From Ceratothoa steindachneri (lineage: Eukaryota > Arthropoda > Malacostraca > Isopoda > Cymothoidae): DNA of 64,000 nucleotides. The translations under genes and the position numbers were made by a program. Every line of letters starts with the position of its first letter. The first letter of the stretch is position 1. Under the pieces are notes generated by a model. That model saw only the letters and a program-made list of their open reading frames with translations, did no database searches and was not told the origin of the DNA. This document shows, piece by piece, positions 1-64,000 of the stretch. The stretch spans positions 207,421,233 through 207,485,232 of the forward strand of contig OZ018319.1 in the NCBI GenBank assembly GCA_963969495.1, written 5' to 3'.

Positions 1-1430
1 TAGTCAGCTCATAACGACCCTCAACATAGTCAGCTCATGAAGACCCTGAAAGATTTTACTATTTTTATGCAAATGAAATTAGTCAACTGCCCACAAAATT
101 AACAATCCTACAATCCAAAAAATATATATGTATGTTACAATACATATATTTATAGGTATCATAAAACATTGTGTATTAACAACACCATAATAATATATCG
201 CCCAGGTTGAAGGGCACTGCTAGACAAAAGCTACCGGAGACTCTTTAGTTTATCTTCTCTCCTCCCATCTAAAAATATTCTACTAGCAAACCACACCTTG
301 TTAGGTCGTACCAGTAGCCTTTTTCATTTGTTGGTTCTTCCTGGATTCCCAATCCCGAAGTGATCATTTGATGTCATTTCCGTAACTGAGACTTAAATGG
401 ATATGTTCTTTCTTAATCGGTCCTCGTGCCAGGCCTCCAGAATCTCCATTTTTCTCTTAATGGCCTCCCACTGCGGTTCGCTCTCCTGAAACCACGGAGA
501 TAACGTTTTGCTTCCTAATGTCCGGCCAATATGATCATTTTACGATGTCGAGGTGTATTATTAAATGGTGTTGTTATTCATGTGGTTCCACAGATATTGA
601 GAAAAAAGAGGGAAAAGATGGAAAAGGAGGAAAAGAGGGGAAATGAAAATAGGGCAATGAGGGTGAAATGAGTGAAGATAAACAGGAGGGAAAATAGAGA
701 GTGGTTGAAGGCCAGGGAAAAGAGAAACCGATAAATGAGAGTAAGGTTTTTGAAAAGATAAAAGTGGTCTTTTCAAGAGAGATTCTCTAAGCGATGTCAG
801 CTCAGAGAACCCTCGTTAGTTCACAGTTTAAATGAAACGGAGGAGATATGAGGGAAAATTTGAAGATCTTGTCCTGTTCTCCCGGGAATGAGAAATTGTT
901 TACTTACCTTGAGTAGCTTCGGAAAAGAGACTCTACCATCGAAAACGACTAGACAGTACTTTAAAGGAGAGAAAACGGAACCAGTCGGGAGTCTTGAAGA
1001 GAGAGATGTTTACGAGGCGAGATCAAGTACAATTGAGTCAGGGACAATCTCTAAAGCAGGAAAAGGGAGCCCAGGGTGTGAGGAAGGGAAGTTCCATTAC
1101 CCCGCGTCCTAGGGAGTCTTGAGGGCAATAAACTCATCACACGTGTGAGTGTGTGATAGCGCGGCGAAATCATGGTGGGGTGGGGGGGTTGATAGGACTG
1201 TTCTCTCTTCTCCCGCACACTTAGCTTCTCGGGGTGAAAATAATAAACGTATAGGACAGACATAAAAGGAAAAAGGGAAAGCTCATTCGTTCACTTGCCA
1301 TTCAGGAGGACGTCGCTGGCATCCTTTTATTCATCGTTCCATTTTTGTCCTTAACTCCTTATGATATATGACGTTTTCGTTTTTGCCTCTTACTATATGA
1401 TATTTACATCATTAAAATACTCATTAGGTT
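1..1430. other. No recognisable gene
   Basis: No open frame here carries a motif I recognise. The first 50 bases hold two imperfect copies of a unit starting tagtcagctcat. The rest is AT-rich, with purine-rich stretches around 600-760. ORFs up to 74 codons occur but have no family signature. Confidence 0.6.
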
Positions 1431-1439
1431 TGTTTTTTT

Positions 1440-1845
1440 AACATATTCCCCAACGGGCTTTCCACTACACGGTGAGGTAGGCTATTCCACGCTTGAGTTA
1501 TTTTAAAAGTGGAATAATTTGGGGCTATAGTAGAGTTGAAGCGGTTATTTAGAAATTTGAAACCGTTTTGGCGCGTGTTGGCCCTTTCATCCATCTTGAA
1601 AGTATTGTGTAATTAATATTTGTAAATCCTTTTAAGCTTTTGAATAATTGATCAACTGCCCACGTAATCGTCTACTTGCAAGGGATAATAGGTTCAATGA
1701 ACGGAGTCTTCGTACAGTTTGTTTCGAATCCCAGTGCACTCTTCCTAACTCTTTCCAAAACATCTTTGTGATGTTTAGGAAAACAGAATTGTATCCCAAC
1801 CTAAAGGTGTTGGTGCACGAGTACATTGTATGGACGAAAAAAAAT
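1440..1845 (-). mobile_element. CR1-like LINE, 3' end of ORF2 (fragment)
   Basis: This is the C-terminal tail of a non-LTR retrotransposon polyprotein read on the minus strand. The segment with residues RRLRGQLI near 1650 is the conserved post-RT motif also seen in the family C LINE near 49.6 kb. It is followed, after a stop and frame change at about 1635, by the closing motif with AWNSLPHRVV near 1470. That motif corresponds to the WNSLP box ending many CR1/jockey-type ORF2 proteins. A second frame change near 1740 splits the upstream part. RT, endonuclease and 5' parts are absent, as expected of a short 5'-truncated insertion. Direction and identity come from motif order only. Confidence 0.7.
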
Positions 1846-1904
1846 CTATCCTTCGACTTGAAAGTAATATGCCAACCAATTTATCTTACCATTCGGTTTG
1901 CTCT

Positions 1905-2095
1905 TTTAAGTGAGAGAAGGAGAGAGAAATAGAGAGGAAGCGAGAGAAAGAAACAGAGAAAGAAGGAGAGAGAAAGAAAGAGATAAAAAAAGAGAAAGAG
2001 AGATAAATAAAAAACAAAAGAGGAGAGGGAATAATAGAGAGAAAAGAGAGAGATAAAAAGAGAAAGAGAGTGATGAAGAGAGAGAAAGTGAAAAA
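1905..2095 (+). repeat. Polypurine (GA-rich) tract
   Basis: About 190 bases of almost pure A and G, built of imperfect GAGA, GAAAG and GGAGAGA motifs. It is low-complexity DNA with no coding signature. Confidence 0.85.
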
Positions 2096-2475
2096 AACTA
2101 CAGAATTAGGACCGAAAAGACCTTAGGGTACACTCAAGTCTAGTTCGAAAGATAACACTGGTCTGCGTCAAAAATGTACCTTAGGTTTTCTCTATTGTTT
2201 CTTAATAAGATTGACCTTCTGAATCCGTATATGCGTCTGGTTTTCTCTATGAGGTCCAGTTTTTTGCGATACAGGGGGTGATAATAATTTTATGGTTTAT
2301 TCATGTCCTATATTACATCAAAATTTCAGTAGTTTTTGCACTACTGTTTTCGCAGTAAATTTCGTGTACACTTTAAGTAATTATGTTAATAAGTTTATAT
2401 TTTTGTAGGTTAGAAATTGCTTAGCATTATAATAATAAGAATAATAATGATAGTGGTTGAGTTAAAAATAAACAA

Positions 2476-2771
2476 AAATGTAAGAATAGCTCCGACAGAC
2501 TTTGCTATGTTTGCGGCAAAGTGACTTTTTCCGAGCAGCAATTTACAATCTCTCCTGTAATCAAATCTTTGTATCATGCATAATTTGGGGTAAGACTAGG
2601 AGATCAAGATGAAGGTTTTGCACCACATATCTGCTGCAAGGGATGCTACAAAAGTTTAAGACGCTGGAGTCAGGGCGAACAGAAGTCTCTCTCTCCTTTG
2701 GTGTTCCCATGGTGTGGAGAGAGGGCAAGGACCAGACTACGGGCTGCTATTTTTGCATGACCATCTTAAAG
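2476..2771 (+). pseudogene. Exon 1 of a degenerate multicopy arthropod gene
   Basis: The conceptual protein opens with a zinc-site-like segment: CYVCG near 2510, then the block LGDQDEGFAPHICCKGC at about 2600-2650, an RRW motif, and after a frameshift near 2695 the block FGVPMVWREGK followed by CYFC near 2750. I recall this cysteine pattern as the N-terminus of an unnamed protein family present in many copies in arthropod genomes, with no function known to me. An in-frame TAA at 2581-2583 replaces an expected tyrosine before the FG of the LGDQD block. The exon ends at AAG followed by GTGAGC at 2772, a good splice donor in phase 0. The downstream exons lie beyond a retroelement at 2.86-6.0 kb. 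Confidence in the family match is high; function is unknown. Confidence 0.75.
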
Positions 2772-2777
2772 GTGAGC
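2772..2777 (+). promoter_or_regulatory. Splice donor of intron 1
   Basis: AAG followed by GTGAGC at the end of the first exon matches the U1 donor consensus. It sits exactly where the conserved coding block stops. Confidence 0.65.
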
Positions 2778-2855
2778 ATTGTATCAAGTATTTAAACTTT
2801 CTGCATTATACTGGCTCCTGAAAATGTCATTATTATGCATAGACTTATGTCGAAG

Positions 2856-3415
2856 TATGGCCAAGTGTACGGGAATAGGCGAAAAAAGGCTCTAAGGTAG
2901 GCCAAGCAAGGCGACAACTGTTATAGTTATAAGATTGCGATTTGAAAAGATAGCGGCAAAAATAAATTTTAATACACACTAAATAAAAGGACAACAAAAA
3001 TATGGATATATATGGGTACATGAATAAGACGGAATTAGGTTCCGAATACTAATTAGATAACCTGGGTTATTGAATGGTTATATTGGGAGATTTAGGGTAG
3101 TGAATCATTTAGTTCCTTTTAACCTCGAGAGTAAAGCGGGGCAAACTTAAGGGAGCTCTTGGTGACCTTGATTGCTCACGGGTGTAGCCGAAAACCTGTC
3201 ACCGGACGAACTTCAAAGGGGGAAGGTGACTTCTCCAAACTCGAATCGAGCGAGCTATCGGGCCTCTTGTCCTCAAGAGGTTACCGGTTGAACTTCGGAT
3301 GGAAGGGATGACTTCTCTAAACTCGGATTGAGCGAGCTAACGGGCCTATTGTCCTCAAGAGTTCACCAGAAGAACTTCGGAGGACGACTTCTCCAATCCC
3401 TGATCCGAAGGCGAC
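2856..3415 (-). repeat. LTR-like direct repeat, 3' copy (truncated)
   Basis: About 560 bases align with 5381-5975 in the same orientation. Shared blocks include the start gtatggccaagtgtacggga, the stretch around 3030-3065 (tagataacctgggtta) and the end near ttctccaatcc. The copy lies just downstream of the minus-strand protease frame, as expected for a 3' LTR of a minus-strand element. It begins only 84 bases inside the intron of the surrounding gene. No clean TG...CA termini or target duplication could be fixed. The pol genes that should separate protease and LTR are absent. Confidence 0.6.
3200..3410 (-). repeat. 82-bp tandem repeats inside the LTR-like copy
   Basis: Units starting near 3200, 3282 and 3364 share accgg-gaacttcg, acttctcc-aact, gagcgagcta and cctcttgtcctcaagag. 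The third is partial. Related units occur at about 5820-5975 in the other copy. Such arrays are common in the U3 part of LTRs, but that role is inferred. Confidence 0.65.
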
Positions 3416-3420
3416 TACGC

Positions 3421-3667
3421 CGGCCCCTCCGGTGAAGTACTGGCACTGTATATGGCACCGTACCACTGGAAATCTGGTGGCACGACCTAGAAAGTCATGC
3501 ACCAACGCAAACCTGTTATGCTGGGGACTTACGGGGGGTAGTAGTTTGTTTGAACCTACTATACAGGTCGAACCTGTATCTCTAACGAAGGTCGACACTC
3601 GGCAACCATTTACTGCGCCATTTTCAAACTCGAGCCCACCGAAGGAACTCTTGTTGAACAGGAAATT
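3421..3667 (-). pseudogene. Retroelement aspartic protease (pro)
   Basis: Read on the minus strand in a frame different from gag, this stretch holds the retropepsin active-site motif DTGST at about 3575-3590, preceded by a hydrophobic TFVR. The frame is open from the stop at 3668-3670 and overlaps the gag 3' end by about 44 bases (3624-3667). In translation direction it is offset +1 from gag, which suggests frameshifted expression as in Gag-Pro-Pol polyproteins. After the motif, roughly 50 residues remain before the reading frame runs into LTR-like sequence near 3420, so the protease C-terminus and all of reverse transcriptase, RNase H and integrase are missing. The first codon GTG at 3598 is not expected to be a real start. 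Confidence 0.65.
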
Positions 3668-4782
3668 TTACCTGTTGATCCGAGGAAGAGGGAGCAGGGG
3701 CCGCTTGCGATGCGGCTGGCAGATTAGGTGATTGGGCAGCAGAGATTTTATGGAGCTGCTGACTCGACGAGGTGCTCATTTGAGAATTTTGGGGGCAATT
3801 GTAACTTAAGTGCCCAGGGGTGCCACACGTAAAGCATACAATTGGTCTACGGGTGTAGTTGCTAGGCGTGGAGGGGAGTAACGGGGGCTTCACGTCCTTT
3901 TGTTCTCTCGGTGGGTGAGGCCTGTATTTGCTCGGCGCCTGCACTTTTACGAAGCCGTTGTTGCCTTTGGGTTGGCTTCGGTTAAACCTAAACTTGTGTT
4001 TGGAGGAGGGGTGATGGTTCTTCTTAACTTCCTTGTGGTAGAGGTCGTGACTGGAAGCGTGAAGGTCGGCTTCTTCCATACGCTCCTTGAAAGTGGACGC
4101 TCTTCTGTCCGCTATGAAGGCCCTTGGTTCGCGAGGGAGGGTCAATATCATTTGATCCCTTAGAATGAATTCAACTAGCGACTCATAATCATTTGATACT
4201 TGGACGGAATCCAGCCGGAATTGGAAATTACGCCAAAGGGTGAAACCAAATTGCCTGTAGGTTTGGCCTGGCTGTATTCGCGCGGAGGGGAATCTAACCC
4301 TATATAATCCTGGATTCATGTTAATATAAGAAAGAAGTTCTGCCTTTAGGGTTGAATAATCAAGGGTGGCCTCTGAAGGGAGCGAAAAGAATATGTCGCA
4401 AAGACGAAGATTCAAGAGTGGAAGTAGCCGGATGACACCATGTGATTCTAAGACCCAATTGTTGACTTCGAAGATCTTCTGGAAGTGCGTTAAATAAGAG
4501 GAAAAATCTTGTCCAGTTTTGCATGCGGGGAGTTTTAGTGAGGGCACTTGAGCCTGTTCATTTCGAACTCCTACGGAGTTTATCTCGACTTGGTCACAGC
4601 TTATCTCTCTCTCTCTCTCACGCTGCCTAATTCTTTCATTCTCTTCTGCTTCTCTCTGTGCTTTTCTTTCTTCCTCTTCTCTCTTTGCTTTTATTTCTTC
4701 CTCTTCTCTCTGTGCTTCGCTTTCTTCGACTTCTGCTTCTCTATGTGCTTTTCTTTCTTTGTTTTCTCTCTGTGCTTTTCTT
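3624..4782 (-). CDS. Gag-like capsid/nucleocapsid protein of an LTR retroelement
   Basis: A long minus-strand frame, 307 codons from the GTG at 4547, stays open upstream to a TAA at about 4783. The upstream part encodes a charged, heptad-like segment of repeated REEEE, KAQRE and REAEE that should form a coiled coil. The middle, roughly residues 1-165 counted from 4547, looks like a SCAN/Gypsy-type capsid domain, with LYRVRF and LVEFILRDQ-like stretches. Residues 238-251 form a CCHC zinc knuckle (CFTCGTPGHLSYNC), typical of nucleocapsids that bind genomic RNA. Pro follows in another frame. No in-frame ATG is visible, so the true start is lost or altered. LTR-like repeats flank the gag-pro block. 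The lineage is probably Ty3/gypsy-like, by gag architecture only. The frame is surprisingly open given the missing pol. Confidence 0.75.
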
Positions 4783-4800
4783 TATGCACGTTCGTTGCGT
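4590..4800 (+). repeat. Pyrimidine-rich imperfect repeat encoding the Gag coiled coil
   Basis: Units resembling ttctctctgtgcttttctttc recur about six times. On the minus strand this is the codon-level repeat of the Gag N-terminal Glu/Arg-rich helix. The plus-strand Phe/Leu-rich ORFs here are antisense shadows. Confidence 0.7.
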
Positions 4801-5267
4801 TCCTCTTCCTGGACGTAAGCGATTAAATCTTTCCGAGATAAGCTTAGGATCTGCCATTGCTTATAAAAGCGATCGAATGAAGACATCCCGGATATGCTAC
4901 TTCCGCCCTTTGCACACGGAAAAGCTAACAGAGCTATGGAAGCTTTACCCAAAACAAAAAGGATTAAAATTCATAGTAAAAATCGGGCAAACTCACAGAA
5001 AAAATAACTAAATAACTAACGGAGGAATCTAACTCACCACACAAAAAAGGGCGGTTACTATTAACACTTAGCTAGTATCCTCTTGTAAGGAACTAGAAAA
5101 ACTGTAAACACACCACACAAGAATGGGCTTAAAAATTGGTTGTTACCCGTTAATCAAAAAGAAAGTTGTCCTAATTTATTGGTGTTCAGATATTCTTGGT
5201 AGTGCAGCTAGTATCAATTGAACTTTTTGCTTCAAAATCAGGCGGGGAAGACCCAAAGCCGGACGCC

Positions 5268-5271
<4 letters not shown>

Positions 5272-5358
<87 letters not shown>
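5272..5358. repeat. (TA)n microsatellite
   Basis: About 87 bases of uninterrupted TA, immediately inside the right-hand LTR-like copy of the gag-pro element, where the primer-binding site would be expected. Confidence 0.95.
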
Positions 5359-5360
<2 letters not shown>

Positions 5361-5380
5361 TTATATATCTTTATATCGCG

Positions 5381-5975
5381 GTATGGCCAAGTGTACGGGA
5401 ATATGATCACACAGGCTCTAAGATAGGCCAAGCAAGACGACAAATGTTATTGTTCTAAGAATGTGATTTGAATAGATAGTGGCAGCTGCGTGACCAAGGA
5501 ATATACCGAACAACCACAAAAATAGATTTTAATACACACTAAATAAAAGGCACAACAATAAATAGGGATATATATGGTTACATGAATAAGACGGAATTAG
5601 GTTCCCAATACTAATTAGATAACCTGGGTTATAGAATGCTTATAATGGGATATTTAGGGTAGTGAGTGATTTATTTCCTTTAAACCTCGAGAGTAAAGCT
5701 GGGCAAACTTAGGGGAGGTTTTGTTGACCTTGATTACTCAAGGGGGGTAGCCACAAACCAGCAGCCGGTTGAGTTACTTTCTCGAACTTGTGTTTTGCGA
5801 GATGCGGGTCTCTTGTCCTTAAGAGGTCACCGGACGAACTTCGAAGGATTGGAGGGGGGGGGGGGGAAATGACTTCTCTACATTCGGGTTGAGCGAGCTA
5901 ATTGGCCTCTTGTCCTCAAGAGGTCACCAGAAGAACTTCGAAGGACGGCTTCTCCAATCCTTGATCCAAAGGCGG
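5381..5975 (-). repeat. LTR-like direct repeat, 5' copy
   Basis: Same-orientation copy of 2856-3415, placed upstream of minus-strand gag and so at the 5' LTR position. It carries some short insertions relative to the other copy, for example around 5485-5515, and a G-run at about 5855. Similarity stops near 5975. The GC-rich DNA continuing to about 6505 may be further LTR (U3) sequence lost from the other copy, which would fit a deletion removing pol together with part of the 3' LTR. Confidence 0.6.
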
Positions 5976-6600
5976 TTAAGAAAGGCTGACGTTGCCTCAC
6001 AAGACTCTTCTCTTTGACCCGAAGATACGGGTGTGATGTCCAGCTCTTCCGTGGCTTGCGACCTCTCACTCATACTTCTCGGGAAAGAACTTCGTTGAAT
6101 TGAACTCCTTTCGGGGAAGTGGACTCTAACCAAATCTGTCAACAATCCTCGAGAGGATGCGTATATTCCTGGAGTTTTCCAAAACAGGGAGAGAGAAAGA
6201 GAGGCCTTCTCGACCCCTCGTTATCGGTCCTGACAAACCGAGCGTCTCCTTGCGGGGAAGTGTCAATGGCAGATATCATCGGGCCAGACGGATAACCAGC
6301 GGCTGGAGCCATAAAAGCTGTTTGCGGCCAACCTACAAAGTAATCTCCCGACCTGAGGGAGGGGGGGATAGGATTGAGACGGCTGGGAGGTAGCCTTCAA
6401 TTTCAGTGTCATGCCCCGGTGTGAATTTTTGTGATGACCTGGCGGCAATTCCAAAAAGGGTGAAGTCGGAGGGGGGGAGGGAGTACGGCTCGCTTTCTCT
6501 CCCAAGTAATATCTTAGGAGGTGGGGAAATAATATTATTCTAGGGGATACCTCTACAACTTAGCATAAAATTAAAAACTATCATAGTTCACTTCAGAATG
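5976..6600. other. GC-rich segment next to the LTR-like copy, no gene
   Basis: This DNA is richer in G and C than its surroundings and has several G-runs (6360, 6470). It could be the rest of the 5' LTR or element leader. No coding motif was seen. Confidence 0.4.
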
Positions 6601-6682
6601 ACATATCTTTTACTAAACATGTGTGTACTATCTGCAACTCCAAATCAATTCCTTTATGTAATATGCAATTATATTTTCCACA

Positions 6683-7306
6683 CGTATAAATAAGAAAAAT
6701 AAACATAGTGTGGGATATCCGGATGTTCCTCCTGCCAACAAACTCCTGCCCCATGGTCCAGGAATTCCTATACCTTCTCCCCCTGAACATATATAGGTCC
6801 ATGGAGAGATTAATATGGAAGTTGATCAGGATTGTGACACATCTGAGTCTTATCAGGTTTCCACACATGATATGGTGGCAAGACGATTCACTCAAGTTCA
6901 GTTCAATGACCTGACCAGGGATCTGGGTGTTTCATAGGAGAATGCACAACTTCTTGGCTCTCGACTTCGTGAAATTAATCTTCTCGCTAAACAAACAACA
7001 TTTTGGGGGTATAGAAATAGAGAACAAGACTTTCAAAGCTATTTTTTATAGCATTTTTCCAGCTCTTTAGTATACCGCGCCAATATTCTAAGGTTTTGTG
7101 AGGCCCTCCAACCCACTAGAATGGAGACTTTTTATCGATTCCTCCAGTAGAAGTTTAAAAGCTGTGTTACTGAATTTTTGTAACAAGATAGCTTCCGTTC
7201 CTATAGCCATTCAATCCAACTTACTGAAAGTTATGAAAATATGAAAAAATTGCTGGATGCAATAAATTACTCTAGCTATAAGTGGAGGATATGTGGTGAC
7301 TTAAAG
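6683..7306 (+). pseudogene. Exon 2 of the degenerate multicopy gene
   Basis: The frame restarts with NKKNKHSVGYPDV and a proline-rich PHGPGIPIPSPPEH block at about 6750-6790. The FNDLTRDLGVS block then leads into an in-frame TAG near 6936. Around 7125 follow EWRLFIDSS and SLKAVLL, and at about 7270-7306 YKWRICGDLK. A second frame change lies near 7230. These blocks match, in order, the family of exon 1. The exon ends at AAG followed by GTAAGA at 7307, an excellent donor. No clean AG acceptor stands at its start: coding similarity begins around 6680 after ttttccacac, where an AG may have decayed to AC. The exon is therefore old and non-functional. Confidence 0.75.
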
Positions 7307-7722
7307 GTAAGATCATTTTACACTCGGCATTTTTAAGCTCTTTGATATTGACATTTTAATTTTTAATTGTTAATACTTGTTTACATCTTTTGATCAATTT
7401 ACATCTTACAAGAATGCAAATCTAGAAATCATGAGTCATTTCTGTGTTATATTCTTTGTTGAAGTGTGTCCCTATAGGTTAATGCATCCTTTTGGGTAAA
7501 TAGGGAACTTATTCTAATTAAGAGGGTATACAACATAACTCAATAAACTCAAATTAAGATGTACATATATCCAATTAGTTCAAATACAATGATTTAATGC
7601 ATCCGCATACAGAATTTTTCAGTACATATTCATATTCTTATTGTTTTAAGGAATATTACTTTGAATTTGTTTTTAGAAATATTACACTTTAAATTTACAT
7701 ACCCTGCTAAATTTATTTTCAG
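7307..7722 (+). other. Retained GT-AG intron 2 of the pseudogene
   Basis: The intron starts AAG/GTAAGA and ends TTTATTTTCAG/GTAG, with a ctgctaaat branch-like motif about 20 bases upstream of the acceptor. Removing these 416 bases joins GDLK to VVSLILG in frame. An intact intron shows that the copy moved or duplicated as DNA and is not a processed retrocopy. Confidence 0.75.
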
Positions 7723-8510
7723 GTAGTGTCTCTTATACTTGGGATGCAAACAGGCTACACGAAGAATCCCTGTTTCCTATGCTTATAGGACAGTCGTGCA
7801 GATAGTATGCACTATGAGAAGAAGGTTTGTCCTCCACGAGAAGCATTTAGAATTGGATCAAACCATGTTATATCTGAACCTTTAGTGCCTCCTCACAAAA
7901 TACTGCTTCCTCCAATGCCTATAATGATTGGCATAATGAAAAGTTATTGCAAAACCCTTAATAAAGAAGGCCAAACTTTTAAATTTATTTTTCAAAAATT
8001 TCCACAAATCAGTGACGCTAAGCTCCATGCGGGAATTTTTGATGGACCTATGATCAAAAATTTGATGAGAGATCAGCAGTTTAAGACATCAATGGCAGAC
8101 ATAAAAAATATGCCTGGAAAGCTTTCAAAGCTCTAGTTAACAATTTTCTAGCAATAAAAGAAGCCCAGAATATGTTGCCCTAGTCAATCAGCTCCTAACA
8201 AGTCTCAAACATTTGGGAGTTCGAATGTCTATAAAGATACACTTTTTACAGTCCCATCTGGATTATTTTCCCGAAAACTGCGAGGATTACAGTAAAGAAC
8301 AGGGGAAAAAGATTCCATCAGGACATCAATAAAATGGAACCCAAGTACCAGTGTAAATGGGACGTAAACATGCTTGCTGACTACTGTTGGTTTTAAAGCG
8401 TTATGCACCAGATGATAGGCACAAACGAAAATCGTCAAAGGCGTCTTTTCTTGGAAATTACAATTATTTTTTTATTATTTTGTATTCTTTATTTTTTTGT
8501 TTTAGTAAAA
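7723..8510 (+). pseudogene. Exon 3 of the degenerate multicopy gene
   Basis: The frame opens with VVSLILGMQTGYTK and CFLCL, then a TAG where tryptophan is expected in the next codon (about 7767). A long open stretch from 7780 to 8136 carries PLVPPHKILLPPMPIMIG, NKEGQ and AGIFDGP. After frame changes near 8115, 8170 and 8310 come LVNQLLTSLKHLG, HLDYFPENC, RFHQDI and YQCKWDVNMLADYCW, then after one more near 8395 RHKRKSSKASFL. The order and spacing fit the C-terminal half of the same unnamed arthropod family. At least two stops and four frameshifts make it a pseudogene. Function is unknown; high copy number in other genomes suggests, but does not prove, a transposon origin. Confidence 0.8.
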
Positions 8511-10188
8511 GGATTATAGTTTACATACGTTTATTCCTGTTTCTATGATATAACAATAATAATCCATTATTAGATAGAGAATGTGTTTTGAAATTTTTTT
8601 TTCTCCGGAAAAATGAGGTAAACTCAATAAAAATGGTATATGCTGTACTGAGAAAATCTGACCCGATTGAACAAAAATACATTCAATCTTGAGCACAGGA
8701 GGTTTGATTCATTAAGAAACCACAAAGAAACCCTGAGGAACATAAATTCTTTTCGAACGCAGGCCTGTGTAATTAGGTCTACACACCTCAACCTTGAGAG
8801 GAATGCTATTAATTTGTCTATATGGATCTGTTACGCACTTAACCACGCGTTGTTAATTATTATTTTATTATTATAAAACAATACAGAAAAGGTTTTAAAC
8901 TCTAAAACCACCTCAAAACTATAAAACACAAAAGGGGTAAAATTATAAGGGACAATAAAATGAGAAAACAAATCTATCAACGAGATAACATTTAATTAAT
9001 TGTCACCACCTCTGGCAATCGAGACATTCTATGCCATTGGGTGGGTCAAAGGATTAAATAAGAAATGAGTAGGAAACAGACATCAATGGCGAAAGGTTTA
9101 TCCGCAGCTACAAGGGAGAGGGTCGTAGGGCGTCTAAAACCCACATTGGTGATGTAGGGTTCAAACGAAGGGTAATAAGTGGAGACAGATTGTATGAGTG
9201 TACCTCGTTGTCAATTATTCCGGGTAGTTTTATGCATTATTATATTGTCGCGGTTCTTGGTTTCAGTCTCTGCTATGCTTGGACCCGACTTTGAGGCAAA
9301 GCAGAAATTGAAGTTAAAAAGAAGTTCAGGAATGTTTGAGAGAAAAGAGCAAATAGACCGATGGGATTCTTTTAAACCAAATAAAGTGTTCAAAATCAAA
9401 ATCCATCTACTCATAGGATGGATATTTTTAATAAATATAATGAAAACCAACGAACGCACCTGTGTGGGGAAAAATGAATGACGGTAGAGTGAAGAATTTA
9501 TGGAGTAGAAAATTTTCCTAAAATAACCATTCTCGGAGTGGAGGTGTTCAGTAGGTCGGATTCTCTATTTTTCTAAAATATTCTCGTGTTCTAAAACCAT
9601 TTACTCCGATCTCACAGGAAATATTGGGGGTGGGGAACCAAGTTTTTGCTGTAGTGGGAATAAAATATCGTTTGCAGAGAACAAAATAACCACAGCTTTT
9701 GGTGATGCCATTCGCGATAACACGCACGTTCAACGCTGGAATCATACTAATAAAGAAACAGAAAATTAACGAATAAATTGCATATGTGAAGGGTCGAAAT
9801 TTAGAAATAATACGTTGGATGCGACGCTTAATACTGAGGAGGAAAATACCATGCGAGAGAAGAAGATCAGCAAGTTAAGAGTTGGTAAGCGATCAATATT
9901 TTATAGCCAAAATTCCTCCAAAGATATTCCAACCGAGTCATGGGCTAATATTCCGACCAGAGAAGCTTCAAAACCTGTGTGAATTAAAGGTTTTAACATG
10001 TTTCATGTGTTGTAAGAGTAGATATAGGTAGGGGATAGAGTAAGGGGGTGTGGACAGATAGCGGAAAGTAGACCAGTAGTGAAAAGAGAAAGAAGTGTGG
10101 AAGGGGGCAAAGAGATGCTAGAGCCTGGTGATCAGGCCTATCGCTTTTAAGTATTTTTGGTTTTGTTGTTCCTTTGTTGTCTTTGAGT

Positions 10189-10193
<5 letters not shown>
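8511..10193. other. AT-rich intergenic DNA, no gene
   Basis: Open frames of up to 100 codons occur (9179-9481, for example) but show no motif or repeat relation I can name. Confidence 0.5.

Positions 10194-10264
<71 letters not shown>
10194..10264. repeat. (TA)n microsatellite
   Basis: About 71 bases of perfect TA. It creates artificial Ile-Tyr ORFs on both strands. Confidence 0.95.
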
Positions 10265-10268
<4 letters not shown>

Positions 10269-10619
10269 ATTTGCTGTTGTGGTAATAATTGCTTTATTAA
10301 TTACTTTATTGTTTTGCTTAGAGTCTTTGTTTTTTCGTATATTTTGTAGTCTGTGTAATTTGTGTTTTTGTTTTTTCGTGGATGTCTTCTTCGGTAAATT
10401 TAGGTCTTCATCGGTAGATTTGAGTCTTCATCGGTAAATTTGTAGTAATCGGTGAGGTTTCATAGTTAGGATAGCTTTTTCTTAGTCGGATTTTTTCTTG
10501 GTTTAGGGTAAAAACATTTCTATTACCATGTGTAGAACGGCACTTCTGCTCCACCAGCTAAAACCACGGTGGAGTTTGGAAATCCGGTGCAACTTATTCC
10601 TCTTTTGTTCTGGTCAATC

Positions 10620-11918
10620 ATTTAGACGATATCATCATCCAATTCACGATTAACTATTTCCAGTATATTCTTTGTTCGTTCTTCTATGACAATGTTAACC
10701 CAGCTTCCGGGTGCAGCTCTTCCTGGCGTATTCTTTCTCTCCTCCGTGTTCCTGTAATTAGGTACGTACATTTATTCTGCACCACTTGTAGTTTCCTCTT
10801 TTGTGTCTTCGAGACACACGAGAGGGTGGAAGCGGAGTATATCAGCCTCAATCTTACAAGTGCATTGTAGACCATTTTCATATTGCTTTGAAGAAGAAGG
10901 CCACTGCAGCAGTGGCCTTGGTGATTCTTTATTGGAAGTGCTTCTTGTTCTCGGATGAGGTAATCTTCATTCCGAGTATATTGGACTCCGTGCTGTAGGA
11001 ATAACATCTATCCCCCACCCTGACGTCGTAAAGTAGTCTCCTGCCTATGGGGACTACTTTGAACTTTTCCGGGCCTCGTAGGTGTTAAGATTTTCAATTT
11101 CTGCTGCTGTCATACGAGCTTGCCAAGGCGCATTCCTCCATGGACAAGTGATTATCTGGTGAAATCATCGGCGAATTGAATATTGAGGCAAGTGGGGCTT
11201 ACAGGGGCTGAGACATCCGCGGTGTAAATCAAATAGAGAGGCCCGCAGTGATCGGAAACTTTGGTCCGTCCGTGCACCCTAAACTGATATACGCCGCTCT
11301 CTCCATGACATAGTCACAAAGAGTACATTCTAAGTTTTCACTTAGGCCCAGTTGCTACAGCGTATCAAACGCCTTTGATATATCCCGACAAAGAATGTTC
11401 ACGTAACTCTTTTCCCGTTTTGCTTGGGCTAGTTTTTCCGTGATGACATTAATCGCCATCTCCGTACTTCGCTTCCTCCTAAACCCGAATTGATGTGGGT
11501 TGAAGAGGGAGTTCTTCTCCAGGTGAGACACCAGTCTTTTGTTGAGGATCTTCTCGAAGAGCTTCCCACCAAATTCTAGAAGGGAAATTGGCCTGTAGCT
11601 CTCCTTCAACGTTGGGTCCTTTCCGTGCTTAGGCAATAAAATCATCTTAGCCGTTTTATAAGCATCTGGAAAGTATCCCGTGTTCAGCCAGGCGTTATAT
11701 ATTCTTCTCATCCCTTCGATGACATTGGCTGGTGCCTTTTCAAAGTTAAGTTTTGTAAGCCCCGATTGTACTGGGTCTTTTTTTGGAATGAGCGGAGCGC
11801 GCCGAGTAGTTCTTCTTCGGTAATCTCGGCGTCTCCGTCGCGCACGTTCGCTTCCAATTGACGCATGTGTGCGTCTTGCACTAAGCAAAGAAATTCCACC
11901 GACGCGTTTGTACGTCAT
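10620..11918 (-). mobile_element. Family A LINE, ORF2 RT and C-terminus (fragment)
   Basis: Minus-strand reverse transcriptase of a non-LTR retrotransposon. A frame covering 11355-11750 carries the finger/palm blocks AWLNTGYFPDAYKTAK, YRPISLLEFGGKLFEKIL, QFGFRRKRST and RDISKAFDTL. The next 300 bases hold, in shifted frames, a box with a FADD catalytic motif near 11150 (NIQFADDFT), intact at the two aspartates. A frame at 10684-11007 carries the thumb and the tail with KLQVVQNKCTYLITGTRR. ORF1 and endonuclease are missing, so it is 5'-truncated near 11.9 kb. The start at about 11900 is scrambled by a frameshift around 11770 (EEELLGALRSF is in another frame). Closest relatives in the window are the copies at 43.3 and 50.5-60.6 kb. 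Confidence 0.8.
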
Positions 11919-11929
11919 ATGAATTCCCT

Positions 11930-12225
11930 CTTATGGTTATTTCAGAAGGCGCAGTGCTACGTTAAATCCATTTATGTCGTGTAGCACTGAAAAAAAGGTC
12001 ACTTGCGGTTCTGCTATTCGGTGTCACCTCTCATAATGTCATTATACTCACTAATTTCCTAGTGTTGGTAATGACCGTGTTAACGACCGATTTCCACCTC
12101 GTGTTTACCCAAAGGTAAGGTAAAAATCAAGAAACGAAGTTATGTGTCAACGAATTCATTTATTCCCGTAAAAATTGAAGAAAGCGGATATTCACCTACA
12201 GCGAACATCGCTTCAAAAAATATTC
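11930..12225. other. No gene seen
   Basis: AT-rich spacer between the LINE fragment and the TTAGG-like block. No motif found. Confidence 0.5.
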
Positions 12226-12227
12226 AG

Positions 12228-12410
12228 GAACGAGTTAAGTTAGGTGACATTAGACTATGTCAAGTTATTTTGGTGACGTTAAGTTAGATTGCATTTAGGT
12301 AGGTTAGAGAAGGTTAGGTTACGCTAAATTATGTTAAGTTAAGTTAGTTTAGGTAACATTAGGATATTTTAAGTTAGATTAGGATAGCTTAGGTTTAGTT
12401 TGTTTAAGGA
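12228..12410 (+). repeat. Degenerate TTAGG/TTAAG-like repeat block
   Basis: Many short units such as ggttaggtta, gttaagttag and taggtaacattagg are crowded into about 180 bases. TTAGG is the ancestral arthropod telomere repeat; this block is far too degenerate to be a telomere. An interstitial remnant or an unrelated simple repeat are both possible. Confidence 0.55.
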
Positions 12411-15400
12411 TTTTTAGAATCACATGAACGTAGTAAAACTACATTTGAGGAAAGATTGACTCTACCCTTTTCCCTGCTATTCTAGAGGTGGAGGGGGGGA
12501 CTATTTCATTGTGTGGGTGCTATTATGATTCTCACGAACTTGTGACCAAAATTTTGAAATGTCGCCGAGATGAGAATAATATAAAAGCTCTAAAATGCTA
12601 GAATGAAAGTGGGTTGCAAATGGGATGGTTGAGATTTCAAACATACACAAAATGGAAGAGGAGATATAAAAAAAATCTATTGTGGAAATGTGCAAAATTA
12701 GACTAGATACGGGCTGAAGGGTTCTTTTAAAGATAACCTGCACGCAAATATTAAGGACGAGGTGTACGTGAGGGTAAAATGCGTAACCAGGTGTAGTGTT
12801 CAGATGTAGGGGGTTTAAGACTCACCACTTACAGTGACGACGGGTTAAAGGACGTTGAGAGAAAACGGAGTTTTGGTGTAGTTGAGTGATAATTAGTATA
12901 TTTAGCCCGATACTGTTGCGAAACCATCTGCGTTCATGGTACCATGAAGGCAAACCGTGACCTTGAGATATGTGAACACACATTGAAGCTAATAGTGTGT
13001 CTAACAAGAGGGGTGGGATCGCACAGGATTCCATGTTTGTAGGGAATTGTCAGGTGGTGGAGATTGCCACGTGGCATGTAATACCCAGGAACTGAGACAA
13101 AAGACTTTTGCGATGTTAAATGACACGGAATGTAGTGGGTGTAAAGGGAAAGGTTTGTGTTTGTTGGCTTGACTTGGTGGTCCTAAGAAGTATAAGTAGA
13201 TTAACTACTGGAATTGAACCAACCTCTTTGATCCTCATAGAAGGACGCCTTGGCATGATGGCAGTGGCGAGACCTTTTAAGCGCGGACGTGGGAGGAAGA
13301 GGATAGACATAGGGTGCCATCCGCATTGATTGGTTTTGCTTTGCAAGCGCTAGTTCTGAAGTGCCGTAAGAGATGTTTTACGCGGTGTCGCTTAATTAAC
13401 GCCTGGTCAAATTGCCGTCAGAGAACTGGCATCGTAATTTGAAATTTCCAAACGAGGAGTACCGATATAATGACTACCCTCCATAAATCAATAATTCACG
13501 TCGTATAGACTACCGCTACCAATTATAGTTCCCCCATAAATATGGAGCCCTTAAAGATTAGAATCTATTCAAGGATCATTCACCTCCCGTACCCTAAAAT
13601 GTATATTTATTTAATTATTGGCAAAGAAAGAATAAACTTTGGCTATTTTGTGTAGTATGGCGGATCGAATGTTACATACTAATGTACGTAGGGAGTTGAA
13701 GCTCTTGAAAATTTAATAGTTGTTCCCGAATAGCTACAAATTAATCACAAATTATGTAAAAAAAATCCCCCAAATATTCACTAAATTATGTAAAAAAATC
13801 CACAAAAATACCAAACTCTGTAATTCATTCTTCAGTCAAGATATGGAGCATGTCTTTTCAACTCTACTTCCAGTAAGGGATGATACCAGTGGTCCAGAAG
13901 AGAAATTTAAAGGAGCATTAGAGAAATATATTTTAAAACTTACTAATGAGCCAAATGTCTCTGGGTTTCGAAGGAAAACAGTCGCTTAATGGCATCTTTA
14001 GCCGGTTCCAATATAGAATCTATGAGCAATGGGGTATCGGCATTGTTATGGCCCCGCTCGTAGTACAATACTGTGGATGAAGGAAGACTACTCACTTTGG
14101 TGAATCTAATGTAAATCCTAAACTTATTCTTTAGCGCCTGAATAAGAATCAAAAAAGATTCCAGTTGTACTCTTGGGAGGTATTTATTTACAGAAATTTT
14201 ACTCAAGGTTCTTACAATGAACTCTGTAACGATAGTTGTCAGTATTCTTTATTACCGTCGACTTTATTTTACTATTTCGTATATTCCGTTTATTCCTCTC
14301 TTTTTCCTGCATTATCTTCCAACTTTTGCTACCGTCTTCAAGGCTTAGGCATTGTTCACCAACCAAGAGGATTTTGTGCTGTCTCTACTGGTGTTTTCTT
14401 ATAGTAAACGAGCATCGGTGCCCGGCGTTGCCTGGCGTTGCCCGGAATTTTTCAAAAAATCCTGTCGCAATAATTATAGATGTATATTGTTTTAAATTCT
14501 TATATCGTGGCACAAAAGTAACTTTACTTGCTGATTATTATTATTTTGGGGGTGAAGGCAGATTCAGAACAGTTGCCCATTCTCCCGATCATATAATATA
14601 TAATTCCATATATCATATACATCATATAATATACTTACGATGAGTATACGTTTAACCACGCGCGCCCGGCAGTTTACGCGCACGCGTGATTGACCGTTAG
14701 TTTTGAGCGAACAACATTGTGGCCGCAGGAACTGATCGAACGTCTTATAGATACAGATGGAAAGCAGTGCTAAATAAACACATCTAGAGCTATAATAGTG
14801 CTTAGTTGCAAACTATGAAGAATTACCGTTTCCTCTCCTCTCTTTGTGCTGTATAATTTTAATTTCACAAAGATAATGTCAACGAATACCGGCTTATGTA
14901 CTAAGGAGTTAAAGATAAAAATGACGGGGACTTGAATATCTACAAAATAAATGTATGCATAAAACATTCTTATATATAACCACCGTAATTTGGGAGGTGC
15001 GGCATCGCCCAATCAATTTCTCTCTTCCGTTGAAATGAGAGAAAACTGATTATTTCGTCCCATGCTAATTAAAGATTTGCTATTATTTTCCAAGGAACGT
15101 CTAGACTTACATTGTTACTTTTCGATTTGTACAATGAGTAGTTCATTTATCCTCCCCATCTATTTCCATCCTTACCCATTTGTCATAATCGTATCCGTTT
15201 GCAATTTACCATAACTTGGAAAGGTTTAAAATATTGCTTATGTTTTATCCGACATTTTTCACCGGTTTTGACGAAGTCATCCGACGAGAATCCATTTCCG
15301 GCAGTTTGCACCGAAGCAATAAAAGCTATTACTTGTCCGATGTGATTAACGTCAGTGCATACGCATTCACACAGGTGTGCGCGCACACGTGCACATGAAA

Positions 15401-16452
15401 ATAGACACGTAAAAACCTCCAAATTAGTTCATTTTTCGGAATAAAACACTACCATTAAAACATATTTGGATGCTAGAAGAAATAAGTGCCATTTCACCTC
15501 TCTTACTTTTATTTTTCATCTTCCTCCTTTCATTTTTGTTTCACGATTTCAATTTAATTGGCTCCTTGAGAAAATGCGGCATGGAAGTTTCGCTGGTAGA
15601 AAACAAAAGCTTAAAACAATTCTGCAAATGCCTCCGCAGAGCCATTTTAGTCGAATATAGAACTCCGTCCGATGCCGAGAAAATGAAGCAATGGCATTAT
15701 ATTTCTTTTCCCTTCGAAATTTGAAGCGCTGAAGCAACGAGGACGTATCACGCAGAAAATTAATAAGGAGCGGTCTGCGAAGAAGGTGGTGAAGTTAAAG
15801 GAAGTGAAAAGGTATGGGAGATATATAACCACGGGACCTGTGGTCATTGGAGTGAGAAAAGGCGCCCCTCCCCCAAGGTTTCCGTTTCAGGAGGGCCATA
15901 ACAGCTCCTTCATTATCCACCCTATTGCGGAGGAGAAGAAAAACAGAGAAAGAATGAAAAAAGTGAGAGAATTAAAAGGGTACGAAGCACCACCCAGTTT
16001 CGTTCGGGAGTTGGAGGGTCTCTCCTTCAGATACCAGGTTCGCCCCCCACCATTCTTTTTGGGCAATGCAAATATTCAAGTCCTTTTAGGTAAGGGAAGA
16101 GAAAGAGCCAGCAACATGTTGAGCAACATGTTAAGCATAAAATACGCCATACAGAGTGAAACAAAAGTGGTGCACCTCAACCATAAATAATATTTTTTCA
16201 TTTATTGCAGATACAATTGTAGTGAAGTAATCTGGCAGAAAAAAACAAAGATGAAAGAGTTATTTCGACGTTTATGCATTCAAATTTCGAAGTAAATGCT
16301 CCAACGTCTTCCGGAAGAATGTGAAATTGAAAGATGTTTGCAGGTTGAAGGAAAACATCTCGAAGATAACGAAAAACTAATATTTAGGTGTAATAAGACT
16401 TCATTGAATAACAAACCATTTTGTCTCTTAGTTTTTCTTAACCTATCCTTCC
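12411..16452. other. AT-rich intergenic DNA with only short unclassified ORFs
   Basis: Contains a short GC-rich tandem motif at 14411-14445 (gcccggcgttgcctggcgttgcccgg), a (CAC/GTG)-rich stretch at 15370-15400, and ORFs of up to 135 codons without recognised domains. The longest lysine-rich one is listed separately. Confidence 0.45.
15786..16190 (+). CDS. Unrecognised 134-codon ORF
   Basis: The predicted product is basic and rich in Lys, Arg, Glu and Pro, with a PPPRFPF-like stretch near residue 30 and RPPPFFLGN near residue 92. I recognise no domain. Upstream DNA carries overlapping ORFs at 15466-15724 on the same strand, but nothing shows they form one gene. It may be chance. Confidence 0.2.
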   Translation: MVKLKEVKRYGRYITTGPVVIGVRKGAPPPRFPFQEGHNSSFIIHPIAEEKKNRERMKKVRELKGYEAPPSFVRELEGLSFRYQVRPPPFFLGNANIQVLLGKGRERASNMLSNMLSIKYAIQSETKVVHLNHK

Positions 16453-16785
16453 AGATGCTTAATAAATTTTCAGCATTTAGTTGTTTCACTTATTAAGTAG
16501 GCTTAGCTTCGCAATATAATATATAACACTAGCAATATCCTAATATGCATTCAATATGATTTATTCCCATATCGGAGAATTAGTTTTCGTGAAATTTTGT
16601 AACTAATAAATTAAAACATGTTAGCGATTATATAATTTCCACCAAATTTACCTTGGAAAAAAACCCTATATTTTCCTCTTAGGCTAATGCTCTTGTAATC
16701 CACCAAATTTGGTAGAAATAGGTCGAATAGTTTTCGAGTATGTTTGAACAATCGAAGGAACGAACGCCGGAGCTCAGAAGGAGAT
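16453..16785 (-). repeat. Dispersed ~330-bp repeat, copy 1
   Basis: Inverted relative to 26995-27330. Matching pieces include ccaccaaatttaccttgg, attatataatttccaccaaa, aacatgttagcgattata, atgcttaataaattttcagc and cgatcgttcaaacat-type ends. No coding capacity was seen; probably the body of a non-autonomous element. Confidence 0.75.
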
Positions 16786-16965
16786 CTGGTTGAGTTTAAA
16801 AATTTTAACAAGGCCTGTGATTCATCTTATATTGGTTCAGTACCGATGATGAGGCTAGGACCTCAAAACGTTCAAACCCAGAAAAATAAAGATACTTTTA
16901 TGAATAGCGTCGTTGGTTTTCACCTTCCCATTGAAACTCCCATTTAGAAGAAGCTCAACAGTTCT

Positions 16966-16967
<2 letters not shown>

Positions 16968-17004
<37 letters not shown>
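16968..17004. repeat. (TA)n microsatellite
   Basis: Short TA array of about 37 bases, directly abutting the left terminal inverted repeat of the mariner. Confidence 0.9.
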
Positions 17005-17005
<1 letters not shown>

Positions 17006-17939
17006 GAATGGCGGTCAATAAGTTTTGCGAATCGGTAGGGTAAAACAGAGGAAGGGGGATGGCAGTTTGTGGGGGTGTTAGGACAAGTTATGACAAGTAA
17101 TGACCTGCAGCCGCACGCTCCTGCCTCGTTTATTTAAGAAGCAGTAGCTGATCGCAGATCGTCAGTCACAATTTTTTTCAACAATGGAGAAGGTTGAGCA
17201 CCGCGAAGTAATCAAATTTCTTACCAAGGAAGGCAAGAATGCAAAAGAGATCCATGAACGCATGGTTGCAGTGTACACGCACCGCCCCTTCCTATGCAAC
17301 CATTGATCGCTGGAATATGGAGTTCCGCCATGGTCATGAGGTCCTTGAAGATGACCCCCGTCCAGGACGCCCGTCAGACGTGAACAACGAGGACAATGGG
17401 ACCCGTGTGGAGAGGAGGATCTTCGAAAATCGACGGCTGAAGGTCAAAGAAATTGAGCGAGAACTTGGAATATCACATGGAAGTGTTATTAAAATCATCC
17501 GCGATAATTTGGCCATGACCAAGGTTTCTGCCCTTTGGGTCCCTAGAAACTTTACGCCCTATGATCGATTTCAACGTCGCCAAAGTCCACAAGGCCAAAG
17601 TTGAACAAGCTGCCCTGCGCGAGTGCGGATTCGAGGAGCTCAACCCCCCCCCCCCCCTACAGTCCAGATCTGGCCCCTAGCGACTACTTTTTATTCCGCC
17701 AGCTCAAGGCTGCACTGCGTGGTCTCCGGTTTGGGGACAGTGAAGATGTCTAGCTCGCCGGCCAGGAGGGGATTGAACAGCAGTCGGGAGATTTCTGGTT
17801 GTCGGGAATTTGAAGCCTCATGGACAAGTGGCGCAAGTGTATTGAAGTCGAGGGTAGTTATATTGAAAAATAATAATACACTTGTCCTCATATCTTGTTT
17901 CTTTATATCCGAATTGCAAAACTTATTGACTGCTCCTCG
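17005..17939 (+). mobile_element. Internally deleted mariner transposon
   Basis: Both ends are present. The left terminus read inward from 17004, ACGAATGGCGGTCAATAAGT and onward, matches the reverse complement of the right terminus at 26 of 32 positions. TA dinucleotides at 17003-17004 and 17940-17941 are the expected target duplication. The element is 935 bp, against about 1.3 kb for complete mariners. The transposase frame starts at the ATG at 17184, reading MEKVEHREVIKFL, and is described separately. The element sits at the edge of a (TA)n array, a natural TA-rich target. Confidence 0.85.
17184..17880 (+). pseudogene. Mariner transposase, deleted and frameshifted
   Basis: The N-terminal DNA-binding region is readable: paired helix-turn-helix segments around SYATIDRWNMEFRHG and ELGISHGSVIKII, linked by the DDPRPGRPS hinge. 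A frameshift near 17260 separates the start MEKVEHRE from this part. After VPRNFT (about 17553) the frame jumps, through a deletion of roughly 350 bases, into the C-terminal catalytic region: KVHKAKVEQAALRECGFEEL, a run of 14 Cs near 17645, then YSPDLAPSDYFLF, whose D is the last catalytic residue of the mariner D34D triad. The first catalytic aspartate is lost. Further frame changes lead to RLHCVVSG and a KWRKCIEVEGSYIEK-like end. It cannot be active. Confidence 0.85.
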
Positions 17940-18058
17940 TATATATGCGGTTAAAAGGCTATTTTTGGCAGACAGAGTCTTCATCAAAGCCCTCGAAAGG
18001 AGCTTTTCTTACATACACGAAAAGGCGTTTTCTTAGATAATTAATTACGTTACTGCAA

Positions 18059-18062
<4 letters not shown>

Positions 18063-18121
<59 letters not shown>
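18063..18121. repeat. (TA)n microsatellite
   Basis: About 59 bases of TA bordering the left arm of the foldback element. Confidence 0.95.
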
Positions 18122-18123
<2 letters not shown>

Positions 18124-18124
18124 C

Positions 18125-18387
18125 GCCTTGATCAATTTCCTTTGGCAACTTTCTATTCTTCTAAATGTCTTTTTTTGGTCCATCTTGTAGATGATGGATG
18201 ACTTGTCCTATATTCATATCTCTTTTTGATAAATGCGTTTGGTAAAAACGCAATTTAGTTTGTTTTTTACCAAATCCATTCATTTAGAACAGAGATGAAT
18301 ACAGAACAAGTGATCCACCATCTACAAGATGGAATAAAAAAAGACATTTAGAAGAATAGAAAGTTGCCAAAAGAAATTGATCAAGGC
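18125..18387. repeat. Foldback (palindromic) element, family member 1
   Basis: Arms at 18125-18250 and 18261-18387 are reverse complements with scattered mismatches, separated by about 10 bases. Shared arm blocks include gccttgatcaatttc, ggcaactttctattcttc, ccatcttgtagatg and tttggtaaaaac. The same arm sequence occurs at 30992-31269. One strand of the arm reads in part VIHHLQDGIK, RRIESCQ and KLIKAK, a coding-like trace. (TA)n tracts lie on both sides. Confidence 0.85.
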
Positions 18388-18405
18388 CAAATATACCATG
18401 GTCTT

Positions 18406-18408
<3 letters not shown>

Positions 18409-18457
<49 letters not shown>
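18409..18457. repeat. (TA)n microsatellite
   Basis: About 49 bases of TA bordering the right arm of the foldback element. Confidence 0.95.
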
Positions 18458-18459
<2 letters not shown>

Positions 18460-19964
18460 ACACATTTTCGGTTGCTCCATCTAAACCACTTCCTTTACAA
18501 ATCTCCCATTACTAATTTCCTGCGTGATTACGCCTCGTTACTATTGCGTTTTGAATGAAGAAAGAAATCCTCCTTATTCAAGCCTTTCGCTCTCAAAAAG
18601 TCACACAATCACCACACCTCTTCTCTAGTTTTCCAAACCTTTTTATGCCCCGACACTTACTCCTGTAGAGCTCGCATATTCATACCAAAATATATCATCG
18701 CACTACACTCTCTTTACCTCTACCACATTGACCTGATCTCAGTATTTACACTCCACCCCAAGCAACCTATTCAATCATTCTCTATGCCATTCTCTCATAG
18801 CGAAAGCAATCTTAATCTTCTTTAAAAAACATTCACTACCTTTCATTTCTTTGGCCTTTCACTGACACACTCTCAAAAACAACGTGGATTAACAGGTATG
18901 AGTGACAGGGTCAGCGATATTGAGCAGCAACCATTTTCATGGCACCCACTACAGTAAAAAAGAAGAACAAAACCCCTCATTGTCAAATCACCTATCTGAA
19001 TACACACGCTTTCTTCTTTACAGCAGAGACCATGAACGAGTACAACCTTTTCATACCTCTCAACTTCAAACTCTTTCAATCTTCAGTAATGATTTTCACA
19101 GTCATTTATCATTATTCCCGCAAATCTTCAACCTTGTAATTTAATCCATATTAGTTTAAATAAAAAATAATATCTACTCTTGGGGTTATTTTTCCATTCT
19201 ATTACCATTTAAATTGTACCAACCAACAGTAAAACTAGAAACCGTCGATCAAAAAATGGTGATGTCCTTCACAATGTGGTGAAATTTTATCTACCGCCAG
19301 GAATCTTTTCTTCCCTTTCATTTCACATACTTAAGTGAGATCCCTTCGATTGTTATTTGTGTCATACCAAGCTTATACCGATTATAATTCACTTACAACC
19401 ATCTGTAAACAGAGTAAATAGCGAAGTTTCCATGAAACATTTAGTTTGTGAGACACGGCCCCCCAAAATATACGAGTTTATTTCAAGAAACAGAGACTAT
19501 AATTCAAGGAAAAGAATATTTGCCATTACTTTTTGATCACGTAAAGAAATGATTGACAGTACTCATTGATCGTTTACTGACAAAGGATAGTAATGAATAA
19601 TGGGAGATACGTTGTACTCTAGGCACAAATCTGTATACCCACTGGATTCAAGATTGTGCGGTCAGGGAGATTTCCTATAGGTAAAACAGGTAATGATGAT
19701 TCCTTCTTGATTATATCAGCTTTTTATTAAAATAGAAATAGGAAATGTAATTCAAAACATAATAAGCTTACCGGACAAAAAGTTAGTCACCTAGGGATGA
19801 AAAACATAATTTAACATCTAAAGCGTGTATGAACCTTGGGCAGCCGAGAGGCATAGCTTAGTTTACATAGAAACGTTAGTTAGGCTAAATTTTTCTTGCG
19901 GACGGCGTGAGAATCTATAGATAGCAAATCAGCTCTACTTAAAATAGGCCGGAAAAGCGACCTA
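18458..19964. other. No recognisable gene
   Basis: AT-rich, pyrimidine-biased around 18600-18850, with short ORFs only. No motif found. Confidence 0.5.
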
Positions 19965-20390
19965 ATGGAATGTCAAAAAGGTGTGATTGTATTTGGCCGC
20001 GCCAAAGGTTATCATGTGAAGGAGGTGGCGGAATTTGGCAGTTTTTCAACGAGTACGGTCATCCGGATTTACAAGCAATGGCAGAACTCCCCAAATGCGA
20101 AAAACTCTCGCCAGAATTGCAGACGGAAGAAGGTGTTGACAGGCAGGGACCGTCGTAGAAACTCTAGGCTTGTAATTGCCAATCAATTTGCTTCCAGGCA
20201 GGAATTGCTACAAAACGTCTATTCTGGTCCTTCACCACCCATTTCAGAAAGAACATTACACAGGAAATTCCATGGCATGAACATATGGAGCAAAGTTGTG
20301 TGCAAGAGGCCCTTACTATGGTTACAAGTGACTAATCCTTTGTTCGGTGAGCTTATTTTCGAATTTGCTTACGATAGTGAAAGTGCTTGA
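19965..20390 (+). pseudogene. Tc1-like transposase, N-terminal DNA-binding part
   Basis: A 141-codon frame starts with a helix-turn-helix: FGRAKGYHVKEVAEFGSFST, then STVIRIYKQWQ. The linker RRKKVLTGRDRRRNSRLV follows, and a second recognition domain ending SERTLHRKFHGMNI. This order matches the bipartite DNA-binding region of Tc1/IS630-type transposases. From about residue 115 the sequence stops resembling the family, and no DDE catalytic motif follows in the next 600 bases, so only the amino-terminal third survives. It is not the missing N-terminus of the 30.05-kb element, which lies 10 kb away. Confidence 0.75.
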
Positions 20391-22700
20391 AAAGAATTTA
20401 AATCTTAAGTCTAAGGAGAACCAACAAACTAAAATAAAAAATACGATCTCTTGTTAGATCATACCCGCCCTCCCTTTTCGAGTTTCCTTTTCTTCAGGAA
20501 AATGAGTTTCTCAACTTTATTTAGTTTAGGTTAAAAAATATTACATTAGGTGAAACTAATATTATCTATTTAGCTTACGTAACTCATTCGACTTGAAGAA
20601 ATCGCAACTCAAAAAACATCTGGAAGAAGGGGATCTACAAGAGATAAAAACAATTTGGTCAGCAGTCAGTTAAAATTGCAAATTAAATTCCGTGCACAAA
20701 TATACAAAATTGGGTAACGCGGATTCAAAAACGATCCATTTAAATATTAAAAGCTCGGTTTGCTTTTGCAAAAAGTATGTCAAGAAATTTATTATCAATT
20801 ATTATTATCAACAGCAAACAACCGCCCATAATACTTTTCTCCAAAAGTTTTGGAATAGTGATTCCTAAACAAGAGGTTAAATTGTGAAAATTACCGAGAC
20901 CCTCCAATATTGTACCAGTTTGTAACGTTCAGAATCTTTCGTTTGAGGAACTTGCACTACCTAGGCTCTATTTTCTGTAAATCAGGTAAAAAATTGCTTA
21001 CTAACAATAAAGAATAGAGAAATGGATATTTATTAAGAATGAAGAAGGAACACAAACAATAGATCTACACATTTCGAGCTTTTTCATTGTTTATAATATC
21101 GAAAAAGCCTTCAACGGTATAATTTTTATGGCACATCTATTATTTCTAAAATATTTACACATAAAATGGAATTACAGGTATTTCAGTAAAATACCAATGA
21201 GAAAACTAATCCTACAAGGATTTCTTCTGGAGCCATTAATATATGCCGTTGTTATTGATATTAAATTTGGGATCGTTGTGTTTTATTCGCCTTTTAATAC
21301 ACTTTACGGTCATTGAGATTGAGGCAACCCATTCAACGGATACATTACCAAATAGAAGCCCCTTCAAAATCGAGCCCGAATTCGAACTCCATCCGGTGAT
21401 TAACCACCCCGGATGCATCGTATCTTTTTCTAGAGTGGAAAGCGGGGTTTTCTTTCAGCTAAGCTGTACCCCCAATTAATTAGTGATTTTCAGATTTTTC
21501 AACCCCCCCCCTCCTCATTTGGGGGTGTCTGAAAGAGAGACAGACGCTTTGTTTCAATGTCAAATGGCTCGTAAAATCTCTACCAAAATTTATTATTATT
21601 ATCAAAGATGTGAAGTTCCGCAAAGCGTTAAATCGTCAGTTGCGGAATTGTCATTTTGCTTATTTTTCGGTTGCAATCAACTTGAGAATATTGCGATTTT
21701 GCTACTGTTGAAATGTTGCCACAAAATGCGAATCATACCCCCGATTTGGCCATGTGGGGGAGTAATTGTGAATTTAGATTATTATTTGTGAAACACTGCA
21801 TTTCGCTGTGGATAACATTTTAATTAAATTCTTGAAGTATATAGCTACCTAATTCTTACCTTTCCCTATTGGTACACAAAGTCAGATTCCATTACTATAG
21901 CATTGTTTTAAGGGGTGAGCTATAGCTTAGCTGAGGGGATACACTCTCGATTACAGCGACCTTTAAACAGCGAGTGTGGTAAGTCGCCGGAGAAACACTG
22001 ACTTAGGTTGACTTCACAGCGGGTGATATACGCTGCCACCCGCTGAGAACTTTAAATAGTTGGGTCTCGTGCAGTGTAGTAACATGGAATTCCTCATGAT
22101 GGATTTGTCTCAGCCATTGGAGAGGCCTGACCTCGAGTAATAAATGAAATCTGAAGAGGAATAGAGGTGAAGTGTTGTTTTAGTATGACTGACAGACTTG
22201 GTAGTAGAGAAGGTGACAGAATGCTATTTGAACCAAATGAATACGAAAATATCGTTAGAAACGTAATATAATCTTTAAAATCCTCTAATGGTATCCAGAG
22301 AAAACGATAATGAGGTCATGGTACCAGAAGGTGGTCAACAAGTTTACGATTGAAATTTTCGTTTGCGGAATATCAAAATCACTGAGTTTGAGGGTTTGCG
22401 GTTGTGGAAGGTAAGGGACTGTGTTTGTAAACTTGCGACTGCAGAAGAAAAAATTATTTCCTTAATGTCCTTGATAGGTAGGTCCAACCCTCGGAAATTT
22501 CATTTCAATAAAAAAAAACATTGATTATGAGAAATTTAAAATACAATTACTATTTTGCATAAAACTTTATACACTTGATCCAGAAACAAAATGTCATGGT
22601 GAGATTGACTACGGAAAGTATCAGATGAGAACAATTTGGTTTTATGTTTGTCCAGAAGCCTTGAATGTTTTTGTTTTTTGGGGGGGGGGATTGGGAATGC
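20391..22700. other. AT-rich intergenic DNA, no recognised gene
   Basis: A C-run lies at about 21503 and a short inverted repeat (agcgggtg/cacccgct) at about 22018-22044. ORFs of up to 102 codons have no recognised domain. Confidence 0.5.
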
Positions 22701-22852
22701 ATGCGCAATATATAACCTAAAGTCTTAGAAGATGAGGTTACTTAGCCTCTGCCTCTCAACTGTTGGCGTACTGCCTGCTCGTGGTTCACCTGCCTTTAAC
22801 TGAAGGTACGTCCAACGACCGAGTGCCGGGCGGTATAAGCTGGGGTGCTCTT

Positions 22853-22940
22853 GCCGGGCTGTTCTCGCCGGGCTGTTCTTGCCGGGCTGTTCTCGCCGGG
22901 CTGTTCTTGCCAGGCTGCTCTTGCCGGGCTGCTATTGCAG
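22853..22940 (+). repeat. 14-bp minisatellite
   Basis: Six near-perfect units of gccgggctgttcty in tandem, just upstream of the jockey-like LINE. It gives the repetitive Gly/Cys/Leu pattern of the short ORF here. Confidence 0.85.
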
Positions 22941-23479
22941 ATGGATGGTCCTGGCGTCGTCTACCTCCCGAGTCTTTTTTTCTGAGAAGTAAATTTTTGC
23001 AATGGTGCCATAGTCACATATCTGATCTTCCATCAATGCTTCATTTCTCTTTACTCAGGTTGATGTGAATCTGAGTATCTCTTTTCTATCTTTATTTCTC
23101 CAGTTCTTCTCCTTTTCTCTTCTTCCCCTCTGCTTCCTTTCATCCTCCCATGGTGAAGCTGCCCATCATGACCGTTGTCACAGCAACGCAGCTTCTGCTG
23201 GTGATCAGGTTATAAGGCTGGGTAATGGCAGTTATCCTAGTCGCCATGCGCTAGCAGGGAAGGTAGGAAGGTCTTTTGACCTATTGTGAGGTAACACCCG
23301 TTTAAGCATGGCAGCGCCATGCCAGTAGCTTCCTCTCTTGCTCGGCACCGCTGTAGAGTATGAACTAGCTCTTCTATGCCAAAGGTCAAAAAGGTTCACG
23401 TTAAATTGATAGCTTACTGCACATAATCTAATTCCAACCATCCTTTTCCTAACCTCCTCTCGGACTCTTGCTTTCGATT

Positions 23480-24851
23480 GGCTGTTACTAATTTGTTGTG
23501 GTAATATTCATGTGAATCCTGGCCCTACTCTCTGGCACACTGGTCGAGTTCTTTACTCCAATGTAAGAGGGCTACACAAGAATCTCAGAGACCTTACTGT
23601 TGTCAGTCGGTCCTATGACATAAGTATATGGGCAGAATCTTTCGTTTCCGACTATCGCCACAAATCTGAGCTTAAGTTTCCTGAGTTCTGTCACCCCCTG
23701 CTTTTTCGCCGTAACCCACGAAATCGTCAGTGGGGAATGTCCATCTATATTCGTGATGGTTTCTCCGCTCATAGAAAAACTAACTATGAATGTGGCTGCC
23801 TTGCGCATTTAGACCCAAATACACAACTTTTATATTTTGGGGCGCTTATCGCAACCCCGATTGCGATGATACCATATATGGTTGCCTATTAACAGCCATG
23901 GCCACTAACTATTTTGATGATCGCAAAGCAGTTTTTGTTTTTGTTGGTGGTTTCAATGTTCACCATCGTGAATGGCTTGAGTCTGCAACACCAAAAGATA
24001 TTCATGGTCGTGCAGTATATGATTTTGCTAGTGTTTCAGGCTGTTTACAGTTGGTGTCCGGCCCTACTCATCATGCTGGTAACTGTCTCAACTTAGTACT
24101 TACGAATGTACCTGATATTGTTAAGGCAGAAATTAATGCACCCATAGGTACATCCGATCACTCTGCCCTTACTATCAAACTTGACCTTAGGCAAACTGTC
24201 CCTTCTTATACTATTACGAAAGAGATTTATCTAAAAAACACGGTTAACTTGAATAATGTCCATGATGATGTTTCCAGGATCCGATTGGGGGCCATTCTTT
24301 GCAGTGCTGAGCCCATGTCCGCTTTCAATGAACAGATACTTAGTATTATTTCTCGCCGAGTCCCTGTTAAAAGGATCTCACACCGGTTCAATGATAGAGC
24401 CTGGTTTACATTTGAATGCAAAGCTGCTCGGGATGCCAAACAGGCAGCATACCGCCACTGGTCTCAGCTATGCACAAGAGAATCTTTGAACGAGTATGTT
24501 CTAGCAAAATCTCAAGTAGAGAGGATTTATCATGATGCGGAAAGGGAATATCTCAGTTCTGCCAAGGATAAATTGTTGAGCGCCACTGATCCACATAAAT
24601 GGTGGTCCACCCTTAAATCAGTGGTCTTTGACTGCAGCTCATCACTACCCTCACTGTTCTCTGAGAACGGTCAACTTATCACGAGTCCAAAGGAAAAAAC
24701 TCATCTTTTGAAGAAGCACTTTGACTCTAAGCTTAGTAGAGAGCAATTAATTTGCAATCAAGAAATGGCCATTATGCCTATTCTTAATAAAATTGCATTT
24801 CGGACCAAAGAAGTGGAGAAGCTACTCAATGCTCTTGATCCCCAAAACTGA
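23480..24851 (+). pseudogene. Family B ORF2: endonuclease and linker
   Basis: The endonuclease opens with NPGPTLWHTGRVLYSNVRGL; YSNVRG corresponds to the first APE block and WAES to the Mg-binding Glu. After a frameshift near 23810 come FVGGFNVHH at 23937-23963, where the usual GDFN aspartate is Gly, and GTSDHSALT near 24150, the intact terminal SDH box. Then follow the NDRAWFTFECKAARDAKQAAYR linker and the HKWWSTLK motif. The 353-codon frame 23790-24851 is open to LLNALDP, where a deletion of roughly 30 residues plus a frame change breaks entry into the RT. The D-to-G change alone should abolish nicking. Confidence 0.85.
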
Positions 24852-26160
24852 ATGCAGTATTTAGATGCCTCATACGATCTGGATCGTTCCCCTAGTGCTG
24901 GAGGGGCTGGCATACATTACGCCTAGTCCTAAGAGAACTCCTTCCCCTGATCCCTCCAATTATCGTCCGATCTCTATTACACCAATAATTTCTAAAGTTT
25001 TAGAGCACCTCGTTGCAGCTCGCCTTTTCCGCTTTCTTGAGAGATCAGTTGTTCCCCCTTGTAATCAATTTGCTTATCGAAAAAAGCTTGGTACAACAGA
25101 TGCACTTCTTACCATCTCTCACAAGATCCAGTTAGCACTAGACCAGGAGCTTGAGGCCCGCATAGTTCAACTGAATCTCTCAGCTGCCTTTGATAGAGTA
25201 AATCATAATGGCTTGCTGAAGAAGCTAAGAGATATTGGTGTTGGTGGACAGATTTTATCTATTTTAGAGCAATTCTTGGTGGGTTTCACCCAGAGGGCTT
25301 GTGTTGATGCCAACTTCAGTGACTAGCATTCTGTCCACTAGGGCGTTCCGCAGGGCAGTGTTATCAGACCTCTACTCTTCAATATTTACACTGCTAACCT
25401 CTTTAGCAACACAAAAAATATTATGTATGCTTATGCAAACGATGTAGCTCTGCGCGCGACTATTGACTCCCATCACTCTCGCAGCATTGCATCTAATTCC
25501 ATCAATGAAGATCTTCGATGCATTTCTATATGGTGCCATAGATAGAACATGAAGCTTAACATCGCTAAATCTAAATGTATGTGTATCTCACTATCTCGTA
25601 GCCCTTTTCCTCAACATAAACCTCTTCATGTTGATGGTTTAGCATTGAACGATGTGGACGAACTGGACATTTTGGGCGTTAAATTTGATTCCAAATTAAC
25701 TTTTGAGTGTCACATCAGATCTCTTGTGACTACTGCTTCGCAGAAATTGGGAATCATGAGAAAGGTTTATGCCACTTTCAATGATACTTCCGTGTTCGCC
25801 ACTTGCTTCTGAAGCTTTATTCTTCCAGCTTTGAAATATTGTGCCCCTGTCTGGTCGTCTGCTGCTACCTCACAGTTGCATCTTATTGACAGAGTATCTT
25901 ATACTGCCAGCTTTCTTTGTGGCAGTAATGTCCAATGGAACCTTGCACATCGCCAGAAGATCAGCAATGTGTGCATGCTCTATAAGTTACAATCCAATCC
26001 GCATCATTCACTGTATATTTCCTTGCCAAATCGCTTTGTAGCAAGGAGAAACACTCGTTAGGCTTTGGCCTGGCATCCTATTTGTTTTCAGTCTACGGAT
26101 GCCGTACTAGCCAGTTTCAGCGTTGCTTTCTGCCAAATGCTGTCCATCTTTAGAATTCCT
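24846..26160 (+). pseudogene. Family B ORF2: reverse transcriptase and thumb
   Basis: The frame resumes with PKLNAVFRCLIRSGSFP at about 24848, shifts, and continues with NYRPISITPIISKVLEHL and QFAYRKKLGTTDALLTI. The first catalytic block reads LNLSAAFDRVNH. Stops follow at 25324 and 25339, then GVPQGSVIRPLLFNIYTANL. The catalytic YADD box is YAND at 25432-25443 (tatgcaaacgat), so one essential Asp is Asn. The thumb has DILGVKFDSKLTFECHI, and the tail has KYCAPVWSSA. Several more stops (25544, 25810, 26060) confirm decay. Confidence 0.85.
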
Positions 26161-26545
26161 TGGACGAAGAGACTTCTGCATCGAATAGTGTAGATGCCAT
26201 TATCGTGTTATTTTTTTATTTGTTGTTTTTTCTTGTTTGAATATTCTATATACAGCATATCTTGTTTTGTTTTAATGTTGCTATATACTGTTTTTCAAAA
26301 TTTTTATTTAATTTTATTAGTCAATAATTTAATTTAACTGAATCCATAGATGACTGGAAGCCTTGAGGTTTTTCTTAACCTATCTTTTCCCAGTTTGTTC
26401 TTCTATCCCACTTCCTTTTCTTCTTACCATCGTTCCCTCTTCGACGTTGCAGGTGCGCGGAGATTGCTAATTGCAATCTATAGTGCTTGCACTCTTCCCG
26501 TTCTACCTGTCTCATCTTGTGTAATAATAATAATGATAAACTAAC

Positions 26546-26994
26546 ACAAATTTAATTTAACAATGATATGATTTAACTCTTCCTTAAATCTTCGGTTTAA
26601 TTTCGCTTTAATATGCAAGTTTAGTCTCAATAATTATATAGGAGTTTCTTAATGCTAGAAAGGTCACAGCGATGGGTGACCAAAATGTTAGGCGTTATAC
26701 AGTAAAATATCTAATGATATCCATTTTACATGAAATCATGTAGCATTAGCAGATTTACAACAATAATTCATATAGTGACAACCGATTTTACAACAGCAAC
26801 TCATGTAATTATAGCCGCTTGACGAAAAATCCTGTGGAAAAAAAAATTCTCAGTCAATGGCCCAGTTCAGTGCAGACCATTTTCGGCTCAGAACCTATTT
26901 GGCCCAGACCTTTTTCGGCGCAGACCCGTTTCGGCACAAATCCTGTTCAGCGCAGACCTTGTTAAAATTTTTAAAAAGTCAACGAGATCTCCTT
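26546..26994. other. No gene; contains a minisatellite
   Basis: AT-rich DNA with one short repeat array, listed separately. Confidence 0.5.
26864..26963 (+). repeat. 16-17-bp minisatellite
   Basis: Six imperfect units resembling ttcggcgcagacccgtt, giving repeated (F/A)ADPF- and AQTFF-like peptides in the overlapping ORF. Confidence 0.8.
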
Positions 26995-27330
26995 GTGAGC
27001 GATGGCGTTCGTTCTTTCGATCGTTCAAACATAACTCAAAAACTATTGGACTGATTTCTGCCAAATTTGGTGGACCACAAGAGCATTAACCTAAGAGGAA
27101 AATATAGTTTTTTTTTCAAGGTAAATTTGGTGGAAATTATATAATCGCTAACATGTTTTAATTTATTGGTTACAAAATTGCACGAAAACTAATTTCCCGG
27201 ATGTGGGAATGAATCATATTAAATGCATATTAGTATATTGCTAGTGGTATATATTATATTGCAAAACTAAACCTTCTTAATACGTAAAAGAACTTAATGT
27301 TGAAAATTTATTAAGCATCTGGAATTTGTT
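26995..27330 (+). repeat. Dispersed ~330-bp repeat, copy 2
   Basis: Reverse-complement partner of 16453-16785. Both copies begin with gttcgttc-ttcgat-gttcaaacat and share tttggtggaaattatataat and ttattaagcatctgga. No protein motif. Confidence 0.75.
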
Positions 27331-27669
27331 AAAACTAGAAATATGTAAAGGTAAAATAACAATTAATATCTCGACCAAGATCTAATATTGGTATCTATAT
27401 AAGTGGCTAATGAACGCATACAATAATAATATATTAATATAAAATAATAATAATATATTAATAATAAAATTAATAATAAAATATAATAATAATAAAAATA
27501 ATGATAATCAACTAGAAATATGTAGAGGTAAAATTAAAATTAATAACTTAACACAGACTTAAATTTGGTATACATATATGAAGCTAATTGAACGCATAAA
27601 TTAATAATAATATCTCAGAAACTAGGGCCTTATTAGATATGTACGTCACAGTAAAATAAACACAGAACA
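27331..27669. other. AAT-rich simple DNA
   Basis: Scattered aataataatatattaat repeats; no gene. Confidence 0.7.
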
Positions 27670-29045
27670 TTAAACATTTTCATTTCGTTTTAATCTTGAC
27701 TTCAAACGTGAACACGATTCATAATTGTGAGAAATTCCTCTTAAATATTCAGTGTACGTAATATTCTCAAAATTCTCCCTCAGTCTACGAATACGTTCAT
27801 CTGCATCCCAGAATTTCTTTAATTTTAAGGGAGGATTATGGCCTGCAAAAAGCTTTTCATAATAGGGGTTTTTTCTTCTTTGTACTTTACGCAAACATTC
27901 AATAAATTTCCATATACTTGGATGCTGCATTTCAAGTTCCGATTGCAACCTCCTGTTTGCTGCTTCTGCATGATTGTTTGTCCTTTCTTCTTCATAATTG
28001 TCTTCAAGCCAATTAAATTCCTCTAGATAATCGGGTAATTCGTGACTTAACTGCTAGATTTCTTCATTTATGTGATCTATAGGAATAAAAGCTAAAACAC
28101 AGACTATTTTGCATTTTAAGTTAAACTCTGGATCATTTGTGCATTGAAGAGAAAGTCCTAAAGCACAAACGTGCTTTCTCATATTTTGACACAAATGAAA
28201 AACAACAACCTCTGATCTCTGCCTGAAGGGAAATGCACTTGTAAGCTATTAAAACTTGTCAATTCTTAGTCACAGTTGATAATTGTTGAACAAGAATCTA
28301 TGTTCAATTTTTAAAATCATGTCGGATAATTTGCCATAAGTTCCACGAACTTTATTTGGGATCAAAGCGTATAGCAAGGGATGAACGCCCCTGTATTTTT
28401 CACCTGAGATTACATAAATCTGGGAAAAAAGAGGTTGTGTGATTTTAAATCTACCACCAACAAATACACTTTTCACACTCATATAATAATCTCACGTTAC
28501 CTTTACGTGCAAATATTAAAATTCTACAAGAACTTTCAGAACATCCACTATCTGCAGCAAAGTTTCTTCCGTTTTTTCTCCACCAAAAGTCTAAGATTTG
28601 ATTTTTTTCTGGGATAACAAAACTGGGTAAATCCATTGGGCTCATCTGGTATGATCTTACATTGTTTCTTTGTCTACAGACCACCCTTTTTAAAGATCAA
28701 TTATCTAGCATAGCTCCTTGGCAAGCTTGAGATAAATTCGGTGAGCCTTCGTTGACAACTATAACAGTTCTTTCTACTGCGTTGCTTGTATGCATCTTTA
28801 TTTGAGTTAAAATGCTGTCTCTCTGAATGTTTGATAGAAATAGATCGTGTTAATGGTTATTAATATATTCAAAGATTTCTTCATTGCGAACATGACTTCT
28901 TGATTTACATAAATCTTTTCTTTCACAGCTATTAAATTTTGTTTCCTTATCCCCACTATATCTATCAAAGACAAATAAAACCATCCATTTCAAATTTTGC
29001 TTTCCATTTTTTGATATTATAAGCGCTGCAATATTTTGCGTCTAA
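27670..29045 (-). pseudogene. FLYWCH-MULE transposase gene (Mutator-like), decayed
   Basis: Read on the minus strand, the order is that of animal MULE proteins. A FLYWCH-like zinc-binding segment at about 28900-29020 has WMVLFVFDRYSGDKETKF and then C...C...H spacing. It is followed by the pre-core with SGCSESSCRILIFARKG near 28530. The RNase H-like core near 28450 reads FVGGRFKITQPLFSQIYVI, where the usual FVDGTF aspartate is Gly. LLYALIPNK and TYGKL follow. After a frameshift near 28270 come VVVFHLCQNMRKHV, ERTNNHAEAANRRL and the C-terminal WKFIECLRKVQ and EYLRGISHN. Interruptions are a stop near 28700, one near 28050, and the frame break near 28260, where the second catalytic Asp block is missing. 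No terminal inverted repeats were identified. A domesticated FLYWCH gene is less likely given the lesions. Confidence 0.8.
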
Positions 29046-29970
29046 GAAAAGTTTGATCAATGAAATATTTGAAATTTTTATAGATTTAAATAAATTAATC
29101 ACTTGAAATTATTAAAATGAAACTCATAAAAACTGAATTGTATATGAGTTCTGAATATCTAAAAAGTTCAGAAAGTTTGATTTAAGGTGAGCCAGTTCAT
29201 CAACTCGAGAGATGTCTAAGACACAACTGAATTTAAAATTCAAAACCATTTTCTATTTATACAATTCACTGCTGGAAAAATATAATCTCTAATTCTTTGT
29301 TAAATTTGATGGTTCCAAGAGTTTACATCTTGATGTTCAAAAGGAGCATATTAGTAAAATCTTCCCAAATCTCTTTCCCATAAATATTTAGAAATATGCG
29401 TCTCAACCTTTGTTTGAACCAGGCCTGGTCAGATTTCTAAGAGTACAATAAACATAGGAATTTAATTTGCGAGCTCAATAAAAAAGGGATTTAATTTCTT
29501 CAGTTTAAAATGATCAAATATAATTCATAAATATTTATAACAGGTCAACCATTATCCTAAAGACTAAATACTAAATCTATTGCCCCCTTTACAAGGCTTT
29601 TGGGGTTGTTATTTAAAATTTATATCCCTATTTATAATTCTATTCCTTATCTTTTTCAAATCTTCCCTAAGAACCTGGTATACCAAAGAGTTTAAAGCAC
29701 CATATTGGAAATAAAAAATAAATGGAATAAATTTTTTCGAAATTTTCTTGCGGAGGTGAGTAGCGAACCAAGCACACTGAGTCAGCAAGCAACAGTTTGA
29801 TCTCAGTTAAAGCAACCCTTTAGACCAATAAGTTATGTGGGTTTGGTTTGATCCCCTGCCCGAATATTGTCGCAATTAGGAAGGAACATTTTTCCAAAGA
29901 AAAATTATTCCGTTTAACTTCTTCTCTGCAGATTGACTGAATTATATGCATCCCGGGATACAAGTATTTC

Positions 29971-29973
<3 letters not shown>
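29046..29973. other. No gene seen
   Basis: AT-rich DNA. A GGTTTGATCCC-like string occurs near 29843, but no tRNA fold could be built around it. Confidence 0.5.

Positions 29974-30042
<69 letters not shown>
29974..30042. repeat. (TA)n microsatellite
   Basis: About 69 bases of TA. The Tc1-like element at its right appears truncated at this point. Confidence 0.95.
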
Positions 30043-30044
<2 letters not shown>

Positions 30045-30049
30045 GGGAA

Positions 30050-30806
30050 ACGGATTTACGGCTAGAAAGAAACCGTGGTTGTCTCAGGTGAAAAGAAGAA
30101 CCGATTGTCCTGCGCTAAAGAGCATGAAGATTGGACTAAAATCGTTTGGACTGATGAAAGCAGCTTTGGCGTAGGTTCACTACATTAGTTTCCACCAATT
30201 TATTACGCTTTTACACATTGTTATTGCATACCAAATTTTGTATTGGATACCAAAAATGATCAGTAAAATTTGTATTTCTCCTCAGAACTTTGGGACCCCT
30301 GGAGCTTTTTATGTTCGTCGAAAAGGTAGGGAAGCTTATGATCCGAGATGTGTTGTCCCAGCAGTCAAATTTAGATGTGACAGTGTAATGGTTTGGGGCT
30401 GCATGTTGTCTTCAGCTCCAGGATTGTTTTTAATTTGTGAGGGGAGAATTAATTCCAACAGTTACACCAGCATTTAGCAACCTTCGTTAGGTAAAATTTT
30501 CAATGATGTCATTCCGGATGGTCTAATCATTCAACAAGATAATGCTCCATGCCACACATCTATAGTCTCATTGGGTTGGTTTGAAAAGAAAGGGGTGACG
30601 TTGATGGAATGGCGCCCTCAATCTCCAAACTCCAACCCCATTGAACATTTGTGGTCACACTTGGGCACAAGAGTGAGGGTGCACAAATGTCCATCAAAAA
30701 GTGAATTAACAGCCAATATTCATGAAGACTGGCAAAAATTGAGCCAACCATCTGTGCCAACTTAGTCTCAGGTTTAAAGGCAAAAGAAGGACCCATAAAA
30801 TATTAA
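30050..30806 (+). pseudogene. Tc1-like transposase catalytic domain with probable intron
   Basis: After GFTARKKP and a frame change near 30088, the frame reads LSCAKEHEDWTKIVWTDESSFG, the first catalytic D being in TDESSF. A 115-base GT...AG segment (30171-30285) interrupts it, and removing it joins SSFG to NFGTPGAFYVRRKG in frame. VPAVKFRCDSVMVWGCM, QQDNAPCHTS (second D, near 30540) and SNPIEHLW (E) follow. Exactly 34 residues lie between the second D and E, the Tc1 DD34E signature. Lesions are few: a TAG at 30475-30477 and a frameshift near 30745 before the terminal KEGPIKY. The catalytic triad is intact, so it decayed recently. Confidence 0.85.
30171..30285 (+). other. Probable spliceosomal intron in the Tc1-like transposase
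   Basis: The donor is GTAGGT and the acceptor ttgtatttctcctcag. Its borders fall exactly on codon boundaries (phase 0), and both flanks align with continuous family sequence. An insertion of other origin is possible, but the exact GT-AG fit favours an intron. Confidence 0.6.
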
Positions 30807-30918
30807 TTATTGATAGAATATACGCAAAAATGTTATTTGAATTATGTCAAGTATGAAATAAATGAGTTCCAATCATATTCTCCACTTTTTCATACGTGCC
30901 CCATAATTTTTTTCAAGG

Positions 30919-30919
<1 letters not shown>

Positions 30920-30964
<45 letters not shown>
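30920..30964. repeat. (TA)n microsatellite
   Basis: About 45 bases of TA, just left of the second foldback element. Confidence 0.95.
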
Positions 30965-30969
<5 letters not shown>

Positions 30970-30991
30970 TGGGTAGCAGTCTCTCCTGCAT

Positions 30992-31269
30992 GCAAATTTT
31001 GTTGAAGACCATTGTGTATTTTGCCTTAATTAATTTCTTTTGGCAACTTTCTCTTCTTCTAACTATCTTTTTTATTTCATCTTGTAGATGGTGGATCACT
31101 TGTCCTGTATTCACCTCTTTTAAATGAATGTGTTTGGTAAAAAGAGGTGAATACAGGACAAGTGATCCACCATCTACAAGATGGAATAAAAAGGATAGTT
31201 AGAAGAAGAGAAAGTTGGCAAAGCAAATTAATTAAGGCAAAATGCACAATGGTCTTCAACAAAATTTGC
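30992..31269. repeat. Foldback (palindromic) element, family member 2
   Basis: Two 129-base arms (30992-31120 and 31141-31269) are near-perfect reverse complements around a 20-base loop. Arm landmarks are gcaaattttgttgaagacca, ggcaactttctcttcttct, catcttgtagatggtggatc and cacctcttt. They match 18125-18387 closely. The minus strand reads NTGQVIHHLQDEIKKIVRRR, KLIKAK and MVFNKIC in an open frame of 74 codons, perhaps a trace of the parent element. Confidence 0.9.
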
Positions 31270-31279
31270 ATATATATAT

Positions 31280-32021
31280 GAACACATTAATGTTCACGTA
31301 AATCCAGCATAAAACCACGATATCTTGAGTAAATTTATTTCAAACTTGGCTTAGACAGAGACATCCGTCCTTTTCCGTCGCTACAAAATTAGAAACACAA
31401 ATCGTAATCTAAGCAGTGGAATGGTGCTAGAAAGCATTCTTAAGAAGAGATCTGATTAAGGCTTTACTTATCAAATGGTTGGGGTTGAATTGACCTTCGG
31501 ACGAAATAAATTAGTTATTTCTCTCATGAGAGAAGATTCATTTAAGCGTCTGTGGATATAATTGCTAGAATTATAAATGATTTTAACATTTATAAAATCT
31601 ATTTCATGGATTTCATTTAGACATACTTAATAACAACTTCGAAGATTAGCTCCACTGGCGTATGCCGTATTTGTTTTCTTTTTTTCTCGTAGGAAATCTA
31701 CAACTTTCATTAATATGCATATATTCATTCATTACAAAATACACAAAGCACACATGTTCCTTATAAAGTGGTTGTTCTTTGGACAAATAATTCGTAAAAT
31801 ACTCATATATTGTCACTTTTAAAGGCAAAGTTAATATTAGTTTTGGCGAATATTATGGATTTCTTTATTTAGGAAGAATACGGGAGGTTAATAAAATTGT
31901 TGAAAGCTTTTTTAATGGAAATAGTATGTGTGAGTAGATGTATTGGATCACGCCTTATAGTATCATTTTTCAATATAGTAGAGGAGAGAGAGAAAGCTAG
32001 AGAGAGAGAGAGAGAAAGAGC

Positions 32022-32053
<32 letters not shown>

Positions 32054-33600
32054 CATATTAGAAGACACAAAGATTAATAAGAGCATAGGACAACTCAATT
32101 AAGCAATCTATACTGAAAATACAGGAATAACCACAGGGGGAAAATCTGATTTTTTTTTAATACTCTTCTTTCTCTGAAGATGACTGAAAATTGGTGAGTG
32201 TATTTTTTTAATGTGATAAAATATGTGAGCTTAATAATTTTTTAAAATCTAGACTTAAAACTTTCTAGAATTCTTTACATATTTGCTTCAGCGATGAAAT
32301 TGTATTTTAGGTAATGTGTGACGAATCGCAGTTTGAGAAATACTTGTTAATGAAAAATTCAATCCTGCCTGTGTTGTGAGTGTCGTTAAACATACAACAT
32401 TTGTCATAGTCTGGTTTGTAATCAGTGGTAAAGGTACATGTATGTTATATATTTTTAGGTACCATCTGGCAGGATCAGTATCGAGCAGTTTGAAAACGAG
32501 ACATTCCGTAGACAAGTGAGTGGTTTATCAGTAAAGAATTATTGCATCTTCTGTTAGACGGGGCACTATGATAAACAATAAGGTCTTTAATCGCGATATA
32601 ATTTTCACCTTGATTGGATAGGTAACTCAACTGATATGAAACTGTTAGGAATTATATGTGCTTAGTCAAAAGAAAAACGAAATCAGATTCCATAGCAACC
32701 AAATCAAAGTTAATAGATTAATAAAAAGACTAATATGAGTATATAACCATGATGTTTAGTTACAAACCAACTGTCGTAACTTTCATAGAAACATGCTTCG
32801 AGGTAGATGGACCAACTAAGAAATAAATTTGTGGTGTACATCTTTAGCATATTCAGATATACTTTCTTACAACAAAATTGCATCATTTATCCACTAGCTT
32901 TGAATATTTGTCAATATAATGGACAATATCAAAATAAATTGCAAGTTAGTGAACGGGCTCAAATAATTAATTTTGTCACCCTCTTTAATAAATCAAATTA
33001 TGAAATCCCATTTTGTAGTAAAATGTTTATTATTTAAATATAGAATGCAAGTATAGGGAATATAAGTATTTATCCAACGGAAGAGTAAAAGAGAGTGCAA
33101 AATACAAGTAGATCTACATTTTGTCAATTGTCTTTCAAGTTTACTAGTTCCAACATATTCTAGAATTTATTATCTTTTACAACTTTGACCTTTACCACAC
33201 GCTTTCAAATTACTCCTTAATTGAATTCGCTTAAAAATGAATATGAAAAAATGCATTTCGTAGCTGAATTTCTGTATTCTTCTTGAGACTTAGAACTGGC
33301 CCCATAATTTTATCTCGCGTTCAGGCCGATGCCCATGCAATCTCACAACGTCCTCCTCACTATCCCCCATTTTCCCGATGGCCCCTTTCTCGTTAATTAC
33401 ACAGTTCAGGCAGCGAGGCCAGGCATTATTTCCCTCCAATAACAACAAATCAAACCACTCAAATCCTACAGCACTAATTGGCTATGAGGCCATAGATCTC
33501 CCCTCGCGTTGTCCAAAAACCGCCTATAACTCAGACGCCGGGAAAGAGCAAACGGCGAGACGGGGAAAGGGTGAAAGACAACAATACTCATTGTATCTTA
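31280..33600. other. AT-rich intergenic DNA, no gene
   Basis: Contains the GA-repeat block at 31985-32052 and otherwise only short ORFs without recognisable domains. Confidence 0.5.
31985..32052 (+). repeat. (GA)n microsatellite
   Basis: About 68 bases of GA repeats interrupted by gctaga and gaaag units. Confidence 0.9.
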
Positions 33601-33639
33601 AATGATGTCCAGCCCTTGATTCACAGGTTGATTATGTGT

Positions 33640-34070
33640 GGTACGTTCTAAATCTGTGTGAATTAAATATTTTTTTAATTCTATAGGGCCATCTGGCGAC
33701 TAACACCAAGGATAGAGTCATCATAATCAGTTCAGACAAAATTAATTCACAAAATACAAAAATAAACAAAACCAAGCAACATTCAGCCCTCGAGGACGCA
33801 ACTAATATCAATAAAGTGCGAAAAAATGGAGGACAGCGTCTCCCATATAATTCCAATAGTCCACTGTCAAGAGTGCACGAACCCGTCTCAAGAACAAGAG
33901 ACAAGAGGTAGTGACCATGCTCACCTGGGACAGTCAACAAAAATGTGCCAACAGTCTGTATGACCACACAATTGTCACATTAAGGTGCAAAGGAGCGCTC
34001 CATCAAAGGGCGGTGCGTCTCTCGACTATGCCCAATTCGAACACGAAAGAAAGCAACCCGAAGCCGTCAA
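33640..34070 (-). pseudogene. Family D ORF2 C-terminal tail
   Basis: The minus strand reads RVRIGHSRETHR, then MERSFAP, a stop, and CDNC, followed by HIF- and VDCP-type residues in shifted frames. This is the HIGHT...C..C...H...C-like end of I/R1-type LINE polyproteins after RNase H. The open frame 33632-33967 covers part of it in the wrong phase. Confidence 0.65.
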
Positions 34071-34179
34071 GGAATTAGGGCGTAGGTCCATGAGAACAAA
34101 TGCGGAACAATGGTGCACAACTTTCCATTGGCACTCTACCAATTTCTCGGTCAAGTAACCCACAGGGGTACCTAATTCT

Positions 34180-34650
34180 TGCTATTTAATCAGTGTGGGG
34201 AAGAGAAAAACGCTGCTCTGGTCACCCACTCCTCGTGGACTCTCTGGCTTCCTCATCGTCGTGCTCATTCTACACGCAATCCCTACATGTCCTCGAACTA
34301 GGCAGAAGAAAATCTTGACATCTACTCGGCTTGCGGCAATCGTGGCGTCAGGGATACCACGAACCAGGGGATGTGGAGATTCCAAAGCCCCGAGAGCACT
34401 CAGGGCGCTTTGTGAGTCGATATAGATAACAATCCGTCTTCGAAAACTGTTACAAAGTGGTATCGTTCATAATGAGACGTGTATTTCAACCAGCGCCTGT
34501 CTGAGTCCCACTGACTTCAAACATAAGAGATACGGCATAGAAACCGATCCCACTCTTTGCGCTTGTAGCCATTCGGGTACAGTAAGACGGAAGCAACTTG
34601 ACACGAAGTGTGCTCCAGACAGGTTGAAAGCAACACTCCCGGCGTAGAAG
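34180..34650 (-). pseudogene. Family D RNase H domain
   Basis: The box IVIYIDSQSAL sits near 34420, D being an RNase H catalytic residue. VDVKIFFC and RGHVGIA follow near 34300, matching the WxPGHxGIxGNE block. A frameshift falls exactly before NEHDDEEARES, so the last part (NE...AD) is out of phase. RNase H in ORF2 marks I-like elements and separates this copy from the other LINEs in the window. Confidence 0.75.
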
Positions 34651-34799
34651 AAGCTTTGTGAGCAGAAGCATGGCGACAAATAACTAATGGTGACAACTAC
34701 AAGGCTAGTATTTTTGGCATTAACAGAGGCATTAACGATGGATTAATTAAACCGAAACCTCTCGCTTCATCATAGCGAGAGATGCTCCTCAATGCGTGG

Positions 34800-35700
34800 T
34801 GGAGTCGAAGGTCTATAGTTGGCATCGGGGCCCCACACAAGTGTCGAAGCGTCGTCTTCGTAGAGCGTAACGAGAAAAAGTTCCGGGAGTACAGAGGTAG
34901 TACTTTTAATGCTTAAGGTAAAGGGTGTGACAGTGAGAACAAGTCACTGAGGGCCACCATCTTCCTGCCGCACTAGGATAAGGAAGGATCCCACTACCTG
35001 GAGACAACGATCTCCTAAAACTTAATTATAAAGATTGAGGGGCCTTGCGATCTCATGGTGGGGATGGTCTCTATGATACCGTATCATCATGCGGTATCTT
35101 AGGTTTTCTCCAGAAATGCTGTCTAGGAAAGAATGTCTCACAAATAGCAATTTTCAGTCGAAGCAGAGCGTCCGACGGGAACTAAAACTTGAACAAGCCT
35201 CCATACTGTGCATATGACAGGTGACCCTCAGTTGTCCAGCAAGATTTCTCCATCAACTTGAACAAACTCTCCCCGATTTGCGAAAAGAGAGCATAGAAGC
35301 CATTTGCAAGGAGTCATGGCTGATATACTCTGTCCAGATCCTGTTGAACAAATTTAGGAAATGGCCATGCTTTGCTCACCTGTGCGGTGTCCGCGCAAGA
35401 AGCGAGAGTGGAACGCAAATCACACAGTGCAAACCTGTTATGGAAGGATTCTCTGCATCGAGAAGGTAAAACCTAGTCGGCATCCTTCAGTAACATCACG
35501 AGGTGCATTGAATGTTGACCAGGCAATTCTAGTTAGAGAGTCCGGAGAGGGCGGTCTCGAAAGATAGCCACGGACGCAGATTCAGATATTGTCCTCCCGT
35601 TCTTGCCAAGAACGGGGAAGGGGGTGCTGCGAAACCTTACCTAGAATCCTTTGACTCGCTTTCACATATCTGCTAGAGGAGTCTGACTTTTAATTGAAGT
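34800..35700 (-). pseudogene. Family D reverse transcriptase
   Basis: The catalytic box LVTLYEDDAS lies near 34870. It is the YVDD box with Val changed to Glu and both aspartates kept. GPDANY, PRIEEHLSL, two stops and SERFRFN follow, corresponding to the palm-thumb boundary. Upstream blocks (35000-35700) are too broken to align with certainty. Confidence 0.6.
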
Positions 35701-36049
35701 TACAACTGACCACAAAGAATAGCGGCCGTATTGCTTTAACAATACGGGAACCTAGCCCTACCTCGACGAAATACACCGACGGTGAAATCTTTTTGGCAGC
35801 ACGTATAGCGCATGTAGGCATATCTCTTCTCTCTGAGGGCCGTCTCACACTCGACAGAGCAGCAAGTAAGCGAGCGGCGTATAAAACAGTCGATACTTTC
35901 TAGGATTAGTAGTTAACATCAGAGCAATGAGGTTGTCGGGGAGAAATTCAACGGCCTCATCAACCGACCTAGACTTCTCGACTGGGACAGAGAAATCAGT
36001 CATTTCCTGAAATGCAGACCATACCCCCCCCCCCTCCCAGCATACATAG

Positions 36050-36400
36050 TCAGGACACCAACGTTTAACTCTTAGATGATGTCGGCAAGGATCTGACCCC
36101 TGTGATTGATCATGTAATCACCGCAGATGGGTTGCTTACCGTTCAAATCTCCGAGGAGGAGAAAGCGTTTCGGCAACCGTGCCACAGCAGAGGCAGAAAG
36201 CCCCCTGGATTGAATTCGGTTGAATGTTGAATGCAGGTAAAAATAAAAGTATATCTCCTATCCATGTGTAGGTGCACTGCCAATGCCTGAAAGGAGTTAT
36301 TTATAGCAAATAGAACAACGGAGAAAGCATGCCAGGTATAAATCACGCATCTTTCCTCCGTCACCATCATGCGGGGGTGAGGTCGAAAAATCCTTATACC
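36050..36400 (-). pseudogene. Family D endonuclease
   Basis: SFQALAVHLHMDRRYTFIFT, near 36270, is the LQAVAVxIHLP-type strand. LPKRFLLLGDLNGKQPICGDY follows near 36150, a GDFN box in the form GDLN, then RGQILADII, a stop and ELNVGVL. This is the AP-endonuclease core of I/jockey LINEs. The terminal SDH box was not found. Confidence 0.7.
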
Positions 36401-37179
36401 ACGGGAGGGTGGGCAGAATGATCTATAAACAGATAGCTAACGTGAAATAGGAGCTAATCCCGCAATGTATATCAGTTGGCCCAAAGTCCTTGCCAGATCC
36501 ATGAATGGAATATGCCTTCCAGGCCTAACGTGTAAAAGAAGCGAAGGATCTCTTCCAATGTGAAGAACCTGACCTGAATGGCCCTACCTACGCTTCCAGA
36601 AGGTAGAACTCCAAGAGCTGTGGGCCGTAGAAGGAGCGAAAGTTGCTCTCGCTTTCTAGGACTCAATTGTGAAGGTTGGGCTGGCCATGTGTCTTTTACT
36701 GCCTCTGCCGGTTTTCCTTCTTTTCGAGACCCCCCGTGTCTCTGAGTACACATTCCGGCATTTGGTGGGGGCATGGGAGTCGTGGTTCCGTTTTTCTTAT
36801 GTTGACCTCCTTCCAGGGTATCAGCCCTATAAATCATCGATGACGGTCTCACAACTACTTCCGGGGATTTGCCTCATGTGAGTTTTACCACTTGGTGGAG
36901 ACACTTTGGCGTTTCACCTTACCGGAAATGGTCACGTGGTGGGAGGGGGTCCTAGTTTAGCCAAGGTGAAGCCTGAGGCCCTGAGGCCCTGAGGCCACCA
37001 ACTACACTGGAACAAGGATTCCGAATGGGTGCGGGAGCGACATTGCTCGTAGGTCTAATGGGGTCAGGAGCAGAGGCTGCTAGTTTAACATTTTAGGCAT
37101 AGAATATCCCAGTTCGCACAGCTCGTATCTCTTTTACCAGGAGATAGATGCCAAGTTGCCTTGAGGAAGTAGGGTGCGT

Positions 37180-38150
37180 CTCTCTGTAATTAACAAAATT
37201 AAGACATCATATACGGTCTTTGAGCAATTCACTTCCGGTAGATCCGACCTGAGTGATTCGTGTGGGCGAAGCGGTGGCAGTAATAGCACCTTCGCGACAG
37301 TGGCACGAATTTCTTGTAGCGATAGTGATACCTGGTGACACGCATCAAATCAGGGAGCCTGTCACGATGAACGTGACTAAGAATGTAGCGGTGAGTCTTT
37401 ATGCCCCTAGTTTTCTCAAAATACGCTTGGCCATGACCGTTTCTTGGTCGGTCAGCTCTTCAGTGATGTCTTCTAAGGAGTAGTCTACGAGTTCCTTCAC
37501 ATAAGCAGCCACTTTCACGAAATTCAATGTAGAGTGGAGTGTCACCTTTAAGGTCGAAGCATTGAGTGTCCGAAGAGCACCACTATGTTCACCTAGGAAT
37601 GGTCCGCTGCATTCGCCAGAAATCTCTCCTTCAAGAAACTGGTGACCTTCAGATAAATACCGATCAGCTTAGCTACTGCTACCCTCTTTTGGAACATGTG
37701 GCCTTTGGCCAGCATTTTGCTATCAGGGAAGCAAATAACTAAAAAGCCTTTGAAGACAGGGGACTAAAAAACGCTAGGTAATCTCTCAACGAAAGGCTCA
37801 GACGTCACCCAGGGCCCGCTCACCACTGTAGCAACGTTATTTGTCTTGGTTTGGGCTACCTCAACTGAGGGCGCTTCGAGGTCGAACGTGTTGGTCTTAG
37901 TCTGATCCCCTGCTGAAATGGCCCCCGACTCGTCCTTCTCCGGAGTCCCAGCGAAGGAAGAGGAACCAAAATGCTTTTGGCCTTCGTCGTTAGCTTTCTT
38001 TTCAGGAATATAGGGTAGCAAGTGAACTCCATTTCCCCGCCCCTGGAATGAGCCCCAAGGCCGGACAACCCACCTTCTGCCATGTTGTTCTCCAAAAGGA
38101 ACACCAAACAGGAGAGGAGGTGTCTCCTCTCTTCATGACTCTTCGGGACC
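37180..38150 (-). pseudogene. Family D ORF1 (Gag-like, zinc knuckle)
   Basis: Blocks in order are SKMLAKGHMFQKRVAVAKLIG (about 37700), LKVTSFLKERFLA, LKVTLHSTLNFVK and LEDITEELTDQETVMAKRIL (about 37450). A knuckle CYYCHRFAHTNHSG follows near 37260, where the last Cys of CX2CX4HX4C is Gly. The arrangement matches LINE ORF1 proteins that bind RNA. Frames change at several points and stops are present. Confidence 0.6.
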
Positions 38151-38375
38151 ATGTGACGCTTTAGTTGGATCTTGCAAATAGGCGGAATTTGGCTCGTAAG
38201 TCTCTCTCACTGAGTCACTGTTTGCCCCTTGAAAGAGCATGTCATGTTGGGTAAGGGCACCTCCAGGATCATTTCCACCTGAGGAATGGGCTCCAAGTGC
38301 CCATCCCCTATGGTGCCAGGGATACAGATTAGGGACTCCAAGAGCCTATTTCTTGCCGTAATCGTCATTGAGGTA

Positions 38376-38475
38376 GGCATGTCGAACAGAATAAGAAGGC
38401 CTAGTGGGCATGTCGAACAGAATAAGAAGGGGGAAATGGGCATGTCGAACAGAATAAGAAGGGGGAGTGGGCATG
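38376..38475 (+). repeat. 31-32-bp minisatellite
   Basis: Three full copies and a partial fourth of ggcatgtcgaacagaataag plus a purine spacer start at 38376, 38407, 38439 and 38470. Confidence 0.9.
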
Positions 38476-38479
38476 CCGG

Positions 38480-39225
38480 CTCACATTAAAGCCACCAACT
38501 TCAGCTCGACGTGTCTCGGTAAAGTCTAGGGACGACGCTGCCGTAAAACCCCTTGAGGTGGTTAAAATGGTTAACTTGTCCCGATCGGAGGAGCCATAAA
38601 GGAAAAAAAAATAAAAGTAAGTATTAACCAGCCATAAGCCCTTCTAATTATCTAGGGATTAAAAGCTAAATTTTACGAAATACGCCAATTATTAATGAGC
38701 AATTACTATGGAAGTGGGCCAGAATAGACAATATTTCATGCAGCCTTAAAAATATCAATAGCAAAAAAATATGAACTGAATCCAAAAGTGAGACTTTAAT
38801 TTATTGGTTTCAAAACTGGTTGAATATTTGATGTATTCTTGTTTATGAGATTTAGGAGCCTAACAAGCATGTTCTGGATAATTGCACACTAACCCCACTA
38901 ACGTTTCAGCAACTGAAAAATATATATATTTAAGAGGGAAATTGAACCAAGATGGAGACACATATTAATCAACTTCTTTTCTCGAGCATCCAATGGAGCG
39001 CTATGAACCCAAACAAAGTGGCAAAAACTGATGCTAAATATGACTTATCCAATCGTAAAGAATTCGTGGCGAGTTCTATGAACAAACTTCGCTTAATGCT
39101 AACACTAAGAGGAGCCGTGGGTATATCCAACCATGCTAAGAGCCAAAATCCCTATGCCACTGTTCTCTCTTACCAGCAAACCTCTCCTATTTTTTTAACC
39201 ATAGCGTACAAAAGCCTGGCCTAAT
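38480..39225. other. No gene seen
   Basis: AT-rich spacer with one 90-codon ORF (38952-39224) that I do not recognise. Confidence 0.5.
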
Positions 39226-39480
39226 TCTCTCCCGTGGGCTGGCAGCGTGTCTCCCTGCGGAACTCTTTGTCTGTTCGGCCGTACGTGCAACCTTGTCTCC
39301 CCCCGCCCCCGCCATTTCCAGCCCGTTCGCCCCTGCCGCTGATGGGAGAGCCGCAAGCGAGGTTTGCGCCTTGAGAACCGACAAAGCAATACGGTAATGG
39401 AGCTGTGAGTGAGATCGCGCCTTGGGACGCCCTGAATAAAGAATAGGAAGAGCCGCAGCTTAAAGGAAGTATATAAAGGC
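39225..39480 (+). promoter_or_regulatory. GC-rich island ending in a TATA-like box
   Basis: A 250-base island unusually rich in G and C holds a C-run, aataaa at 39435-39440 and agtatataaaggc at 39469-39480, which fits a TATA box. It could be a solo LTR or a transposon promoter. No downstream gene: a (TA)n tract starts at 39509. Confidence 0.25.
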
Positions 39481-39506
39481 GACTACTAAGTACGGAATGG
39501 ACTACC

Positions 39507-39508
<2 letters not shown>

Positions 39509-39600
<92 letters not shown>
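39509..39600. repeat. (TA)n microsatellite
   Basis: About 92 bases of TA, ending where the left palindrome arm begins. Confidence 0.95.
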
Positions 39601-39604
<4 letters not shown>

Positions 39605-39743
39605 ACAAAGTCTACAAGGAAAATTAATACGAGGATTCCAAGTACTTTCGAACTTTATTTCGAGTTCCTTGATTAGGAACTCGAAATAAAGTTCAAAAGT
39701 ACTTGGAATCCTCGTATTAATTTTCCCTGTGGGCTTTGTTGCA
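39601..39743. repeat. Palindrome with 68-base arms
   Basis: Arms 39601-39668 and 39676-39743 are reverse complements at 64 of 68 positions around the 7-base loop ttgatta. The outer end is tgcaacaaag and the inner end cgagttcc. The sequence differs from the 18.1/31.0-kb foldback family. Both sides lead into (TA)n within 50 bases. Confidence 0.92.
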
Positions 39744-39780
39744 TTTATTGCTTACTCACGCGATGCTTTGTGCGTTTTCC

Positions 39781-39788
<8 letters not shown>

Positions 39789-39862
<74 letters not shown>
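39789..39862. repeat. (TA)n followed by (GT)n
   Basis: About 62 bases of TA, passing into about six GT units. Confidence 0.95.
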
Positions 39863-39863
<1 letters not shown>

Positions 39864-40797
39864 AGGGAAGGGGAAAGGGAGCTAACTTTTAATCAAGCAA
39901 ATGAAGACGGGTAACAATAAACGAGATTAAAGCCATCCCTCTAATGTAGTGACCATCATCCCGGAATAAAACATCAAAACAAATACTGTTTCTCCCCCTC
40001 ACCCCCAACTCCCACCACTAAATACACACACGTGAGCGCGTTCTTGCGCATAAAAAAAACACTGTAGGAAATTTACCTGCTTAAAGAATACCGAAGAGTC
40101 AAGAAGAGAGGAAGAGTAATGAGAAGTCATTTGGCAAAAGGCTTGATTTTGTGTGTTTGTGTCCTTTCATTATGTGTCCCTCGTTTCAGCTTCCACTACA
40201 TCTAAAACGTCCTGTGCTTTAGTTGCGCAATCGTCCTTCTCCATTATCTCGACCCCTTGCTTCACTTCCCTCCAGTTGGGGGTCGCTGTGGAGCCACGCA
40301 GGTAAGAGGGACGCGTTTTAGTAAATTAGACCCGAGACCGACGCTAGAAGCCACCTCTGGCCGGCGAAAGACTTCGGGGATGGATGAAGTAACAATGCAG
40401 TGCCGTGTCGTGTATGCGCAAGTAAGGAAATACGCACATACATACACATCTTTCAAATAAAGTTTAGTTTTTATTAAATGTTTATTCCTAAATACTTAAT
40501 TCTAATTCACTCACAGCATGTTCGGCTCTGAACTGCAAAAGTTATCGGTAGACAAATATTTTGGTGTTAACAAACTAAGACTTGAGATTTACTAGTCTGT
40601 CAAAGCAACAAAGAAAGCGACACAATTCTAGGATTGAAGCTGAAAATTTTTTCGACAAAGGATAAAATTAGATATAAAATTTACGCAATTGTGGTTGACA
40701 CTGAGAGGATGTACAAGATTGTATAGGAAGTTTTGGCAGATTAATGACAGTTGTTCAACAGAATACATATATGCAGCGTCTACTATAGGGATAACAC

Positions 40798-40799
<2 letters not shown>
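39863..40799. other. No gene seen
   Basis: Mixed-composition spacer with short ORFs only and no recognised motif. Confidence 0.5.

Positions 40800-40851
<52 letters not shown>
40800..40851. repeat. (TA)n microsatellite
   Basis: About 52 bases of TA. Confidence 0.95.
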
Positions 40852-40853
<2 letters not shown>

Positions 40854-40854
40854 C

Positions 40855-41025
40855 ATTGCATAAATACCACATAGTCTTCTCAAAGCTTTAAATAAATCAA
40901 CCGCTTTTCTGTTTCCATAAAGACCACACAGTCATCGCAAAGCGTTATATAAATCAACGTTATTTAGGTAGCCATAAAAAACACATAGTGTTATATAAAT
41001 CAACCGCATTTCATTAGCCATAGAG
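40855..41025 (+). repeat. ~60-bp degenerate tandem repeat
   Basis: Three diverged units share cacatagt/cacacagt, ttatataaatcaacc and a closing gccataaa-like end. Confidence 0.65.
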
Positions 41026-41900
41026 ACATTAGAATCAAAAGAATATCTACGTTTATTCACAAGGATAAAAACTTTGTATACCATTGTGTATGTATTATCA
41101 TACAATTTTGATTTTCATCATTTGCTTGAAAAAGCTCATTTTCCAGGCTCAAAAGTCATACCCAGCTTGAGAGTAAAGGATTACTGGAACAAAAGGGAAG
41201 AAATACAAGATTTTAGCCAATACTAGAGCTTAAAACGTTAAATAAACAATACACTCTTGAAGGCGCAGAGTGCAATGTGATATGAATAGAATATTTCCAA
41301 AGATAGAAAAATAAATACTAGATTATATTAGATAATGGCCTTTAAATGAAGATTGGTTTAAACTTCATGGCATGAAAGTTAAGATATGAAAGTCCGCATG
41401 AGATAGTCCAACTTTTAGACCTAACCAATTTCCAACCTATTGAGTTTGGCAAACATTAACGTTAGCAAAATATACAAAATATTTCTCTTCCTTATGTGCA
41501 TAATTTAGCAAATGCTATCTATCTTTTTTCACTCTAATGAACATTGAGGCCGACGAGGAATTATGTGTTGATATGGTGCCATGTGCTGTAGCATCTCGAC
41601 CTATGAGAGTTAATCATTGGGCAGATGGAATACAACTGTACCGTCCAAAATGAACTTCTGTCACAGGAGATACATTGTTCCAAAAATTAGTATGGGTATA
41701 GCTTATGCAAATTTGGAGGAATAACGAGAAAGGTATGAACAGATGAGCAATTTACTAGAAAAGTTAAAATATCCAGAATTATCCGAAAGATTAGGTTTCT
41801 TGCGGGAAGAACTTGCTTTGTTTGCATAGCAACTAACTTAGCTCTGTCCCGGAGCTAATCGTTAAGCTGCGCGATTGTGATGCTCTTTCAATTGGAGTGA
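41026..41900. other. AT-rich spacer, no gene
   Basis: The string gatatggtgccatgtgctgt near 41570 has a diverged relative near 43172. Otherwise nothing was recognised. Confidence 0.5.
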
Positions 41901-42735
41901 ATGAAGAGAATGTCAAGCACTTCTGAAGTGTAGGTCATAATATTCTGTCAACCTATGCCAAAACAGGTTTAATTAAGGAGAGTAAATCAACCACTAGGTT
42001 GAGGAAGACCGAGCTATTACCCAAATTGTGAAGAATGATCATTTCAAGACAACTGCAGCACTCTTGAAAGATTATAAAGAATTTGAACATCAATGCCCCG
42101 GGTAGTCTCTGTCACATCAGCTTGAGGAAGACAATCTTTACGTTTGCATACTCGCAGTCAAGCCATTGGTTAGTCCAAGAACAAGAAGGCTTAGCTTGTA
42201 TTCGGCAGGTCACACGTTACATGGAGGGATGATCAATAGAATCAAATCCACTTCAATGACGAATCTAAATTCTATTTGTTCGAATCCGATGCAGGAAGTT
42301 CGTTCATCGCAGAACAGGCGAAAAATTGTTGGTCAATTGCCCTAAAATGAGTGTGAAGTTTGGAGGATGAAGTGTCATGATCTCAAGCGTAACTTCAGTA
42401 GAAGGTACTGGGTCACTTGTGCGCTTAAGGGACACAGCGAATTTACAAGTAGATAAGGAATTGTTCAACAGCATGCTTTGCCCAATCTGTTAACATCCGA
42501 AGCCTAAACTTGAATGTTCTTGCAGGATGACACCATGCCACACGGCGAGCATCTTATTGTTATAAATGGGCCTGCAGAGAGTCCGGAGCTGAATCATAAT
42601 CTTAATCTCTGGAAGACACTGGGGAGAGATTTAAAGCAAGAAATCGGAAAAAAGTTAAAGAAATATGAGAAATTATTCAAGATAAATGGCAGTAGAATAA
42701 TGGCCTCTTCACTGAATGCAAATTACTTATAACTT
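41900..42735 (+). mobile_element. Tc1-like transposon remnant, strongly decayed
   Basis: Scattered motifs of a Tc1-type transposase occur in order and in many frames: STTR-EDRAITQIVKNDHFKTTA near 42000, GEKLLVNCPKMSVKFGG and SVMI near 42350, CRMTPCHTA near 42530 (the DNAPCH block) and ESPELNHNLNLWKTLGRDLK near 42590 (the PDLNPIENLW block, its E not conserved). Stops occur every 20-40 codons. It is much older than the 30.1-kb element and belongs to a different Tc1 lineage. Confidence 0.65.
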
Positions 42736-43320
42736 GTACATTTGTTTTCCATTGATATTCCAAGCGTTATCTTCCTATTGGAATTTGTTTCCGCTGTCGT
42801 TCAGATAATTTTGTACACTTCAATTTTTCTAGTTAATTGCTTATCTACTGATTACTTTCGTTTTATTCATACAAATTTGCATAAACTTTGACAATACGTA
42901 GTTTATACTTGTGGATTCTCGTACACTAATATTGGAAACCTTGATTATGTCTGGCAAAAGTTATGAGAGATGTTGTGATAGAAATACGGGTGTTCTCATC
43001 TGGTTAGACGGTACTGTATGTGCTCTAAAATTAGGGACAAGCTTGGTTCATTCCCTGGTCAATATTTAGCAATGTGATACAAAATTTCGTCCTGTTGTGG
43101 CTCTTTCCCAGATAGATGTTGCCCTGAGTACTATATTATCTCTTTCAGGCAGGGATTTATCCCCGCACTGATATGGCGCTATGGGCCGTAGAATCACGTC
43201 CAGTTAGAGTAGATCAGGTCCCAATCTGTCGCTTACAAGGTGTTTCATTTCATCTAGTTAGGGTACATCTTTGGACAGGTGTGGAGCTATTTGCTGCTGG
43301 CATATAACACAAGATCTTAA
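42736..43320. other. No gene seen
   Basis: AT-rich spacer; see the note on the repeat near 43172. Confidence 0.5.
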
Positions 43321-43324
43321 ATCT

Positions 43325-44275
43325 TCAGATGAACAACAGCCTAGAGAGAATTCTCTGTGACTATCCTAAATATAGAAGAGCTCTTGTGGATATCAACAAA
43401 TTTAAAGGACTAGCGTTTGAATTGGACGCTGGAGAGTTGCAACTTGCTCTCACGCTGTATTCGGTTTATACAGCGGACATTCCACTGCCTATTATAACTG
43501 AATGCCTAAATATCCTATTCGCTGACATCAGTCAACTTGTCGTAAGTCAATACAGAAATGCGAAATTTCAGGCACGGAGGACAGCCATTGAGATTGATTA
43601 CATTAAACAATTCGAGAGAGAGCAAAAGATAAGAAAGAACAGACAAGGGTTCACCATAATCATAATCTCAAGACATAAGGTAGCAGATATCGAAGTAGAA
43701 GAACAACTCTACCGATACCATCATGAAAGCGAGGTACAAGGATTAAAGATATCTTCGACAGACTACATAAAACAAGTAGCTGAAACAATATCGAAAACCA
43801 AACCAGTGCTAACCATCTAGTATTCCCTAAAGGGCTTAAGCACAAGCAAAACTCGAAAGATCTATCTCGCTTTAGGAAGGGAGGCGCTCATCTACTCTCC
43901 AATCTTCCTTAAAACGTTATTGACATCAAAGAAAAGGGAACTCAAATGAAAACAAAATACAGCTTTCACCCTTATAAACAAGAGAAGAAGGAGAAAGGGA
44001 CAAACACAAAGAGAGCTATTGAGAATAGCCAAAATAGAACAGCTCAACATAGTATATGAAAGAGATATGAAAATATCTGGAGCAAAATTAACTCACTTCC
44101 TCCAAACTTTGCAGAAAATGTCAACACCAGAGCAAACGCTGATTTTAACCAGAGTCCCCAGTGGTAAACTTCAGCAGGGAATAATAGTGGAAGCATCATT
44201 GGACATTTGAGATAAACAAACAGAATAAGATAGGATAAGTGATAAGCTTCCAATGAACCCCAACCGATCAAGAAA
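43325..44275 (+). mobile_element. Family A LINE fragment: RT palm to C-terminus
   Basis: A 163-codon frame (43329-43820) begins inside the RT, with a short match to FELDAGELQLALTLYSVYTA. The catalytic box reads LFADISQLV at about 43522-43548, where FADD has lost one Asp codon. The thumb follows, with EVQGLKIS-like residues. A stop at 43818 and frame changes lead to a tail with RIAKIEQLNIVYERDMK and WSKINSLPP near 44080. Everything upstream of the palm is absent. Its sequence around the box resembles the 11.15-kb copy. Confidence 0.75.
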
Positions 44276-46857
44276 ATACCCCCAATAATGACTAACTACC
44301 CCAAATAAGACCCTAACAAAGTGAACAGTAACATGATTACACAACCAAGACTCATTAAAGAGAATACCGACCTAAAAGTAAAAAAAAAGGTGCCACCCAA
44401 TCTAACAGCATATGAAGCTAATTCTGTGTGTTTAATAATGTTTAATAATAGTCACAAAAGTAGACTCAATTAAAAGAAACTTCCACCTAAAAGTGAAAGA
44501 AAAGTGCAGCCTATTGCCATAATAGGAGGTGAATTGAAAGTGTTTGAAAAGAGTGACAAAAAAATAATAATGTAAACTTCAAAGTGGATTTATAGTGAGT
44601 GAAAAAAAGAAATAAAATAAATAAACAAAGTGAAATTAGTAATATATATATAGAGAGAGAGAGAAAGAGAGTGAGAAACTGAGCACACACTCGCGGGTGC
44701 TTGCTAGGTGAACTCGGCCGTCTCTTTTAGACGTCCGACCACTTTAAAAAATTCTAGTGAGTGACACATGCACCTAAGAAGCCTGTAGCTCTTTTCTTAC
44801 AATAGATACGAAGTACCTTCAAGGTGTGTGTATGTGCGGGTGAAAACAGAAACAGCATAGAAATAAGACAAATAATAAGAGGACAGTGAAAAAACAAATA
44901 CTAAAAAAGAACTATAAAAACACGTGAGGGAATGTATAACTCGTTTGTGCCCGTTTAATGTGGGAAGGTTGCAGCGGCCATTAACTTTTATGTTTGGATT
45001 AAGTAGTTTTATTGCAAATTTAGGAAGTGAAGATATTACACTTTTACCATCAATGCCAGAACGCGAGACGGCGAAGATGGCTTCTAATGGCTTCTTTTCA
45101 CTTTAAAACGAGCCTAATCGATGGATTTCATTCCCTTTTTAAGCTTTCCAATTAATTGTCGCTTCGGAGTTTTATTGTAGATCTTTCCCGAGATTTTTTA
45201 GTTCTTTTATTCTAGACACGACATCCTTTGGCGGCTTATAGGATGCCAGACACTGTAAAGAACACAAAAATAAGCGAAGAGTTACTGATACAATCGTAAA
45301 GGGGCACGGAAGGATAGAAATTGACTTTGAAACTCTTCAAATTAGAAAGGAATACAGATTTTAAAAAGGCAAACAAACAAACTGGCCCACATAAGGGTGC
45401 ACCTGCACATAGAACAAAACTGATCATCGTAAATAGAGGCAAATTTTCTTAAATCTGAACAATTACATGAGTGAAGTGTATTACGGTCCCAATTTAACCG
45501 TTTACCTATTTTAATCTCTCCCTTTCAGTTCCATTTCTAAACTAAGGTTTTCGTCATTTTGCATTCATCCCCCATCACCCCCAAATTACCTGTCCTCATT
45601 GTTCTCAAGTCCCAATTCACTTCTTTGTCTATATGTTTATAGTCACTTTTCCATTTTACCTCTCATCTCCTAATGTATAGTTATTTTTTGGCGGGGGGGG
45701 GGGGGCAATAAACATATATTGCTCTTATATTTATATAGTTTTCCTTAAAATCGAATGAAATACTCTCGTATTTACCATGAAAAAGTAGCGGTTAATCTAA
45801 ATAATTTGTTATATTCTATCAAATTTAACATGCAGCGAGGTAATTATGTATGATTATCAGCAATTTTTTATAATTTCCATTTTATCATATTTATCTTTAC
45901 CATTGCACTTTAACCTAGGGCCTGATAACAGTCACCTGCCATTTTCGAGCATATGATTGAGTAGGAAGATGGTTGCAGTGGCGAAGATAACAACTAACTG
46001 GTAGAATATAAGTGGTGGGAGAAAGGGTGATGTTTGATTGTTTTAGATGATCTGTTTTCCCTACATAGATATGGTGCACACTTTAACCAGTAGGAGAATG
46101 AAACACAACACGGGATGCCGTTTCGCAAGCTTAGAAGCATTTGGAGATCTAGCAAAAAATGAGCATATAACTTAAATATTACATGTGTGTATGTGTACGT
46201 GAGTGAGTTCCACTATGTGTTCGCATTTATGTATATATACGAGATGTGGTACTATGACATAGTGTTCAGTAAAAGAATTTGCCTTGACTAATTGGCATTT
46301 GTAGGTGAGTGTGGAAGACATATAAAAGTGAAAGACGACAATAAGAGGGAACGGTGTTGGGGAGGAGCCAGTTAGTTATAAATATCACTTTCCTACCTTA
46401 AAATTATGTCATTTCAGCGGAGTAAGAGTGATAACGAGAGAGATACTAAGAGTATGGTAATCTTTTGGTGAAACAAGTTTGAGGTGAAATTCTATCTCTT
46501 AAGAGCTATTGGTTAACTCTTTTGTAGTGAGGGGTCGAAATTTCAACCAAAGCATTTCAAGCTAAGATAGTTTTTATGTATCAATAGTATAAGAAATATT
46601 TAAATCAAATTGTTTTCAAAACTAGCTTCATGTTCTCAAAATACTCTGGTTTCTGTTTTAACTCAGTAGGCGAATGACATAGGAAGTGGAAAGTGACATC
46701 TTTAGGGCATTTATGTAGATGTTTAATTGACCATTTATTAAATATATATTTTTTAATCGAATTTTATTAATAATTACTAAAAATGTCAATGAAAACACTA
46801 TTAAAAATATTTTAAATATAACGAGTGGTATGATAAAAAGAAGAATATATATTACTT
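44276..46857. other. AT-rich intergenic DNA, no gene
   Basis: Holds a short (GA)n at 44650-44680 and a G-run of 14 near 45692. ORFs are short and unrecognised. Confidence 0.5.
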
Positions 46858-46957
46858 CATCGCTAACTTTATAATTTAAGAAGGGGATTTTTTTGAGTAT
46901 TCATCATCATCATTACTAACTCTATAATTTAAGAAGGGGATTTTTTTTTAGTATTTG
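46858..46957 (+). repeat. Small direct duplication
   Basis: The string ataatttaagaaggggattttttt occurs twice, about 54 bases apart, just before the larger repeat pair. Confidence 0.85.
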
Positions 46958-47742
46958 AATAATAAGTTCATCTTAGTTTGGATATGACGTTTTTTTATCA
47001 AAATTATTTCTAATAATTCTTTTATAATATCAAAAACAAAATGGTGAAGTTCAGAAATAAATATAATTATCGAAATTTTGTGACTTTTTTAAAACCCAAA
47101 GAATTGCAAATGGTGAAGTTAGAAAATTTATTTTTATATATCTTCTTCTATAACTATATTTTAGCAACGTGATATTTTGAAAGGGCGGAAATTTAGTTTA
47201 GAGTTCCTTTTTAAATTATTATAAATGGCGAAGTTCAGAAAATTGATAAAAATTTAACCATTGCTGCTTTTTTAGAGATTTTAAATTTTAATCTTAGTAG
47301 CGAAGCGCAAGCTAGCTGGGAGTGGCGAAGCCATTGCCTGGTTGAATAATAATTTCATCTTAGTTTGGTTGTGAAATGTTTTTTTATCAAAGTTATTTCT
47401 AATAATTCTTTTTTTATATCAAAAAACAAAATGGTGAAGTTCAGAAATAAATATAAGTATCGAAATTTTGTGAATTTTTTAAAACCCAAAGAATTATAAA
47501 TAGTGAAGTTCAGAAAATTGATTTTTATATATCTTCTTCTTCTATAACTCTATATTTGGGCAACGTCATATTTTGAACGAGGGGAAATTTAGTTTTGAGT
47601 CCCTTTTTAAACTTATTATAATTGGCGAAGTTCAGAAAATTTATAAAAATTTAACCATGGCTACTTTTTTATATATTTTAAATTTTAATCTTAGTAGCGA
47701 AGCGCAAGTTAGGGGTGAGTGGCGAAGTCATTGCCTGGTATT
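46958..47742 (+). repeat. Tandem pair of a ~390-bp dispersed repeat
   Basis: Unit 1 (46958-47343) and unit 2 (47344-47742) align along their length. Shared strings include catcttagtttgg, aaaatggtgaagttcagaaa, ataaatataa-tatcgaaatt, cttagtagcgaagcgcaag and cattgcctggt. An inverted relative lies at 54988-55408. The unit is noncoding, AT-rich, and has recurrent ggcgaag/tggtgaag motifs. Confidence 0.9.
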
Positions 47743-47817
47743 TATATACTTTTAGGGCAAATAGTCGGGATTAATTTTCAACCAATCGTTTTGAAGAGGA
47801 AAATAGGTAACGGTCTA

Positions 47818-47925
47818 TTTTCTCTCTCTATCTCTCTTGTTCTCTCCCTCGCTATTTCTCGCTCTCTCTTTTGCTATCTCTCTCTTTCTCGTTCTCTCTC
47901 TCTTCCACTTTTTTTCTCATTCACG
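47818..47925 (+). repeat. Polypyrimidine (TC)n tract
   Basis: About 110 bases of tctctc, ttctcg and ctctcg motifs, just upstream of the CR1-like LINE. Confidence 0.85.
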
Positions 47926-48055
47926 CGTTCTCCAACAAGAGGTGGAGGAAAAATCTGTTCAAACTAACTGGTTCAATCGCACCATTGCATCAGCATTTCA
48001 CAACACAAAAAAGAGCTACGCTAATTAGAGAAGTAGTGGTAGCGAAGAAAATCTC

Positions 48056-49870
48056 ATGCAGTATAGACAAAGTATTAGAACTGTTAAAACACTGATGCCG
48101 CAACCTAAACGCATTGAGGATCTTCAGGACGCGTCCGTCTGCAAAGAGAACCCAAAGGAATTCTTCCTGCACGTAAATAGGTACAAACCAGTTCGCCAGC
48201 GCATAAGCCCACTAAGATATGACGTTGGCACGTTGCAAGAGTTGAATCTGGCTATCGCTAACGTGTTGAACGACTACTTCACCTCTGTATATCAAGGGAA
48301 GAAGAAGGTCCTACCCCGAGGCCGGGGGTGTATCTCAAAGAGGGGGAAAACCTAAGCAAGATAATATTAGACGAAGACGAAGACGAAGTGGAGGCTAGAA
48401 TAAAGAACCTTAACCCGTATAAGTCTCCAGGTCCAGGTTGCTTTCTCCCTAGAGTTCTTCATGAAGTGAGTGGTGAGATTGCTCCACAACTTACGGCGAT
48501 CTTTAATGAATCGTTAGAAACCGAGGAGGTTTCATAAGACTGGAGAACAGACGACGTGATTCCCATATTTAAGACGGAAGAACGCGAAAACCAGGGTAAC
48601 TACCGGCCTATAATTTTGAACTCTGTGGGGGCAAATTGTAGGAAAGCATAAAAGCAGAAAAAATAGTAAAGCACCTAGAAACAAACAACTTGATCCTGGA
48701 TTTCCAAGACAGGTTTAGCAGAAACCGATCGTGTATCACAAATCTACTAGAATTCTTTCGCGATTTTTGGGCGAGTACAATCGTAGTCCGGCTGTGGATA
48801 TCTTATACACGGACTTTCAAAAGGCTTTTTATAAGGTGCCACAACGCAAGGTGATGTGCTAAGTTTGCGTGGTTGGCATGACAGGTAGGGTAGTTAGCTG
48901 AATTGAGAACTGATTTTAAGGTAGGCGACAAAGAGTCAGAATTAACGGGGTAGCCTCTAAATGGGCTCCCATGAGTAGTGGGGTACACCAGGGTTCTGTA
49001 CTCGGTCTTCTCGTTTTCATTGTCTATATAAATAATATAAAGATGGGCTGCTTTGATCGATATCCAAGTTCACGGGCGATTCAAAATTAGGAGGCAGCGT
49101 GAGCTCTCGCGAAAGGGTGGAAAAACTACAAAACAGTCTTCAGAGGTTAGGTGAGTGGTCCGAGATTTGGCAGATGCTATTTAACCTTGACAAGTGTAAA
49201 GTGATTCACATTGACGATAGAAATCCTCAAGAAGACTACCATTGTTAGGTAGAGTTCTGGGGGTGACAGGTGTGGGAAAAGACTTGGGTGAGAAAATCAG
49301 CAGCAACCTAATCTTTTTAGGGTAGTGTTCTGATGTCGAAAAAAGGGCACAAAGACTAGTGGGCTACATAAAGAGGCAATTTTGCTTCCGAAACAAGGAG
49401 AGTGACCTCAACTTGTAGAACTCTCCAGTCTGACCTCACCTGGAATAAGCCGTTCAATTCTGGCTCCAAACAGTAAGGACATAGATAGACTAGGATGTGC
49501 CCAGGCTAGGGTCACCATGCTGATTCCTTCACTTAGGAACAAAGCCTATCAGCGTAGGCTTCAAGAATTGGGGCTTTTCTCTTCGGAGACGCGCCGATTA
49601 CGGGGCCAACTAATAGAAACCTTCAAGATTTTAAGGGGTGTCGAAAACGTGGACTACAGAAGAATGTTCACGTTGAACACAAATCTGACCCATAACCATG
49701 GTTACAAGCTGGATTTGCCCCCATTCAAGGCTAGTATTTTCGGGAACTACTTCTCGTATAAGATCTGCGCTAAATGAAACTGTCTTCCGTTCAAGGTGGA
49801 AAATAGTTCATCTATAGAACAATTTAAATCTAGACTGAATGATGTAATCCATGAATATGTATAGAACGTA
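48056..49870 (+). pseudogene. Family C ORF2 reverse transcriptase and tail
   Basis: The linker reads KENPKEFFLHVNRYKPVRQR and VLNDYFTSVY. RT blocks are LNPYKSPGP (the PGPD block, with Gly for Asp), RVLHEVSGEIAPQLTAIFNESL, a stop at 48536, WRTDDVIPIFK and NYRPIILNSV. DFQKAFYKVP stands near 48815, the first catalytic Asp block, and GVHQGSVLGLLVFIVYINN near 48990. The FADDTKLGG box has become FTGDSKLGG near 49070-49095, so the double Asp is destroyed. The tail is well kept: NLTHNHGYKLDLPPFKASIF in the open frame 49517-49777. About eight stops or frame changes occur in all. Confidence 0.85.
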
Positions 49871-49917
49871 AGTTATAGAAACAACTAAGATAGGTTTTAG
49901 GTATACTATGAAAGGTT

Positions 49918-49951
49918 CCTGATTGTGACCCTTTTACACATCACAATCAGG
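49918..49951 (+). other. 3' UTR hairpin of the CR1-like LINE
   Basis: cctgattgtga and tcacaatcagg form a perfect 11-bp stem around a 12-base loop, about 55 bases after the ORF2 end. Such 3' stems can be the RT recognition site in CR1-type LINEs; for this copy that is inference. Confidence 0.75.
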
Positions 49952-50030
49952 TGTTTTTTCTGCTTTCTGTGCCCGCAAAAGCGGGTGGTAGTGGTGGCAG
50001 AGTTGATTTATTCTTACTTACTTGCGAAGA

Positions 50031-50508
50031 GAAGTGATCAACCCAAGAAAGTCTTAACATATTGTTCTCGAAGAAGACCAAGATTATTCGACTGAGAAAA
50101 GACTCTACAGGACTTACCTGGACCTAGACCTGACTAGAGACGAATACTTCTGCTTCTCTATCCACCTCTTTAGGGCGTGTCGGTTAGGGAAGCTCAGCCT
50201 CCATAGATACTCATACAGGACGGAAGCCATATCTGAACCGGGCGGCTTACTCGGCGCAGGCCGAAGCTTAGCCAGGGACGGGTTAGTACCCGTGTGAGAG
50301 GCGGATCCTTTTGAGTGGAGCAAACTCTTTTAGGGTTAGGCGACAGGCAGGAAGGCAGAGATTTACCGACACGTCAGTGGAATAAGCCAGAGCAATAACT
50401 AAATCAGAGCAGCACTTTATATCTATCTATTCCTTCACCTTTTTTCTCTTCCCTCATTTCTCAACCTAGGAGCTCTCAATGAAGAAAAGAAAGAAAGAGC
50501 ATAACTAA
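50031..50508. other. Spacer, no gene
   Basis: Lies between the CR1-like 3' end and the first clustered family A LINE. Part of it may be family A 5' UTR. Confidence 0.45.
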
Positions 50509-51786
50509 ATGGAATCAACGAAAAGGGTCGCCTTGCGTACATTTAAAGGTGCGCAAAAACCAGAGAGAACATCGGTGTTCAAAGTAATATATGGAGAACT
50601 GGGAATAGTTCTAATTAGATTACTTGACTATACCTCGAACTACGTTGCGATTTGTCAAACAGCAAAGGACGTCGACCAACTCCTCAACGAAAGAACAACA
50701 ACACAATTAAAGACCATGGGGCTAGAGGCCAAAGTTCTGCCTCAAATATAATCTTAAAAAGCTATTTACTGCAGGCAGACCCTGGATAGGGGAGCATACG
50801 GCCTTAGAAATTCAAGAGGAAATTGAACAAGGCCAAGAATGGGCATGAATAAAAGAAGTGGTGAAATTCACAAACAGACTTACAAATAATGAATATACCC
50901 ATGTCTTCAAGGTGATATTCAGAGATACAGGTATGGCTCGTAAAGCTAAGGAGGACGGGCTACTAGCGTTTAATTTAAAGATAACACCGGAGCAGATAAG
51001 GAACGATGAATTCATCAATGTTTTCACGTGCCTCAGCTGCTTTGCAATAGACTAACACATAACAAAAAATTGTCTAAAAAAAGAGGAAAAGAAATGCTCT
51101 AAATGCAGCTCAAATACGCATATCTGAAGAGATTGCAAGAGCTCAAAGAAAATAAATGTGTATACTGTGAAGGGAGTCATCGCACAATGGCGCTGGCTTG
51201 CACACTAAAGAAAAAAATCATTGAAAGAAAAAGGAATGAGAAGACGAAAGCGGAGGAGGAGAGGAGGACCTAAACATCTGGAAAGGTAGCCAAAGCCACA
51301 GCTGAGCAACTTCAACCAGCTAAAAACATCCTAGATCTAAAACAATAAAAATCATTAAATATACTAGCGTGTATTCTACATGCGCATGTAATGAATGTTG
51401 CAAAGCAAGGCACATACTCAATTGAAATGAACAAAATGCTAAGCCTTAATGGCCTGGAGCCGATGTGGTTTCCAGAGAACCCACCTTCGGCTGACGTCCT
51501 AAACATACAATATAAACCCCTGAAATCAGGAGCTAAAGCGAGAACTGACCAAATCAAATCTCCTAGCCTAGATCAAAAGTATAAACTAGGGATTATAGAG
51601 AGACCCAAGGATCAGACATATGACAAACAAAACACCAGAACAAAAAATGGATGTGGAACAACTAACGAATATTGCTGGCTGCTGAGAAATCCAACAAAAA
51701 AGAGAAACGGCGGAGGAGGAAGAAACAAGAAACAAGATTTACCAATGTCAGAAACAAAAAGACAACAAAGAAGAAAAAAGGATTGA
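50509..51786 (+). pseudogene. Family A copy A ORF1 (zinc-knuckle RNA-binding protein)
   Basis: The N-terminal region (50509-50751) shares the framework of the copy C protein: FKVIYGELGIVLIRLLDYTS and the AKDVDQLLNE-like helix. The middle (50858-51055) ends in ITPEQIRNDEF. Tandem cysteine knuckles lie at about 51030-51210 (CLSCFAID, stop, HITKNC; CSKCSSNTH; then a C..C...H box ending MALAC), interrupted by stops at 51052 and 51128 and one frameshift. The C-terminal part has HVMNVAKQGTYSIEMNKML and LEPMWFPENPPSADVLNI, again matching copy C. These features are those of LINE ORF1 nucleic-acid chaperones. Confidence 0.75.
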
Positions 51787-52094
51787 ACATAATATTCTAC
51801 GCTCCAGAAGATAGACCCTTCCCTATAGGAAATAAAGAAGAAATCATACTGAAAATAAAAAGAAATGTATCAATATGAATTTGAAGGAATTTGCCCCGAC
51901 AACGAAAGGCATAGATTCATCATAGGCGGAGGTATCAAGATTACCAAAGAAATGTATTACAAAATCAAAAAGGGGGAATTCAAAAAGAAGCATTGTGGAA
52001 GAACAAAATCCCCTTACGAAATAGAGCTTAAGATGAGGGAGAGAAGACACTCACTGGAACAATAAAATATCACGAAATCAAACGAAAACTAAAA

Positions 52095-52760
52095 ATAATC
52101 TGTCATAACGTAATGGGATGGAATGTAAAGAGACATTCACTTCGCAATTCTTATCTAAAGATATACCCAGACCATATCATATTGAACGAAATAAATATTA
52201 ATTTCGAAACCACCCCCATCAAAATATACAACTATACAATATTATATAAAATCACTAGAGATGTAAACTATGACGGGATAGCTATGGCCGTAAAGAAGGG
52301 ATTAGAATTTACTAGGTTAAACGAACTCGATGAAGCATACCTAGCTATTAAAATCAAAACGGAAACAGGCAACATACACATTATGACGGGCTACCAACCC
52401 CCAAGAAGAGGATATTTACTCATGCAAAACTTTATGGAGATATTTGGGCAAAATGACCAAGTCCTCTTCATGGGAAATCTGAATGCATGCACGAGAACCT
52501 CAGGATACACTGGGACCTTCAATAATGCAGGCAAATTTTGGATTTACTAATGGAAAGAGGAATAATAGAAAGAATAGGTCCAGACTTTCCGACGTGTATT
52601 GGAAGAAAAAGAGCAACAAAACTGGACATTGTACTCGTTTCCTCTAGGTTTCGCTATAACTATCTACTAGAAAGAGGCCCACCATCTACTAGCGACCATG
52701 AAATGGTGGTCGTATTAATTTCAGCCGATCCTATACAAGTGAAGTGCCCCATCAGGAAAG
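52095..52760 (+). pseudogene. Family A copy A ORF2 endonuclease
   Basis: After ICHNVMGWNVKRHSLRN comes NEI, the metal-binding Glu, then YDGIAMAVKKGLEF, IHIMTGYQPPRRGYL and FMGNLNA near 52470, where the GDLNA aspartate is Asn. KLDIVLVSSRF and SDHEMVVV follow near 52690 (SDH intact). One frameshift near 52540 divides the open frames 52113-52550 and 52538-52795. The fold is that of LINE AP endonucleases that nick target DNA to prime reverse transcription. Confidence 0.8.
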
Positions 52761-53149
52761 AATTTCAAAAATGCAAACTGGCGCGGATACGTTGAAGATC
52801 TAGAAAATTTCCAACTCTCGAAGCAACTCTTGAAGAAATAGATGAAACTATCCATAAATTAATGAAGGCACTAATCAAAGCAGATGCATTACATATCTCG
52901 AGAACAACGTTCAGAACCTAACCACACCTTGCCCGTACTCCATTAATTACAGAACTAGAAAACAACTATAAAAACTTAAGAGATAGTATAGAACAAATTG
53001 GTCCACTTAGAGTCGATTAGGAACGTCTCCTCAACATTAAAAACGAACTAACAGTGGCAATCTTGGCAGAGAGATGCGCCAGATGGGACTAGCTAGTCAA
53101 GACGATAGACGAGGAATTAAGCTCAACGAAGTTTGGGCAAAAAATTAAC

Positions 53150-54820
53150 ATGTTAAGAGGAAATAGAAAAAAGAAAACAAAGATATCCATTAATCATAAC
53201 GAAAAAGACATACAAGAACCGCCAAAAATAGAGATGGCATTCAGAGAACATTGGAGTGAGTTTTTTAACATATCTCATGAAGAAAATATGTATTTCGACC
53301 ACGAACATGAGAACACTATTGTGGAAGACTTAGAAAGTAACAGAGAAGAAATAACTCCCAACTACACTGCCTCTCCTCCAATATTATAAGAGCAAGAAGT
53401 GGAATCAATAACCCTAGAGGAACTTAAAGCTACTATAAACGCTACTAGACAAAGAGCCCCAGCGATTTCGAGATTTTACGTGAAAATCTAATAAGAACCT
53501 TGAATATCTTTCTAGAAAAAATGAAGGACATTTTTAACGCGTCAATCACCGCAGGATACTTTCCCGATGCCTTAAAAAGAGGAAAAATAATATTCCTACA
53601 CAAACCAGGCAAACCCCCGAATCAACCTGGAAACTTCCGACCCATAACTTTACTCGAATCCATGTCTAAACTCGTAGAGAAAATGATTGGAAAGAGACTC
53701 AGTCAACATCTCGAGGCTAACAATTTAATCCCACGATACCAACACGGGTTTAGAAAAAGAAGAGGAACCGGAACAGCACTGGCACTACTTGTCGAAGCGA
53801 TCGCAAAAGCTAAATACGAAAAGAGATACATAGACCTTGTCCTAAGAGACCTACAGAAAGCATTTGACAAGATAAGGCGGTTTGGACTTAAATATATGAT
53901 TAAAAGGACTTCCCAAAATTATAACCAAATGTTTGAGCGATTACGTAAAGGATCGCAAAGCACATATCGAAATAGAAGACCACCGGGGACCCGAATTCGT
54001 GATATATCAGGGACTGCTTCAAGGGTAATGCCTTAGTCCGTTACTATATAGCATATACACAAGGGATTTACCAGAGCCAATTTTTGAAAGTACTACATAC
54101 ATAAAATTCGCGGATAATATCTCGATAATCACCAAAAGTCCTTATAGGCATCTACCCACGATGGCTATAATAACTGGAGCAGAAATCGTAAATATCAACA
54201 ACTATGAAAAGAAATGAAAAATCATAACTAATCCAGACAAGTTTATAATCGTACCAGTGGAAAGACGCAAAACATCGCGAGTACTTATCGAAGAAAAGCG
54301 ATATCGATACAAACAAGAGGGCAAGGTTCTCGGGCTAAAAATAACTAACGGATATAAAAAAAATATTAATGAAAGAATAAACTTAGCAAAATATAATCTC
54401 ACAAAATTGTTCCATCTCAGAAGTTTGAACAAAAAAAAAAATTAAAATTTCTAATGCATTATGCAGATAGGTATTATTGTATCCAACAATACCTCTCAAT
54501 TCCCTACATAAGACCAACACCGTCAAGCTTCAAGGGTACAAAACAAAGAAGTATTATTAATTACCAATTCGAGGCGAATAGAACAACGTAGACAACAAGA
54601 TCTACATCAAGAAATTAACTTAGAACCAATAAACACAATTATTCACAGAAGGGGTACGAAAATATGGGAAAAACTAGAAGAACTTCTAAACGGAAAAGAA
54701 AATAGAAAATTGGAGCTCTCCATTAATTATCGGAGGAACAATAGGGGAAATTTTAGAAGCGGGAAACGGATAGTTGGAGTCAATCCCGCACCAATGCTTA
54801 CGTAGAATATTGATCACAAA
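53150..54820 (+). pseudogene. Family A copy A ORF2 reverse transcriptase and C-terminus
   Basis: RT blocks are ASITAGYFPDALKRGKIIFL, NFRPITLLESMSKLVEKMI, QHGFRKRRGTGTALALLVEA and LRDLQKAFDKI. In a shifted frame come DRKAHIEIEDHRGPEFV and LSPLLYSIYTRDLPEP, then the catalytic box KFADNISII at about 54106-54132. FADD has become FADN, so the second catalytic Asp is lost. The thumb frame has KQEGKVLGLKIT. The remaining C-terminus is broken by stops. The 178-codon frame 53500-54036 is the longest intact stretch. Confidence 0.85.
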
Positions 54821-54987
54821 AAGCAACAAAAAAAAACAACTGCACACTAAAAAATAAAAAAAAAACCATAAAAACAACAAATAACAATAGAGGCGCGAGA
54901 GCCCTGGAAAAAAAATAAAAAATAAAATATAAAACAAAAATAAAATAAATAGACTAATATAAATAAAATTAATTTATTATAAAACGA

Positions 54988-55408
54988 CCAGGAAATGGCT
55001 TCGCCACTCCGCCCTACGGGGGGGGGGGAGTGAAAGAGCTTGCGCTTTGCTACTAAGATTAAATTTAAAATCTAAAAAAAAGCAGCCATTGTTAAATTTT
55101 TAGAAATTTTCTGAACTTCGCCAATTTTAATAATTTTAAAAAGGAACTCTAAACTAAATTTCCCCTATTTCAGAATATCACGTTGCTACTCGTAAAATAT
55201 AGAGTTATAGAAGAAGATATATAAAATAAATTTTCTGAACTTCATCTACTGTAAGGAGGAGTGGCGAAGTCCTCCTCTTGTTATCTCAATTTTTAAAAAT
55301 CCACAAAACACACCAAGTCATTTCCAAACTAAGAAAAAAAAGTCTTTACTATTTTCCCCCCAAAACCCGTTCTTAAAATATAGAGTTAGTGATGATGAAT
55401 TGATGATA
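54988..55408 (-). repeat. Dispersed ~390-bp repeat, inverted copy
   Basis: Reverse complement of the 46958-47742 unit: ggcttcgccact, gcttgcgctttgctactaag, ttctgaacttcgcca and aaaatatagagttatagaag are all recognisable. It separates LINE copies A and B. It has a G-run of 12 near 55020. Confidence 0.85.
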
Positions 55409-55589
55409 ATAAAGCACGAACAAGAGATGGCTGGACACCCAGCAAACAGTAATATCTCATGCTCATTCCCTTTCACCACTTTACCTTAGCACCTACTATC
55501 CACTCTTCTCTAACTATATATTTTTAACTTCTAACTTTTTTAAGACGTAAGATTTAACATGGGATGAATGACACAGACAGGATAAAAAT

Positions 55590-56420
55590 ATTTCCCCTAC
55601 GAATTAACCAAATATCACAGCGGAGAACGTTTCGACGGATGCGCGGTAGTTGTGAAAAGAGGTCTTGACTTCAGATCAATAAGTAGACACGATGAGTCAT
55701 ACCTTGCTTTTGAGGTCCGTACGGCATTGGAACCCTTGGTCCTGGCAACAGGTTACCAGCCCCCATAGGAGGGTACTTGCCCCTTCACAACGTCCTGCAA
55801 CTTTGTGGTCACGGCAGAACCGTTCTTTTTTCTAGCGACCTCAACGCGAAGAGTGCTGCCTCGGATTACACGTCGACCAGCCCAGCAGGCAAGAATGTTG
55901 AGACACTTATTGAAAGGCAAATTATGACAAGAATTGAACCAAACTTCCTCACATACATTACACACAGAACTGCTACAAAACCAGACATAGTGTTCACTAC
56001 TACTGTGTTTTCCTACAACTAATTAATTGAACCTGGCCCTCCTATCGCCAGCAAACATGAGGCTATCTTTATTAAAATCTCAACCTCCTCCATTCAAGTC
56101 CCTATCCCAGAACGCAAGAGCTTTGCTCGAGTCAACCGGGATACTTAGAGGTGACTCCTCGAAAATTACAACTATGTCCCCTTAATTAATGCCACTCTAG
56201 AAAAGATTGACGAGGAGTTGGCTAAAATTAATGATCGTTTATTAAAAGCCGATAAGCAAGCCATTCCCAGAGTTAAATATAAAAATCTTTCTGCCCCTTC
56301 TTCGACCCCTAGAATGAAATCCCTCGTGAGGAAATACGGGGAACAGATCAATGAAGTAAACCTCACTGGCCCCAATGTCACTACGCACAGACGAACACGA
56401 CAGATACGTGACTAATTAAT
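55590..56420 (+). pseudogene. Family A copy B endonuclease end and linker
   Basis: VVVKRGLDF and ATGYQPP lead to a stop, then a frame with VLFSSDLNAKSAAS near 55825. The GDLNA box appears as SSDLNA, keeping the Asp. KPDIVFTTTVF follows near 55985, then a region matching the SDH strand but reading SKHEAIF (Asp lost). The linker frame 56218-56415 is lysine-rich and ends at a stop near 56413. Confidence 0.75.
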
Positions 56421-56739
56421 GATTCTTATTAGGGACCAACAGAATGTACTTTAGGAAAATTTGATAGACGGACTGAATATAGAAAACGATTCACGTACAT
56501 TCTGGCAGACAGTAATAAGACTAAGAAGCGGACATACATAAAAGACCATAAAACTTACACGTGACAATACCGAAATTATGGACGCGAAAGGAATCGAAGA
56601 GTAATTCAGACTATTCTGGGCATCTATATTTAAGATATCCCCGGAAGAGAATGATAACTTTGATTTAGACTTCAAAGACAGAATAATAAACGATTTGAAC
56701 GACCAGATACACAGAACGCATCCTCAGCATTATATATTG

Positions 56740-58215
56740 CAGAAAAGGTAATGGAGAGACTTGGCGTTAGAATTACTGACGAAGAACTCTTGGAAACCTT
56801 AAAATCCTTTCGTCAATGAGCACCAGGGCATACAAGACATAAGGGAGAATTTTATTCGAGCCCCGCCTAACATCCTTTTGGGGCTCATGAATATCATGAA
56901 TGCGTGCCTAAACGTGGATAACTTCCCTGACTACTGGAAGGTAGCAAAAATTATATTCATTTCCAAAACCAGTAAGCGACCGGACAGTCCAGCTAACTTC
57001 AGGACTATATCTCTCTTAGAATTTGTAGGGAAAGTCTTGGAAAATATATTGGCCAACAGGGTGCATACGTTCGTCGAGGAAAATAATTCTCACAACAACC
57101 AACAACATGGTTTCCGAAGGAAGCGAAGAACGGACACAGCGCTAGCCGTAATCACCGAGAAGTTTGCAAAAGTAAAAGCTGATACTCCGCGACGTCAAAA
57201 AGGCCTGTGACAAAGTATGGAAGAGAGGTCTGCAATGCAAAATCTTACAACTGGGCCTCACTCCCATACTTGAAAGGATTCTATGCAACTACATAATGGA
57301 GAGGAGGGCGTTGCAAACATTAAAGATTTCAATGGCCCCGAGTTCGAGCTTGAGGTGGGGGTGCTACAAGGCGGGTGTGTAAGCCTCTTGCTATACAACA
57401 TATACACCATCGATCTTCCCCAGCCTCTGACTGAAGACTAATTATACGTCAAATTTGCGGACGATATAACGATGATCTGTACGACACCTTATCGGAATGT
57501 GAATTATATGGCACAGAATACGGCGGTAGAAATTGAAAACATCAACTCTTTCGAGGGAAGATGGAAGAGATCTACTAATGCCCCAAAGTTCCGTGCAATT
57601 CGACTATTCGAACGGCCCCTCGTAGACATCCGTGTGGAGGGTGCACGCATCCCATACCACACGGAGGGCACGGTTCGGGGACTCCGTATTACGACTTGTA
57701 GATATGAGAGTTATGTAGCTAAAACTACATCGAATGCACGGAGGGAATTGGGGCAATTTTTCAAGTTCCTAAACCTGAGTACCTCCAACAAACTGAAGAT
57801 CCATAATGCATGCATTCGATCAAAACTCCTGTATCCGCCGGTCCCTACAAACGCAATTCCCAAGACCCAAGTCCTTAAATTGCAAAGGATCCAAAATAAG
57901 GCTGTCTATATTATAACGAGAACCCGAAGGACAGAGTGGAAAAGGCAGAGTGAGCTGCATGGTGAACTGGGATTAATCCCATAGACGTGGAGTTTCATCT
58001 GAGAGCAAGCAAGATCTGGGACAAAGTACACTGGCACTTCCCTCTTGAGTATGTACTCGAGCACATGGACTTTGATTACATAAGACACGCAAAATCTTTT
58101 ATTAAAAGTAGTAGACTATTCATTGACGACGACGTAGACCCAATGTTCACTTATACCCAACCAACACAAAGCCCCCAAAAATGCCTTTTCACTAAATTAG
58201 TCAAGTGCTAATTTT
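56740..58215 (+). pseudogene. Family A copy B reverse transcriptase and C-terminus
   Basis: RT blocks are NACLNVDNFPDYWKVAKIIF, NFRTISLLEFVGKVLENIL and QHGFRRKRRTDTALAVITEK. A broken DVKKACDKV strand follows, then GPEFELEVGVLQGGCV and the catalytic box VKFADDITMI at about 57451-57480, intact at both Asp. The 170-codon frame 57472-57984 gives the thumb (EGTVRGLRITTC) and the tail with LKLQRIQNKAVYIITRTRR. The last frame has FHLRASKIWDKVHWHFP. Fewer lesions than copy A in this part; stops at about 57440 and 57982 remain. Confidence 0.85.
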
Positions 58216-58368
58216 TTAATTTTTCCCCCAAATTTTAGCGCGATTAACTCGCCAAAAATATCAAAAACAACTGAAAATCAGGGTGGAAACAACCCAGATA
58301 AAAACAAAAAAGTCTTCACCAAAAGCAGTAGGGATAAAAAATCCCCTCTGCTACAGAGTCTTGAATGA

Positions 58369-58371
<3 letters not shown>

Positions 58372-58414
<43 letters not shown>
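58372..58414. repeat. (TA)n microsatellite
   Basis: About 43 bases of TA. Confidence 0.95.
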
Positions 58415-58418
<4 letters not shown>

Positions 58419-58652
58419 AATAGAAAAGAATTGGACGCGAATGAGCAAATGAGACAAGAAACCGAAATTTTTTAAAGGCAAGAGAAAGGGACATTAGAAG
58501 AACCCAGAATCAAAAAAAGCAGAAGGCAGCACAGTGAAGGCGATCTTTTACCGAGAAGTCAGTTATACAAGGTTTCTGCATCTTTCTTTCTATCTTCAAA
58601 TGGCGTATCCCTGTGGTGGTTGTATTATCACTCGCAGAACCTGTATTTGCTC

Positions 58653-58759
<107 letters not shown>

Positions 58760-59020
58760 GAGTAGATAGTGAGCATTCATCCTTTCTGGTCGTGGCAAAG
58801 GAGGAAAAATTAAGGGGAAGTTCTGAGAACGTCTCCCACCAGACAAATTAGTTTTCGATCACGAGAGGAAGCTACTATTCTTAATCGAGGAAAGGTCGAG
58901 CTCAAGAAGAAGAAAAAGAGAACTAATCAAGGGGCTCCATGGGGATGGCTTTTCAAGAAACTAGCCGGGTCCCCCCTCCGCACCCTACAGGGGGGACCTA
59001 AACCGCATCGGCCGACGGTC

Positions 59021-60025
59021 ATGAATACGATATTTGGAAAACTCAACGTCTCTCTTATTCGACTCATCGAAACGCCTTCAGGTTACGCAAGCATTTGCGA
59101 TAACATGCAGGACGTGGAGAGGCTAGTATCAGAAGAGGCCAAGAAACACCTGCAAAAAATTGGACTGGAAGCAATCATTCCCTACAAGATCCTCGTTCAA
59201 CGAACCATCATCCTTCGACGGCTTTACCCCTTCTTCACGGATAACTCGTGTGTGGAAATTAACTCCGAGCTGTCCGATAAACAAAAATGGGCCAATATAA
59301 CTAAAGTGGAAAAATTCAGCAAGGCCGAAAAAGAATGACGGACTGTTAGGGTTCTGCCTCAGGGTAGCCCCCGAACAAATTGAAACCAAGGAATTTATCC
59401 CCATCGAGAGCTGCCTTAAATGCTACGCGGTTGAGCGGCACCAAACCAGAGAATGCCCCTCAAAGGAGATGGCGTGTTCCAACTACACTGGATTCGGTCA
59501 TGGTTGCAAAGAATGCATAGCCAAAAAAAAGAAATGCATCAACTGCGGTAGTGAACACAAAGCCATGGCAATAAGATGAATCATCCGAAAACAAAGCAAT
59601 TCAGGAAAAGAAAGAGAAGTAGAAAATGGAAAAGGAGGCAAGGGCAAAGTCCTACCTCGATGCAGCCACACCAAGGAACATCGAAAATGCGATAAAACTG
59701 GTCATGCCAAAGGAAAGAAATGAACTAATGACCATGATAATGTGTGCGCACTTAGCAAACCTGGCTCGCCCCGGCACGTTCGCAGACAAGTTATATCAAT
59801 TTTTGCAAATGAATGGTGTTAAAAAGAAACAAGGGTTCCCGCTCAACCCTGCCTCCAATGAAGTACTCAAAATACAATTCACTGACGAGCAGCGAGAAGA
59901 AAAAAAAAAGGAAACGACAGAAAAAGAGGAATCGACAGAGAAGAGGAATCAACACAAGAAGAAGAAAGTGCAAAAATTGAAAACTCAAAGTCCCCAAAGA
60001 AGAAAAAACAGAAAAAGATGACCGA
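59021..60025 (+). pseudogene. Family A copy C ORF1 (zinc-knuckle protein)
   Basis: The 105-codon frame 59021-59338 covers the N-terminal domain (FGKLNVSLIRLIET, VERLVSEEAKKHLQKIGLEA). A one-base shift near 59335 leads into PEQIETKEF and the knuckles: CLKCYAVERHQTREC at about 59412-59456, CSNYTGFGHGC (one Cys changed to Tyr), and CINCGSEHKAMAIR near 59540. After a stop at 59578, the 131-codon frame 59626-60021 holds AHLANLARPGTFADKLYQFL and a long Lys/Glu-rich tail. The CX2CX5HX4C form and the CINCG...H box are typical of LINE ORF1 in several invertebrate families (from memory). Confidence 0.8.
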
Positions 60026-60084
60026 AGAAGAGGAAGAAAAAGAAAACCCTACAACAGAAGAAGAGGACGAGGAAGGGTCCTTTG

Positions 60085-60565
60085 TGACTACGTCATAGAG
60101 AGGAGAGCCCAAATCACAATCGAGGGCTACAAAGGACCCGAATTCGAACTTTAGGCGAGAGTTCCACAAGGCAGCTGTCTGAGTCCGTTGCTGTACCTCG
60201 TGTACACAATAGATTTCCCTGCTCCAGTGAGGAACGATTCGATGTATCTGCAATACGCAGATGACAACACACAAATCGTTCCAAGTCCAATCAACTGCCT
60301 AGATTGATAACATCAATCGTTACGAAAAAAAAGGAAAATAAAGACTAACCGCCAGAAATTCGTGATAATTCCAATGAGCCGCCGGAAAATAGACGACGTC
60401 CTCGTTGAGGATGAAATTTATCCGTACTCTATCGAGGGAAAGGCTTACGTCTTTACAAAACAGAATATAAGACCCACATAAACATAAGAATCTCCCTAGC
60501 CAAAAGAGAGATGAAGAAAGTGTACTGGAGAATTATTGAAGGAGCGATAAGTAGCACCGACTCAA
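60085..60565 (+). pseudogene. Family A copy C RT palm/thumb remnant
   Basis: RRAQITIEGYKGPEFEL, a stop, RVPQGSCLSPLLYLVYTIDF, then the catalytic box LQYADDNTQIV at about 60249-60280, intact at both Asp. The thumb is readable (FVIIPMSRRK, RISLAKREMKKVYWRI) until about 60560. Two frame changes and a stop occur. The abrupt start after the ORF1 tail marks the internal deletion. Confidence 0.8.
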
Positions 60566-60738
60566 CAATGTTGCTCTCTGTAACCTAGACGATTGTTGCT
60601 CCAAGAAAACGTCCATCACATTGGTGCTTTACCTAACTACCCGGCACAGGAGGCAACGGTTTCGGTAGGCTGATTCACCGACCACGTATTTTGGGAATTT
60701 CGTCCCTCCATTTACTAGAAAATAAAATACTGCATACT

Positions 60739-60890
60739 GGGAAGTTTGACTTCCCATTTACAAAAAAAAGGGGAGAAATCTAAAGACCTGGAAGTCTATC
60801 TTCCCATTTACGAAAGAGAATAATACATACTGGGAAGTCTATCTTCCCATTTACCAAAGAGAATAATACCGGGAAGTCTATCTTCCCATT
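60739..60890 (+). repeat. Tandem repeats, each with a small hairpin
   Basis: Four units spaced 39-50 bases carry gggaagtctatcttccc (first: gggaagtttgacttccc; second lacks one G) followed by atttacnaaagagaataatac. Each core is a 6-bp inverted repeat around 5 bases. Confidence 0.9.
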
Positions 60891-62280
60891 TATAAGTTTG
60901 GAACAGGAAACTTCTTTTCTTTTTTTTTACTATAGTCAAAATAAAGTAGTTTAGACAATTATTTATCGTTATTTGCGCTTCAACTTATTTCAGGAAGGAA
61001 AGGTCTTAAGCGAAAACCTTTCTAGTAAATGCGGAGAGAAATTGATGAGGTACATTTTGAATTTCAACTGGATTCGGGTAAAACAACTGGATCCCGCGAA
61101 TCTTATCATTTGGGTCATTTTAGAAATTACACCCAATCTTTCTACCCATAACTAAATCTCTATTTAAGCCTAGATACCATTATACCAACTAAATTGTTCT
61201 AGCTTGTAGTTATTGACCAGAGACAGAACCTCTCGGCTTTCAACACTGAATGCAATGGTTTGAAACAACTTCCTAATCTCTCTTCAATCTCGGCATTCAC
61301 CAACTCTCTCTACCAGTTCTTTATTTCAATTTGGCCTATTCTAACCTTAATCCTTCGTTACTCACACCTTTTACTCTATATTACGTTAAATCTCCGTTTG
61401 ATTCAGAACTTTGGGAATTATTTCCAGATGGCTTCGAACCTTCGTTTTCCTGGAAAAGTTAGAGTTGTTTCACCAAGGATACGGGCGAGTCTTCGAATAC
61501 CAAATTCATTTGAACCAATTCACTTAAGCATTTTCTATACTCCCTTTGTTGCCATAGAAGGGTTTTGTCTTCCGCTTAGGATAGCCCCTTCAAGGACTAG
61601 AAAACAAGGGCCCTTATTTCACGCTACCTAGTCGATTTTATAGTTATACATTTGGTCACATATGACATTCAATTGTGTGGTTTCTTGTAAGCAAGGAAAT
61701 TGGGTTGATTAGGAGGTAGGGGAACCTTGCAAATTAATCTGAGATTTGAATATTTCAACAGCCACGTTTGCAATAATACTCATATCTTTGAAAAGGCAGT
61801 CAAAGAATCTAGTTTGGAAAAATATAAGAGTTTCTAAGTTTATTTTAGAATCGTTCGAGTTGATTCTTATGGAAAGTTTAATGAGCTTTCTTCTAGTACG
61901 TGAATGTATAATGGTCATCTAGAAATGATTCCACAATTTTCTAGGAATATGTTTGTTGATATCTTTCCTGTGTCATTTTATGAAGCGGAGTTTTAGTTGT
62001 TTAATTTTTCCTTCGAATTCATTACCTTAATATCCCTAATTTAACTTGTTCTTGTTCCTTGGAAGATTTCCACATGCAGCATTTCTTTAACTTCAAAAAT
62101 CCATCACTACAAACGTGCAAATATTGACAAATCAAATTGTTTCAAAATTTCTTTATTGAATGATGATTCCATTTTATAATAATAGGATTGTTTTTAACGG
62201 TTTTAATCCACCTATGGATTCCCACTTATGCCTACGAAAAGCATCTGATACAGATACAGTGAATAATGTTTAAGTGCCTA
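60891..62280. other. AT-rich intergenic DNA, no recognised gene
   Basis: The 123-codon ORF 61260-61631 has no domain I recognise. No repeats stand out. Confidence 0.5.
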
Positions 62281-62284
62281 AAGC

Positions 62285-62650
62285 AAATCTAGTAATGCAA
62301 GACAATCGAAAAATAAATAATCTTTGATGGCAAGAGGAGCAGAAACTAAATAATCTAGCAATGCAAAAAAAATAAAAAATAAATAATCTAGCAATGCCAA
62401 AAAAACTAAATAATCTAGAAATGCAAGAATAACAAAAATTAAATAATTTAGCAATACAAGAAAAACAAAAAATAAATAATCTATCAATGCACTATAAACA
62501 AAACCTAAATTATCTAGCAATGCCAAAAAACAACCCCGAAATAATCTAGCAACGCAATAAAAACAAAAACTAAATAATTTAGCAATGGAAGACAAACAAG
62601 CACTAAATAATCTATCAATGAAATAACAATAAAAACTACATAATCTGGGA
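62285..62650 (-). repeat. 33-bp minisatellite in phase with an open frame
   Basis: About 11 imperfect units of aaataatctagcaatgcaag plus aaaaacaaaaat; most are exactly 33 bases, two or three are shorter. Because 33 is divisible by three, the minus strand stays open for 165 codons and reads an 11-residue hydrophobic repeat such as LLDYLFFVFLA. The plus strand reads a Lys/Asn-rich 11-mer (NNLAMQEKQK) with stops. Confidence 0.85.
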
Positions 62651-62659
62651 TCAACAAGA

Positions 62660-63560
62660 GACCCTCGCTTGCCATTGGATGAGTAGAAACAAGAAGAAAC
62701 GAAATCAGTGAAGCCAAAGATCAAATGAATCATAACCCATTTACGGAATGAAAGAAGTGAAGAGTGAGTTGCCAATCACCTTCCACGCTAGCATAGAAGG
62801 AGGAACATACAAAATCCATATCAGACAAACAAATCTACATACGAGTATAAGGAATGCGAATGAACATAAACAAAAGAGCTTTAAATTAGGCGAAGTGTAG
62901 TAAAAAGCCACATTAGTTCTGTATGATGACTACGGAGGGAGCGTCATTACGTATGCCGGGCTTTTCAGCTTTCCATTTCAATCTAATGAATGATGCAGAT
63001 GGCTTATGGGTCTTAGATTATGGAAAAGCTTAGGACCAGAGGAAGCTGTTATGTCATTTTAGGAGAATGCGCATAGAATAAAATTTAGGCAAATTAATTT
63101 TTGGACCTATTCCCGCTCACGTTTACCGACATATGTACATACAGTACCTACATTTTCCACTTTTTGGCTCTTCATTGTATGCCTCCAAAAGGTCACTCAT
63201 TACACCAAAGATTTTTCCTAAAGCTGGTCAAACCCGTGTACACAAACATGACTTAAGAGTGGTCGAATGGACGCTAAGCTCCCATTTATTCAGTCATGAG
63301 ATCGAGCCATAACCCTTGGACTGTTTGCCCACTCCTTCTTTGTAGAGAAAGAGGGTAAAGATAACTAACCCCCTCTTTGTTTCCGCGGTTTTGGGATAGG
63401 GGTGTAGGTAGAAGAAAGTTGTAAAAGTTAAATATAGGTGATAATAGAAAGTGTGCCCAGAGATCGCGCTATCTTATTGAGCCCGGTTCCCTTTACCCTT
63501 TAGCACTTTTTTATATAATGTAGGAACTAACCCTCTTTTTTATGAATTTTCTTTTCCTCT
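62660..63560. other. No recognised gene
   Basis: AT-rich spacer with short ORFs only. Confidence 0.5.
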
Positions 63561-63563
63561 ATT

Positions 63564-63995
63564 TTATAAATTAATGTATTTTTTCTCTTTCTTTCTCGTT
63601 TCCTGCTGTTTATTTGTGCTCGCTTGGATACTTGTAAATGACGGCTGAAGGAATGGATCTTGCTGATGGCGGGTATGCCTTATAATTCTCCCGGTCCTAG
63701 GGTTTGAACAAGTCAGCGATGTACCTGGTGAGAGAGGTGTATCCAGACTATCCCAGATGCTTTTGCTGTGAGCAGTTAGAAAGGTGTTGTACGGTTTGAT
63801 GCCACAGGCTTGCAATGTTCCCTTCAGCTTAATGTAGTCGTTCCATTTAAAATTATTGATAAATAGTAGGGCCTTATTTTGAACTCTACATTTTTTCATG
63901 TTAACTTCTGAATAGGCATTGAGACGAACCGCTGGGTAGAGCAACTTGACTCTGCCTCCTGCCGTATATAACTTTTTTTGTAGTTTTTAGGTTAA
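63564..63995 (-). mobile_element. Family A LINE, C-terminal fragment at the window edge
   Basis: A 126-codon minus-strand frame carries the post-RT tail: RVQNKALLFINNFKWNDYIK and the ITxNT/TFLTAHSKSIWDSL stretch that matches the ASKIWDKV end of copy B. The upstream part (RVKLLYPAV) runs to the window end, so the rest of the element lies outside. The end of the ORF has a Gln/Lys-rich tail (NKQQETRKKEKK). Confidence 0.7.
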
Positions 63996-64000
63996 GAAAT

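What the first reader, a model, noticed from the sequence alone, without database searches (positions are those of the whole stretch)
2476..8510. A three-exon decayed gene with a retroelement inserted in its first intron
Conserved blocks of one unnamed arthropod family appear in order at 2476-2771, 6683-7306 and 7723-8510. Exon ends carry good splice donors at 2772 and 7307, and the second intron has a perfect GT-AG layout. The first intron (about 3.9 kb) contains a gag-pro LTR element in antisense orientation, starting only 84 bases after the donor. The family match is from memory; the exon structure and stops are visible in the sequence.
Basis: partly seen in the sequence, partly recalled or inferred. 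Interest (0 to 1): 0.75.

Follow-up and report, generated by a model that had tools for sequence, protein, structure and literature searches.

The report
Broken cut-and-paste transposon with nested retroelement
The "three-exon gene" is a dead copy of a cut-and-paste DNA transposon, whose 5' end occurs over a thousand times in this genome and whose enzyme resembles the RAG1 immune recombinase, with a retrotransposon lodged in its first intron; this is ordinary repeat biology.

The parts
2153..2155 (.). 5' target-site duplication TAA (preceded by A)
   Evidence: equal to 8770-8772
2156..8769 (+). Chapaev3-group DNA transposon, whole copy including the nested retroelement (about 2.9 kb without the insert)
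   Evidence: ends shared by paralogs; CAC...GTG termini
2156..2169 (+). 5' terminal inverted repeat CACTGGTCTGCGTC (11 of 14 match the 3' repeat, counted by eye)
2468..2771 (+). Exon 1 remnant: N-terminal cysteine-rich domain (Chapa-type by inference); homologous start codon not kept, frameshift and one stop against P0001
2772..6683 (+). Intron 1 (about 0.2 kb plus the 3.7-kb insert); donor GT present, acceptor AG lost in this copy
2843..2847 (.). Target duplication ACTTA, left of the retroelement
2848..6557 (-). LTR retroelement, antisense, TG...CA; decayed, gag and a protease-like remnant seen
2848..3413 (-). Left LTR portion (shorter than the right one)
3627..4781 (-). gag open frame, 385 aa, CCHC zinc knuckle
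   Evidence: PF00098 E 8.4e-6
5374..6557 (-). Right LTR (left boundary approximate)
6558..6562 (.). Target duplication ACTTA, right of the retroelement
6684..7306 (+). Exon 2 remnant: transposase region that holds both conserved Asp positions in homologs; five stops against P0001
7307..7722 (+). Intron 2, 416 bp, GT-AG
7723..8461 (+). Exon 3 remnant: regions of the C(2)C, LH and H(4)H motifs and the conserved Glu, in several frames with stops
8756..8769 (-). 3' terminal inverted repeat (reads CACAGGCCTGCGTT on the minus strand)
8770..8772 (.). 3' target-site duplication TAA (followed by T)

Best explanation
Window 2156-8769 is a dead copy of a Chapaev3-group DNA transposon. The intact ancestor carried one three-exon gene for a transposase of about 555-560 residues with a RAG1/Transib-type catalytic core and an N-terminal cysteine-rich domain. 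The enzyme would cut the element out at its CAC...GTG ends and insert it at A-TWA-T targets, duplicating TWA. Because copying is by DNA, copies keep the introns. After the burst the copies decayed without detectable selection. An LTR retroelement then inserted into intron 1 of this copy, duplicating ACTTA. Shown: ends, target duplications, number of exact 5' ends, intron positions in the copies examined, homology, fold match, decay, nested insertion. Inferred: splicing, the catalytic mechanism, the ancestral gene, and the order of the inactivating changes.
Confidence: 0.94

Rival explanations
1. A decayed host gene (or gene family) with three exons, spread by segmental duplication.
For: Conserved exon-intron layout and a protein family found in many animals.
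Against: Copies share exact ends with inverted repeats and 3-bp duplications in differing flanks; 1,322 exact 5' ends; product has a RAG1-like fold.
Confidence: 0.02
2. A member of another superfamily with similar traits, such as PIF/Harbinger (TWA duplications, recalled), CACTA/EnSpm or Transib.
For: TWA duplications alone would also fit Harbinger (recalled); RAG1 and HzTransib are the nearest solved folds.
Against: The published combination of CAC/GTG ends, TWA between A and T, C(2)C-LH-H(4)H and about 556 aa is that of Chapaev3; no Pfam transposase family appears among the matches.
Confidence: 0.04

Closest known systems
Chapaev3 transposons Garfield and Merrow (Zhang et al. 2014, PMC4079192)
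   Same: CAC...GTG ends, TWA duplication between A and T, C(2)C, LH and H(4)H; 556 aa in the silkworm copy and 562 aa in the lamprey copies, which are 2,289-2,455 bp long
   Different: They have two exons, exon 1 being 75-78 aa where given; here there are three, with breaks near residues 102 and 314. The paper's table gives copy numbers up to >254 and 281; here there are 1,322 exact 5' ends, not all of which need be full-length. Their introns were not compared with these by sequence.
RAG1 recombinase, ProtoRAG/BbRAGL and HzTransib
   Same: Same overall fold of the catalytic core; a Chapa zinc domain is reported in Chapaev3 and in RAG1 (passages of PMC4411706)
   Different: About 11-14% sequence identity in the structural alignments with these; 3-bp rather than 5-bp duplication (the 5-bp figure is recalled); a transposase gene was the only gene recognised in the unit.
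Gag-bearing LTR retrotransposons
   Same: TG...CA ends, 5-bp target duplication, CCHC gag, DTG motif
   Different: A simple text search saw no reverse transcriptase motif in the insert; LTRs unequal in length.

Membership tests
Chapaev3 group (CMC) DNA transposon | Termini 5'-CAC...GTG-3' with inverted repeats | tested here: met
   window and most of the copies with both ends; 1,322 exact 5' ends with TWA
Chapaev3 group (CMC) DNA transposon | 3-bp TWA target duplication, insertion between A and T | tested here: met
   equal in 15 of 16 copies with both ends (five of 21 copies lacking a recognisable end were dropped); A 16 of 16, T 15 of 16; one equal pair reads CTA, one pair is unequal
Chapaev3 group (CMC) DNA transposon | C(2)C, LH and H(4)H motifs with DDE residues | tested here: met
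   on 45 homologs that I chose out of the 120 listed; the assignment of the catalytic Asp and Glu residues (D255, D309, E504) is inferred
Chapaev3 group (CMC) DNA transposon | RAG1/Transib-type catalytic fold | tested here: met
   on an AlphaFold2 model of homolog P0009, not of the window copy
Chapaev3 group (CMC) DNA transposon | N-terminal Chapa zinc domain | tested here: inconclusive
   Cysteine pairs conserved; Pfam RAG1_imp_bd only at E 0.17 for one paralog piece and 0.091 for 1 of 45 homologs; no Chapa model at hand
Chapaev3 group (CMC) DNA transposon | Transposase clusters with Chapaev3 in a tree | not tested
LTR retrotransposon (nested insert) | Direct terminal repeats, TG...CA ends, 4-6 bp duplication | tested here: met
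   ACTTA duplication; repeats present but 12-15% diverged and of unequal length
LTR retrotransposon (nested insert) | gag and pol genes | tested here: inconclusive
   gag zinc knuckle and one DTG motif; no RT-like motif by a short text pattern on one strand

The most novel reading that the evidence does not exclude
The exon-1 cysteine-rich domain of Chapaev3 transposases is homologous to the ZAD (zf-AD) domain of the large insect ZAD-zinc-finger transcription factor family, so that ZAD would be a domesticated Chapaev3 piece, just as RAG1 is a domesticated relative. Sub-threshold zf-AD matches occur in 14 of 45 homologs at E up to 0.1, best 0.0033. Of 10 homologs scanned again, 5 show zf-AD at E up to 0.3, four of them over the same stretch (for example residues 13-69 to profile 2-60 of 75; 18.1 bits against a cut-off of 28); others match BIR or a Rad50 zinc hook instead. 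A profile of ten N-terminal pieces found no ZAD among solved structures by sequence, and the paralog piece L033 gave no zf-AD match.
Probability: 0.12. Interest if true: 0.55.

Novelty: new member of a known kind. Interest (0 to 1): 0.17.

Why it matters
It explains a protein family that databases list as uncharacterized (for example in Clavelina, Oratosquilla and Ranitomeya) and for which no Pfam model reached its cut-off in the members scanned: it has the hallmarks of a Chapaev3 transposase. Gene catalogues of such genomes may therefore carry transposase copies as unknown genes (inference). The three-exon layout would add to the range of gene structures described for this group.

Tried and rejected
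Host gene family: rejected because copies share ends with inverted repeats and target duplications. Viral contigs: the alignment scan found 40 pattern stretches, none encoding a relative, so intron positions in relatives could not be read there. Sequence searches of solved structures found nothing credible; RAG1 appears only by fold. Seven further loci (L038-L044) were put into: L042 was broken too, and the other six gave no plus-strand match, probably because I had not turned them round; they are not counted. Host naming: COX1 on contig C529 reads in code 5, with AGA at the serine of MNNMSFW (that this serine is constant is recalled), which fits an invertebrate. The best named matches were 80-84% identical (flies, a stink bug, an Octopus record, where only the 7,997 candidates sharing most words were scored), so no species is named. 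ZAD link: weak, kept only as the novel case; a search for papers with both Chapaev and ZAD found none, and one on ZAD domain, transposon and origin listed 3 that I did not open. Nested-insert age: LTR divergence exceeds the divergence among transposon copies; not resolved, because the search for other copies of this LTR did not complete. Empty sites of the transposon itself were not looked for.

Full report
What was checked. Each of the three DNA searches scored only 40 of its 1,693, 2,677 and 2,800 first-look candidates, so these counts are lower bounds. I fetched 20 of the 40 places listed as 10-kb loci (L017-L036). They come from the best matches to window 2300-2900, which biases exon 1 and intron 1 towards low divergence.

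Boundaries. In 20 of 20 loci the match to the window runs up to 2844-2847 and resumes at 6558-6562 in adjoining paralog DNA. So 2848-6557 is an insertion absent from those copies, with ACTTA on both sides and TG...CA ends. The match begins at window 2147-2157 in 19 of 20 loci (L026 begins at 2303) and ends at 8770-8778 in 16 of 20 (L018, L019, L020 and L031 end earlier). Both ends could be placed in 16 of 21 copies, window included (L018, L019, L020, L026 and L031 were dropped for want of one end). In those, the 3-bp duplication was equal in 15 of 16, against 100 of 240 for mismatched pairs of copies, and 0 of 16 for lengths 2, 4 and 5. The base before it was A in 16 of 16 and the base after it T in 15 of 16. 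The exact string TWA plus the first 25 bases occurs 1,322 times (670 forward, 652 reverse); the reversed pattern occurs 0 times. Some of these may be short non-autonomous derivatives; I did not sample them. Within the 64-kb window the transposon query matched only itself.

Gene. Against homolog P0001, exon 1 covers residues to about 102, exon 2 from about 103 to 314, and exon 3 from about 312 to 557, and breaks at or near these places recur in paralogs. Splice sites in the window plus 20 paralogs: donor 1 GT 20 of 21, acceptor 1 AG 19 of 21, donor 2 GT 20 of 21, acceptor 2 AG 17 of 21. The window copy itself has lost acceptor 1. The window exons hold stops and frame changes, and each of the 20 paralogs is broken or incomplete too. 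Differences between paralogs show no excess at third codon positions in the three stretches tested, which fits neutral decay after insertion. Window against paralogs the median substitution difference is 9.5% (range 8.5-29.5%; the two highest values, 29.5% and 22.6%, belong to L018 and L020, which lack the 3' part).

Comparison with print. Of PMC4079192 I saw passages, section 7 and section 14. It gives CAC/GTG termini, 3- to 4-bp duplications, C(2)C, LH and H(4)H motifs, and for the Chapaev3 elements examined a TWA duplication between A and T. Garfield and Merrow have two exons (exon 1 of 75-78 aa where given), and most other Chapaev3 appear to have one. Passages of PMC4411706 describe a Chapa zinc domain in Chapaev3 and in RAG1. 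The element here meets each hallmark of the first paper that I could test. It differs in having three exons, with breaks near residues 102 and 314, and in the number of exact ends. None of the listings shows a three-exon Chapaev3 in a title or start of an abstract; apart from these two papers I opened none of them, searches listed 20 of 37 and 15 of 22, and Repbase Reports were not searched.

Nested retroelement. No RT-like motif was seen by a short text pattern on the element's strand. The left repeat is about 566 bp and the right about 1,184 bp. In a MAFFT alignment the shared part differs at 82 of 549 positions, 14.9%; the two main BLAST pieces give 65 mismatches in about 542 aligned positions, 12%. 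Both exceed the 9.5% between the window transposon and its paralogs, although the retroelement must be the younger event. Either the two repeats differed at insertion or they mutate faster; I could not tell, since the copy search did not complete.

Verdict. It is a new member of a known kind and of low interest.

Noticed in passing
window exon 1 (2468-2771) and homologs P0023, P0031, P0095: Sub-threshold Pfam zf-AD (ZAD) matches at the N-terminus in 14 of 45 homologs, best E 0.0033.
   Followed up: partly
window 2848-3413 and 5374-6557: The two LTRs differ by 12-15% and in length, more than expected for an insert younger than its host transposon.
   Followed up: partly
window 11355-11930 (-) and 53449-54036 (+): Reverse transcriptase fragments, PF00078 E 5.2e-14 and 2.6e-12.
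   Followed up: no
window 23790-24851 (+): 353-aa open frame with a weak match to the endonuclease-reverse transcriptase family PF14529, E 8.1e-5, below cut-off.
   Followed up: no
G000 C529:4636-5976; C11:170834712-170836051: COX1 on a 29,607-bp contig (mitochondrial-like) and another COX1 copy in two pieces on the large contig C11, also with TGA inside.
   Followed up: partly
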